Source of the DNA: Nitrospirota bacterium
Lineage (GTDB): Bacteria; Nitrospirota; Thermodesulfovibrionia; UBA6902; JAJYJJ01
Length of the DNA: 47,579 nt
Assembly (NCBI GenBank): GCA_021789595.1
Contig: JAJYJJ010000017.1
Span: forward strand, 1-47,579
Direction: 5' to 3'
Shown here: positions 1 to 47,579 of the stretch, one piece after another
Layout: each line of letters starts with the position of its first letter
Position numbering within the stretch: the stretch's first letter is position 1
Notes under the pieces: model-generated
What the model was told of the DNA's origin: nothing
The model's input: only the letters and a program-made list of their open reading frames with translations
The model's database searches: none
Translations under genes and position numbers: made by a program

Positions 1-2
1 TA

Positions 3-902
3 AGTCAGAGGATTCAGGATTTAGATTTTGATGTATTTATTGGATATGAAACCTCTGCCCTGAGAAGTTTTACAACCTGTAAAAAACTTGGCAAGATTAC
101 TGTGCTTGACCTTGCTGCAGAGCACGATGGAAAGCAGGAAGAGATATGGGAGATGATAAATCATGACCCATACGGAGATGAAGGATTAAGGAAAAGAATA
201 GACAGCATAAAGGATGAGGAGTTGAGGCTTGCTGATTACATATTCACACCATCTGATTATGCTAAACAGACATTGCTTGATGCTGGCATATCAGAGGGAA
301 AACTGATAAAGATACCATATGGTGCGAACCCTGATGTTTTTAAACCGAAAGAAAGGTATAGAAAACATGGAAGTTTTAAGATTCTCTATGTAGGAGCAAT
401 CAGTATAAGAAAAGGCCTGAAGTATATCCTTGAGGCATATAAGAAATTGGCATTGAAGGATTCAGAACTCATCCTTATTGGTGGTATGGCAGATGGCCGG
501 GATCTTCTTGATAGCTGCAGGGGGTTATACCGCTACATACCCTTTGTCTCACAGGAGGAACTTGCGAGTTTTTACCAGGACTCTGATATTTTTGTATTTC
601 CCTCATTGCTTGACAGTTTTGCCATGGTCGTTCCCGAGGCGATGGTCTGCGGGACGCCGGCTATCGTATCCGAAAATACCGGGGCAAAAGACCTGATAAA
701 GAATGGTGAGAACGGATATATCATTCCTGTTATGGATACAGAGTCATTGATAGAAAGGATACGGTGGTTTTATGAGAATAGAGATAAAGTTGAGGAATTT
801 GGTAGGAATGCGAGAAGACAGGCGGAGGAATACACCTGGGAGATGTATAGAGAAAGGGTAAGGGAAGCCATTCATGAAATATGGATAGCAAGGAATAAAT
901 GA
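3..902 (+). CDS. Glycosyltransferase family 4 (5' end outside window)
   Basis: Cytoplasmic retaining GT-B glycosyltransferase that should transfer a sugar from a nucleotide donor during surface-glycan assembly. The frame is open from position 3, so the GTG at 102 is probably internal and the N-terminal acceptor domain starts outside the window. The visible C-terminal domain has the donor-site signatures: a linker PYGANPDVF, the strand ILYVGAISIRKGL, and the block FVFPSLLDSFAMVVPEAMVCG, in which acidic residues of the usual E-x7-E motif are partly replaced (D at the first position). Its TGA overlaps the ATG of the next glycosyltransferase (ATGA), indicating an operon. Donor and acceptor cannot be told from sequence alone. 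Confidence 0.9.
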   Translation, partial: SQRIQDLDFDVFIGYETSALRSFTTCKKLGKITVLDLAAEHDGKQEEIWEMINHDPYGDEGLRKRIDSIKDEELRLADYIFTPSDYAKQTLLDAGISEGKLIKIPYGANPDVFKPKERYRKHGSFKILYVGAISIRKGLKYILEAYKKLALKDSELILIGGMADGRDLLDSCRGLYRYIPFVSQEELASFYQDSDIFVFPSLLDSFAMVVPEAMVCGTPAIVSENTGAKDLIKNGENGYIIPVMDTESLIERIRWFYENRDKVEEFGRNARRQAEEYTWEMYRERVREAIHEIWIARNK

Positions 903-2146
903 AACTCCTCTGCGTAATTCCCAGCTACTGGCCAGCTTTTCAATTCGGAGGTCCGATATTTTCTGTGCACGATTTGAATAAGGCACTTGTGAAAAAGGGG
1001 ATTGATGTTACCGTTTACACCACCAATGTTGGTCTGAAGGGGAATCTCCATGTTAATCAAGAAGTTGATGTTGATGGTGTTAAGGTCACTTATTTTGCCT
1101 ATACGAAATTGTTTGAATTTATGGGCACAACAGGCTGGCAGTTCTCATGGCAGATGACAAGAGCCTTGAAAAAAAATCTTAAATCTTTTGATATAGTTCA
1201 CATTCATGCTGTTTGGAACTATCCAACTGCGGTAGCAGGACATTATTGCAGACTATATAAAAAGCCATATATAATTGCGACTAGGGGCACACTGTATCCA
1301 TACACCCTTAGTAAAAAGTTCTGGAAAAAATGGTTCTACTACCATTTTATTGCAAAGAGAGATTTAGAAGGTGCTACAGCCATCCACTATACCACAGAGG
1401 ATGAAGCAGAGGGGTGTCATCCATTCCTCGGTCTAAAGAATCAGGCGATCATTATTCCCAATGGCGTAGATTTGAGCGAGTTTAAGGATTATGGATTAGG
1501 GGATTATGGGGTAAGGGGTAGGGAGTTATCTTTAAGAGAAAGTCTGAGGAACCGTTATCCAATTTTAAAAGACAAAAAGATTATTCTCTTTTTGGGTAGA
1601 ATTCACTGGAAAAAAGGTTTAGATCTGCTGATAAAAGCTTATGCAAAATTAGTAAAAGAGCGCGATGATGTGCATTTACTCATCGCCGGCAATGACGAAG
1701 ATGGCTACTCTAAAAAAGTCAAAACCTGGCTCAAAGAATTTAGCATACCGTTCATTTCAACTAAAGCGAGGGTTACCTTTACCGGCATGCTCACCGGCAA
1801 AGAAAAACTTGAGGCATACTCTGGAAGCGATATATTTGTTCTGCCCTCATACTCTGAGAACTTTGGTATGTCCGTGATTGAGGCAATGGCCTGTGGAGTT
1901 CCTGTAGTTATATCAAATAAGGTAGGAATATATAAAGAAATTCAAGGAAATAAGGCTGGTATTGTGGTTGATACAAATGCTGAAAGTCTTTATAAGGGTA
2001 TAAAACTCCTCCTTGATAATTCGGAATTAAGAAAGGAGATTGCGAATAATGGGGAAAAATTGGTGGAAGAATACTACGATATAGATAAGGTGGCAGAGCG
2101 GATGATAAAAGCTTACGTTGAAATGTTAGAACGTTGTAAACGTTGA
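899..2146 (+). CDS. Glycosyltransferase family 4
   Basis: A complete 415-residue GT-B enzyme of glycan assembly. An N-terminal glycosyltransferase-4-like domain (about 1-190) begins with MKLLCVIPSYWPAFQFGGP. The C-terminal group-1 domain (about 215-400) contains ILFLGRIHWKKGLDLL and the E-x7-E-type segment SYSENFGMSVIEAMACG. The start ATG overlaps the stop of the preceding gene, so the two are translationally coupled. About 20 residues near position 200 (KDYGLGDYGVRGREL) are encoded by a degenerate short tandem repeat (1486-1525) and look like an in-frame insertion between the linker and the GRI strand. Substrate unknown. Confidence 0.93.
   Translation: MKLLCVIPSYWPAFQFGGPIFSVHDLNKALVKKGIDVTVYTTNVGLKGNLHVNQEVDVDGVKVTYFAYTKLFEFMGTTGWQFSWQMTRALKKNLKSFDIVHIHAVWNYPTAVAGHYCRLYKKPYIIATRGTLYPYTLSKKFWKKWFYYHFIAKRDLEGATAIHYTTEDEAEGCHPFLGLKNQAIIIPNGVDLSEFKDYGLGDYGVRGRELSLRESLRNRYPILKDKKIILFLGRIHWKKGLDLLIKAYAKLVKERDDVHLLIAGNDEDGYSKKVKTWLKEFSIPFISTKARVTFTGMLTGKEKLEAYSGSDIFVLPSYSENFGMSVIEAMACGVPVVISNKVGIYKEIQGNKAGIVVDTNAESLYKGIKLLLDNSELRKEIANNGEKLVEEYYDIDKVAERMIKAYVEMLERCKR
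1486..1525 (+). repeat. Degenerate 7-8 nt tandem repeat inside a reading frame
   Basis: Units GGATTAT, GGATTAG, GGGATTAT and GGGGTAAG follow one another and are translated as part of the GT4 protein. They resemble the short tandem arrays at 6972-7003, 8405-8476 and 47386-47451. Confidence 0.6.
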
Positions 2147-2167
2147 AACGTTATAACGTGATAACAG
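2130..2167 (+). repeat. Degenerate octamer tandem repeat at a gene junction
   Basis: Successive units AACGTTGTA, AACGTTGA, AACGTTAT, AACGTGAT and AACAGTTA cover the stop codon of the GT4 gene and the apparent TTG/GTG start region of the following methyltransferase. Confidence 0.6.
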
Positions 2168-2803
2168 TTAAAAATTATACCGAATATAAATGGGAAAGGC
2201 CAGAAACCTGTGCTCATACTTACATTGTTCCTAAAATTATCAGAATTATTGGTGAGCTAAACCCATCTCCTGGGTGGAAAATACTTGATGCAGGCTGTGG
2301 GGGGGGGCGGATTGGTGCATACTATTTATAATGACCTTGGCTTTAAAAACGTATATGGCTTTGATGCTTCAAAATCAGGGATTGAATTGGCAAGGGAGAG
2401 CTTTCTTGAACTGGGAAATAATTTTTTTATTCATAATGCTTACGCGGTTAAATTGCCCGAACACATTCCACAAAGGTTTGACCTGATAATTTCAATGGAG
2501 GTTATAGAGCATTTATATAGTCCTGAGACTTATTTGAGGAATGTTTATAATTGGTTAAACGATAGTGGTTATTTAATCCTTACAACACCATATCATGGTT
2601 ATTTGAAAAATGTTCTTATTGCTTTATTTAATAAATTCGATAAACATACAAATCCTCTATGGGAAGGTGGGCATATAAAGTTTTTCTCCAAAAAGACTCT
2701 TTATGACTTGCTAAATAAAACAGGTTTTAAGCCTGGAAAATTTTATGGGACTGGAAGGTTGCCTTATCTATGGAAATCTATGGTTTTAGTTGCTCAAAAA
2801 TGA
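2143..2803 (+). pseudogene. SAM-dependent methyltransferase interrupted at a G9 tract
   Basis: A class I methyltransferase (UbiG/Methyltransf_23-like) of about 219 residues split over two frames. The first frame (2143-2331, apparent TTG start, GTG at 2158 possible) ends in motif I, ILDAGCGGG, then runs out of frame. The rest, from GLVHTIYNDLGF through motifs FDLIISMEVIEH and GYLILTTP, lies in the +1 frame to 2803. The switch occurs in a run of nine G at 2299-2307. With eight G the frames join as DAGCGGGGLVHTIYNDLGF. The downstream half is intact, so the break is recent, phase-variable, or a sequencing error. The gene probably methylates a glycan precursor or lipid carrier; substrate unknown. 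Confidence 0.85.
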
Positions 2804-2845
2804 TAAAATTGTATAGGGTATCAGAATAAAAAGGGGGTTAAATAC

Positions 2846-3172
2846 ATGGAAGCATTGAAAATTCCAAATTCGTTGAAGGAAGTCTTGGAGTTAGCTCAAG
2901 GAGTCAGCTTTGAAGATAAGGTCTTTAACCTTGTATTGAGCGATATAGAAAGACGTCTTCGCCTCTGTTCAGAGAGGATTCTGGAATTTGAGAAAAAATA
3001 TGGGATGAAGTTCAAAGAATTTGAAGAGGCATGGCAGAGAGGTGAAATTCTTGAAAAGTACTCACATGAAGTAGAACGTGATTATATGGAATGGGAAAGC
3101 CTGGATGATGAACACAGCCTGTTGTTATCGCAGCTAAGGAAGTTGAAGGAAGAGCTAAAGCATAAATCATAA
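2846..3172 (+). CDS. TumA-like antitoxin (helical, coiled-coil)
   Basis: A 108-residue highly charged helical protein. Its middle (about 40-75) carries EKKYGMKFKEFEEAW and RGEILEKYSHEVERDYMEW, a pattern shared with the small proteins at 4478 and 4971, so these three are paralogues. Its TAA overlaps the ATG of the next gene (TAATG), the usual arrangement of an antitoxin followed by a toxin. The start is preceded by GGGGG, a usable ribosome-binding site. Two-gene TumA/TumE-type modules are known; the specific assignment rests on the downstream partner and the paralogue pair at 4971/5261. Confidence 0.65.
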   Translation: MEALKIPNSLKEVLELAQGVSFEDKVFNLVLSDIERRLRLCSERILEFEKKYGMKFKEFEEAWQRGEILEKYSHEVERDYMEWESLDDEHSLLLSQLRKLKEELKHKS

Positions 3173-3510
3173 TGACCCTACCTGTTGAGGAATTCTATAG
3201 CCAGTTACAATCTGCACTGCAAAAACACCTTTCTGTGTTTGAGTTAAGAGTAAACGAGATAAATCAGCTTAGATTAAAACTGCGGATTATCCTTTCTCAA
3301 TCTACTTTCATTGATGTGTTCTATGGAGCCAGAAAAGATAGAATTGATTTTGCTTTAATACATGAAGGAGAAAGGATATTTGGTATTGATAATCTAAATT
3401 ATTGGCACTGCCACCCCTTTGGAAAAGAAAGGAGTCATTTTAAGATAGAACCAACGTCTATTGAGAATATAGTTTTAGAGATTAAAAAGAATATTGAGAA
3501 AATAAGATAA
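3172..3510 (+). CDS. TumE-like (DUF6516-type) putative toxin
   Basis: A 112-residue small alpha/beta protein starting within the stop codon of the antitoxin-like gene. It contains TFIDVFYGARKDRIDFAL and NLNYWHCHPFG, features also seen in the better-matching TumE-type protein at 5261 (SFIDVWFS...). No catalytic residues can be named with confidence; the conserved histidines of WHCHPFG are candidates. It is immediately followed (2 nt) by the GT2 gene, so the module is embedded in the glycan operon. Toxin activity is inferred from gene pairing, not shown. Confidence 0.6.
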   Translation: MTLPVEEFYSQLQSALQKHLSVFELRVNEINQLRLKLRIILSQSTFIDVFYGARKDRIDFALIHEGERIFGIDNLNYWHCHPFGKERSHFKIEPTSIENIVLEIKKNIEKIR

Positions 3511-3512
3511 GA

Positions 3513-4382
3513 ATGGGTGAGAGGATTCCTATATCTGTTATAGTCCTTACCTATAACGAAGAAAAAAACATAGAAGAATGCTTAAAAAGTGTTTTCGGAT
3601 GGGTTGAGGAGATTTTCATTGTGGATTCCTATTCAACGGACAAGACATTGGAGATTGCAAAGAAATATACAGACAAAATCTATCAGCATCCCTTTGAAAA
3701 CTATGCAAGTCAGCGTAACTGGGCGCAGGAGAATCTTCCTTTAAAAAATGAATGGGTTTTCCATATTGATGCGGATGAAAGGGCTACACCAGAATTGGCT
3801 CAGGAATTAGAAAGGATTTTTTCTTCTCCGCATATTGATGCAGACAGCTTTTTTATATCAAGGCGGACTGTCTTTATGGGCAGGTGGATAAAGCATGGTG
3901 GTCATTACCCTACATATCATTTGAGAATCTTTAGAAAAAATTTAGGAAGGTGCGAGGATAGGCTTTATGATCAGCACTTTTATGCAAGAGGCAAGATTAA
4001 AACATTAAAGGGAGACATTATTGATACAATAACATCAGACCTTGATAGATGGATATCCCGTCATAACAGATGGGCAACACTTGAGGCCATCGAAATAGTT
4101 AGAGATAAGGATTATGGCTCAGAGGATAAGGCGATTAAAGGAAATGTAAGTGGTAATCCCATACAGAAGAGGAGATGGTTGAGGGAAAGATATTATATGT
4201 TACCCCTTTTCATCCGTCCTTTCCTTTATTTCATATACCGCTATTTCTTCCGCCTCGGCCTTCTTGACGGCAAAGAAGGTCTAATCTTCCACTTCCTTCA
4301 GGGCTTCTGGTTTAGGTTTTTGGTGGATGCGAAGATTTATGAGATGGGGAAGAGGAGAGATTGGGAGATTCATAGAGATTGA
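3513..4382 (+). CDS. Glycosyltransferase family 2 (WaaE/LpsA-like)
   Basis: A 289-residue inverting GT-A glycosyltransferase likely acting on lipopolysaccharide core or a lipid-linked glycan. The N-terminus ISVIVLTYNEEKNIEECL is the nucleotide-binding strand. VDSYSTDKTLEIA and the metal-binding HIDADERA follow at about 90. QRNWAQENLP is typical of the WaaE-like subgroup. The C-terminus has a hydrophobic membrane-associated segment (LPLFIRPFLYFIYRYFF) and the family ending IFHFLQGFWFRFLVDAKIYE. The last dozen residues are encoded by a purine-rich octamer repeat (4355-4388) that also supplies the stop codon, so the original C-terminus may have been altered. Confidence 0.9.
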   Translation: MGERIPISVIVLTYNEEKNIEECLKSVFGWVEEIFIVDSYSTDKTLEIAKKYTDKIYQHPFENYASQRNWAQENLPLKNEWVFHIDADERATPELAQELERIFSSPHIDADSFFISRRTVFMGRWIKHGGHYPTYHLRIFRKNLGRCEDRLYDQHFYARGKIKTLKGDIIDTITSDLDRWISRHNRWATLEAIEIVRDKDYGSEDKAIKGNVSGNPIQKRRWLRERYYMLPLFIRPFLYFIYRYFFRLGLLDGKEGLIFHFLQGFWFRFLVDAKIYEMGKRRDWEIHRD

Positions 4383-4388
4383 GAGATT
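4355..4388 (+). repeat. Purine-rich octamer repeat covering the stop of the GT2 gene
   Basis: Units GAGAGATT, GGGAGATT, CATAGAGATT and GAGAGATT run through the last codons and the stop of the glycosyltransferase. Confidence 0.5.
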
Positions 4389-4416
4389 TGGAATGGAAAA
4401 GATAATTAAGAAGGTT

Positions 4417-4445
4417 TTGAGTATATATTTGGGTCATGGTATAAT
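4417..4445 (+). promoter_or_regulatory. Sigma-70-type promoter of antitoxin gene
   Basis: TTGAGT (4417-4422), 17-nt spacer, perfect TATAAT (4440-4445). A strong GGAGGTGG (4463-4470) lies 7 nt before the ATG at 4478. The small gene therefore has its own promoter independent of the glycan operon. Confidence 0.7.
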
Positions 4446-4477
4446 TATTTAGATTACAGATTGGAGGTGGTAATAAG

Positions 4478-4789
4478 ATGGCTGAAGTTACTATTAAGAT
4501 ACCAGAAGATATAAAGGATATTATTGAGGAGACTAGTGAAACAATTTATGTTGAAGCCTTAAAAGAAGTTGCCCGTAAAAGAATTTCTTATACTCAAAAA
4601 CGTCTTAAGGATTTGAGAAAAAAAATTGCAGCATATGAGACAAAGTATGGTAAATCTTATGAAGAGTTTTCACAAAGTGTTCCTGATACTGTAAAAGGGC
4701 ATGATGACTGGATAGAATGGTCATATCTGGTTAAGGTTGCAGATGAATTAACGAATAAAATTGAGAAGTTCAAAATACTCATGGGTTGA
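4478..4789 (+). CDS. TumA-like antitoxin without an intact partner
   Basis: A 103-residue charged helical protein. The N-terminus MAEVTIKIPEDIKDII resembles the short beta-strand-helix start of DNA-binding antitoxins. The middle ETKYGKSYEEFSQSV and GHDDWIEW match the pattern of the putative antitoxins at 2846 and 4971. It has its own promoter and an excellent ribosome-binding site. No full toxin gene follows: the next frame (ATG 4790, directly after the TGA) encodes only 45 residues. It is either an orphan antitoxin, which could still neutralise a toxin from a neighbouring module, or the survivor of a damaged pair. Confidence 0.6.
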   Translation: MAEVTIKIPEDIKDIIEETSETIYVEALKEVARKRISYTQKRLKDLRKKIAAYETKYGKSYEEFSQSVPDTVKGHDDWIEWSYLVKVADELTNKIEKFKILMG

Positions 4790-4927
4790 ATGGTAGAAGC
4801 TATTGATACACGCATAAATAATGTCCTATACTGTGGGTGGGAGGTGAAATATGAGACCTCATGGAAGCCCACAGGAATTGACCGAGATTCAATCTTCCAC
4901 TTCCTCCAGGGCTTCCTGTGTTTATGA
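4790..4927 (+). pseudogene. Short remnant frame; contains a fragment like the GT2 3' end
   Basis: A 45-codon frame begins one base after the preceding antitoxin stop, where a toxin would be expected, but ends early. Its second half encodes IFHFLQGF, identical to the C-terminal peptide of the GT2 gene. At DNA level 4891-4916 matches 4283-4308 at 25 of 26 positions. It may be a truncated toxin fused to a scrap of a glycosyltransferase gene, or just a scrap left by recombination. No ribosome-binding site of its own was seen. Confidence 0.4.
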
Positions 4928-4970
4928 TATAATTTATAATATTTTAAAAGATATGGCATGGAGGTATGAT

Positions 4971-5264
4971 ATGCAGACTGAAACCAATAAAACACTCGAA
5001 GTATTAGCTAAAGAGTTTAGCCTTTCCAAGGATGGAATTATTAAAGAGGGCTTGAAGATTTTTCTGGAAAAAAAGCTACGGGAGATAAAGACAGAGATTT
5101 TTAGGATAACAGGAAAATATAAGATCGCATCTGTAGAAGAATTTGAGGATTTATACAAAAGAGGAGAGATAGAAGAGAAAGACTCCTGGAGCGACTATCA
5201 AAAATTAGACCATCTTGAATTTAAAAAAGACGAGATTGAAAAGCTTTTACAAGAATTTAAATGA
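4971..5264 (+). CDS. TumA-like antitoxin
   Basis: A 97-residue antitoxin-like protein starting MQTETNKTLEVLAKEF. The start at 4971 is chosen over upstream ATGs (4851, 4953) because GGAGGT lies 5 nt before it. About residues 6-30 look like a small helix-turn-helix or ribbon-helix-type segment (AKEFSLSKDGIIKEGLKIF). The rest is a charged helix with KYKIASVEEFEDLYKRGEIEE, paralogous to the proteins at 2846 and 4478. A TATAAT box at 4935-4940, with TTCCTG 16 nt upstream, may be the module's own promoter. The TGA overlaps the toxin ATG (ATGA). Confidence 0.7.
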   Translation: MQTETNKTLEVLAKEFSLSKDGIIKEGLKIFLEKKLREIKTEIFRITGKYKIASVEEFEDLYKRGEIEEKDSWSDYQKLDHLEFKKDEIEKLLQEFK

Positions 5265-5620
5265 TCGTAAACGTTCAGACTCTCAAAGATATTGCAGAAA
5301 TCGAGTTCAATGATATTGTAGTAGATGTAATTATAACCGATCTTAACGAGCTTCGTATAATTCTTATCGATGGAAGTTTTATAGATGTATGGTTTTCCTT
5401 GAAGTTAGAAGGAAGATATAGCTATCATTGGGAGAGAAGGTTTATTGATGGCTCGATATACCGCCATGATAATGCACCCCACATGAAGTGGAGAAATATT
5501 ACTACCTTTCCAAAGCATTTTCATGACGGTTCAGAAGACATCGTTATTTCAAGTCACATCTCTGATAATCCGGAATTAGCCCTGAAAGAATTTTTAGGCT
5601 TTGTATCTAAACACGTTTAA
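5261..5620 (+). CDS. TumE-type (DUF6516) toxin
   Basis: A 119-residue protein with the recognisable DUF6516/TumE pattern: ELRIILIDGSFIDVWFS, then YSYHWERR, then IYRHDNAPH, then TFPKHFHDGSE. Repeated histidines and aromatic residues suggest a metal-dependent or RNase-like active site, but the mechanism cannot be read from sequence. It overlaps the antitoxin gene by 4 nt. The toxin at 3172 is a more divergent relative. Downstream lies a broken copy of the carbamoyltransferase 5' end, so the module sits at a recombination boundary. Confidence 0.75.
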   Translation: MIVNVQTLKDIAEIEFNDIVVDVIITDLNELRIILIDGSFIDVWFSLKLEGRYSYHWERRFIDGSIYRHDNAPHMKWRNITTFPKHFHDGSEDIVISSHISDNPELALKEFLGFVSKHV

Positions 5621-5663
5621 AAAGAACCGTCAGAGTCATAAAATCCAAAACTTTGTAGGGCAA

Positions 5664-5846
5664 ATGATAATTCTTGGTTTAAATGCCTATCACGGTGATT
5701 CATCGGCCTGCATTGTGGTGGATGGCAAATTAATTGCCGCCGTTGAGGAAGAGCGGTTTACAAGAATTAAGCACTGGGCCGGATTGCCAGTTCAATTATT
5801 AATTTGGTTCAAGATGATATATATGTTGAAAATTTTAACTGTTTAG
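5664..5846 (+). pseudogene. Truncated 5' copy of the carbamoyltransferase gene
   Basis: Positions 5664-5794 reproduce the first 131 bases of the intact carbamoyltransferase gene at 6658-6788 with 122 of 131 identities. All nine differences are transitions. Seven are synonymous, one is ATG versus GTG at the start codon, and one changes Lys to Arg. Homology stops abruptly after GLPVQ, and the frame runs into a TAG at 5844. The synonymous bias shows that both copies diverged as functional coding alleles before this one was truncated. Confidence 0.9.
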
Positions 5847-5853
5847 ATATAAT
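5826..5853 (+). promoter_or_regulatory. Promoter of UPF0175-PIN toxin-antitoxin module
   Basis: TTGAAA (5826-5831), 16-nt spacer, perfect TATAAT (5848-5853). GGAGGG (5865-5870) precedes the ATG at 5877. It begins just past the point where the truncated carbamoyltransferase homology ends. Confidence 0.75.
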
Positions 5854-5876
5854 AAGCTTATGCAGGAGGGAATTAT

Positions 5877-6161
5877 ATGAAGACAGAGGAACTTAAGATA
5901 AAATATCCGAGCGGATTTGAACATTCTGTTCATATGACAAAAGAAGAGATGGAGCAGCATATACGTTTAATGGCTGCACTTAAGATGTTTGAATTGGGCA
6001 AGATATCTTCGGGGAAGGCTGCTGAATTGGCAGGAATGTCACGGGTTGAATTTTTTGATGTGTGTGGCAGGTACCATGTTAGTATTTTCAATTATCCACC
6101 TGAAGAAGCGGAAAAGGAGATCAGAAAGGATTTAGAAACCGCAAGGAAAATCAGCAGTTAA
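5877..6161 (+). CDS. UPF0175 family antitoxin
   Basis: A 94-residue protein of the UPF0175 family, the usual partner of DUF3368 PIN toxins. After an N-terminal arm comes the helical core ALKMFELGKISSGKAAELAGMSRVEFFDVCGRY, where the GK(I/V)S.GKAAELAGMSR.EF pattern is diagnostic of the family's DNA-binding helix-turn-helix. The C-terminal acidic tail (YPPEEAEKEIRKDLE) is expected to wrap the toxin. It has its own promoter and strong ribosome-binding site; its TAA shares one base with the ATG of the toxin gene. It probably autorepresses the pair. Confidence 0.9.
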   Translation: MKTEELKIKYPSGFEHSVHMTKEEMEQHIRLMAALKMFELGKISSGKAAELAGMSRVEFFDVCGRYHVSIFNYPPEEAEKEIRKDLETARKISS

Positions 6162-6652
6162 TGAAGATTGTTTCTAATACGGGCCCATTAATTGGTCTGG
6201 CGAAGATAGACCGACTTTTTATCCTTAAAGACATTGCTTCAGAGGTATCGATCCCACCCGCAGTTCACAGAGAATTATTAGGGAAAATTGGTATAGAATC
6301 CGAGAGAATAGACAAAGCACTCAATGATTTTATTCGTGTGATTGATTTGAAGCCGTTGGAACCAGCAATCAAAGAAGCATTGGTTGATTTAGATGAAGGT
6401 GAAAGGCAGGCAATTGGACTTGCCTCTACATTTTCAGAGGATGCCCTTTTGTTACTTGACGATCGTGCTGGAAGATCGGTTGCTGAAAAATTGAATATCC
6501 CAACAACTGGGGTAATCGGAATTTTACTGCTGGCAAAAGAGAAAGGTATTCTGGAAAATATTGGATCACTTATTGACGAGTTGAGAAATCAAGGATATTG
6601 GATTTCTGACGAAATAGCGGATTTAGCCAAATCTTTTGCAGGTGAAAAGTAA
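6161..6652 (+). CDS. PIN-domain (DUF3368) toxin ribonuclease
   Basis: A 163-residue PIN-fold endoribonuclease of the DUF3368 family, expected to cleave RNA when freed from the UPF0175 antitoxin. Visible signatures are MKIVSNTGPLIGLAKI at the N-terminus (Asn where many PIN proteins have the first Asp), LDEGERQAIGLA at about 87-98, and LLLDDRAGRSVAE at about 105. The acidic residues of the last two blocks are the likely metal ligands. It ends 5 nt before the GTG start of the intact carbamoyltransferase gene, so the module abuts that gene exactly at its 5' end. Confidence 0.9.
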   Translation: MKIVSNTGPLIGLAKIDRLFILKDIASEVSIPPAVHRELLGKIGIESERIDKALNDFIRVIDLKPLEPAIKEALVDLDEGERQAIGLASTFSEDALLLLDDRAGRSVAEKLNIPTTGVIGILLLAKEKGILENIGSLIDELRNQGYWISDEIADLAKSFAGEK

Positions 6653-6657
6653 GCTCA

Positions 6658-8409
6658 GTGATAATCCTCGGTCTAAATGCCTATCACGGCGATTCGTCAG
6701 CCTGCATTGTGGTGGATGGCAGATTAATTGCCGCCGTTGAGGAGGAGCGGTTTACAAGAATTAAGCACTGGGCCGGATTGCCAGTTCAGGCAATTAACTA
6801 TTGTCTGAAGGAAGCAGGTGTCAGTATAAAGGATATAGACCATATTGCCGTTAATCGAAATCCAACCGCTAATCTTCTTAGGAAAGCAATATTTGCCTTT
6901 CAAAAGCATCCTTCTCTGAATCTGGTAAAAGATCGTCTTAAGAATGCATCCAGGATAAGAGATATAAAAGCAGTTTTGAGTTCTGAGTTAGGAGTTTTGA
7001 GTGAAAACATAAAAGCGAAGATACACCATGTGGAACACCATATCGCTCACCTATCAAGTTCCTTCTTTGTTTCACCATTTGATAAGGCAGCTTTGGTTTC
7101 TGTAGATGGTTTCGGAGATTTTGTTGGGGCAATGTGGGGGGAAGGGAAGGGTGATAGGTTAGAGGTTTTAGGTAGAATTTATTTCCCTCATTCTCTTGGC
7201 CTTTTTTATCTTGCATTAACTCAACTTCTCGGTTTTCCCAAATACGGAGATGAGTACAAGGTCATGGGATTGTCTTCTTATGGTGAGCCTGCCTATTTAG
7301 ATAAAATGAAACAGATTGTCCGGTTAGATAGCAATGGCAAATTCAACCTCAATCTCGATTATTTCATTCACCATTCCGAAGGGGTTACCATGACCTGGGA
7401 TGGAGGAGAACCTAAAATGGGGCATGTGTATTCCAAAGAAATGGAGAAGTCTTTAGTACCTGCCCGTAAGAAAGACGAACCCATTACAGGGGAGCATGAA
7501 AATATTGCTGCCTCTATGCAGGCTATGTATGAAGAGGCATTTTTCAATTTGCTTAATTATGTTTACGGTCAGACAAAAGTACCCGCACTCTGTCTGGCTG
7601 GCGGTTGTGCGATGAATAGCGTCGCCAATGGCAAGATATTTGACAGAACACCTTTTAAAGAGGTCTATATTCAGGCTGCTGCCGGGGATGCTGGCGGGGC
7701 ATTAGGCGCTGCCTATTATGTGTGGCATCAAATTCTGGATAAGCCAAGAGATTTTGTTATGGAGCATGCTTATTGGGGGCCGCAATTCAACGAAAAAGAA
7801 GTTGAGAAGTTATTGAAGTTAAGAAGTGGAGAATTGGGGAAAACAGGATGCGATATAGAAAAAATTGAAAATGATGAAATATTGTGTAAAAAGACTGCAA
7901 TGGAAATTGCAGACGGAAAGGTAGTCGGATGGTTTCAGGGACGGATGGAGTGGGGACCGAGGGCTCTGGGTAACCGGAGCATTGTTGTTGATCCCAGAAG
8001 GGCGGATATGAAGGATGTTCTCAATGCCCGTATCAAGCGCCGTGAGCCATTCAGGCCATTTGCCCCCTCAATTCTCCTTGAAAAAACAGGGGAATATTTT
8101 GAAAAGGATTATCCTGACCCCTTTATGATAAAGGTTTATCCCATCCGTCCTGAAAAGCGAGCAGTTATACCGGCTGTAACCCATGTGGATGGAACGGGAA
8201 GGCTACAAACTGTGAGAAGGGAGGATAATCCCCTCTACTGGCAGCTTATCAAAGAGTTTGAGAATATTACAGGTGTCCCCGTAGTTTTAAACACATCATT
8301 TAATGAAAATGAACCTATTGTTTGTACCCCCGAGGAAGCACTGGGCTGCTTTCTAAGGACAAAGATGGATGTGCTTGTGATGGGGGATTATTTTATAAAG
8401 AGGCGATAG
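6658..8409 (+). CDS. Carbamoyltransferase (NodU/TobZ family)
   Basis: A 583-residue O-carbamoyltransferase that transfers a carbamoyl group from carbamoyl phosphate to a sugar hydroxyl, here most likely on the surface glycan. The N-terminal Kae1-like ATPase domain starts ILGLNAYHGDSSACIV and includes the metal-binding HHVEHHIAHLSSSF, VSVDGFGD and CLAGGCAMNS. The C-terminal domain has GWFQGRMEWGPRALGNRSI and LNTSFNENEPIV. The start is GTG with little ribosome-binding site; the fragment at 5664 uses ATG at the same codon. Its 5' region may have been rebuilt by recombination. A heptad repeat (6972-7003) is translated near residue 110. Confidence 0.93.
   Translation: MIILGLNAYHGDSSACIVVDGRLIAAVEEERFTRIKHWAGLPVQAINYCLKEAGVSIKDIDHIAVNRNPTANLLRKAIFAFQKHPSLNLVKDRLKNASRIRDIKAVLSSELGVLSENIKAKIHHVEHHIAHLSSSFFVSPFDKAALVSVDGFGDFVGAMWGEGKGDRLEVLGRIYFPHSLGLFYLALTQLLGFPKYGDEYKVMGLSSYGEPAYLDKMKQIVRLDSNGKFNLNLDYFIHHSEGVTMTWDGGEPKMGHVYSKEMEKSLVPARKKDEPITGEHENIAASMQAMYEEAFFNLLNYVYGQTKVPALCLAGGCAMNSVANGKIFDRTPFKEVYIQAAAGDAGGALGAAYYVWHQILDKPRDFVMEHAYWGPQFNEKEVEKLLKLRSGELGKTGCDIEKIENDEILCKKTAMEIADGKVVGWFQGRMEWGPRALGNRSIVVDPRRADMKDVLNARIKRREPFRPFAPSILLEKTGEYFEKDYPDPFMIKVYPIRPEKRAVIPAVTHVDGTGRLQTVRREDNPLYWQLIKEFENITGVPVVLNTSFNENEPIVCTPEEALGCFLRTKMDVLVMGDYFIKRR
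6972..7003 (+). repeat. Heptad tandem repeat inside the carbamoyltransferase gene
   Basis: Units AGTTTTG, AGTTCTG, AGTTAGG, AGTTTTG and AGTG follow exactly at 7-nt spacing and are translated in frame (LSSELGVLSE). Confidence 0.65.
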
Positions 8410-8476
8410 GTAATAGGTGAATAGGAAATAGTCCTAACACTCTATAACCTAAGACCTATAACCTATAACCTAAAAC
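8405..8476 (+). repeat. Inverted heptad array between glycan genes
   Basis: The left half has 7-nt units GATAGGT, AATAGGT, GAATAGG and AAATAGT. The right half has CTATAAC, CTAAGAC, CTATAAC, CTATAAC and CTAAAAC. The two halves are of opposite strand sense, so they could fold back on each other. The first unit supplies the TAG stop of the carbamoyltransferase. The array at 47386-47451 has the same architecture. Confidence 0.8.
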
Positions 8477-8486
8477 CTCTGAAAGA

Positions 8487-9281
8487 ATGAAAGTCTCAAT
8501 AATAACCGCTGTATTTAACGGAGTCGATGCTATTGAGGACTGTATAAAAAGTGTGTTAGAACAAACCTATAAACAGATTGAATATATAATTATCGATGGT
8601 GGTTCTACTGATGGAACACTTGAAACAATCAAAAAGCAAGACCTGACCCCCTTTAGTAAAGGGGGGATGGGGGGATTTTCCGGTAGTCGGGGAATTACTA
8701 AGTGGGTAAGTGAGCCTGACAACGGCATATATGATGCTCTTAACAAAGGAATTAAAATGGCAACAGGGGATATTATAGGTTTCCTCCATGCGGATGATTT
8801 TTATGCCAATAGCAAGGTGATTGAAACAGTTGTTATTAATATGGGTAAGCATAATGTTGACAGTTGTTACGGAGATCTTCTATATGTTGATAAAAAGAAT
8901 CCTGACAGGATAATCAGGTACTGGAAGTCCTGTCCTTACAGGAACGGTTTATTTAGAAGGGGATGGATGCCGCCTCATCCAACATTTTTTGTAAAGAGAG
9001 AGATCTACGATAGGTATGGTTATTTTAATACTGGCTTTAAGATAGCTGCCGACTATGAGCTAATGCTTAGATTTCTGGAAAAGCATAAAATCTCTTCCTT
9101 TTATATACCGGAGGTTTTTATAAAGATGAGGATTGGTGGGATAAGTAACAGAAGTTTTAGAAATATAATAATAAAGACCATGGAAGATTACAGGGCGTGG
9201 AAGGTAAATAATTTAAACGGGGGCATTTATACCATCTTTTTCAAAAACTTATCTAAGGTGCCTCAGTTTTTCAAAAAATAA
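8487..9281 (+). CDS. Glycosyltransferase family 2
   Basis: A 264-residue GT-A glycosyltransferase of the colanic-acid WcaA/WcaE-like type. The N-terminus MKVSIITAVFNGVDAIEDCI is followed by IIDGGSTDGTLE, then SEPDNGIYDALNKGI, and the metal-binding FLHADDFY at about 95. Between the second and third blocks lies an extra QDLTPFSKGGMGGFSGSRG encoded by a C/G-rich palindromic repeat (8647-8665), an in-frame insertion in a loop region. No TM helix. It is preceded by the heptad array rather than a clear ribosome-binding site. Sugar specificity unknown. Confidence 0.9.
   Translation: MKVSIITAVFNGVDAIEDCIKSVLEQTYKQIEYIIIDGGSTDGTLETIKKQDLTPFSKGGMGGFSGSRGITKWVSEPDNGIYDALNKGIKMATGDIIGFLHADDFYANSKVIETVVINMGKHNVDSCYGDLLYVDKKNPDRIIRYWKSCPYRNGLFRRGWMPPHPTFFVKREIYDRYGYFNTGFKIAADYELMLRFLEKHKISSFYIPEVFIKMRIGGISNRSFRNIIIKTMEDYRAWKVNNLNGGIYTIFFKNLSKVPQFFKK
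8647..8665 (+). repeat. C/G-rich palindromic repeat, in-frame inside GT2 gene
   Basis: Perfect 8-bp arms CCCCCTTT / AAAGGGGG around AGT, followed by GATGGGGGGATTTT. The same kind of element occurs at 39510-39530, 39905-39927 and 42807-42826. Confidence 0.75.
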
Positions 9282-9321
9282 TGCCTTGCTATGGTTCCAC
9301 ATCTCTTTTGCGAGACAATGA

Positions 9322-11396
<2,075 letters not shown>

Positions 11397-11397
<1 letters not shown>

Positions 11398-11588
11398 CCC
11401 TTATCCCGCTGCATATCCATCCGTATTATCGTGAGACTTACGGATATAAGCCGGAAGATTTTCCAGTCGCCTATGAGGCATTCAAGAAAATTGTATCCCT
11501 TCCAATCTATCCGAAGATGACGGATGAGGATGTTGAGAGGGTAATTGAAGCTGTTGTTGAAATAATTAAAAGATTTAGCAGAGTTTAG
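11397..11588 (+). pseudogene. C-terminal remnant of a DegT/DnrJ/EryC1 aminotransferase
   Basis: The 63-codon open stretch directly after wecA translates as ALIPLHIHPYYRETYGYKP, then DFPVAYEAFKKIVSLPIYP, then MTDEDVERVIEAVVEIIKRF. This matches the last part of PLP-dependent sugar aminotransferases (IP.H..P.Y....G....FP.AE......LP..P..T). There is no start and no N-terminal domain, so the gene was deleted down to its tail. Its stop overlaps the 3' end of the convergent NusG-like gene. It shows that an amino-sugar pathway once belonged to this locus. Confidence 0.75.
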
Positions 11589-12094
11589 ACCTTGGTTAAA
11601 ACAGCCTTATCTGCGACAAGGCTGGCCTGATACTGAAGGGTGCTGAGAAGGATTATTACCCTTTCGCTGCCTTTCATCTCCCGTTTAAATATGCCCATCA
11701 GCCCCTGAAACGGCCCTTCCTTCAACAATACCTTATCGCCAGGTTTAAGCTCAGGCGGTTCGATCCTTGCCATCCCATTTACAAGCCTTGACTTTATAAA
11801 CCCTATCACCTCTTCGCCTACGGCAGCAGGGACGCCGTTGAACTCTACTATCCTATTTACTCCCCTTGCATACTTTACAAGGCGATACTCGGTGATCGGG
11901 TCAAAAGATGCAAAGATATAAGAGGGGAAAAGCGGGGCAATGACATCCACAAATTTGTGTCTGAGCGTCTTTTTTATCCTCAACTTCGGATTCAAGACAT
12001 CTATACCTGCATTAAGCAGGTGCATAGAGGCTATGTCCTCCTGCCTCGGCTTTGTGTAGACTGCATACCACCTTCTATTCATCATCCCAGCCAT
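11585..12094 (-). CDS. NusG/RfaH-like transcription antiterminator
   Basis: A 169-residue (or slightly shorter) NusG-family protein, probably a specialised paralogue promoting transcription through the long exopolysaccharide operon. The N-terminal NGN domain starts RRWYAVYTKPRQEDIA and contains LFPSYIFASFD. The C-terminal KOW domain is seen in LKPGDKVLLKEGPFQGLMGIF. Start choice among ATGs at 12094 and the closely following codons is uncertain; all overlap the end of the ligase gene. It is the last gene of the operon, unusual for an RfaH-type factor, which more often comes first. Confidence 0.85.
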   Translation of the reverse strand: MAGMMNRRWYAVYTKPRQEDIASMHLLNAGIDVLNPKLRIKKTLRHKFVDVIAPLFPSYIFASFDPITEYRLVKYARGVNRIVEFNGVPAAVGEEVIGFIKSRLVNGMARIEPPELKPGDKVLLKEGPFQGLMGIFKREMKGSERVIILLSTLQYQASLVADKAVLTKV

Positions 12095-13409
12095 ATTTTA
12101 ACATGAAGGGCTCTTTATCTCCTTCCGCATCCATCCTTAGCCCTGCAACAAGCAGGCCGAGGACTGCAGAAAAGGTAATCGCATTGGATGGTATATGGAG
12201 GTTGAAATCCACAAGGCTGTGTATAAGGATGGATGTGATGGATGCGATAAGCCCTGCCCTGATATAGATGCCTCCCTTATTCCAGTTGCTCTTTATTATC
12301 CCCATAATCAGGGAAAAGAAGAAGGATGCCATTATCACAGCGCCGATAAGCCCTGTCTCAAGGAAGAATTCAAGATAGTCGTTGTGTGCATGGTCATAGA
12401 AAAGCTGAAGGCCTGATGGATAATAGACGGGGAAGACATACTGGAATGTCCCAAGGCCGCTGCCAAAGAGCCAGAAATCCCCTATGGCCTTGATTGTCCC
12501 CTGCCATGCGATAATCCTCTGCGCCATGGATGTATCCTTTTCAGCCTGTGCAAAACGCTCAATCACAGGGGAGATGCCGAGATAGATGAGATAGGCAAAT
12601 AGTACAGAGAGGAAGACGGCGATAAAAAATACGCTCTTCTTTGATGTCCTGTTATATAAAAGGATACCTGAAAAGACACTGATAGAGGCAAAGAAGCTTA
12701 TGATCCCTCCCCTTGAAAGGGAGTAAAAAAGTGCGATGCCCATGACAACACACAAAAAACCAAAGAATGCCTGCTTCCCCCTGATCCTGCTTTCCAGAGA
12801 AACCCCTAATGCAAGCGGGATAAGCATACCGATAAGACCTGCAAAGTGGTTTCTATTTACAAACGGACCGAATGCTGAGCCGCCTGAGCTCAGCTCCCTG
12901 AACCAGTATATCTTTCCATTCCATGTTGCCTTCTGGATTATGGCGAAGATGGATAGGAGAAAGCCAAAGACTATAAGCGAATTGATTATCCTTTTAAGAT
13001 CTCTGCGCCCTTCAATGCCGAATGATGCCATAAGAAAGACCATGAGATATAAAGAGAACTTTACTGCCTCAACCATTGTTGCATGACGATAGAGGCTTAT
13101 AGCTGATACGCTGGATAGGGACAGCCTGTTGATTATAGAGTATTCTCCAGGGGATACTGCCTTCAGTATGTAAGACGGCAGAGGGATGAGCTGGAGTATT
13201 GACAGCGAAAAAAATGCGACGATGGATATGGCTATCCACTTTTCCCAGGGGGCTTGTAAGCGGAAGGCTTCCCTGAATCGTCTGATAAACCAGATATCGA
13301 AGAAGGCTATGGTAATGATGCCTGTTATGGCAATCGCCCATGTCTCAACAGAGCCGAACAGCAGTGTAGATATAACTATAATTGTAACTATTGCCAGAGG
13401 GCTAATCAT
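12075..13409 (-). CDS. O-antigen ligase / polymerase (Wzy_C family)
   Basis: A 444-residue inner-membrane protein with about ten hydrophobic helices. It contains the Wzy_C (O-antigen ligase) signature region: FGPFVNRNHFAGLIGM at about 185-200 and the periplasmic loop QYVFPVYYPSGL...YDHAHNDYLEFFLETG, whose H-x2-N-D-Y-L-E motif is diagnostic. It would polymerise or ligate undecaprenyl-linked oligosaccharides in the periplasm. It overlaps the J-domain gene upstream by 8 nt and the NusG-like gene downstream by up to 20 nt. Confidence 0.9.
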   Translation of the reverse strand: MISPLAIVTIIVISTLLFGSVETWAIAITGIITIAFFDIWFIRRFREAFRLQAPWEKWIAISIVAFFSLSILQLIPLPSYILKAVSPGEYSIINRLSLSSVSAISLYRHATMVEAVKFSLYLMVFLMASFGIEGRRDLKRIINSLIVFGFLLSIFAIIQKATWNGKIYWFRELSSGGSAFGPFVNRNHFAGLIGMLIPLALGVSLESRIRGKQAFFGFLCVVMGIALFYSLSRGGIISFFASISVFSGILLYNRTSKKSVFFIAVFLSVLFAYLIYLGISPVIERFAQAEKDTSMAQRIIAWQGTIKAIGDFWLFGSGLGTFQYVFPVYYPSGLQLFYDHAHNDYLEFFLETGLIGAVIMASFFFSLIMGIIKSNWNKGGIYIRAGLIASITSILIHSLVDFNLHIPSNAITFSAVLGLLVAGLRMDAEGDKEPFMLKYGWDDE

Positions 13410-14964
13410 GCTCCAGCCTTACAATCTTTATACCGCCGTTATCCCGCTGAAGCCATAATGTAATCCTGCCGCTAAAATGAAGCCATCTATCTTCCCTGAC
13501 AATGAGGCGGTCTATCCTGTAATTGCCTGATACGAGGACATATCCTGCAAGGTCGTTTATATTGATATCATCAAGCCTGTAGTGGTTCTCATTGCCTTTG
13601 AAACACCTATTGTATGCCTCTTTCATGGCCTGTATGTCCATCCCATTTTCAACAGCATCCTTAGAAAAAAATCTCATAAAGCTATCAATATTTCCCCTTT
13701 CGTATGCAGACAGATATGTCTTGATGAACAGCTTTGCCTCAGAACGGGTTATCGGCTTTATGGGCTGTTCTGCTGCCTCTGTTATCTGTAAAGGCGCAGG
13801 CTGGGGCCTTTGAACAGTATTGTTGTTCTCTTTGGTGTTACCCTCATGAATATCTTTATTCGCCTTGATGTTATTTGCAGTTTTATTCTGCAGACTGCTA
13901 ATCGTGTCCTTCTGGAGAGTCTTTTCGACCTTGCCCTCTATGCTAACAGGGGAGGAGTGCTGCGGCTCAGGGATTGGAGGGCGCACATTATGCGAATCGT
14001 GAGCCTCAAGCATTGTATGAACATCCTTACTCTTTATGATGTTATTCCCCCCATCTGTCTTTTTATCCCTGGGTAGTTGTTCGGAAAATAACCCTTCAGA
14101 CCCCCCCTTACCTTTCTCTTTAAAATCCCCTTCAGCCATCTCCTTCAAATAGGCAGGATTACCTTCATTGCCCTTTACCTCTGTTTTAGACATGGATGCC
14201 TCATTGTTAGCAGCAGCCTTATTATTCTCCATGTGTTCGCTGTTTACAGGCGGCGGTGGCACAGGCTGGTTCAGTAGAAAGATGATACCAATGACAAGGA
14301 TGGATATGACAACAGAGGATATAGTTATTATCTTAGGGATCATCACCTTTATATGGTTGACAGGGGATGCACTATTATCATATCCTGCACTGTGAAGCGG
14401 TCTTAAATAACGATATAGCCTGTTAGCCCTCGCATCGGCATGGATGTCCTTGTTCTCATTGGGGTTAAGCGTCCTGTCATACTGCCTTCTCCTTTCAGTG
14501 TCTTTCAACATGTTATACGCCTCATTCACCACCTTTGCCTTTTCCTCTGCCTGTTGGATAAGCCTGTAATCTGTCTGATTACCGCTGTCCTGAAATCGGT
14601 CAGGATGATAGAGAAGCATCAGTCTCTTCCAGCGGTTTCTTATCTCATCAGGGCTGGCCTCCCTGCGAAGGCCGAGGGCAATATAAAAATCCCTCTGCTT
14701 ATTGAAGTGAAGACAAGAGATTATCTGATCTGCCCCTTGCATAAGCCTGTCCGCATCAATCCCTGTAGATGCGGACAGCGCCCTGGCTACACCAGGATTG
14801 ATGGATATGTCTATAAGGGTCTCAAAACATCTTAATGCACCTTCATAGAGGCCATTGATGTCGTTTGCAGGCGGCCCATGATAAAACCTCTTTATCAGGC
14901 CTGCGGCCATGAGGAGGTTTAACCCCTGTCGTCTGTCTGAGTAAGACTTATCCCATCTATCCAT
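13402..14964 (-). CDS. Membrane-anchored J-domain protein with C-terminal NTF2-like domain
   Basis: A 520-residue protein of unusual make-up. The J-domain lies at about 90-160 (DFYIALGLRREASPDEI, then MLLYHPDRF with the essential HPD, then RRQYDRTL). A single transmembrane helix is near 212-230 (IITISSVVISILVIGIIFLL). A low-complexity polar linker (about 240-400) follows, and a C-terminal SnoaL/NTF2-like domain (FIKTYLSAYERGNIDSFMRFF ...) in the periplasm. It lies between the TPR and ligase genes with overlaps on both sides, so it is part of the exopolysaccharide operon. It might recruit a DnaK-type chaperone to the assembly machine; that role is inference. Confidence 0.8.
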   Translation of the reverse strand: MDRWDKSYSDRRQGLNLLMAAGLIKRFYHGPPANDINGLYEGALRCFETLIDISINPGVARALSASTGIDADRLMQGADQIISCLHFNKQRDFYIALGLRREASPDEIRNRWKRLMLLYHPDRFQDSGNQTDYRLIQQAEEKAKVVNEAYNMLKDTERRRQYDRTLNPNENKDIHADARANRLYRYLRPLHSAGYDNSASPVNHIKVMIPKIITISSVVISILVIGIIFLLNQPVPPPPVNSEHMENNKAAANNEASMSKTEVKGNEGNPAYLKEMAEGDFKEKGKGGSEGLFSEQLPRDKKTDGGNNIIKSKDVHTMLEAHDSHNVRPPIPEPQHSSPVSIEGKVEKTLQKDTISSLQNKTANNIKANKDIHEGNTKENNNTVQRPQPAPLQITEAAEQPIKPITRSEAKLFIKTYLSAYERGNIDSFMRFFSKDAVENGMDIQAMKEAYNRCFKGNENHYRLDDININDLAGYVLVSGNYRIDRLIVREDRWLHFSGRITLWLQRDNGGIKIVRLEHD

Positions 14965-16211
14965 GCGTTTCCACCTATCTTGTTATCAAACCTGAGGGAC
15001 CTCTGCCGTCTAACTGCCACAACAACCGCCTTACAATCATCAGGCGTAGAAAACTCCACCCCGATCTCCTTCCAGAGGTTTGTGCCTGTCACGACCTCAG
15101 ACCTCGCATCAAGGCTATTACAGCCAATGCCTGTGACCTCAAGGAAGAGTCCATTGCTTGTGGTCAGCCCATCGGTCTTTATGTGGGCTTTCAGCATATA
15201 TCTGGTCTGCGGCTTAACAACCACAATCTGTTTCATCACCGTAATATCAGGGTTATGCTCTCCATCAAATGTTATGCCGATAGACCTTGTTCCTGCCATA
15301 TATATATCGTTATCCACATAGACATCTACGCCTTCTGCTTTTCTAAGCCTCCAGTCAAAACCTCCATTCATGATATCATAATCGAGATCTCCGTTATAGA
15401 TGAGATTCCGGCCATCAGGATTTGCCAATCTTGTTTTACCCCGGATCGTTTTCAAGAGGTCTTTCCAGACATCCATTGCATCGTCATACCTGCCCTTTGC
15501 TATCAGAAGATTGCAGAGCCTTAGAAAGATGTCCTTATTCATCCCGTCTTTAGGCATCCTTTTATAGGCCATTACGGCATTATCCAGCATATTGGAGTCC
15601 ATAAGATAGCCAAGATAGTCACGGTAAAAACGAAAGCTGTGCGGGACAAGATTATAGAGTATGTATTCAGGCGTAATACCCATCTTATAGCAGAGGTCAT
15701 AGACCTCTGATTGTTTTTCCGGGTCAAGCTCTATATATCTCTTGAGGCTCTCCATCCCCTGCAAAGGCATCCCCTCCACAACATAAAAGACGCCGACATC
15801 CCATATGGTCTGGGGGTCCATGGGATTAAGTTTCACCACATTTCCCATTACCATCTCAGCCCTGGCCTTTTCACCAATGAACTGGTATGCCCTTGCAAGG
15901 TCAAGCAGTGAGCTGACAGACATAGGATTAAGCCTCAATGCCTTTTCATAAAAGCTGATGGCCTTTTTTATGTCAGGCTGAAACAGGTTAAACTGGTAGT
16001 ATCTGCCAAGATCATGGTAGTATGCGGCATTGTCAGGGTCAAGCCTGACGGCTTTCAGAAATCCCTCCTCTGTCTGGCTTTCTGCTGCCAAATGGGCTAA
16101 ATACGGGCATATAAGAAGATAGCTCAAGAATAATGACAGGAATATGACAGATGTATATACCGATACCCTAAGCCCTGCCCCGCCTCTCTGGCTTTTTTTG
16201 TTTCTTTTCAT
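14919..16211 (-). CDS. TPR protein with C-terminal carbohydrate-binding-like domain
   Basis: A roughly 430-residue membrane-anchored protein of the exopolysaccharide operon. The start at 16211 (MKRNKKSQRG, after GGGGA) is preferred over the one at 16280, which would overlap the kinase gene by 113 nt. After a signal-anchor (VSVYTSVIFLSLFLSYLLI) come TPR units such as DNAAYYHDLGRYYQF and AISFYEKALRLNP. The last about 160 residues, from LIYNGDLDYDIMNGGFDW, have the beta-sandwich pattern of CBM/galactose-binding folds seen next to O-antigen ligases. It overlaps the genes on both sides and probably works with the ligase in chain assembly or export. Confidence 0.8.
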   Translation of the reverse strand: MKRNKKSQRGGAGLRVSVYTSVIFLSLFLSYLLICPYLAHLAAESQTEEGFLKAVRLDPDNAAYYHDLGRYYQFNLFQPDIKKAISFYEKALRLNPMSVSSLLDLARAYQFIGEKARAEMVMGNVVKLNPMDPQTIWDVGVFYVVEGMPLQGMESLKRYIELDPEKQSEVYDLCYKMGITPEYILYNLVPHSFRFYRDYLGYLMDSNMLDNAVMAYKRMPKDGMNKDIFLRLCNLLIAKGRYDDAMDVWKDLLKTIRGKTRLANPDGRNLIYNGDLDYDIMNGGFDWRLRKAEGVDVYVDNDIYMAGTRSIGITFDGEHNPDITVMKQIVVVKPQTRYMLKAHIKTDGLTTSNGLFLEVTGIGCNSLDARSEVVTGTNLWKEIGVEFSTPDDCKAVVVAVRRQRSLRFDNKIGGNAWIDGISLTQTDDRG

Positions 16212-18444
16212 CTTCCCCGTAGTAATAAGAATGGTAATAGGAGTAAGAACCATATCTGAGGTCTTTATGCGATATATCATTTAAGACAACCCCGAGTATC
16301 CTTGCATTGACCCCATTTAATGTCTTTCTTGCCTGTGCTATAGCATCCTTTGGGGTCTCCCCTGCCTTTACAACCATGATAACCCCATCTGCAAGGGTGC
16401 TGAGTATTACACTGTCAGAAAGGCCGAGGACAGGAGGCGAATCAAAGATGACAAAATTATAAAGGGCAAAGAGGGCATCAATCAGCTCCTTCATCCGTAA
16501 TGAGCCTAAAAGCTCTGACGGGTTTGGTGGAAGCGGGCCTGAGGGTATTACATCGAGCTTCTGGATGGCAGTTGGTTTTATAAGGCCGTCGCCAAACTCT
16601 GCATTGCCTGAGAGGAATGAGGAAAGGCCAACAGAATTATTAAGCCCGAATATCTTATGCAGCCTTGATTTCCTCATATCTGCATCTATCAGAACCCCCT
16701 TGCTGCCTGATTTGACAATGCTCATAGCTGTATTGACGGCTGTGGTGGTCTTGCCCTCGCCCTGCCTTGGGCTTGTAACAAGCATTACCTTGGGAGGCCT
16801 GCCTGCGGATGAAAAGAGGATAAATGTCCCGATGGAGCGGTATGCCTCGGCAATGGCCCCCTTATTGTCAGAATAGGCGACAAGCTCTTTTGATGCCCCT
16901 GCCCCCAGATCATCATAGTGCGGGACCAGCCCGAGGGCAGGCAGATTGACCTTGCGCTCGATGTCATCCGTAGTCTTAACGGTGTTGTCGAGATATTCTG
17001 CAAAGAAAGCAAGACCTATGCCGCCCATAAGACCAACAACTATGGACAGCAATATATTCATAGCCTTTTTTGGCTTATACGGGGTTTTCGGGACCTCTGC
17101 CCTGTCCAGCACCTGGACATTGCTTGCTGTAAGCGTTGCTGACAGCCCTGCCTCTTTAAGCCTCTGCAAAAGGCCGTTATACAGCTCGGTGTTTGTATCC
17201 ACCTCTCTCTTTAATATCTGATACTGGACTATCCTTTGATTGAGGGCAAGGGCCTCCTGCTTCTGTCTGTCGAGTGCGGACCTGAGATAGCTCTCTTTTT
17301 TTACTGCTGCATCATAATCCGCCTTTATGCTTGCAACGATCCTCTTTGACTCCCGGTCTATCCTCGCCTTCAACTGGTTTATCTGTTCCTTCAGCCTTAC
17401 CATCTTCGGGTAATCAGGCTTGAATATCTTGGAGAGCTTTTGATATTCTGTCTCGGCATCTCCATACTCTTTTTTTAGCGACAGGATTAACGAGTTGTTT
17501 AACACTATGGAGCTTGACTGCGGGTCGCCCTTCGCTATCTCCTTGTAAATGGCCTCCTTGGCTATCCTATCCGAGGTTGCCTGGGTCAGTGCAGCGGACA
17601 GGTCTGCAAGCCTCTGGGTTACTATATCCTGCTTATTGTTGCTGTTAGGGCTGTTTTTTTCATTAAAGAAGATAATCTCGTTCTTGGCCGCATATTCATT
17701 GAGCTTTTCCTCTGAGCTTTCCACCTTTGCCTTCATGTCATCGAGCTGTTTTTCAAGCCAGCTCCTTGCCTGCTGGGTTGCGGCAAACTTGCTTTCTATA
17801 TTGAAATCTATATATGACTGTGCAATTGCATTGGCAACCTTTGCAGAGAGCTCTGGATTATGTGTGCTGAAACTCACTCTGACAAGTTGGGATTTCTGTA
17901 TTGGAGATACCTCTGTCCTGTCGAGGAATGCATCTATAAGGGCAGAGCTGACGCCGTCTTCTTGTTTTGGTCTTGCAGTAGAATTTGTGCTGGAGGATGG
18001 AGAGAGTAAAGAGCTGATATTAAAGATGGATGGCTGCGGTGAAAACTCAGGGTTTGTATCAAGCCTCAGGGACTTTATCACCCTCTTTGCAAGGTTTCTG
18101 CTTTTCAGTATCTTATACTGGGTCTCGTAGTAGTCCTCCTGCGGTCTTTCTATATTATAGATATCCTTGAATGTAAGGACATTCGGGTTTTCCCTGTCAA
18201 TCCTTATAATGACCGATGCCTCATACATCGGCCTTGTCATAAATGTGCCGATGGTAACAGTAACGACAACAGCGAGGAAGAATGTTAAAACCGTCCATCT
18301 TCTTTTGAGGATTACCTGGATGTAGTCCCTTAGATGGGGTTCATCCTCTGCTATCTGATATGGCATGGGTGGAGCAACGGGATAATCCCTTGGTCTGTCA
18401 ATCGCCCTCTGCTCATTAATCTCATCCATCAAACCCTCCCGCAA
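16168..18444 (-). CDS. Polysaccharide chain-length / tyrosine autokinase (Wzc-like)
   Basis: A 758-residue inner-membrane polysaccharide co-polymerase fused to a BY-kinase. The Wzz domain starts at about 37 with a first TM helix at about 50-69 (TVLTFFLAVVVTVTIGTFM). Long coiled-coil periplasmic segments (220-420) and a second TM at about 465-485 follow. The cytoplasmic ATPase has Walker A SPRQGEGKTTTA (about 555-566), Walker A' VLIDADMRKSRLH and Walker B FVIFDSPPVLGLSD. The tail YGSYSYYHSYYYGED is the autophosphorylated tyrosine cluster. With Wza it forms the trans-envelope export complex. It lies 6 nt downstream of wza. Confidence 0.95.
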   Translation of the reverse strand: MREGLMDEINEQRAIDRPRDYPVAPPMPYQIAEDEPHLRDYIQVILKRRWTVLTFFLAVVVTVTIGTFMTRPMYEASVIIRIDRENPNVLTFKDIYNIERPQEDYYETQYKILKSRNLAKRVIKSLRLDTNPEFSPQPSIFNISSLLSPSSSTNSTARPKQEDGVSSALIDAFLDRTEVSPIQKSQLVRVSFSTHNPELSAKVANAIAQSYIDFNIESKFAATQQARSWLEKQLDDMKAKVESSEEKLNEYAAKNEIIFFNEKNSPNSNNKQDIVTQRLADLSAALTQATSDRIAKEAIYKEIAKGDPQSSSIVLNNSLILSLKKEYGDAETEYQKLSKIFKPDYPKMVRLKEQINQLKARIDRESKRIVASIKADYDAAVKKESYLRSALDRQKQEALALNQRIVQYQILKREVDTNTELYNGLLQRLKEAGLSATLTASNVQVLDRAEVPKTPYKPKKAMNILLSIVVGLMGGIGLAFFAEYLDNTVKTTDDIERKVNLPALGLVPHYDDLGAGASKELVAYSDNKGAIAEAYRSIGTFILFSSAGRPPKVMLVTSPRQGEGKTTTAVNTAMSIVKSGSKGVLIDADMRKSRLHKIFGLNNSVGLSSFLSGNAEFGDGLIKPTAIQKLDVIPSGPLPPNPSELLGSLRMKELIDALFALYNFVIFDSPPVLGLSDSVILSTLADGVIMVVKAGETPKDAIAQARKTLNGVNARILGVVLNDISHKDLRYGSYSYYHSYYYGEDEKKQKKPERRGRA

Positions 18445-18450
18445 CCCTCC

Positions 18451-19482
18451 TTATAAACCAACGCTGGCTCCTCCAAAGGATATGGCCCCTCTGATTGTCC
18501 TCAGGAAGCCGCTAAAGAAATTCTTGATGCCGTTTGTCGGCACTATTATTATATCATTGTCCTTTACAGGGATGTCAGGGCTCTTGCCATCCACTATAGC
18601 AGGATAATCCACAGGTATTATGTCCCTCTCAGGGTTTCCATTATCCCTGTAAATCCTTATATCGGACTTTGCTGCCACATATTTTAGCCCTTTGGCCATG
18701 GTAATGGCCTGGACAACGGTCATCCTGCCGTGAAGCGGAAATGCCCCTGGACTCTCCACAGCACCATCAACAAAAACAACCCCGCCCTTTGGCACATTGA
18801 TTACATCGCCGGAAAACACAGGGATATTCAGCAGGGTATTGCCCTTCACAAGTAATTCATCCAGGTCAATAACGATAGTCTTTGCCGTCGGGGCATTAGC
18901 GGCTGAGGAATCAGACGGCCGTATCACATAGCATATGGAGCCTGCATCGTCTGTAAGTCCTCCTGCCTTGGACAGCATATCGAGGAGATATTTCTGTCCT
19001 GTTATGGCATAGACCTGAGGGGACTTGACAGCGCCCAGGACAGCTATCCTTTGACTTCTGTATTCCTTTATATACACGCTTACAATTGGTTCCTCAAGAT
19101 ATTTCTCAAGTTTCTTTGTAATCTCCTTTTCAAGTTCTGTTGCCGTAAGCCCCTTTGCCTTTATTGCACCAATAAGCGGCAGGCCTATATATCCCTGCGC
19201 ACTGACCCTGACAGTTCTCCTCAACTCCTCAACCTGGAAGACATCTATATCCAGGAGGTCCTCGGGCCCTATTACATAATCTGCATCCGGCCTGCTATTA
19301 TGTGCCATTGCGCTTTCAAGCATCAGGTCATTCATCTTCTTCGCCTTTGCATCCCTTTTTGCCTCCTTTTCCATCCCCTTTATATGGAGTTCCTGACCTC
19401 CAGCACAGCCATAAAGAAAGACCAGAGAAGAGGCGAATAACAGGATTAACGGAAGGATTATGGCTTTGAGGTCTTTATTCAT
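18451..19482 (-). CDS. Outer-membrane polysaccharide export lipoprotein (Wza-like)
   Basis: A 343-residue export channel subunit. The signal peptide ends in a lipobox LYGC with Cys26. The Poly_export domain begins PDADYVIGPEDLLDIDVFQ, followed by SLBB domains (IAVLGAVKSPQVYAITG at about 150 and VFVDGAVESPGAFPLHG at about 250). The C-terminus SGFLRTIRGAISFGG is amphipathic and may form the outer-membrane helical pore, as in Wza. It lies directly between the FecR protein and the Wzc-like kinase in the same operon. Confidence 0.93.
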   Translation of the reverse strand: MNKDLKAIILPLILLFASSLVFLYGCAGGQELHIKGMEKEAKRDAKAKKMNDLMLESAMAHNSRPDADYVIGPEDLLDIDVFQVEELRRTVRVSAQGYIGLPLIGAIKAKGLTATELEKEITKKLEKYLEEPIVSVYIKEYRSQRIAVLGAVKSPQVYAITGQKYLLDMLSKAGGLTDDAGSICYVIRPSDSSAANAPTAKTIVIDLDELLVKGNTLLNIPVFSGDVINVPKGGVVFVDGAVESPGAFPLHGRMTVVQAITMAKGLKYVAAKSDIRIYRDNGNPERDIIPVDYPAIVDGKSPDIPVKDNDIIIVPTNGIKNFFSGFLRTIRGAISFGGASVGL

Positions 19483-19541
19483 GGTCTTTACGATAGGGCG
19501 GTCTCAATACACCGCCCGGGTCTGCACATGGAAAATAGACA

Positions 19542-20285
19542 CTATGGCGTTGATGGGCTTGCTACGCCTTTTGTCTTGCCTGCCTGGTGTACGGCATAGA
19601 TTCCAAGTCCTATTGCTATAAGGCCGGCCCCGGCAAGGATAAGCCCTTTATAAGATGGGCCTGCTCCGCCTTCTTCTCCGACAGCCTGGACAGGAACTAT
19701 CCTGTAACCTGTTTTAGATGAGGAAACATATACACTTTTCCCTGATGCAAGCATCTGAAGCCTTGAGCCAGATGCATCTTTTACCAATATATTGCCTGTA
19801 ATATTTATAACCTTTGTCCCCTTTCCGTCAAAGATTACCACTCCCCGTGTGCTTACAGTAGAATCAGAGGCAATCCTCTGGAACTCCTCATTAGGCACGG
19901 AGACCTCTACTATAGTTGTAGGTGTTGTTACGGCAAGTGATGCGCCATATAAGACACTAAAGCCAACACTCCCCTTTGTAAGGTTTATGGTATAGCTGCC
20001 CTTGAGGCCGGCCACAGCAATCTCTGTATTATTCCCGACCTCAACCCTTGAGCCGTCCTTAAATGCAATAGATGCCTTGCCGTTAGCAGTCCTTAGATTG
20101 GATTCAGGTATAATCGGGTAAACCCTGTCCTTTATATCCACCCATTTATTGCCTATGGTCTTCACCTCAGCCTTTCCTGAACCAAAGACATCACCGAGGA
20201 CACCCTGATTTATCTCTGTGGAAAAGACAGACTGGCATGTGAATAGCACAAATGCAAAAACCATAAATATAGATATACCTCTCAT
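19542..20285 (-). CDS. FecR-domain protein, first gene of the exopolysaccharide operon
   Basis: A 247-residue exported protein. The signal peptide is MRGISIFMVFAFVLFTCQSVFS. A FecR domain covers about 30-150 (VYPIIPESNLRTANGKASIAF, then GSRVEVGNNTEIAV). A C-terminal hydrophobic helix (GLILAGAGLIAIGLGIYAVH) before a basic tail suggests membrane anchoring. Proteins of this kind accompany polysaccharide gene clusters, but their job is not defined. A strong AGGAGGAGAGGG ribosome-binding site precedes the ATG, so this start is firm. The divergent gspC lies 184 nt away; no good -10/-35 pair was seen for this gene. Confidence 0.8.
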   Translation of the reverse strand: MRGISIFMVFAFVLFTCQSVFSTEINQGVLGDVFGSGKAEVKTIGNKWVDIKDRVYPIIPESNLRTANGKASIAFKDGSRVEVGNNTEIAVAGLKGSYTINLTKGSVGFSVLYGASLAVTTPTTIVEVSVPNEEFQRIASDSTVSTRGVVIFDGKGTKVINITGNILVKDASGSRLQMLASGKSVYVSSSKTGYRIVPVQAVGEEGGAGPSYKGLILAGAGLIAIGLGIYAVHQAGKTKGVASPSTP

Positions 20286-20435
20286 CCCTCTCCTCCTTTT
20301 ACTGTTTACAGCTTATAATTCGTTCGTATGCAAATTACTATCCACCCACTATAGACTACATTCTTAGCACCTTTAGAGAGAAAAGTCAAGTCCAGCCCAG
20401 AACTTGGCCATGGATGACCCGATTGCTACGCCTTC

Positions 20436-20464
20436 TTGACATTAGATATGCAATTGTTTAAATT
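20436..20464 (+). promoter_or_regulatory. Promoter of gspC, predicted leaderless
   Basis: Perfect TTGACA (20436-20441), 17-nt spacer, TAAATT (20459-20464), then ATG 5 nt later at 20470. No Shine-Dalgarno is present between box and start. Confidence 0.65.
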
Positions 20465-20469
20465 ACCAT

Positions 20470-21327
20470 ATGCAAAAAAGGCTCTATCTTGTTAATGCCA
20501 TCTTCATTGGCCTGATATTTGTCTCTGCGTTGATTCTGACGCGGGACATCATTGCCATGTCTGAACCGAAGAATGTTACATCCGAGAAGGCAGCCAAGAG
20601 CCAGACGGCCCCGCATACAACGAAGATACTTTTGTCCTATGATGCGATACTATCCAGGAACCCATTCGGCCCACCGGCAGGGAAACTAACCCAGATAGAG
20701 GGCACATCAGGAGGCGGGCAAAAGACTCCTGTAGAGGGCGAATTGTCATTGATAGGGACATCGGTTGGCCCAAGGCAGTACAGCTATGCTATATTTGAAA
20801 ACAAAAATGGTGAGCAGGAGGTCTTTAACCTCGGTGATGCAGTCTATAATTATGGCATCCTGAGTTCAATTAAGACAGAAAAAGTAGAGCTTACTCAAGG
20901 GGGCAAGAAGATAGAGATACCAATGGCTGATTCAACAGCAAAAGAAGTGAAGGCCAAGGGGGAGAGCAAGGCATCTCCGATGGCAGGCTTTGCCAGGAGA
21001 TTCGGGGAGCATGGTTATGTTGTTGACCAGAAAAAGGTCCTTCAATCCCTGGAAAATCCCCAGCAGATACTGACAGACGCAAGACTCTTGCCGAACATCA
21101 AGGAAGGCAAACAGGAGGGCTTTACCCTTCAGGAGGTTAAACCAGGAGGCATATACGACAGCCTTGGCCTCAAGAATGGCGATGTGCTTTTGCGGATAAA
21201 TGAGCTTGATATCTCAAGCCCTGAAAAGGCCATGCAGGCACTCGCTGCCCTTAAGGGTATGGATAATGTTAAGCTTGATATAACAAGGGATGGAAAAAGG
21301 ATAACCTATACATATCAGATAAGGTAG
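20470..21327 (+). CDS. gspC: Type II secretion inner-membrane linker protein GspC
   Basis: A 285-residue bitopic membrane protein that joins the inner-membrane platform of the type II secretion system to the secretin. A TM helix is at about 7-26 (LVNAIFIGLIFVSALILT). The homology region spans about 55-145 (SYDAILSRNPFGPP, then LSLIGTSVGPRQYSYAIFEN). A PDZ domain spans about 195-285 (GFTLQEVKPGGIYDSLGLK, then NGDVLLRINELDISS). gspD follows after 2 nt. No other gsp genes are in the window, so the remaining apparatus must be elsewhere. Transcription is likely from the promoter directly abutting the start. Confidence 0.88.
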   Translation: MQKRLYLVNAIFIGLIFVSALILTRDIIAMSEPKNVTSEKAAKSQTAPHTTKILLSYDAILSRNPFGPPAGKLTQIEGTSGGGQKTPVEGELSLIGTSVGPRQYSYAIFENKNGEQEVFNLGDAVYNYGILSSIKTEKVELTQGGKKIEIPMADSTAKEVKAKGESKASPMAGFARRFGEHGYVVDQKKVLQSLENPQQILTDARLLPNIKEGKQEGFTLQEVKPGGIYDSLGLKNGDVLLRINELDISSPEKAMQALAALKGMDNVKLDITRDGKRITYTYQIR

Positions 21328-21329
21328 TT

Positions 21330-23561
21330 ATGAAGAAAGGAGCAGCCTTGAAAAAGAAGATTTTATCGCTATTTTTATGCATCGTCTTTGCAGCCTCTTT
21401 TGCCTATGCAGAAGAGTCACCTCAGAAGCAGGAGAAAAAAGAGCCACAAAAGCAAGCCACGGAGATTAAAAAGGCTGACAGGGTTACCTTCAACTTTGTG
21501 GATGTGGATATCTCAACAGTTGTCAAGTTTATAAGCGAGATAACAGGGAAGAACTTTATATACGATGATAAGGTGAAGGGCAAGGTAACAATTATTGCCC
21601 CTTCAAAGTTGAACATAAATGACGCCTTTAATCTCTTTACCTCTGTCCTTGAACTCAAGGGCTTTGCTGTAATTCCATCAGGTACCTATGCCTATAAGAT
21701 TATGCCGCTTTCTGCGGCCAAACAGGAAGGGACAGTTATAATAAAAGAAGGCAAAACGCCTATAAGCGATACCTATATTATAAGACTTATCCCCCTTAAG
21801 CATATCTCATCGCAGGATGCAGTGAGTTTTCTGCAGCCATTGATAAGCAAGGACGGGCACATATCTGCCTTTGGCCCAAACAATCTCCTGCTTGTAGTTG
21901 ATTCTGCCCTGAACATTGATAAGGTGATGTCAATACTTGAGAGTATAGATAGACCAAAGGTTGAACCTGAGATTGTATTTCTTAAGTACGCCAATGCAGA
22001 TGCTGTAGCAAAGACATTGAAAGAGGCCTTAGGCAAAGGGAGGATCTCCCCATTTCAGCGGGCTATACCAGGGATACCTGGCGCTGGTGCCGGTGCAACT
22101 ACTGTATCAGAGGAAGCGGATATTGTTGCTGACAACCGCCTTAATGCCGTGGTCTTACTTGGCAATAAGGAGGAAAAAGAGTCCATGAAGAGATTGATTG
22201 CCCTCCTCGATGTTCCCACGCCAGAGACTACAGGCAAGATAAATGTATATTTTCTTGAAAATGCAGATGCCACAGAGTTGAGCAAGGTGCTTGAGGGTAT
22301 TGTGAAGGGGACAGCAGGCAGGGCAGGAGTACCTGGCCAGCCAGGTACTCCTGTGAGTCCCTTTGAGGCAGGAGGCAATATTTTAATTACGCCTGATAAG
22401 GCCACAAACTCACTCGTAATAGTTGCATCGCCATCTGATTACCAGAGTCTTGCACAGGTTATAAAACAGCTTGATAAGAGGAGAAGGCAGGTTTTTGTAG
22501 AGGCCATGATTGCCGAGGTCTCACTTGCTAAGATACAGGAGATTGGAGCAAAGTGGCGGGCTATGGGGACATCAGGTGGAATGCCTGCTATCATAGGAGG
22601 CGTTGGAACGATAGATTCCAATGCAATCCAGTCCATCATCTCTGGCCTGAGCGGCCTTACACTTGGAGGGCTTGCACACTACCTTACTATCCCTGTGACA
22701 ACTACTGACTCAAGCGGCAATGTCACAACCACTAATCTTAGCGTCCCTGGTTTTGCCGCCCTCTTTAGCCTGAGTCAATTCAAGGATGCTATAAATGTTC
22801 TTTCCAATCCCCAGATCCTTACCTCAGATAATAAAGAGGCGGAGATTGTGGTTGGTGAGAATGTCCCATTTATCTCGATGCGTCAGGCACAGGGGGCAGT
22901 ACCAGGAGGTGTTTTCAATACCATTGAACGGAAGGATGTTGGTATAACCCTTAAACTTACCCCTCAGATAACAGAGGGCGATTATGTGAAACTCGATGTG
23001 TATGAGGAAATATCATCCCTGCTCAGCGGGCAAAGCCCGGATGTCCTTACTCAGGTTGGACCGACAACGACAAAGCGTTCTGCAAAGACCTCTATTGTTG
23101 TAAAAAACAACCAGACCATAGTTATAGGAGGACTGATGCAGGACAAGGATGAAACCACAGTCAGCAAGGTCCCTATACTCGGCGATATCCCGCTGCTTGG
23201 TGCAGTCTTTAAATACAAGCATACTGAAAAGACAAAGACGAACCTCCTTATCTTCCTTACGCCAAAGATTGTAAAGGATGCATCCGAGATTGGCAGGATA
23301 ACAGAGGATAAGAAAAAGGAGTTTGGAAAGGCAGGGAATAGGTATATCGAAGACGAATTGATAATAAGGTTTAAGCCAGGAACACCCAAAGAAAAGGTAG
23401 ATGAGATTATAAAGGCTAAAGAGGCTACAGTTATAGCTGTAATAGACAAAGACACCTACCAGATAAGGCTGAAGAAGGGACAAAAGGTAGAGAAGGCTGT
23501 AAAGGAATTCTCTCTGCCTGAGGTTGAATTAGCAGAGCCAAACTATGTAGTGGTCAAATAA
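21330..23561 (+). CDS. gspD: Type II secretion secretin GspD with C-terminal propeptide-like extension
   Basis: A 743-residue outer-membrane secretin. After a signal peptide (about 1-27) the N0 domain starts VTFNFVDVDISTVVKFI. N1-N3 repeats run to about 380 (DPV motifs such as VVIASPSDYQSLAQVIKQLD). The secretin core spans about 390-650, with VGENVPFISMRQ, VGITLKLTPQI, VVIGGLMQDKDE and VPILGDIPLLGAVFK. An unusual tail of about 70 residues follows (ELIIRFKPGTPKEKVDEII ... FSLPEVELAEPNYVVVK). It has the pattern of subtilase/fervidolysin-type propeptides and not of the usual S-domain. It pairs with gspC. Confidence 0.93.
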   Translation: MKKGAALKKKILSLFLCIVFAASFAYAEESPQKQEKKEPQKQATEIKKADRVTFNFVDVDISTVVKFISEITGKNFIYDDKVKGKVTIIAPSKLNINDAFNLFTSVLELKGFAVIPSGTYAYKIMPLSAAKQEGTVIIKEGKTPISDTYIIRLIPLKHISSQDAVSFLQPLISKDGHISAFGPNNLLLVVDSALNIDKVMSILESIDRPKVEPEIVFLKYANADAVAKTLKEALGKGRISPFQRAIPGIPGAGAGATTVSEEADIVADNRLNAVVLLGNKEEKESMKRLIALLDVPTPETTGKINVYFLENADATELSKVLEGIVKGTAGRAGVPGQPGTPVSPFEAGGNILITPDKATNSLVIVASPSDYQSLAQVIKQLDKRRRQVFVEAMIAEVSLAKIQEIGAKWRAMGTSGGMPAIIGGVGTIDSNAIQSIISGLSGLTLGGLAHYLTIPVTTTDSSGNVTTTNLSVPGFAALFSLSQFKDAINVLSNPQILTSDNKEAEIVVGENVPFISMRQAQGAVPGGVFNTIERKDVGITLKLTPQITEGDYVKLDVYEEISSLLSGQSPDVLTQVGPTTTKRSAKTSIVVKNNQTIVIGGLMQDKDETTVSKVPILGDIPLLGAVFKYKHTEKTKTNLLIFLTPKIVKDASEIGRITEDKKKEFGKAGNRYIEDELIIRFKPGTPKEKVDEIIKAKEATVIAVIDKDTYQIRLKKGQKVEKAVKEFSLPEVELAEPNYVVVK

Positions 23562-23574
23562 GGCTGCTGCTGAA

Positions 23575-24087
23575 ATGGACATATCACATCAGGAGTACCT
23601 CGAGATAATAAACGACAACGGCGATGTGATTGGCATTGCCCCAAGGACAGAGATTCACGGGGACCCCTCGCTTATTCACAGGGCAGTGCATATCCTTATA
23701 TTTAACCAGAGGGGTGAGCTGCTGCTTCAGAAACGTTCAATGAGCAAAGACCTGAGGCCTGGCATGTGGGACACCTCTGTTGGCGGACATCTTTTGCCCG
23801 GCGAGTCTCCCGATGATGGAGCGATGAGGGAGATGGATGAGGAGCTTGGTATAAGACTGTGTGAACTCACCTTCCTTTATACATACATACATTCAAATGA
23901 TGTGGAAACAGAGATGGTTACTACCTTCAGATGTATCTATGAGGGCAAGATATTTCCTGACCTTGATGAGATTGATGAGGTCAGATTCTGGGGTATTGAT
24001 GAGATAACCGATAACCTTGACAAGGGTGTCTTCACACCTAACTTTGAGGATGAATTTTTGACATATACAGAATGGATAACCTCGTAA
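23575..24087 (+). CDS. Nudix hydrolase (YfcD/IPP-isomerase-like)
   Basis: A 170-residue Nudix-fold pyrophosphatase. The Nudix box at about 62-84 reads GHLLPGESPDDGAMREMDEE LGI with the catalytic RE and EE pair intact. The N-terminus YLEIINDNGDVIGIAPRTEIH and RAVHILIFNQRGELLLQKRS match the YfcD/isopentenyl-diphosphate isomerase-like subgroup. Substrate is not predictable; isoprenyl diphosphate isomerase activity is possible, and ispE elsewhere in the window belongs to the same isoprenoid supply. It follows gspD by 13 nt, possibly cotranscribed. Confidence 0.85.
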   Translation: MDISHQEYLEIINDNGDVIGIAPRTEIHGDPSLIHRAVHILIFNQRGELLLQKRSMSKDLRPGMWDTSVGGHLLPGESPDDGAMREMDEELGIRLCELTFLYTYIHSNDVETEMVTTFRCIYEGKIFPDLDEIDEVRFWGIDEITDNLDKGVFTPNFEDEFLTYTEWITS

Positions 24088-24248
24088 GGTAAGATCGAAA
24101 AACCCTTACCATATCAAAGCGACCTTCAAGATTCCTTCATAATTTTCTATTATCCTATTACTACCGCTGTAAAAAACCATTTATAGCAAGGGGGCAATGT
24201 GATAGAATCATAATGAGTGGAAGTTCCGGAATCCAGAAAGGAGGAGTA

Positions 24249-24638
24249 ATGAGGAGATTTATCATTTTTGTTATGTTGCTGGCATCTGTCTTTTCTTTCT
24301 CAACAAATGTCATGGCCGTAAAGAAAGTAAAGACAGACCAATCCCTGCGCCGCGGTGAAACAAGGACAACCCTTGACCCAAAATTATTCAGCAACCCCAG
24401 GGTAAGGCGGGCATATCAGGTTGCAAAGGATATCCCAGCGGTTCTGGATAGCATATATTGTTATTGCCAGTGTGAACAGGGATTCGGACATAAGAGTCTT
24501 CTGAGTTGTTATGTTGATAATCACGCCTCACAGTGAGACATATGCCTTGGGGAGGCCCTGCGGGCCTCCGAGCTTTATAAGAAGGGTTATCCTGTAAAGA
24601 GGATAAAGGAGATTGTGGAGAAGGAATTCAAGAGATGA
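24249..24638 (+). CDS. CYCXC-family selenoprotein (UGA at codon 96 read as Sec)
   Basis: An exported 129-residue thiol/selenol protein. The start at 24249 (MRRFIIFVMLLASVFSF, a signal peptide) follows GGAGGAG. The motif YCYCQCEQGFGHKSLLSC and VDNHASQ match the CYCXC/PCYCGC family, whose members have Cys or Sec after HA.. . Here TGA (24534-24536) occupies that site and the same frame continues as DICLGEALRASELYKKGYP to a second TGA at 24636. That second TGA overlaps the ATG of the tlpA-like gene (ATGA), as expected for a coupled operon. A hairpin 15 nt after the UGA is a candidate SECIS. Redox function in the envelope is inferred; the selenium machinery is not in the window. Confidence 0.85.
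24537..24572 (+). promoter_or_regulatory. Candidate bacterial SECIS element
   Basis: Directly 3' of the in-frame UGA, GGAGGCCC (24551-24558) pairs perfectly with GGGCCTCC (24562-24569) around a TGC loop. The loop lies about 23 nt after the UGA, inside the range known for bacterial SECIS, and contains a G. No T-run follows, so it does not look like a terminator. Confidence 0.75.
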
Positions 24639-25153
24639 GGCTCAAGGCTGTTATCCTTGCTGTTGTTATCATAATCGCAATGATCGTCCTTTCCCTTATG
24701 TTGCCGAAAGAGGAGGGACATAAGATTGCGGCGGTTGTCGGCCTTGAGGCGCCTGATTTCCAATTGAAGGACACCAATGGCAATGTGTGGAAATTATCCA
24801 ATCTAAAAGGGAGGGTTGTGTTTGTAAACTTTTGGGCATCGTGGTGCGCCCCGTGCAGGGAGGAGATGCCTTATATGGAGAGCCTCTATAAGAAGATGCA
24901 GGGCAGGCCCTTTCAGATGCTGGCTATCCTCTACAAAGACGACCCTGCTACAGCTATGTCATATATGAAAAGGAATGGCCTTGACTTTCCTGTTCTCCTT
25001 GACCCTGACGGGAAGACCGCAAAGGAATACGGCATAACAGGTGTGCCGGAGACTTACCTTGTTGATAAGACATCAATCCTCAGAAAGAAGTTTGTTGGGC
25101 CAGAGCCGTGGGACAGCCCTGAGGCGCTGGCACTGATAGGAGAGATGCTATAA
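24635..25153 (+). CDS. TlpA/ResA-like membrane-anchored thioredoxin
   Basis: A 172-residue thiol-disulfide oxidoreductase. The N-terminal signal anchor (LKAVILAVVIIIAMIVLSLML) is followed by an AhpC/TSA-Redoxin fold: VGLEAPDFQLKDTNGN, VFVNFWASWCAPCREEMP with the CAPC active site at about 72-75, the cis-Pro region GITGVPETYLVDK, and FVGPEPWDSPEA. It starts inside the stop codon of the selenoprotein gene, so the two are almost certainly cotranscribed and may act together in envelope thiol chemistry such as cytochrome c or cofactor maturation. Confidence 0.92.
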   Translation: MRLKAVILAVVIIIAMIVLSLMLPKEEGHKIAAVVGLEAPDFQLKDTNGNVWKLSNLKGRVVFVNFWASWCAPCREEMPYMESLYKKMQGRPFQMLAILYKDDPATAMSYMKRNGLDFPVLLDPDGKTAKEYGITGVPETYLVDKTSILRKKFVGPEPWDSPEALALIGEML

Positions 25154-25171
25154 TCTTACGGAGGATGCAAT

Positions 25172-25708
25172 ATGCAGATTCCACAGCAGTGTAAACTCTT
25201 TGTTGGTCTGCTCACAAATGAGGTCTTTCTCTTTGATGAGATAAAGCAGGAGCTAAATGAGATATTCGGGCAGATAGACTTAGAAGGCCCTGTCTGGCCC
25301 TGGCAGCACACGGACTATTATTTAAAGGATATGGGGGACGACCTGAAAAGGAAGTTTCTGTTTTTCAAAAATCTGATAAGGCCGGAGGATATCTCCAGGA
25401 TAAAGATAAATACGATGGATATAGAGCAGAGGTTTTTGAGGAAGGATGGCGGCAGAAGGGTCAATATAGATCCGGGTTATATAGATTTTGCAAGGGTTGT
25501 CCTTGTGTCAAGCAAGGACTTTAGCCACAGGCTCTATCTCGGCCATGGCATATATGCAGAGGTGGCCCTCAGCTTTGTGAAGAAAGGTTATCAGCCCCTA
25601 CCTTATACATATCCTGATTTCCGCTCTGCTGAATACATAGAGCTTTTCGGCAGGGCAAGAGAACTCTATAGCGCCCAGATAAAGAGAGGCCAATCCGCAC
25701 AAGCCTAA
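25172..25708 (+). CDS. DUF4416 family protein
   Basis: A 178-residue soluble protein recognised by the DUF4416 pattern: KLFVGLLTNEVFLFDEI at the start, then FGQIDLEGPVWPWQHTDYY, KRKFLFFKNLIRPEDI, VNIDPGYIDFARVVL and YTYPDFRSAEYIELF near the end. The function of the family is not known to me; the name 'GTP-binding protein' sometimes attached to it has no support here, as no P-loop is visible. A ribosome-binding site ACGGAGG precedes the ATG. It is 18 nt downstream of the tlpA-like gene and probably ends that operon. Confidence 0.85.
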   Translation: MQIPQQCKLFVGLLTNEVFLFDEIKQELNEIFGQIDLEGPVWPWQHTDYYLKDMGDDLKRKFLFFKNLIRPEDISRIKINTMDIEQRFLRKDGGRRVNIDPGYIDFARVVLVSSKDFSHRLYLGHGIYAEVALSFVKKGYQPLPYTYPDFRSAEYIELFGRARELYSAQIKRGQSAQA

Positions 25709-25740
25709 ATTTCAAATTTATAGGTTACCTTATTTTTTTC

Positions 25741-25769
25741 TTGACAAATAATCAAAAATTTGATATTTA
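25741..25769 (+). promoter_or_regulatory. Promoter of small RNA candidate
   Basis: Perfect TTGACA (25741-25746), 17-nt spacer in very AT-rich DNA, TATTTA (25764-25769). No reading frame follows before the terminator at 25801-25848. Confidence 0.65.
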
Positions 25770-25775
25770 TATATC

Positions 25776-25848
25776 AATATAGTACCTCGTTACCTCCCCT
25801 GAGCTGCTGTCTTTCCCTCCCATAAAAGGACAGCAGCTTCTTTTTTTG
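25776..25848 (+). ncRNA. Candidate trans-acting small RNA with C-rich anti-SD motifs
   Basis: A transcript of about 73 nt is predicted from the promoter at 25741 and the intrinsic terminator ending near 25848. It holds a single-stranded TACCTCCCC (25790-25799) and a terminator loop CCCTCCCATAA (25815-25825). Both are complementary to GGAGG-type Shine-Dalgarno sequences. C-rich loops of this kind are the seed regions of known sRNAs such as RsaE/RoxS. No homology to a named RNA family is claimed. Confidence 0.6.
25801..25848 (+). terminator. Intrinsic terminator
   Basis: AGCTGCTGTC (25802-25811) pairs with GACAGCAGCT (25829-25838), extendable inward by three or so pairs, followed by TCTTTTTTT. 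It is strongly directional to the + strand, since the other side lacks a T-run. Confidence 0.85.
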
Positions 25849-25896
25849 TGGCTCTTTTCTCGGAGAGATGCTCCTTGAGAGGCAGGGATTGACATT

Positions 25897-26826
25897 CTAA
25901 CTGAGGACATCCCTTGCGGTCATTATATCGTTTTTTATCTGGAGCGATAGTTGCCCTGGCGTATCAAATCTTATCTCGTCCCTTATACGCCTTATAAAAT
26001 TCATCCTGAGTCTCTTGCCGATGAGATTGCCTGAGAAATCCAGTATATGAACCTCGTAGCTCATCTTTTCCTGGCCAAAGGTTGGATTCTTCCCTATGTT
26101 TGCAACACCCATGTATCTGTCTTTGTCAAAACTTACTGTGACTGCATAGACGCCTTCTTTCGGGACTATCTCATTGGGCGTAGTTATGTTTGCAGTTGGG
26201 ATGCCGAGGACAGATGCGCCTATCTTCCTCCCCTCAACCACAATGCCTTCTATGCTGTACGGCCTTCCGAGAAATCTTGCTGCCTTTTCGACATCACCTT
26301 TTAACAGGAGGCTTCTTATCTTAGAGCTGCTCACTATCTGGCCGTCTATCTTTACGGCATCAAGCACTGTGACCTTAAAGCCGTAGCCCTCTCCGAGTTT
26401 CTTTAGGAGCTCAGGCGTGCCTTTTCTCCCCTTTCCAAAGGAATAGTCGTGCCCAACAAATACCTCTCTGACACCAATCCTGTCAACGAGTATGTCCTTT
26501 ATAAACTCTTCAGGATGCTGGTCTGCAAACCTCTTGCTGAAGGATGCAAGGATTAACACATCAATACCGCATGCCCTTATCAGTCGCTCCTTCTCCTCGC
26601 TGGTCGTCAGAAGCCTTAGCGGCGTTGATGGTGCAACCACCTTTAATGGGTGCGGCTCAAAGGTAAATGCCATGGATGTCCCGTTGTTTTCCCTTGCCCT
26701 GCTTTCCACCATCTCAAAGATTGCCCGATGGCCAATGTGGACACCGTCGAAATTTCCTATGGTCAGGACAGGATAAGGGAATTTCCCCCTGAAATCTATT
26801 GCATCTATCCCCCTAATTACCTTCAT
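25897..26826 (-). CDS. ribF: Bifunctional riboflavin kinase / FAD synthetase
   Basis: A 309-residue enzyme that phosphorylates riboflavin to FMN and adenylylates FMN to FAD. The N-terminal FAD synthetase domain has TIGNFDGVHIGHRAIF with the nucleotidyl-transferase (G)HxGH-like motif. VFVGHDYSFGKGRKGTPELL and VSSSKIRSLL follow. The C-terminal riboflavin kinase domain (about 185-305) includes LGIPTANITTPNEIVPKEGVYAV. It overlaps the coaE gene by 14 nt and is the last gene of the - strand cluster. Confidence 0.95.
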   Translation of the reverse strand: MKVIRGIDAIDFRGKFPYPVLTIGNFDGVHIGHRAIFEMVESRARENNGTSMAFTFEPHPLKVVAPSTPLRLLTTSEEKERLIRACGIDVLILASFSKRFADQHPEEFIKDILVDRIGVREVFVGHDYSFGKGRKGTPELLKKLGEGYGFKVTVLDAVKIDGQIVSSSKIRSLLLKGDVEKAARFLGRPYSIEGIVVEGRKIGASVLGIPTANITTPNEIVPKEGVYAVTVSFDKDRYMGVANIGKNPTFGQEKMSYEVHILDFSGNLIGKRLRMNFIRRIRDEIRFDTPGQLSLQIKNDIMTARDVLS

Positions 26827-27412
26827 GCCTGACGCTCCTCAATCTATCAAAGACCTCTTTAACCTTTTCCCTCAGGACATCGATCGTGGAATTATTTTCG
26901 ATTACATAATCAGCGGCATCTATCTTTTCCTTTATAGACGATTGGTTCTCTATCCTGAGAAGGACATCCTCTCTCGAATAACCCTTTTCCTCCAATCTCT
27001 TTATCGCCCTTTCTTCATCCGCATATACAACAATGGTCATGTCAACCCTTTGATTGTAACCCTTTTCAAACAGCAATGGGACCTCGCAGATGACAATGGC
27101 CTCAGGGTCTTTTACGCTCCTTTTTATGTCTTCAATCCTGTCAAATACAATAGGATGGATTATGGCCTCAAGGGCTGTTTTCCTTTCCATGTCCCTGAAG
27201 ATGCACTCTGCAAGCCGTTTCTTGTTGAGCCTGCCTGCATCAAAATATTCCTCTCCAAAAGAGTTCCTTATCTTCTCAAGCACATCCTTACTTTCAAGTA
27301 TCTCATCAACTATGCCGTCTGAATCAATGGTTACGGCGCCGAGCTCCCTGAATATCTCAAGGACAGTGCTTTTCCCCATGCCAAAATTTCCTGTTAGTCC
27401 TACAAAGGGCAT
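26813..27412 (-). CDS. coaE: Dephospho-CoA kinase
   Basis: A 199-residue P-loop kinase catalysing the last step of coenzyme A synthesis. The P-loop is GNFGMGKST (residues 8-16), where most CoaE proteins have GSGKS; the lysine and threonine are kept. The acceptor region DSDGIVDEIL, HPIVFDRIE and EVPLLFEKG are family signatures. It overlaps ribF by 14 nt; pth ends 31 nt upstream in the same direction, so the three are probably one operon. Confidence 0.94.
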   Translation of the reverse strand: MPFVGLTGNFGMGKSTVLEIFRELGAVTIDSDGIVDEILESKDVLEKIRNSFGEEYFDAGRLNKKRLAECIFRDMERKTALEAIIHPIVFDRIEDIKRSVKDPEAIVICEVPLLFEKGYNQRVDMTIVVYADEERAIKRLEEKGYSREDVLLRIENQSSIKEKIDAADYVIENNSTIDVLREKVKEVFDRLRSVRHEGN

Positions 27413-27443
27413 AGGCAGTTACGCAGGAGATTGTTTCCTTGGA

Positions 27444-28001
27444 TTATGCATTGAATCTGTTCATTGCCGCACCAACTCCGTGTGTGAGTATAAACTCAAT
27501 TGCATCGGCTGCTACAGTGATGGATTCCCCTATCACATCATTGTCCTGTTTCGTGAAGCCCTCAAGGACATAATCCGATGCTGCAATCCCTGTTGGTCTT
27601 CCAACACCGATCCTTATCCTTATAAAGCTGTTTGTCCCGATGGCATTGATTATTGACTGGATACCCTTATGCCCTCCGGAAGAGCCCTTTTCCCTGATCC
27701 TCAATCTCCCTGTTTCCATATCTATGTCGTCATGGATGACTATAAGATTGTTTTCAGTAAGCCTGTGTGATTGCAGTGCTGCCCTGACTGCAACACCACT
27801 AAGGTTCATAAAGGTGAGGGGTTCGATGAGGATGACCTCAGCATCGTCTATAAAACCCTTGCCGTAGAGATAGCCTTCTGCCCTGTTTTTCAGCAGGACT
27901 TTATGCCTTGATGCAAGGGCCTCAATGACCATAAAACCAATATTATGACGCGTCCTTGAATACCTGCGGCCTGGATTGCCAAGACCTACAATTGCCCACA
28001 A
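27444..28001 (-). CDS. pth: Peptidyl-tRNA hydrolase
   Basis: A 185-residue enzyme that recycles peptidyl-tRNA dropped from ribosomes. All catalytic signatures are visible: GLGNPGRRYSRTRHNIGF with the active His near 20, the substrate-binding FMNLSGVAVRAAL, and VIHDDIDMETGRLRI with the catalytic Asp. GGHKGIQSIINAIG follows. It lies 9 nt downstream of rplY in the same orientation, the common prs-rplY-pth order of many bacteria. Confidence 0.96.
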   Translation of the reverse strand: MWAIVGLGNPGRRYSRTRHNIGFMVIEALASRHKVLLKNRAEGYLYGKGFIDDAEVILIEPLTFMNLSGVAVRAALQSHRLTENNLIVIHDDIDMETGRLRIREKGSSGGHKGIQSIINAIGTNSFIRIRIGVGRPTGIAASDYVLEGFTKQDNDVIGESITVAADAIEFILTHGVGAAMNRFNA

Positions 28002-28010
28002 TGTAACCGT

Positions 28011-28667
28011 CTATTTCTCCTCTTCTACCTCTTCCTTCTTTGCCTTCTTTATGACCTCGGGCTCCTTTATCTCCTCGGCAGGTGCTGCAGGAGCAGCCTC
28101 TTCAACAATAGGCGATGTTATTGTAAGAACTACCTCCTCTGGTTCTGCCACTATCCTCAGGTCCTCTTTAACTACAAGGTCTCTGACATGGATAGAATGG
28201 CCTATCTCTACCCCTGATATATCCACTTCTATCTTATCAGGTATATGTGTTGGCAGGCATTCGATCTCAACCTCTCTCATCTGATGCTGGAGAATGCCGC
28301 CATTTTTTACTCCAGGGGAGTCCTTGACAAGGGCAATAGGAACTGTAATCCGTATCTTATTTTCAAGCGATACCTCTATAAAATCTGCATGGAGCAGTTC
28401 TCCTCTGATCGGGTCTATCTGATAATCCTTTATCAGCGCCCAATGCTCAGTCGTGTCTTCGCCCCTCTGAAGCACAAGGTTTATGAGTGTATGTTCGCCA
28501 ATGCCTGAATTAAGAAGGCTGGAAACCCCCTTGGACTGAAGTCTTATTGAGGTAGATTTGCCATCTCTGTAAAGCACGGCAGGTATCATGCCCTGCATCC
28601 TCAGTTTCCTTGCAACTCCTTTACCAGCAGCAGGTCTTTCCTCTGCCTTGATTATAATCTTTTCCAT
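28011..28667 (-). CDS. rplY: 50S ribosomal protein L25/Ctc
   Basis: A 218-residue long-form (TL5/CTC) L25 that binds 5S rRNA. The start at 28667 (MEKIIIKAEERPAAGKG) is chosen because AGGAGG sits a few bases upstream; an in-frame extension to 28733 would overlap prs. The L25 domain covers about 1-95 and the TL5 beta domain about 100-185 (VPIALVKDSPGVKNGGIL). A charged Ala/Pro/Glu/Lys tail completes the protein. It is part of the prs-rplY-pth cluster. Confidence 0.95.
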   Translation of the reverse strand: MEKIIIKAEERPAAGKGVARKLRMQGMIPAVLYRDGKSTSIRLQSKGVSSLLNSGIGEHTLINLVLQRGEDTTEHWALIKDYQIDPIRGELLHADFIEVSLENKIRITVPIALVKDSPGVKNGGILQHQMREVEIECLPTHIPDKIEVDISGVEIGHSIHVRDLVVKEDLRIVAEPEEVVLTITSPIVEEAAPAAPAEEIKEPEVIKKAKKEEVEEEK

Positions 28668-28725
28668 ATCTAACCTCCTGAATAGATATTTGTGGTCTGC
28701 ATTGATACTTCGTTTATCCTGATTA

Positions 28726-29667
28726 TCATACAAAGAGCGAGCTTATAGAAGACTCCTCGTGTATCCTCTTTATGGCCTCTCCAAGAAGTGGAGCAACAGA
28801 CAGCACTGTAAGTTTTTCACACTGTTGTTTTTTGCTGTCAAGCGGTATGGTGTTTGTAACAATCACCTCATCGAGTTCTGAACTGTTTAGTCTTTCAATG
28901 GCCGGGCCTGACAGCACAGCATGCGTGCACGCTGCAAATATCCTTCTGGCTCCCTTCTCCCTTATCGCTGATACTGCCTGGGTTATGGTACCTGCTGTGT
29001 CTATCATATCATCGAGAAGGAGGGCGTTTTTACCCTTTACATCTCCAATAACATTCATTACCTCTGAGATATTTGCAGCCTCCCTCCGTTTATCTATTAT
29101 TGCAAGCGATGCCTGTAGCCTCTTTGCAAATGCCCTTGCCCGCTCAACACCCCCTGCATCAGGGGAAACAACAACTATATCCTCCAGATGCCGTCCATTT
29201 ATATATTCAAGCAGAACAGGAGCAGCATACAGGTGGTCAACAGGTATATCAAAAAATCCTTGGATCTGCGCTGCATGTAAGTCAATAGTAAGGATCCTGT
29301 TTGCACCTGATGCGGTTATGAGGTCTGCCACAAGTTTTGCAGATATGGGAACCCTCGGCTGCACCTTCCTGTCCTGCCGCGCATAGCCATAGTATGTTAT
29401 AACAGCAGTTATCCTCCTTGCCGAGGCCCGCTTGAGTGCATCTATCATCAATAACAGCTCCATGAGATTATGATTCACAGGGGCGCAGGTTGGCTGAATA
29501 ACGAATGTATCGGTTCCTCTCACATTCTCGTTTATCCGAACCATTATCTCGCCGTCGCTAAAGGTCCCGACTGTTGCGTCACCAACATGGATAGCCAAGC
29601 ACCCTGCAACCTCAGCAGCCAATGCCCTGTTTGAGTTTCCTGTAAAAAGTTTTATACCCTCTGGCAT
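28726..29667 (-). CDS. prs: Ribose-phosphate pyrophosphokinase
   Basis: A 313-residue PRPP synthetase making 5-phosphoribosyl diphosphate from ribose-5-phosphate and ATP for nucleotide, His and Trp synthesis. Signatures are [36 protein letters not shown], the catalytic flexible loop [17 protein letters not shown], the PP loop [15 protein letters not shown] and the ribose-5-P loop [13 protein letters not shown]. The hxlA-hxlB pair 7 kb away could supply its pentose substrate. tRNA-Gln precedes it on the same strand. Confidence 0.97.
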
Positions 29668-29705
29668 TATACCTCCCCTCTAAATCCTGCAATACAAAAT
29701 ACACA

Positions 29706-29780
29706 TGGCTGGGGCGGGAGGATTCGAACCTCCACATGGGAGATCCAAAGTCTCCTGACTTGCCGTTTGTCTACGCCCCA
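29706..29780 (-). tRNA. tRNA-Gln(UUG)
   Basis: On the - strand a full cloverleaf is visible: acceptor TGGGGCG/CGCCCCA, D-arm, anticodon stem GGAGA/TCTCC with loop CTTTGGA (anticodon TTG), T-arm GGAGG TTCGAAT CCTCC, discriminator G and encoded CCA. The length is 75 nt. It lies between ispE and prs in the same orientation and may be cotranscribed with them. Confidence 0.95.
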
Positions 29781-29784
29781 ATCC

Positions 29785-30642
29785 TCATCCAAGCGTTCTA
29801 ACTACCCTGTTCCAGTGGTTTGTAAATGCCTTTGATGCCCTGATTGCATCCTTGCTGCCTTTAAAGAGACCAAAAACAGTGGAGCCGCTTCCGCTCATGA
29901 CTGCACCCAATGCCCCTGTTTTTAGAAGCATGCACTTGATCCTCTTTATCACAGGATAACGCCTAAAAACAGCATCTTCAAGGTCGTTAAAGATTCCCTC
30001 AGAGACAACCGATAAGTCGCCGTTTTCAATGGCTTTAATAAAAAGCTTTGTATTATCGCCCTTAGCAGTATTCTTTGTCAACCCTGATTCAACAAGGCCG
30101 TTATTGAAGTTCTCATACGCCCATCTTGAGGACACAGATGGGTTTGGCTTTACAAGAAGGAGACAGAAAGAGCGGCCAGCCTTCAATGCCTTTACCCTCT
30201 CCCCGCGGCCACTTATAATGGCGATGGGACTGTTAAAAAAGAACGGTATATCAGAGCCTATACTTTCAGAGAGTTTTGAAAGCCTGCCTTTGCTAAGGCC
30301 AAGACCCCATAGTCTATTCAACCCTTCAAGTGCGGATGCTGCATCTGAGCTTCCACCGCCAAGCCCAGCCCCTATTGGAATAGCCTTTTTTATCCTTATA
30401 CATGCACCGTTCTTTACTCCGCAGCCTTCCCTTAACAGGATAGCGGCCTTATACACAAGATTTTTATTAAGAGGTATGTCTTCAGAGCATTCTATTATAA
30501 TGGAGTCAGCCTTTTTGAAGGTAAGCGTGTCATACAGGTCAATCATCTGCATGACACTGACTATGTTGTGGTAGCCGTCATCCCTTCTGCCCAGGACATT
30601 GAGAAACCAGTTAATCTTGGCAGGGGCCTTAAGGGTAAACAT
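29785..30642 (-). CDS. ispE: 4-diphosphocytidyl-2-C-methyl-D-erythritol kinase
   Basis: A 285-residue GHMP kinase of the non-mevalonate (MEP) isoprenoid pathway. The start LKAPAKINWFLNVLGRRDDGYHNI is typical of IspE. The GHMP ATP loop is IPIGAGLGGGSSDAASAL at about 90-107. SIGSDIPFFF and the C-terminal GALGAVMSGSGSTVFGLF complete the family. It lies 4 nt upstream of tRNA-Gln and follows the TPR lipoprotein gene by 6 nt. Confidence 0.95.
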   Translation of the reverse strand: MFTLKAPAKINWFLNVLGRRDDGYHNIVSVMQMIDLYDTLTFKKADSIIIECSEDIPLNKNLVYKAAILLREGCGVKNGACIRIKKAIPIGAGLGGGSSDAASALEGLNRLWGLGLSKGRLSKLSESIGSDIPFFFNSPIAIISGRGERVKALKAGRSFCLLLVKPNPSVSSRWAYENFNNGLVESGLTKNTAKGDNTKLFIKAIENGDLSVVSEGIFNDLEDAVFRRYPVIKRIKCMLLKTGALGAVMSGSGSTVFGLFKGSKDAIRASKAFTNHWNRVVRTLG

Positions 30643-30648
30643 ATCTGT

Positions 30649-32331
30649 CTACTTTATATTCTTGAGCTTCTCCTGCACCCTGAGTTTCAGCCCTTCTTCC
30701 TTCTCCTCAAATCTTATGGCATTCTTGTAGGCTTCTATGGCCTCTTTTTTCATGCCCTTTTTAAGATATATGTCTCCGAGGTGTTCAAGGAGTACAGGGT
30801 CGTCCTTTGTTATCTGCACAGCCCTGAGCATCTCCCTTAGTGCATCGTCATAAAGGCCATTCTGATAATATACCCACGCAAGGCTGTCAAGGATATAGCC
30901 CCTGTCGGGCTTTATTGAAAGGGCCTTTTTCACAAGGGAAAGTGCCTCATCGAGGTGTATGCCCTTTTCTGCGTATGAGTAGCCGAGGAAGTTAAGGGCA
31001 TCTGCATTATCTGGATTAAGCTCAATAGCCTTTTTTGCCATGGCAACCATCTCGTCGAACCTGCCCAGCTTTTCATACAGGACGGCAAGCTCGAAATAAA
31101 GTTCATCATCCTTTGGCAGGATAGAGATACCTCTGTTCAGTGTTTCTTCTGCCTTTTTATAGTCTTTTTTCTGGGTATATGATAGGCTGAGGGATATATA
31201 TAAATCTGGATTTTTTGTCTCAAAGCTCAATGCCTCATCGTATATCTTTATGGCGTCATCTACCCTGTTGACCTTAACATAGAGGTAGCCTATCTGAAGG
31301 TATGCATTGATATCCTTAGGATTAATCTCAATGACCTTCTTGAACTCCTCTATTGCATCATTGTATCTTTTCATCTCTTCAAATATAACCCCAAGGTAAT
31401 ATCTTAATCTCGGATCCTTTGGCCTTGCCTCTATCACAAGCCTTAACTCCTCAATAGCCTTTTCATACTGATGGTCGTCTGCATACAGGAGGGCCATCCT
31501 TAGATGGACATCTATATTTGTCGGTTCCTGATTTATTATATTCCTGTACTGCTCGAGTGCCTTTCCGAATGACTTCTGTTTTATATAGACCTGGGCAAGC
31601 CGCTGCTTTGTATCTGTATTGTGCGGGTTTAGCCTTAGTGCATTACTATACATCTCTACAGCCTTGTCATACTTCTCCTCTGATTCATATACAATACCGA
31701 GACTGATATAGGCAGATTCAAATTCAGGCCTGAGTTCTATCACCCTCTTGAAATACTCAGATGCTGCATCAAACCTCTTCATCTCCAGATTTATTACACC
31801 AAGATAATAGATGGCCATAACATTGTCCTTATCGATATCAAGGAGCTTTTTTAGTATATTTGAGGCGTCGTCATATCTGTCCATAGAGGCATAGATTGTG
31901 CCGAGGAAGATATAAGGCTCAGTCTTTTTTGGCTCAAGCCTTATAACACGGTTGTATATATCAATAGCCTCCTGCTTTTTCTGCTGACTGTTATACAGTC
32001 CTCCAAGGAGAAGCAATGCAGGGATGTAGTCTGGGTTTTTCTTTACTGTATCTTCAATAAGGGAAGTGGCCTCGGCGACCTTGCCTGTCCTTATAAGCAG
32101 AGCGCCTATCTCTGTTTTAAGATACGGAGAATTGGGGTCAATCTCAATGGCCTTTTTATATTCCTCTACAGCCTTTTCCCACTGTCCCTCTATCTCAGCC
32201 TGATAGCCGAGGATGAAGTGATAATATGCCTGCCTCGGTGGAGGCGGTGTTTCTACGGGCATCTTTGCTGCGGTTGAACAGGCAGAAAGAACAGACAGCG
32301 AAACAATCATTGCAATAATTCTAAAGTTCAT
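30649..32331 (-). CDS. Multi-TPR lipoprotein
   Basis: A 560-residue outer-envelope protein. The signal peptide ends in lipobox LSAC (Cys18). About fifteen TPR units fill the rest, e.g. AVEEYKKAIEIDPNSPYLK, AIDIYNRVIRLEPKKTEPY, AIEEFKKVIEINPKDINAY and ALREMLRAVQITKDDPVLL. Such scaffolds bind other envelope or secretion proteins; the partner cannot be read here. No Shine-Dalgarno is seen and the -10 box ends 5 nt before the ATG, so the mRNA is probably leaderless. It is the first gene of the cluster running into ispE, prs, rplY and pth. Confidence 0.88.
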   Translation of the reverse strand: MNFRIIAMIVSLSVLSACSTAAKMPVETPPPPRQAYYHFILGYQAEIEGQWEKAVEEYKKAIEIDPNSPYLKTEIGALLIRTGKVAEATSLIEDTVKKNPDYIPALLLLGGLYNSQQKKQEAIDIYNRVIRLEPKKTEPYIFLGTIYASMDRYDDASNILKKLLDIDKDNVMAIYYLGVINLEMKRFDAASEYFKRVIELRPEFESAYISLGIVYESEEKYDKAVEMYSNALRLNPHNTDTKQRLAQVYIKQKSFGKALEQYRNIINQEPTNIDVHLRMALLYADDHQYEKAIEELRLVIEARPKDPRLRYYLGVIFEEMKRYNDAIEEFKKVIEINPKDINAYLQIGYLYVKVNRVDDAIKIYDEALSFETKNPDLYISLSLSYTQKKDYKKAEETLNRGISILPKDDELYFELAVLYEKLGRFDEMVAMAKKAIELNPDNADALNFLGYSYAEKGIHLDEALSLVKKALSIKPDRGYILDSLAWVYYQNGLYDDALREMLRAVQITKDDPVLLEHLGDIYLKKGMKKEAIEAYKNAIRFEEKEEGLKLRVQEKLKNIK

Positions 32332-32336
32332 AGACT

Positions 32337-32366
32337 ATTATGGCATAAACAGAGATGATCAGTAAA
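32337..32366 (-). promoter_or_regulatory. Promoter of TPR-lipoprotein gene, predicted leaderless
   Basis: On the - strand: TTTACT (32361-32366), 18-nt spacer, CATAAT (32337-32342), then ATG after 5 nt at 32331. It is divergent from the trmFO promoter in a 70-nt gap. Confidence 0.6.
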
Positions 32367-32390
32367 CAAGTCTTTAAACAGTTGTTATAC

Positions 32391-32396
32391 TATAAT
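32391..32396 (+). promoter_or_regulatory. -10 box of trmFO, predicted leaderless
   Basis: Perfect TATAAT ends 5 nt before the ATG at 32402; no Shine-Dalgarno. No convincing -35 is seen at the proper spacing. An alternative TATACT overlaps at 32386-32391. Confidence 0.55.
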
Positions 32397-32401
32397 ATAC
32401 G

Positions 32402-33721
32402 ATGGCTCAAGAACTTATTATCATAGGCGGCGGCCTTGCCGGCTCTGAGGCAGCATGGCAGGCATCCAGAAGGGGATTGAAGATAAGACTCTATGAGATG
32501 CGGCCCAATAAGCTTACCTCTGCACATAAGACCAAATTTTTAGCAGAGCTTGTATGTTCAAACTCGTTTCGCTCCAACAGCATTTACAATGCCGTGGGAC
32601 TACTCAAAGAGGAGATGAGGATGGCAGATTCCCTGATAATGAGGGCAGCAGATAGGGCAATGCTCCCTGCGGGCTCTGCCCTTGCTGTTCAAAGGGACTC
32701 CTTCTCTATGATGATTACAGAGACCATTGAGGGAGATCCGAATATAGAGGTGATACGGGAAGAGGTTAAAGAACTGCCGGGGGATGGTATCATGGGTATC
32801 ATAATAATCGCTACAGGGCCATTAACATCAGAGGCAATGGCAGGAGAAATAGCCCGACTTACAGGGAGTGAATACCTTTATTTCTATGACGCCATCTCGC
32901 CTATAATTGATGCAGAAAGTATCGACATGTCAAATGTATTCAGGGCATCACGCTATGGCAAAGGTGGAGACGACTATCTGAACCTTCCAATGACGGAGGA
33001 GCAATACGATGCATTTTACAATGCCATGATAAAGGCAGAGAAGGTGCCTATAAGGGCATTTGAGGAAGAAAGGGTCTTTGAGGGATGCATGCCCATAGAG
33101 ATAATGGCGTCAAGGGGAAAGAACACATTGAGATTTGGGCCGATGAAGCCTGTTGGTCTTATAGACCCAGGGACTAAAAGGCAGCCATATGCAGTTGTAC
33201 AACTGAGGGCTGAGAATGCCTTTTTCACAGCCTATAACATCGTTGGCTTTCAAACAAGGCTGAAACGGGCTGAGCAGAAAAGGGTCTTCGGCATGATACC
33301 AGGGCTTGAGAGGGCAGAGTTCATGCGGTTTGGGAGTCTGCACAGGAATACATACATAAATTCCCCCTTATATCTGGAAGATACCCTCCAGTTCAAGGCT
33401 TATCCCAACATCCTTCTTTCAGGGCAGATAACAGGGGTTGAGGGATATGTTGAATCTGCTTCTATGGGGCTTATTGCCGGGATAAATGCATATAGATTAA
33501 TGAACGAAAAACCATTAATAATCCCGCCATCCACAACCGCCCACGGTGCACTGATCAGACACATAACATTATCAGACCCAAAAAACTTCCAGCCCTCAAA
33601 TATAAACTTTGGCCTTATGCCGCCTCTTGTGGAAAGGATAAAGGATAAGATGGAGAGATGTAAGAGGCTTTCGGAAAGGGCGATTATGGATTGGGAGCAA
33701 TATCTAACTTCTATAACATGA
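32402..33721 (+). CDS. trmFO: Methylenetetrahydrofolate-tRNA-(uracil-5-)-methyltransferase
   Basis: A 439-residue FAD and folate-dependent enzyme making m5U54 in the T-loop of tRNA. The FAD-binding N-terminus is IIGGGLAGSEAAWQASRRG. Further family blocks are LYEMRPNKLTSAHKT, LAELVCSNSFRSNS with the conserved Cys, YFYDAISPII, FEGCMPIEIMASRG and ILLSGQITGVEGYVESAS. The xerC gene follows, as in the trmFO-xerC(-hslVU) order of many bacteria; hslVU is missing here. Confidence 0.96.
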   Translation: MAQELIIIGGGLAGSEAAWQASRRGLKIRLYEMRPNKLTSAHKTKFLAELVCSNSFRSNSIYNAVGLLKEEMRMADSLIMRAADRAMLPAGSALAVQRDSFSMMITETIEGDPNIEVIREEVKELPGDGIMGIIIIATGPLTSEAMAGEIARLTGSEYLYFYDAISPIIDAESIDMSNVFRASRYGKGGDDYLNLPMTEEQYDAFYNAMIKAEKVPIRAFEEERVFEGCMPIEIMASRGKNTLRFGPMKPVGLIDPGTKRQPYAVVQLRAENAFFTAYNIVGFQTRLKRAEQKRVFGMIPGLERAEFMRFGSLHRNTYINSPLYLEDTLQFKAYPNILLSGQITGVEGYVESASMGLIAGINAYRLMNEKPLIIPPSTTAHGALIRHITLSDPKNFQPSNINFGLMPPLVERIKDKMERCKRLSERAIMDWEQYLTSIT

Positions 33722-33730
33722 GGCTTAGGA

Positions 33731-34624
33731 TTGGAAGATAAACTCCTCAACAGATTTATAGAATTCCTCAAGATAGAGAGGGCATGCTCTGTGCATACGC
33801 TGAGGGCGTACATAAAAGATGTAGGGGAGTTTTTAACCTTTGCAGAAGGGCTTGATATGGGAAAGATAGACAGCGTTGACATAAGGGGGTTTCTTGCAGA
33901 GCTGCATAAAAGAAGGCTCAAAAAGGTATCCGTAGGCAGGAAGCTTGCAACACTCAGGACCTTCTTCAGGTTTCTGCACAGAGAGGGATATATCAAAAAA
34001 AACCCTGCCAGACTTGTATCAACCCCTAAACTGCCTAAACCACTTCCCAAATTTCTCACGGTAGATGATGCTGTTGCCCTTATGGGAATGCCTAAAGGAG
34101 ATGATTTCCAGATGCTGAGGGACAGGGCCATCCTTGAACTCCTGTATTCAAGTGGTCTGAGGGTGAGCGAGGTTGCAAACCTCAATCTCGGAGATATAAA
34201 CATGAAAGAGGCGCTTGTAAAGGCAAAGGGAAAGAGGAAGAAGGAGAGGATAGTCCCGGTTGGTTCAAAGGCAATGAATGCTGTAAGGCTTTATCTGATA
34301 GAGAGGACACTGAGAAAGAAGCAGTCAGAGGCATTCTTCCTGAACAGAAACGGCGGCCGCCTGACAGACAGAGGCATAAGGAGGATTGTTGTTAAATACG
34401 CCAGGCTGGTGGGCATAGGACAGAGTATAGGACCCCACACCCTCAGGCATACATTTGCAACCCATCTTCTACATGGCGGCGCAGACCTCAGGGCAATACA
34501 GGAGCTACTTGGCCATGCCTCCTTATCTACTACACAGAAATATACCCATCTTGATATAGCCCACCTTATGGAGACCTATGACAAGGCACACCCAAGGGCA
34601 AAGGATGAAAGTGACAAGCATTGA
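33731..34624 (+). CDS. xerC: Tyrosine recombinase XerC/XerD
   Basis: A 297-residue site-specific recombinase that resolves chromosome dimers at dif. The N-terminal SAM-like core-binding domain (about 5-90) includes RACSVHTLRAYIKDVGEFL. The catalytic domain has Arg in SSGLRVSEVANL, Lys in KGKRKKERIVP, HTLRHTFATHLLHGG (His and Arg), GHASLSTTQKYTH (His and nucleophilic Tyr). The apparent start is TTG at 33731, 9 nt after trmFO, with GAGG about 7 nt upstream. Its place after trmFO argues for housekeeping XerC and not a phage integrase. Confidence 0.92.
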   Translation: MEDKLLNRFIEFLKIERACSVHTLRAYIKDVGEFLTFAEGLDMGKIDSVDIRGFLAELHKRRLKKVSVGRKLATLRTFFRFLHREGYIKKNPARLVSTPKLPKPLPKFLTVDDAVALMGMPKGDDFQMLRDRAILELLYSSGLRVSEVANLNLGDINMKEALVKAKGKRKKERIVPVGSKAMNAVRLYLIERTLRKKQSEAFFLNRNGGRLTDRGIRRIVVKYARLVGIGQSIGPHTLRHTFATHLLHGGADLRAIQELLGHASLSTTQKYTHLDIAHLMETYDKAHPRAKDESDKH

Positions 34625-34680
34625 TGCTTTGTCTATCACAAAAATACATTAACGCTGTTTCAGTTTACTTTGAACATCCA

Positions 34681-34709
34681 TTGACATGAACCTGAATCTC
34701 TGGTAAAAA
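34681..34709 (+). promoter_or_regulatory. Promoter of nifU, predicted leaderless
   Basis: Perfect TTGACA (34681-34686), 17-nt spacer, weak TAAAAA (34704-34709), ATG after 6 nt at 34716. No clear Shine-Dalgarno. Confidence 0.5.
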
Positions 34710-34715
34710 GAGATT

Positions 34716-35546
34716 ATGTGGGAGTATTCAGAGAAGGTAAAGGAGTTCTTTCTCCATCCAAAGAATGTTGGTGAGATAGAAAATCCTGATGCTGTCGGCG
34801 AAGTGGGCAGCATGATATGCGGGGATGCCCTTAAGCTGACACTCAGGATTGATAAGGAGACAGGCAGGATTATAGATGCAAAATTCCAGACCTTTGGCTG
34901 TGCCTCTGCAATAGCCAGTTCATCAGTGCTTACAGAGCTCATAAAGGGGAAAACCGTAGATGAGGCCATCAAAATCACCAATAGGGACATTGCAGAGTAT
35001 CTTGGTGGGCTGCCAAAAGAAAAGATGCACTGCTCTGTCATGGGCAGAGAGGCCCTTGAGGCAGCAATTGTCAATTACATGGGCGAAAGAAGACCTCCAG
35101 AGGCAAAGGAGAAGCTTATCTGTCAATGTTTTGAGGTCACAGAAGAAAAGATACGAAGGGTTGCCATAGAAAACCACCTCACTACAGTTGAGGAGATAAC
35201 CAATTATACAAAGGCAGGCGGCGGATGCGGCTCCTGCATACCGCAGATAGAGGAGATATTAAAGGATATATGGGCAATAAAAATCCCTGAGATGCCAAAG
35301 GTGAAAAAGAGACTCACCAACCTCCAGAAGATAGCACTCATACAGGATATTATAGAAAAGGAGATAAGGCCAAGACTTCAGGCTGATGGAGGAGACCTTG
35401 AGGTCATAGACATAGATGGCAAGAGGGTTATCATTGCCCTGAGGGCAATGTGTGTTGAATGTCCGATGGGTGGTGTTACAATAGATAATATCCAGGAGAA
35501 GTTAAGGGAGCTTGTGGATGAAAACATTGTGGTGGAGACGGGTTAA
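34716..35546 (+). CDS. nifU: Fe-S cluster scaffold NifU (three-domain)
   Basis: A 276-residue scaffold for iron-sulfur cluster assembly. The IscU-like N-domain (about 1-125) has its three cysteines in MICGDALKL, FGCASAIASSS and KMHCSVMGREAL. The central BFD-like [2Fe-2S] domain has CQCFEVTEEK and GGGCGSC. The C-terminal NifU domain carries CVECPMGG. The cysteine desulfurase gene follows in the same orientation, separated by a small mobile-type element. Full-length NifU occurs in nitrogen fixers but also as the general assembly system in anaerobes; no nif structural genes are seen here. Confidence 0.95.
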   Translation: MWEYSEKVKEFFLHPKNVGEIENPDAVGEVGSMICGDALKLTLRIDKETGRIIDAKFQTFGCASAIASSSVLTELIKGKTVDEAIKITNRDIAEYLGGLPKEKMHCSVMGREALEAAIVNYMGERRPPEAKEKLICQCFEVTEEKIRRVAIENHLTTVEEITNYTKAGGGCGSCIPQIEEILKDIWAIKIPEMPKVKKRLTNLQKIALIQDIIEKEIRPRLQADGGDLEVIDIDGKRVIIALRAMCVECPMGGVTIDNIQEKLRELVDENIVVETG

Positions 35547-35570
35547 AATATTAATAAAGGGGGATGAAAA

Positions 35571-35642
35571 TGTCATTGCCCGGCTTGACCGGGCAATCCA
35601 TAAACAAGGGATTGGATTCCCCGATTAAATCGGGGGATGACA
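35571..35642 (+). mobile_element. MITE-like element between nifU and nifS
   Basis: A 72-bp element with terminal inverted repeats TGTCAT/ATGACA. It has a perfect inner hairpin ATTGCCCGG (35575-35583)/CCGGGCAAT (35589-35597) and a second hairpin TCCCCGAT (35618-35625) with ATCGGGGGA (35629-35637, one bulge). It contains no reading frame and resembles the widespread TGTCATTCC...GGAATGACA repeats of bacterial genomes. Confidence 0.75.
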
Positions 35643-35679
35643 GAATTATTATAACTCAATAAGTTAAGAGGTATTTCAG

Positions 35680-36849
35680 GTGAAGCCGATATATTTTGAC
35701 AATAACGCAACCACACCCATTGCCCCGGAGGTTCTAAATGAGATGCTTCCATATCTCAGGGAACTTTATGGCAATCCATCCAGCATGCACACCTTTGGCG
35801 GACAGCTCCATAGAAAGATAGAAGAGGCAAGGGTAAAGGTTGCAGACCTTATTAATGCTGAGATAGAGGAGATAATATTTACAAGCTGCGGGACAGAGAG
35901 CGACAATACTGCAATAATGAGCGCAATAGAATCTTACCCTCGAAAGAGGCATGTTATCACAACGAGGGTAGAACACCCTGCTGTCTTGAATTTCTGCAAG
36001 CACCTTGTGAGAAAGGGTTACCGTGTCACATTCCTTCCTGTGGATAAGTTTGGAAGGCTTGAGATGGAGGTATTCTTAAAGGCCATAGACGATGACACTG
36101 CAGTGGTCTCGATAATGTATGCAAATAACGAAACAGGTGTGGTTTTTCCAATAAAAGACATAGGAGAAATCCTGCAGGAAAGAAAAATACTTTTCCACAC
36201 AGATGCGGTTCAGGCAGTGGGTAAGGTTCTTATAGATGTCAAGGAACTTCCTGTTGATATGCTCTCACTTTCAGGACATAAGTTGCATGCGCCAAAGGGT
36301 GTGGGTGCACTTTATGTAAGGAAAGGCACAAGGTTTTACCCTTATATAATTGGCGGACATCAGGAGCGTGGGAGAAGGGCTGGGACAGAGAATGTGGCAT
36401 CCATAATTGCTCTTGGGAAGGCATGCGAACTCGCTAAAGGATATTTAAATGAAGAGGCGGGTTATCTGAGCAGACTCAGGGATAAACTTGAAAGGGCACT
36501 GCTTGAATTATGTCCTGATGCGCAGGTTAATGGTGATAGAGAAAATCGTCTGCCTAATACCACAAATATGAGCTTTCAGTATGTGGAGGGGGAGGCGATA
36601 CTGCTCAGGCTCAATGAATATGGCATATGCGCCTCATCAGGTTCTGCCTGTACATCAGGTTCCCTTGAACCGAGCCATGTGCTGAGGGCAATGGGTATAC
36701 CCTTTACAGCCATACACGGCTCCATAAGATTCTCCCTCAGCCACTACAACACAGAGGATGAGGTGGATAAGGTGATTGAAGTGATGCCATCCATAATAAG
36801 GGAACTGAGAACCCTCTCGCCGTATGGTAAGGAAAAAATGCAGGGATAA
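35680..36849 (+). CDS. nifS: Cysteine desulfurase NifS/IscS
   Basis: A 389-residue PLP enzyme that takes sulfur from cysteine for NifU-borne clusters. Signatures are IYFDNNATTPIAPEVL, the PLP Lys in LSLSGHKLHAPKGVGALY, GGHQERGRRAGTENV, and the active Cys in SSGSACTSGSLEPSHVL near 325. The length and the short ASSGSACTSGS loop fit NifS/IscS class I. The start is GTG (35680). The MITE lies immediately upstream and could alter coupling with nifU. Confidence 0.96.
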   Translation: MKPIYFDNNATTPIAPEVLNEMLPYLRELYGNPSSMHTFGGQLHRKIEEARVKVADLINAEIEEIIFTSCGTESDNTAIMSAIESYPRKRHVITTRVEHPAVLNFCKHLVRKGYRVTFLPVDKFGRLEMEVFLKAIDDDTAVVSIMYANNETGVVFPIKDIGEILQERKILFHTDAVQAVGKVLIDVKELPVDMLSLSGHKLHAPKGVGALYVRKGTRFYPYIIGGHQERGRRAGTENVASIIALGKACELAKGYLNEEAGYLSRLRDKLERALLELCPDAQVNGDRENRLPNTTNMSFQYVEGEAILLRLNEYGICASSGSACTSGSLEPSHVLRAMGIPFTAIHGSIRFSLSHYNTEDEVDKVIEVMPSIIRELRTLSPYGKEKMQG

Positions 36850-36855
36850 AGAATC

Positions 36856-36884
36856 TTGACAACAGGCATTAATAAAACTATGAT
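36856..36884 (+). promoter_or_regulatory. Promoter of hxlA-hxlB, predicted near-leaderless
   Basis: Perfect TTGACA (36856-36861), 17-nt spacer, TATGAT (36879-36884). The ATG is at 36894, only 9 nt past the -10 box, leaving a leader of 0-4 nt. Confidence 0.75.
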
Positions 36885-36893
36885 TTTATCAGG

Positions 36894-37529
36894 ATGGCAC
36901 TTCTTCAGATAGCCCTTGATTTCCTCGACATGGACAAGACCCTTGCGGTCGCTGAGAAGGCCCATGCCTATGTGGATATCATCGAGGCAGGCACACCCCT
37001 TATTAAATCAGAGGGTATCATGGCCGTCGGTATCCTCAAGAAAAATTTTCCTGATAAAAAGGTCTTTGCAGATCTGAAGGTAATGGATGCAGGAGCCTTA
37101 GAGGCAAAGATGGCATTCGAGGCAGGGGCTGATATGATAAGCGTGTGTGCACAGGCCTCGATAGAAACTATTAAAGGTGCCATCGAGGAAAATAAAAGAT
37201 GGAATAAGGAAGTGGTGATAGACCTCATAGGCTCAAGGGACTGGCTTTCGATGGCAGGGGAATTAAGACATCTGTCTCCAGATTACTTCTGTATCCATAC
37301 CGGTCTGGATGAACAGATTAAGGGCAAAAGACCCTTTGAAGGACTGGAGGAATTTGCAAGGGAAATAAATATGCCATATTGCATTGCAGGCGGGATAAGG
37401 CCTGAGGATATTCCTCTCATAATGCCATTTAAGCCGTCGATTATTGTAGTGGGAGGATACATCACAAAGGCTGAAAGCCCAGGGGATGCTGCAAAGACAA
37501 TAAAAGAGGCGATAGTGAGGTGCATATGA
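36894..37529 (+). CDS. hxlA: 3-hexulose-6-phosphate synthase
   Basis: A 211-residue TIM-barrel enzyme of the orotidine-decarboxylase superfamily that condenses formaldehyde with ribulose-5-phosphate, or runs backwards to make pentose. The start LLQIALDFLDMDKTLAVAEK, then EAGTPLIKSEGI, KVFADLKVMDAGALEA (catalytic DxKxxD-like), and the phosphate site IAGGIRPEDIP, IIVVGGYITKA are all present. It overlaps hxlB by 4 nt (ATGA) and has its own strong promoter. In organisms lacking the oxidative pentose pathway this pair makes ribose phosphate; otherwise it detoxifies formaldehyde. Confidence 0.94.
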   Translation: MALLQIALDFLDMDKTLAVAEKAHAYVDIIEAGTPLIKSEGIMAVGILKKNFPDKKVFADLKVMDAGALEAKMAFEAGADMISVCAQASIETIKGAIEENKRWNKEVVIDLIGSRDWLSMAGELRHLSPDYFCIHTGLDEQIKGKRPFEGLEEFAREINMPYCIAGGIRPEDIPLIMPFKPSIIVVGGYITKAESPGDAAKTIKEAIVRCI

Positions 37530-38092
37530 ACTATTATCCTTTTATATTAGGGAAGATAAAGGAGGTTACAGATAGAATATCTCCCGAGGATTTTGACAAC
37601 TTCATTAACTTTATTATCAAGGCTCCACGGATATACATAATTGGTGCTGGCCGTTCTGGCCTCGTTGCAAGGGCATTTGGTATGCGTCTTGTTCATCTGA
37701 AGAAGAAGGTATTCATAGTAGGTGAGACCATTACACCTGCAATGAGAAAGGGTGATGCCTTAATTGCCGTTTCTGGCTCAGGGAAGACCACATGGGTTGT
37801 AGAGACAGCAAAGGCATCAAAGACCCTCGGCGGAAAAGTGGCTGCCATTACATGGGATCCAAACTCTGAGCTGGCAAGGCTTGCAGACACAGTTGTCCTT
37901 ATCAGGTCAGAGGCTATACCGAGAGGAGTAACAGGCTACACTACAAGGGAGCTTATGGGCATTCCTCTTCCACCATTAGGCTCGCTTTTTGAGATTTCGA
38001 CCCTCATCTTCTTTGAGGCCTGCGTCCTTGTTCTGATGAACAGACTCGGTATCGAAGAGGAGGAAATGAGGAAGATCCATGCCAATCTGTGA
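37526..38092 (+). CDS. hxlB: 6-phospho-3-hexuloisomerase
   Basis: A 188-residue SIS-domain isomerase converting hexulose-6-phosphate to fructose-6-phosphate. The start ATG at 37526 overlaps the hxlA stop and has GAGG 5 nt upstream, so the GTG at 37520 is not used. The SIS motifs are IYIIGAGRSGLVARAFGMRL and ALIAVSGSGKTTWVVETA. LGSLFEISTLIFFEACVLVLM follows as in family members. Works with hxlA as the two-enzyme ribulose monophosphate unit. Confidence 0.94.
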   Translation: MNYYPFILGKIKEVTDRISPEDFDNFINFIIKAPRIYIIGAGRSGLVARAFGMRLVHLKKKVFIVGETITPAMRKGDALIAVSGSGKTTWVVETAKASKTLGGKVAAITWDPNSELARLADTVVLIRSEAIPRGVTGYTTRELMGIPLPPLGSLFEISTLIFFEACVLVLMNRLGIEEEEMRKIHANL

Positions 38093-38108
38093 AATCTAAT
38101 AAAAACAA

Positions 38109-38167
38109 CTCCTCATCTGTTATCCATAAAACCCGAAAACAATGTCGTCAATCTTCTCATCCATCAC
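38109..38167 (-). pseudogene. Second decayed tail of a restriction-modification gene
   Basis: On the - strand this stretch reads MDEKIDDIVFGFYG followed by a frame break. It aligns with the tail of the restriction-gene fragment at 38675-38884 (TDEKIDDIVYGLYG) over about 60 bases. No intact gene remains; it probably reflects a duplication of the 3' end of the R-M gene. Confidence 0.6.
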
Positions 38168-38178
38168 CGCTGAAAATT

Positions 38179-38388
38179 TTATGCCGCCGAAAGTTCAGGG
38201 AGCTTGAATTCGATCTTCTCTCCCATTATTTTGGATGCCTCTATCACTTCGATTCCGATGAGTTTTCCATCTCTGTCAAAATCTGCGTGGACGCCCGGGG
38301 TAATGGTTATGGTTTGCGCCGCCTTTGTCCCGGCCTCTGCAAAATATATGTATAGGAGATCCCGCTCGGGGTCAAACTCGATCCTCAT
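38179..38388 (-). CDS. DUF2283 family protein
   Basis: A 69-residue small beta protein with the DUF2283 pattern: EFDPERDLLYIYFAEAGT, GVHADFDRDGKLIGIEVIEAS and FKLP near the end. It follows the DUF4258 gene with a 4-nt overlap. DUF4258-DUF2283 pairs are often listed as likely toxin-antitoxin modules, with this protein as the antitoxin side; activity is not established by sequence. The ribosome-binding site AGGAGG lies just upstream on the - strand. Confidence 0.85.
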   Translation of the reverse strand: MRIEFDPERDLLYIYFAEAGTKAAQTITITPGVHADFDRDGKLIGIEVIEASKIMGEKIEFKLPELSAA

Positions 38389-38678
38389 GGCTCCTCCTTT
38401 CTTATAAACCCGCTGCCATACCGCGCCTTGGCGGTCAATAAAACAAACGCGTCTTGCTTATACTTATAATACACTGTTACCTCTTTTTCTTCAAAAAATT
38501 TTCCTTCCCACTCCGCATTAAAGGGGAAGGCAAGCACCTTGCCGAAAATGCCCTCCTGTGCATCTCCGGCATCCCGGCCGCGCACAAGGGTTTCCTGTAT
38601 CTCCTGCAAGGAAATCCCTCGCTGAAGCATCCTTGCCTTTAAATGCGGATGAAGGTCAGATTCACTGATCGCTTTCAT
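38385..38678 (-). CDS. DUF4258 family protein (putative toxin)
   Basis: A 97-residue protein of the DUF4258 family, related in layout to RelE/HigB-like small toxins. HLKARMLQRGISLQEIQETL is the conserved helical part, and VTVYYKYKQDAFVLLTAKARYG the terminal beta-sheet. The insertion FPFNAEWEGKFFEEKEV lies between them. Start overlaps the end of the restriction-gene fragment (ATGA), and its end overlaps DUF2283, giving a compact two-gene unit inserted in a decayed restriction locus. Confidence 0.8.
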   Translation of the reverse strand: MKAISESDLHPHLKARMLQRGISLQEIQETLVRGRDAGDAQEGIFGKVLAFPFNAEWEGKFFEEKEVTVYYKYKQDAFVLLTAKARYGSGFIRKEEP

Positions 38679-38884
38679 TTGCTATCTCCAATTATCTTCC
38701 TCTCTTCCTCCGTTATCCCATACAACCCATAAACAATATCATCTATCTTCTCATCAGTGATTGTAATTTCCCGTTCGATCTTTTCACGCTCTGCTGAGGG
38801 AGGAAGGGAATTTTTCTTTTTGTGTAAATCAAGCATCCGGTCAATCAGAATAGAATTCTTTTTTAAGTTGGTCTTCCGGGACAA
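38675..38884 (-). pseudogene. C-terminal fragment of an Eco57I-like restriction-modification enzyme
   Basis: A 69-codon frame whose body, MLDLHKKKNSLPPSAER then EKIEREITITDEKIDDIVY and GLYGITEEERKIIG, is the typical tail of Eco57I/type IIG DNA methylase-nucleases. It lacks the methylase and nuclease domains and its first 15 codons overlap the hicA end in another frame. The matching N-terminal fragment is at 39988-40137. It could still be translated as a short peptide. Confidence 0.7.
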
Positions 38885-39089
38885 AACGGCTGGCTTGTCT
38901 TAGGATTGCGCGTAAAGTTCCAATATCAAGTTCATTATGCATTACAATGGTTAGTGATTGCTTTTCGCCAGAGGATAAAATCCGTCTCAACTTTACGTGA
39001 CTGCCTCTTTGAGAATGAATTGAAAACCCAAATTTTGAAAGAATTGATAATACTTCTTTTCCAGAGAGCCGCTTTAGTTTAGGCGACAC
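38841..39089 (-). CDS. hicA: HicA family toxin (mRNA interferase)
   Basis: An 82-residue dsRBD-like RNase toxin. LKRLSGKEVLSILSKFGF is the usual HicA opening, RGSHVKLRR has the catalytic His, and VMHNELDIGTLRAILRQAS is the terminal strand-helix. It starts 11 nt inside the end of the hicB-like gene, giving antitoxin-first order on the - strand. The end overlaps the restriction-gene fragment, showing that the module was inserted in it. Confidence 0.9.
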   Translation of the reverse strand: MSPKLKRLSGKEVLSILSKFGFSIHSQRGSHVKLRRILSSGEKQSLTIVMHNELDIGTLRAILRQASRFVPEDQLKKEFYSD

Positions 39090-39321
39090 TTGCTACCGGC
39101 TCCGTCTCCATCGTTATAATCAGCGTAGGATTAGGCGCAAGGCCGATCTCTTCAAGGTCTTCGCCTTCAAGGTGTAGTTCAACTGCCTCTTTGAGATTTG
39201 CAACCACTTCATCGATGGTTTTGCCCTGAGTTACAACAGGCACTTCAAGACACTCAGCAACATAGTACTTTTCGCCTTTCCTGATAAATGCCTTTATTGT
39301 GTGTTGAAGATGTTCTTTCAT
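39079..39321 (-). CDS. hicB: HicB family antitoxin
   Basis: An 80-residue HicB-type partial RNase-H-fold antitoxin: HTIKAFIRKGEKYYVAECLE, then PVVTQGKTIDEVVANLKEAV and ELHLEGEDLEEIG. The start at 39321 (MKEHLQH) is preferred over 39342 because GGAGGC lies 4-5 nt upstream; the longer form would translate the ribosome-binding site. No DNA-binding tail is evident, so repression may need the toxin or be absent. Confidence 0.9.
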   Translation of the reverse strand: MKEHLQHTIKAFIRKGEKYYVAECLEVPVVTQGKTIDEVVANLKEAVELHLEGEDLEEIGLAPNPTLIITMETEPVASVA

Positions 39322-39374
39322 GTTTGCCTCCTTTATGTTCATATTTTACCTAAATCCTCCCCTAAAATCACCTT

Positions 39375-39449
39375 CAATTATCTTCCTTTTACCTCTATCA
39401 AGAATTCCTCAGCACGATTTTAAAAAAGTAGAATTAAAGACCAGACCCC
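39375..39449 (-). repeat. Imperfect direct repeat, copy B
   Basis: This 75-bp stretch matches 39943-40019 in the same orientation (e.g. shared TTGATAGAGG and GTCTTTAATT on the - strand). The two copies flank the DUF559 gene. Both translate to a related short peptide ending (LDRGKRKIIEGD / LDRGERKAIEGE). Confidence 0.7.
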
Positions 39450-39463
39450 GATAAACACCTCTT

Positions 39464-39892
39464 TTATAAGTTAAGCTTTCTCAAGTATTCTTCTTTTCCT
39501 CTTCTGTCACCCCTCTTGAGGTAAGAGGGGTTTGGGGGAGTTATCTTCTCAGCCATCCGGGCTAAAACGCTATCTGTATCGTTAAGTATCTCATGATTCC
39601 AAAATCGCATCATTTCAATCCCCCGATCTTTCAAATGCTCTGAGCGAGCAGCATCATATTCCCGGTTGTCATCTTGAGCGTGCTGTCCGCCATCCACTTC
39701 TATTGCAAGTTTCAGCTTCGGACAGTAAAAGTCCAAGATATATGGACCTACTCCGTACTGACGATAGAATTTCATCCCGTAAAATCGCCTGTTTCGTACA
39801 TGCCTCCAAAAGGCCTTTTCAGCTTCCGTCTGATTACGCCTCAATTCCTGTCGCCGTTGTTTCAGCGACGGATCATTCCGTATGAACTTCAT
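39464..39892 (-). CDS. DUF559 (Vsr-like) endonuclease-domain protein
   Basis: A 142-residue PD-(D/E)XK nuclease-fold protein of the DUF559 family. From the start at 39892 (MKFIRNDPSL; 39910 is also possible) it shows LRRNQTEAEKAFWRHVRNRR, then FYRQYGVGPYILDFYCPKLK with the catalytic Asp, IEVDGGQHA with Glu and the terminal RFWNHEIL. C-terminal residues (TPPNPSYLKRGDRRG) are encoded by a palindromic repeat (39510-39530). A second palindrome lies just upstream of the start. The unit is also flanked by 75-77 bp direct repeats. DNA target and role unknown. Confidence 0.85.
   Translation of the reverse strand: MKFIRNDPSLKQRRQELRRNQTEAEKAFWRHVRNRRFYGMKFYRQYGVGPYILDFYCPKLKLAIEVDGGQHAQDDNREYDAARSEHLKDRGIEMMRFWNHEILNDTDSVLARMAEKITPPNPSYLKRGDRRGKEEYLRKLNL
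39510..39530 (-). repeat. C/G-rich palindrome in the 3' end of the DUF559 gene
   Basis: Perfect arms CCCCTCTT/AAGAGGGG around GAGGT, followed on the + strand by TTTGGGGGAG. Same class as 8647-8665 and 42807-42826. Confidence 0.75.
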
Positions 39893-39904
39893 AACACCCC
39901 CGCA

Positions 39905-39927
39905 CCCCATCTTAACTTAAGAGGGGG
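39905..39927 (-). repeat. C/G-rich palindrome upstream of the DUF559 gene
   Basis: CCCCATCTTAA, C, TTAAGAGGGGG: arms pair over TCTTAA/TTAAGA plus the C/G runs, with one A/C mismatch. It ends 12 nt upstream of the preferred DUF559 start. Confidence 0.7.
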
Positions 39928-39942
39928 AATTTGCTTCTCCCT

Positions 39943-40019
39943 CAATTGCCTTTCTTTCGCCTCTATCAAGAGCCTCTCGTCACGCTTTTAAAAGAGCAAA
40001 ATTAAAGACCTGTGACCCC
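39943..40019 (-). repeat. Imperfect direct repeat, copy A
   Basis: A 77-bp partner of 39375-39449. On the - strand both begin GGGGTC, share GGTCTTTAATT and TTGATAGAGG, and end CAATTG/TAATTG. It covers the break point of the restriction-gene N-terminal fragment. Confidence 0.7.
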
Positions 40020-40137
40020 TCAGCCCTGTTTTGAGTTGGGCTTCGAGGTAACCTTTTGAAAGATAGTGGGCTTTGTCTTTTTCAAACTTTGTGATTAAAT
40101 TTTGGAGTTTCTCGCTGAATGAATCAATGTTAGTCAT
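39988..40137 (-). pseudogene. N-terminal fragment of an Eco57I-like restriction-modification enzyme
   Basis: A 49-codon frame (ATG at 40137) reads MTNIDSFSEKLQNLITKFEK then DKAHYLSKGYLEAQLK. This is the opening of type IIG/Eco57I-type enzymes, where the next residues should be a DFL.PLF.ALGWD block. Instead it runs into direct repeat A (TGLRGHRSLILLF, stop). With the tail at 38675-38884 it marks the two ends of one gene whose middle was lost. The promoter region is an AT-rich stretch at 40138-40213. Confidence 0.65.
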
Positions 40138-40213
40138 TGCTACAATTATACCAAATGACTATGCCTTATGGCGTGATTTGCAATTTGTAATCTACATGCT
40201 ATTATTATAAGTC

Positions 40214-41377
40214 GTGGAGATTGTCTATCTAAATCGCACAAGCAGGGTACTGTCAGGCCATCTCTGGGTATTCTCTAACGAGCTTGCAACGAGCCCGAAG
40301 AGGTTTGAACCAGGCTCCCTTGTGGAACTCAGGGATAGGAAGGATAACTTTCTCGGAATCGGTTATATCAACCCGCACTCACTTATAGCCGTAAGGATCC
40401 TTACAAGACAAAGGGAGGATATAAATCCTGATTTTTTTAGAAAGAGGATAATTGATGCAGTAGAATATAGAAGGCGGTTTTTAAATGATACTGACTCTTT
40501 CAGGGTAATCTACAGCGAAGGTGATTACCTGCCTGGCCTCATAGTGGATAAATATGGGGACTGCCTCGCTGTCCAGATTCTCACAGCGGGGATGCAGAGG
40601 TGGTCTGAGGTTATTATAGAGGCCCTTGATGGGATATTCTCTCCATCTGTGATTGTAATAAGGAATGACAGTCCAGCACGATTGCTTGAGGGCCTTAAAC
40701 AAGAGAGGATGGTGATCAAAGGCAGACTGGATAAGCTCCCTATAATGAGGGAGGATTCGATATGTTTTGAAGTTGATCCCATGTCAGGCCAGAAGACAGG
40801 CTTTTTCCTTGACCAGAGGGAAAAGAGGATAGCGTTCAGTCAACTCGTGGAGGGGGGCAAAGGCCTCGACCTTTTCTGCTATACAGGTGCATGGAGTATT
40901 CATCTGTCAAGCAAAGGGGCTTATGTAGCAGGGATTGATGAATCTGACCATGCAATCCTGCATGCACAAAAAAATGCCGGGATGAACAGGCTCTCTGACA
41001 GGTGCATATTTAGAAGGGCTGATGTCTTTAGGTTTCTGCGAGATGAAGTATCCAGCGGAAATCGCTATGACTTCATAGTCATTGATCCACCCGCGTTTGT
41101 TAAAAGCAGGACAAGATTGAAGGAGGCCATTAAAGGCTATAGAGAGATAAATGCCAATGCAATGAGGTTGCTGAAAATGGGTGGGTTGCTTGCCACATCC
41201 TCATGTTCTTACCACATCGATAGAGAAACCTTTACTGGGATGTTGAGGTCAGCAGCGAGGGATGCCGGCAGACAGGTTAGACTCATAGAGATGAGGTCTC
41301 AGGCAAAGGACCATCCTGTTTTGCTGTCAGTTCCAGAGACCGAGTATCTCAAGTGCGCATTTCTGGAGGTGGGTTAG
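40214..41377 (+). CDS. Class I SAM-dependent rRNA methyltransferase (RlmI/RlmK-like)
   Basis: A 387-residue 23S rRNA cytosine methyltransferase. The N-terminal PUA domain (about 1-75) has HLWVFSNELATSPKRFEPGS and FLGIGYINPHSLIAVRIL. The connecting strand region includes RVIYSEGDYLPGLIVDKYGD. The methyltransferase domain has QKTGFFLDQREKR, LDLFCYTGAWSI (motif I) and VIDPPAFVKSRTRLKEA. The start is GTG at 40214 with no Shine-Dalgarno; TATTAT at 40200-40205 could make it another leaderless gene. It is convergent with rnr. Confidence 0.92.
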   Translation: MEIVYLNRTSRVLSGHLWVFSNELATSPKRFEPGSLVELRDRKDNFLGIGYINPHSLIAVRILTRQREDINPDFFRKRIIDAVEYRRRFLNDTDSFRVIYSEGDYLPGLIVDKYGDCLAVQILTAGMQRWSEVIIEALDGIFSPSVIVIRNDSPARLLEGLKQERMVIKGRLDKLPIMREDSICFEVDPMSGQKTGFFLDQREKRIAFSQLVEGGKGLDLFCYTGAWSIHLSSKGAYVAGIDESDHAILHAQKNAGMNRLSDRCIFRRADVFRFLRDEVSSGNRYDFIVIDPPAFVKSRTRLKEAIKGYREINANAMRLLKMGGLLATSSCSYHIDRETFTGMLRSAARDAGRQVRLIEMRSQAKDHPVLLSVPETEYLKCAFLEVG

Positions 41378-41391
41378 TTCAGGTTTTTTGT

Positions 41392-43524
41392 TTAGATCCC
41401 AAATATGATATCCCTTTCCTCCATGTCCACCCTATCAATCCTGACCTTTAATTCCTTGCCGATGGTGAATCTCTTTTTTGTATGAATCCCATAGAGGCTG
41501 AGGTTATTTTCGTTATATTGATAGAAATCATCCGTCATGTATGACACATGGAGGAGGCCTTCAACATAGTAATCCTTTAGCCTTATTTTTAATCCATAAG
41601 GTCTAACAGACACAACCCTTCCCTCAAATTCTTCACCTACCTTGTCCTTCATAAACCATGCCCTCATCGCATCTAAAACAGCCCTTTCAGCCTCGTCAGA
41701 CTGTCGTTCCATCCTCGATGAATGAAAGGCTATGTCAGGCAGAATAGATTCCAGTTCCTTAATATTCTTGTCGCTGAGATGTTTTTTTGTCAGCGCCTCC
41801 CTCAATATCCTGTGAACAACAAGGTCAGGATACCTTCTTATGGGAGAGGTGAAGTGGGTATAGCATTCAGATGCCAATCCGAAATGACCGACATTAACAG
41901 GAGAATATCTTGCCTGCTTCAGGCTCCTCAGTATCATATAGTCTATTATCTCTTCTTCAGGTGTGCCGCGGATCTGATTGAGCAGGTCTGAGAAATCTCT
42001 TGGCTTTATGCCCTTTTTACCTTTTAAGAGCCCGATGGAATTGGTGATCTTCATTATATCCTCCAATTTCATGGGGTCGGGTTCCTCATGTATTCTAAAG
42101 AGGCTTGGCACACCAACACCATCGAGATACCCGGCAACCGCCTCATTGGCAGCAATCATAAACTCCTCTATTATCATGTGGGCAAAATTTCGTTCAGCAC
42201 TGACAATGGCCTCTGGCCTGCCCTGCATGTCGAGAAGGACCTCTGGTTCAGGAAGGTCAAAGTCAAGGCTTCCACGCTCAAGCCTTCTATCCCTGAGGAT
42301 GTTGCATAATTCAGCCATCAGTTCAAATGCTTGAAGGAGATAATCATATCTCTCACGCTCATGTTTATCCATATCAACAAGGATTTTTCTTACAGATGTA
42401 TAGGTCATCCTCTCATCGCTTTTGATGCTGCTTGGATAAAACTTTGTACCTGATCTCTTGCCATATCTGTCGAAGTCCATCTCTACAGTAAAGGCCAGTC
42501 TTTCAACCTTCGGCTTAAGACTGCATAAGTCCTCTGAAAGCTCCTTTGGCAGCATCGGTATTACCCTGTCAGGGAAATAAACGCTTGTGCCCCTCTTTCT
42601 CGCCTCGATATCAATAGCCGAGTCCCATGGAACATATGCCCCTACATCTGCTATGTGCACCCAGAGCGTATAGCCGTGCTCTGTCAACCTTATTGAGACC
42701 GCATCATCGAAGTCCTTTGCCTTCTCACCATCAATCGTGACTGTTGGGAGATTGCGCAGATCCCTTCTTTTTTGCTCTAATCTCTCACTATCTCCTTTAC
42801 TAATTCCCCCCCTTAGTAAAGAGGGGATTTCTGTATAAAGCGTTTTTGCACCCTCAACAACATCGCTGGGGAATCTCCTTGGAAGATAAAACTCATCTAT
42901 AATGCATTCTATTTCTGCCTTTGGGTCTTCAGGCCGCTCTATAATCTTTACAACGCGTCCGACAGTCGGTCTATTGCTGGTTGGATAGCCTATTATCTCT
43001 GCAACAACCTTATCTCCGTGCTTTGCCCTGCCTCTTTCCTTTGGAGCTATATGGAGGTCAAACGGTATTGCCTTGTTCTTTGGCCTCACATAACAGCCTG
43101 TCTTTGTAATATCGAGTCTTCCAACGATCCTTGTGGTTGCCCTGTCAAGGATCCTTATAATTTGTCCCTCACGTCTTATCCAGTTTTCAACCCTCGCAAT
43201 GACCCTGTCATTGTCCATTGCTCCCATGGTTGCCCTTGCAGGTATGAATATGTCCCTTTCTCCTGGTCTTTCAGGGATGACAAATCCATAACCATCCCTG
43301 TGCGCCTCAAAATAGCCGTTTACAAGGTTCATTTCCTCTGCATGGCCGTAAAGACCCTTCCTTGTCAGGACAATATCTCCACTGTGGAGCATTTCTCTCA
43401 GAAGCCTCTTTAGTGCCCTTGCCTCAGGACGGCTGAGATGCATGTAAGAGACGATCTCTTTGAAACTCATGGGCCTCTGCATCTTTTCTCTGAAGAAAGC
43501 GAGCAATGTCTCTTTGTTCATCAT
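41392..43524 (-). CDS. rnr: Ribonuclease R
   Basis: A 710-residue processive 3'-5' exoribonuclease. The start is set at 43524 (MMNKETLLAFF) because the -10 box lies right upstream; 43566 would place the promoter inside the gene. A winged-helix domain (about 1-65) is followed by cold-shock domains (GYGFVIPERPGERDIFIPA), the RNB domain with DGEKAKDFDDAVSIRL and FPDRVIPMLP, HFTSPIRRYPDLVVHRIL, and a C-terminal S1 domain (EEFEGRVVSVRPYGLKIRL). An extra IPSLLRGGISKGDSE before RRDLRNLP is encoded by a palindromic repeat (42807-42826). Confidence 0.95.
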   Translation of the reverse strand: MMNKETLLAFFREKMQRPMSFKEIVSYMHLSRPEARALKRLLREMLHSGDIVLTRKGLYGHAEEMNLVNGYFEAHRDGYGFVIPERPGERDIFIPARATMGAMDNDRVIARVENWIRREGQIIRILDRATTRIVGRLDITKTGCYVRPKNKAIPFDLHIAPKERGRAKHGDKVVAEIIGYPTSNRPTVGRVVKIIERPEDPKAEIECIIDEFYLPRRFPSDVVEGAKTLYTEIPSLLRGGISKGDSERLEQKRRDLRNLPTVTIDGEKAKDFDDAVSIRLTEHGYTLWVHIADVGAYVPWDSAIDIEARKRGTSVYFPDRVIPMLPKELSEDLCSLKPKVERLAFTVEMDFDRYGKRSGTKFYPSSIKSDERMTYTSVRKILVDMDKHERERYDYLLQAFELMAELCNILRDRRLERGSLDFDLPEPEVLLDMQGRPEAIVSAERNFAHMIIEEFMIAANEAVAGYLDGVGVPSLFRIHEEPDPMKLEDIMKITNSIGLLKGKKGIKPRDFSDLLNQIRGTPEEEIIDYMILRSLKQARYSPVNVGHFGLASECYTHFTSPIRRYPDLVVHRILREALTKKHLSDKNIKELESILPDIAFHSSRMERQSDEAERAVLDAMRAWFMKDKVGEEFEGRVVSVRPYGLKIRLKDYYVEGLLHVSYMTDDFYQYNENNLSLYGIHTKKRFTIGKELKVRIDRVDMEERDIIFGI
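42807..42826 (-). repeat. C/G-rich palindrome translated inside rnr
   Basis: CCCCCCTT, AGTA, AAGAGGGG on the + strand; arms pair with one mismatch. The flanking DNA (TCCTTTACTAATT) continues the element. In the protein it yields SLLRGGISKGDS just before the catalytic RNB domain. Confidence 0.7.
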
Positions 43525-43530
43525 AGGTAT

Positions 43531-43559
43531 ATTGTATGATATTTTAGGAATCATGTCTA
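43531..43559 (-). promoter_or_regulatory. Promoter of rnr, predicted leaderless
   Basis: On the - strand: TAGACA (43554-43559), 17-nt spacer, TACAAT (43531-43536), ATG after 6 nt at 43524. No Shine-Dalgarno. Confidence 0.6.
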
Positions 43560-43609
43560 ATTTCAATGTATATCGTTGTATATTGTCGTAATATATAGCC
43601 CGTTACGCC

Positions 43610-43639
43610 TTGACATATTGCAGGTCTAAAGATTATCAT
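43610..43639 (+). promoter_or_regulatory. Promoter of HAD phosphatase gene, predicted leaderless
   Basis: Perfect TTGACA (43610-43615), 18-nt spacer, TATCAT (43634-43639). GTG (43645) and ATG (43648) follow after 5 and 8 nt; no Shine-Dalgarno. Confidence 0.65.
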
Positions 43640-43647
43640 CCATAGTG

Positions 43648-44331
43648 ATGAAGGCTATTCTCTTTGATATAGACGGGACGCTTATAGATTCAGGCGGAGC
43701 TGGGACAAGGGCGCTTACAAGGGCGTTTGAGGACATCTTCGGGATCGGGGATGCCTTTAACGACATCAGTATGGCAGGAAAGACAGATCCGCAGATAATG
43801 AGAGATGCCTTGTGGAGGTATCAAATAGCCTCTAATGATGATAACCATGTGGATCTGTTAAAACTGAGGTATATAGATTTTCTCAAGGAAGAGATAAAGA
43901 TAAGTAATGGAAGGCGCATAATGCCCGGGATAAGGGAACTCCTTGATCATCTTGGAGAATTGAATGTGCAGGTCGGCCTTCTTACCGGAAACCTTGAGGA
44001 TGGCGCGACTATAAAACTTGATGCCTTTGGGCTCAGTGGTTATTTTTCTTTTGGGGCATTTGGCAGCGATGATGAGGACAGAAACAGGCTGCTGCCTATT
44101 GCGGTTGAAAGGATTAAACAGAACAGGGACATATCTATAAGACCAGAGGATGTTATTGTTATCGGAGATACACCCTTAGATGCAGAGTGTGCAAAGGTTC
44201 ACGGTGCAGTGTCAGTTCTTGTAGCTACAGGGCCGTATGACCTTGAAACCCTCAATGGCATAGGCGCTGATTTTCTTTACAGTGACCTCAGCGACACAGA
44301 TAGTTTAATAAGGTCATTAGAAATTTTTTAA
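43648..44331 (+). CDS. HAD-superfamily phosphatase (phosphoglycolate phosphatase-like)
   Basis: A 227-residue HAD hydrolase. Motif I is LFDIDGTLIDSGG with both catalytic Asp residues. The four-helix cap covers about 20-90. Motif II is VGLLTGN, the Lys region is around ATIKLDAFGLSGYF, and motif IV is VIGDTPLDAECA. The cap and length fit Gph/PGPase-like enzymes, but substrate cannot be fixed. Start at ATG 43648 (or GTG 43645), immediately after the promoter. The str operon promoter begins 16 nt after its stop. Confidence 0.88.
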   Translation: MKAILFDIDGTLIDSGGAGTRALTRAFEDIFGIGDAFNDISMAGKTDPQIMRDALWRYQIASNDDNHVDLLKLRYIDFLKEEIKISNGRRIMPGIRELLDHLGELNVQVGLLTGNLEDGATIKLDAFGLSGYFSFGAFGSDDEDRNRLLPIAVERIKQNRDISIRPEDVIVIGDTPLDAECAKVHGAVSVLVATGPYDLETLNGIGADFLYSDLSDTDSLIRSLEIF

Positions 44332-44347
44332 AAAGATTAAAAAAACC

Positions 44348-44376
44348 TTGACAAATTTTTTTTTCCTTGGTAAACT
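44348..44376 (+). promoter_or_regulatory. Promoter of str operon
   Basis: Perfect TTGACA (44348-44353), 17-nt spacer rich in T, TAAACT (44371-44376). It gives a leader of about 40 nt before rpsL. Confidence 0.7.
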
Positions 44377-44379
44377 TGC

Positions 44380-44407
44380 AAGGTTTTCCCAGGAAAAGGA
44401 AAACTTT
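44380..44407 (+). promoter_or_regulatory. Hairpin in the rpsL leader
   Basis: AAGGTTTTCC (44380-44389) pairs with GGAAAACTTT (44398-44407) around CAGGAAAA, just upstream of the GGAGGA ribosome-binding site (44413-44418). It may be an autoregulatory or mRNA-stabilising structure; only a T4 follows, so termination would be weak. Confidence 0.5.
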
Positions 44408-44421
44408 TAGTAGGAGGAGAA

Positions 44422-44793
44422 GTGCCGACAATTGTACAACTTATAAGACAGGGAAGAAAGGCAGCACTCAAGAGGACAAAGAGTCCTGCCCTGAAAAACT
44501 GTCCACAGAAAAGGGGTGTATGCACAAGGGTATATACGCAAACTCCCAAGAAGCCCAACTCTGCATTGAGAAAGGTTGCAAGGGTGAGGCTTACAAACGG
44601 CATGGAGGTTACAGCATATATACCTGGCGTTGGGCATAACCTGCAGGAGCATTCTATTGTAATGATAAGAGGTGGCAGGGTTAAAGACCTGCCAGGCGTA
44701 AGATACCATATAATAAGAGGAACCCTCGATGCCCTTGGCGTTTCAGACCGTCGGCGTGGACGCTCCAAATACGGCGCAAAAAGGCCGAAGTAA
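44422..44793 (+). CDS. rpsL: 30S ribosomal protein S12
   Basis: A 123-residue decoding-centre protein. Family landmarks are [15 protein letters not shown] at the start, [17 protein letters not shown] (streptomycin-site Lys), [12 protein letters not shown] and [14 protein letters not shown]. The start is GTG at 44422 with GGAGGA upstream. First gene of the str operon. Confidence 0.98.
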
Positions 44794-44805
44794 CCAGAGG
44801 TAAAT

Positions 44806-45276
44806 ATGCCAAGAAGAAGAGTCGCAGAAAAAAGAGAAATACTTCCTGACCCTAAATACAACAGCAAACTCGTCAGTAAGTTTATGAGCGCCATAATGAC
44901 TGATGGCAAAAAGGCTGTAGCAGAGAAGATATGCTATGGCGCCTTTGATATAATAAGGGCAAAGACAGGCAGTGACCCTCTCAAGGTCTTCAAGACTGCG
45001 ATGGAGAATGTGAAACCAGCGATTGAGGTAAAACCAAGGAGGGTTGGCGGTGCGACATATCAGGTTCCTGTTGATATAAGACCGCAGAGGAGAATTGCCC
45101 TGGCATTTCGGTGGATTATAGGATATTCCCGGAAGAGGCCAGAAAAGACCATGGTTGAAAGGCTTGCCGGGGAGCTGTTAGACGCTACAAACAATACAGG
45201 TTTCTCAATAAAGAAAAAAGAGGATACGCACAGAATGGCAGAGGCCAATAAGGCGTTTGCCCATTATAGGTGGTAA
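44806..45276 (+). CDS. rpsG: 30S ribosomal protein S7
   Basis: A 156-residue primary 16S rRNA-binding protein. [56 protein letters not shown] and the terminal [10 protein letters not shown] are canonical. A GGTAA-type site precedes the ATG 12 nt after rpsL. Its TAA overlaps an ATG (45276) at the start of the next open frame. In other bacteria S7 represses its own operon. Confidence 0.98.
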
Positions 45277-45299
45277 TGAAATTAGAGGGGAATACAGTT

Positions 45300-47381
45300 T
45301 TGGCAAGGACAATACCCTTAGAGAAGACAAGGAATATAGGGATTATGGCCCATATAGACGCGGGCAAGACCACGACCACAGAGCGTATACTTTACTATAC
45401 AGGCGTCACATATAAGATTGGCGAGGTTCATGATGGCACTGCGGTGATGGACTGGATGCCTCAGGAGCAGGAGAGGGGGATTACCATAACCTCTGCAGCT
45501 ACAACCTGTTTCTGGAGGGACCAGAGGATTAATATTATTGATACGCCTGGCCATGTGGACTTTACAGTTGAGGTTGAAAGGTCATTGAGGGTGCTCGACG
45601 GCGCTGTTGCAGTCTTTGATGCGGTTGCTGGGGTTGAGCCCCAGTCAGAGACGGTGTGGAGGCAGGCAAATAAATACAATGTTCCAAGGATTGCATTTAT
45701 AAATAAAATGGACAGGGTTGGTGCAGACTTTTTTATGAGTATAAACTCTATGATTGAGAGGCTTGGTGCAAATCCTGTCGCTGTTCAGATTCCCATAGGA
45801 GGCGAAGAACACTTCAGGGGCTCTGTAGACCTGATAAGGATGAGGGCCTTTTATTTCGACGATGAAACCCTCGGGGCAAAGTATCTCGAGGACGATATAC
45901 CAACAGGGCTTCTTTCAAAGGCCCAGGAATACAGGGAAAAGATGATTGAGGCGTTGTCCGATGTTGAAGACTCTATAATGGAGAAATACCTCGCCGGCGG
46001 AGAGATAGGGGCTGAAGAGTTAATTGCAGCAGTAAGAAAGGGGACGATCTCTATGAAGATTACCCCTGTGCTGTGCGGCTCTGCATTTAAGAATAAAGGG
46101 ATACAGCTTTTACTTGATGCCATAGTTGATTTTCTTCCATCACCATTGGATATACCACCAGTAAGCGGGTTTGTCCCAGGCACAAAGGATATTATTGAAC
46201 GCAGGGCAAGCGACGATGAACCATTTGCTTCCCTTGCATTTAAGATAATGGCAGATCCATTTGTAGGACAGCTCACCTTCCTCAGGGTATATTCAGGCGT
46301 TTTATCCGCAGGCTCTTATATCTATAACTCCACAAAAGACAGGAAGGAGAGGGTCGGAAGGCTCCTCAAGATGCATGCAAACAAGCGTGAGGAGACAAAG
46401 GAGGTCTATGCAGGTGATATAGCAGCCGTTGTCGGCCTTAGAGAAACGCTTACAGGCGATACGCTTTGCGACGAGGACCATCCAATAGTACTTGAGGCCA
46501 TAGAATTTCCTGAGCCTGTTATTGCCGTTGCAATAGAGCCCAAAACAAAGGCTGACCAGGAAAAGCTCTCTGTGTCGCTAAATAAACTTGCGCAGGAGGA
46601 TCCTTCATTTAAGGTCTCCTTTGATGAGGAGACAGGCCAGACAATAATCGCAGGCATGGGTGAGCTGCATCTGGAGATAATTGTGGATAGGCTTTTGAGG
46701 GAGTTCAAGGTAGGGGCAAATGTCGGTAAACCGCAGGTTGCCTATAAAGAAACCATAAAGACAAAAGGTCAGGCTGAAGGAAAGTTTATCAGGCAGACAG
46801 GCGGAAGAGGCCAGTATGGTCATGTCTTTATAGAGCTTGAACCTCAGGAGCAGGGAAAGGGCTTTGAGTTTGTCAATAAGATTGTCGGGGGTGTTGTACC
46901 AAGGGAATACATCCCTGCAGTTGAGAAGGGCATAAAAGAGGCGTTAGACAACGGTGTCCTTGCAGGATACCCTGTTGTTGACATAAAGGCAACACTTTTT
47001 GATGGCTCGTATCATGAGGTAGATTCCTCTGAGATGGCCTTTAAGATAGCAGGCTCTATGGCCTTTAAAGGGGCAGCAAAGAAGGCAAAACCTATTCTGC
47101 TTGAGCCCATAATGTCTGTTGAGGTTGTAACACCAGAGGAATACATGGGCGATGTTATCGGCGATCTGAATTCAAGAAGAGGGAAGATTCAGACAATGGA
47201 AAAGAGGGGAAATGCCCAGGTGATCAGGGCATTTGTACCATTGGCAGAGATGTTTGGCTATGCTACTGACTTGAGGTCAAAGACCCAGGGGCGGGCCACA
47301 TATACCATGCAGTTTTCCAGTTATGAAGAGGTGCCTAAAGGCATTTCTGAGGGGATAATTGCAAAGGTAAAGGGTGAATAA
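45300..47381 (+). CDS. fusA: Translation elongation factor G
   Basis: A 693-residue GTPase driving ribosomal translocation. From the TTG at 45300 the protein starts (M)[19 protein letters not shown], the canonical EF-G opening, with GAGGGG about 10 nt upstream. ATG at 45276, overlapping the rpsG stop, would add eight residues (MKLEGNTV) and cannot be excluded. G motifs are [18 protein letters not shown] and NKMDRVG. Domains II-V follow, including [12 protein letters not shown] and the terminal [15 protein letters not shown]. Third gene of the str operon. Confidence 0.97.
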
Positions 47382-47385
47382 TGAT

Positions 47386-47451
47386 AGTTAATAGTCATCA
47401 GTTATTGGTTGTTAGGCTAAAAACTAAAAACTGTAAACTAACAACTAATTT
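47386..47451 (+). repeat. Inverted heptad array between fusA and tuf
   Basis: The left half has 7-nt units AGTTAAT, AGTCATC, AGTTATT and GGTTGTT. The right half has CTAAAAA, CTAAAAA, CTGTAAA, CTAACAA and CTAATTT. The right half is the complement sense of the left (e.g. GTTGTTAG versus CTAACAAC), as in the array at 8405-8476. Confidence 0.8.
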
Positions 47452-47462
47452 TAGGAGGCGAG

Positions 47463-47579
47463 ATGGCAAAGGCGAAATTTGAGAGGGTAAAGCCGCATGC
47501 TAATGTAGGGACGATAGGGCATGTAGACCATGGCAAGACGACATTAACGGCAGCGATAACGAAGGTATTGGCGATGAAG
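47463..47579 (+). CDS. tuf: Translation elongation factor Tu (3' end outside window)
   Basis: The first 39 codons of EF-Tu are present: [20 protein letters not shown] then [16 protein letters not shown], with the P-loop [14 protein letters not shown] (47453-47458) precedes the ATG. It delivers aminoacyl-tRNA to the ribosome and is the fourth gene of the str operon, separated from fusA by the heptad array. Confidence 0.98.

Follow-up and report, generated by a model that had tools for sequence, protein, structure and literature searches.

Does the short reading frame that starts at position 24249 end at its in-frame TGA, or is that codon read as selenocysteine (Sec)? The frame lies in a 47,579-nucleotide stretch of a Nitrospirota bacterium genome (GenBank assembly GCA_021789595.1, contig JAJYJJ010000017.1, positions 1 to 47,579), referred to here as the window. 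The gene has the following features.

24240..24246, + strand: likely Shine-Dalgarno sequence, the purine-rich GGAGGAG directly 5' of the ATG (sequence reading)
24249..24638, + strand: predicted CYCXC family (OS_HP4) selenoprotein gene, 129 residues including Sec96, matching NF041379 and PF13798
24459..24473, + strand: CYCxC motif TGTTATTGCCAGTGT (C71 Y72 C73 Q74 C75), its three Cys unchanged across 78 aligned sequences
24534..24536, + strand: in-frame TGA, predicted selenocysteine, the U of UDIC; exclusively TGA, TGC or TGT in 77 readable relatives

A sequence-only reading of this DNA had proposed that the frame runs past the TGA for 33 codons, that its final TGA overlaps the ATG of a thioredoxin-like gene, and that the product carries YCYCQC, a further Cys and U..C. 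All of this was borne out. TGA 24534-24536 is codon 96 of the frame from ATG 24249, and exactly 33 sense codons (DICLGEALRASELYKKGYPVKRIKEIVEKEFKR) separate it from the stop at 24636-24638, which overlaps the ATG at 24635-24637. The motif residues are C71-Y-C73-Q-C75, H81, C87 and H92-A-x-x-U96-x-x-C99, with U96-D-I-C99 forming a UxxC motif. Its hydrophobic N-terminus (MRRFIIFVMLLASVFSFSTNVMA) predicts that the protein is exported. No further selenoprotein gene stood out in the window when read-through and ordinary ORF listings were compared by coordinates only.

The product matches the profile NF041379, "CYCXC family (seleno)protein", with 129.8 bits (cut-off 90) over residues 38-127, a span that includes the TGA and covers profile positions 1-89 of 90. 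It also matches PF13798 (PCYCGC) with 46.7 bits (gathering score 25). Two reviews, both crediting Zhang and Gladyshev 2007, list a "hypothetical protein OS_HP4" with the motif UxxC (PMC9312934, PMC13188914). Because of the NF041379 match and this listing, we regard the gene as one of a known kind: the selenoprotein family has been known since 2007, and the window gene is a rescued truncated gene and one more member.

Relatives exchange Sec and Cys at this position. In a sample of 150 related genomes, 52 had a match above the NF041379 cut-off (56 matches in all), and an in-frame TGA lies inside 52 of these matches (one has two TGAs) and inside none of the other 4. A set from named genomes retained 80 loci from Nitrospirota, Rokuibacteriota, Methylomirabilota, Myxococcota, Thermodesulfobacteriota and others. 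UxxC could be read in 78 of the 80, with TGA in 52, TGC in 19, TGT in 6 and NGA (one undetermined base) in 1. All 77 readable loci therefore carry either a Sec or a Cys codon and no other, in agreement with the proposal that Sec 96 replaces an expected Cys. Relatives that end at the TGA, with nothing conserved beyond it, would have told against a selenoprotein; instead, the 33 following codons are conserved across phyla. Eighteen residues are invariant, including C48, C50, C52, H58, C64, H69, U/C73 and C76 (mature numbering). On a tree of 79 proteins, built from few columns and with many forks unresolved, 4 changes suffice to explain the distribution of Sec and Cys labels, compared with 21.7 when the labels are shuffled. 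The window protein falls within a 28-row set, all Sec (support 98/86), and we call it Nitrospirota-type because the other members of this set are Nitrospirota.

Some family members depart from the usual arrangement. In two loci, L122 and L125, the TGA is separated from the last Cys by one residue more than in UxxC (HGATUIDIC and HGATUIDYC). One genome, G143, contains four CYCXC copies, of which two are stop-free, one has one TGA and one has two.

A perfect 8-bp hairpin had been noted at SECIS distance from the TGA.

24551..24569, + strand: candidate bacterial SECIS hairpin, 8-bp stem GGAGGCCC/GGGCCUCC, supported by synonymous recoding and recurrence in relatives

The stem (24551-24558 paired with 24562-24569) is indeed perfect, closes a UGC loop (24559-24561) and starts 14 nt past the UGA. 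The fold is unremarkable against a plain dinucleotide shuffle (z = -1.22), but this null is uninformative for a hairpin that sits in coding sequence, so we recoded each peptide synonymously 200 times with the codon use of the same locus. Against these recodings the window hairpin gave z = -3.49, with 1 of 200 as stable, a positive result for a SECIS search downstream of the TGA. The mean z was -2.90 in 53 Sec genes and -0.27 in 25 Cys genes. This is a strong contrast but not a formal test, since the two sets are not matched for phylum or peptide and genes that are related do not count as independent. We consider this comparison the strongest new evidence presented here.

All 8 pairs are kept in 36 of 36 genes (the Nitrospirota-type Sec genes, the window and L089), a set selected for keeping all 8. 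Within it, three of the pairs show double changes, which replace G-C by A-U in 8 genes, G-C by U-A in 1 and C-G by A-U in 1. Rokuibacteriota-type Sec genes do not keep all 8 pairs, yet the stretch is still more stable than its recodings, so those genes use a different hairpin. Together, these comparisons indicate that hairpin 24551-24569 acts as a bacterial SECIS element, selected in Sec forms only.

The genome also encodes the selenium machinery; a lack of selB or selC would have spoken against the reading, but all four genes sought, selA, selB, selC and selD, are present.

C27:44840-48102: selA and selB, side by side (618.8 and 390.1 bits)
C4:144914-145007: selC, anticodon UCA (Rfam 71.1 bits; ARAGORN tRNA-SeC (tca))
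C11:110795-111715 (L020): selD, the match containing an in-frame TGA

The six-frame listing of L020 shows VRAAGUAGKLG close to the N-terminus of the selD frame. A Sec or Cys residue in this region is known from selenophosphate synthetases, and with its in-frame TGA (AGUAGKLG) the selD product is probably itself a selenoprotein, a known arrangement. As selB occurs in 135 of the 150 related genomes, its presence alone discriminates little. It was not found at E <= 1e-60 in three TGA carriers (G026, G033 and G045), which are draft or incomplete genomes (78-96% complete). By comparison among relatives we show UGA decoding, Sec/Cys exchange and a SECIS element, all as predicted from sequence. The window gene is almost certainly a true selenoprotein, and scarcely less surely one that belongs to the CYCXC/OS_HP4 family.

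What the protein does is a separate question, and its neighbours bear on it.

24635..25153, + strand: TlpA/ResA-like thioredoxin-fold gene with WCAPC (Redoxin 109.2 bits, AhpC-TSA 104.3 bits)
25172..25708, + strand: DUF4416 gene, following on the same strand (PF14385, 190.6 bits)

The product of the first gene does not reach the curated cut-offs of the ResA, DsbE and TlpA models, so its identity is certain at the superfamily level only. We surveyed neighbours by clustering flanking ORFs and scanning one representative per cluster with Pfam. All tallies that follow are lower bounds, because they count mechanically called ORFs in flanks that extend at most 6 kb and are often truncated where a contig ends. 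Nitrospirota Sec genes lie near genes for a YtkA-like protein, an outer membrane factor, a CusB-like adaptor and an RND pump (CusA), and 23 of the 36 Nitrospirota-type loci have at least one component of a Cus-type efflux pump nearby. Among Cys genes, mostly Myxococcota-type, genes within 5.5 kb downstream encode ResB (9/25), CcsA (10/25), TlpA (9/25) and CcdA (7/25), and a TPR protein is also found beside Cys forms. Some other family loci have YHS/TRASH proteins and P-type ATPase fragments nearby.

The earlier proposal was a selenol/thiol redox pair with the TlpA protein; taken strictly, the selenoprotein would then serve TlpA alone as its thiol-redox partner and would not be a metal protein. 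The coupling to TlpA stands in part. The stop of the window gene and the tlpA start overlap by 4 nt (ATGA), and an NTGA overlap (ATGA or TTGA) recurs in five Nitrospirota loci (the window, L059, L081, L086 and L088), with an ORF of similar length to the DUF4416 gene (172-178 aa) following TlpA in L059, L081 and L088. Each of TlpA, CcsA, ResB and CcdA also lies near 7 to 10 of the 25 Cys-form loci. However, TlpA is adjacent in just 5 of the 36 Nitrospirota-type Sec loci, so the partnership applies to a minority of the close relatives; in Nitrospirota a Cus-type RND metal efflux operon is a more frequent neighbour than TlpA. The eight conserved possible ligands also suit metal binding, and we consider a dedicated TlpA partnership possible but doubtful.

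The same Cys-form neighbourhoods (ResB, CcsA, TlpA, CcdA and the TPR protein) could indicate a role in cytochrome c maturation, like that of the thiol-disulfide factors CcmH and CcmG. A structural model from 78 sequences, with Sec replaced by Cys, reached a mean pLDDT of 91.0 and a pTM of 0.84. A PDB sequence search found no solved structure of a relative, and a fold search found nothing significant (none below E = 4.8). Its top row was the E. coli CcmH N-terminal domain (E = 4.8, TM 0.41), which is at chance level, and most Sec forms have no cytochrome c assembly neighbours. We regard this role as unlikely. In the same model the Sec position (residue 73 of the mature form) immediately precedes helix 74-88. 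The reactive cysteine of a CxxC motif usually occupies such a place.

Two further alternatives concern the decoding itself. In one, UGA 96 is read as cysteine, not Sec, by a second, tRNA-Sec-like tRNA of the selC* tRNA-Cys type, and the genome does contain such a gene.

L012:1501-1595 (contig 33:30449-30543), - strand: second tRNA-Sec-like gene, anticodon GCA (Rfam 55.5 bits)

This gene, which ARAGORN does not call, has the anticodon loop CUGCAAA and a T after the acceptor stem, and the ORF beside it is TusA/YedF-like, as named from sequence. Such a T has been reported in selC* tRNA-Cys from Nitrospirae and other groups (PMC7609411), and the gene looks like one of these. UCA anticodons occur in some selC* tRNA-Cys from other bacteria (PMC7609411), which lends the idea some substance. 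However, the anticodon here is GCA, which should read UGC and UGU and not UGA, whereas the UCA anticodon belongs to the ordinary selC, and selA, selB and selD are all present; reading of UGA 96 as cysteine is thus very improbable. Weaker still, with next to no probability, is a gene that ends at the TGA as a 95-residue protein with the remainder untranslated or decayed: the standard code does close the frame at 24534-24536, but conservation of the 33 codons beyond it across phyla refutes this end. In 25 relatives a Cys codon leads into these codons, and the hairpin, which encodes the same peptide, is under selection in TGA forms only.

Taking UGA 96 as Sec, we propose the following mechanism. 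SelB bound to hairpin 24551-24569 would deliver Sec-tRNA(Sec) to UGA codon 96. The product would be small and exported, and besides its CYCxC cluster it would have another Cys, two His and a UxxC selenol/thiol pair at the start of a helix, where the selenol would raise reactivity. Outside the cytoplasm it may act on soft metals (Cu(I)-like), bound by the Cys/His/Sec set, and/or as a thiol/selenol redox carrier, and it could be re-reduced by the TlpA/ResA protein where that gene is coupled, as in the window. We give such a metal or redox role outside the cytoplasm an even chance. A bolder and quite unlikely extension is that the availability of selenium controls the neighbour. Ribosomes would have to decode the UGA as Sec before they could arrive at the ATGA overlap, which would tie tlpA translation to Sec incorporation, and the pair would make up a selenium-dependent periplasmic metal-handling/redox unit. 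If true, a selenium-gated tlpA pair would be a role not described for the CYCXC family in the papers that we found.

A gene cut at residue 95 by the standard code is now restored. Our literature search found no functional data on the CYCXC family, and the comparative set offers a testable role for this uncharacterised group: metal efflux genes of the Cus type accompany the Sec forms, and cytochrome c assembly genes accompany the Cys forms. It also provides a clean contrast in SECIS selection between Sec and Cys genes.

Among known systems, the window gene is closest to CYCXC/OS_HP4 (NF041379), with which it has in common the full domain, the UxxC motif and the Sec position. OS_HP4 was reportedly found in an Olavius algarvensis symbiont (Zhang and Gladyshev 2007); the window gene differs in that it belongs to a Nitrospirota-type genome and is coupled to tlpA. 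The product of the neighbouring gene has the WCxPC thioredoxin-like domain of TlpA/ResA thiol-disulfide proteins. The CYCxC core is also common to the window protein and the PCYCGC lipoproteins of Bacillales (PF13798). In Parageobacillus, a PCYCGC lipoprotein has an Fe3+-binding protein as its neighbour, and the passage that describes it does not mention Sec (PMC13068155).
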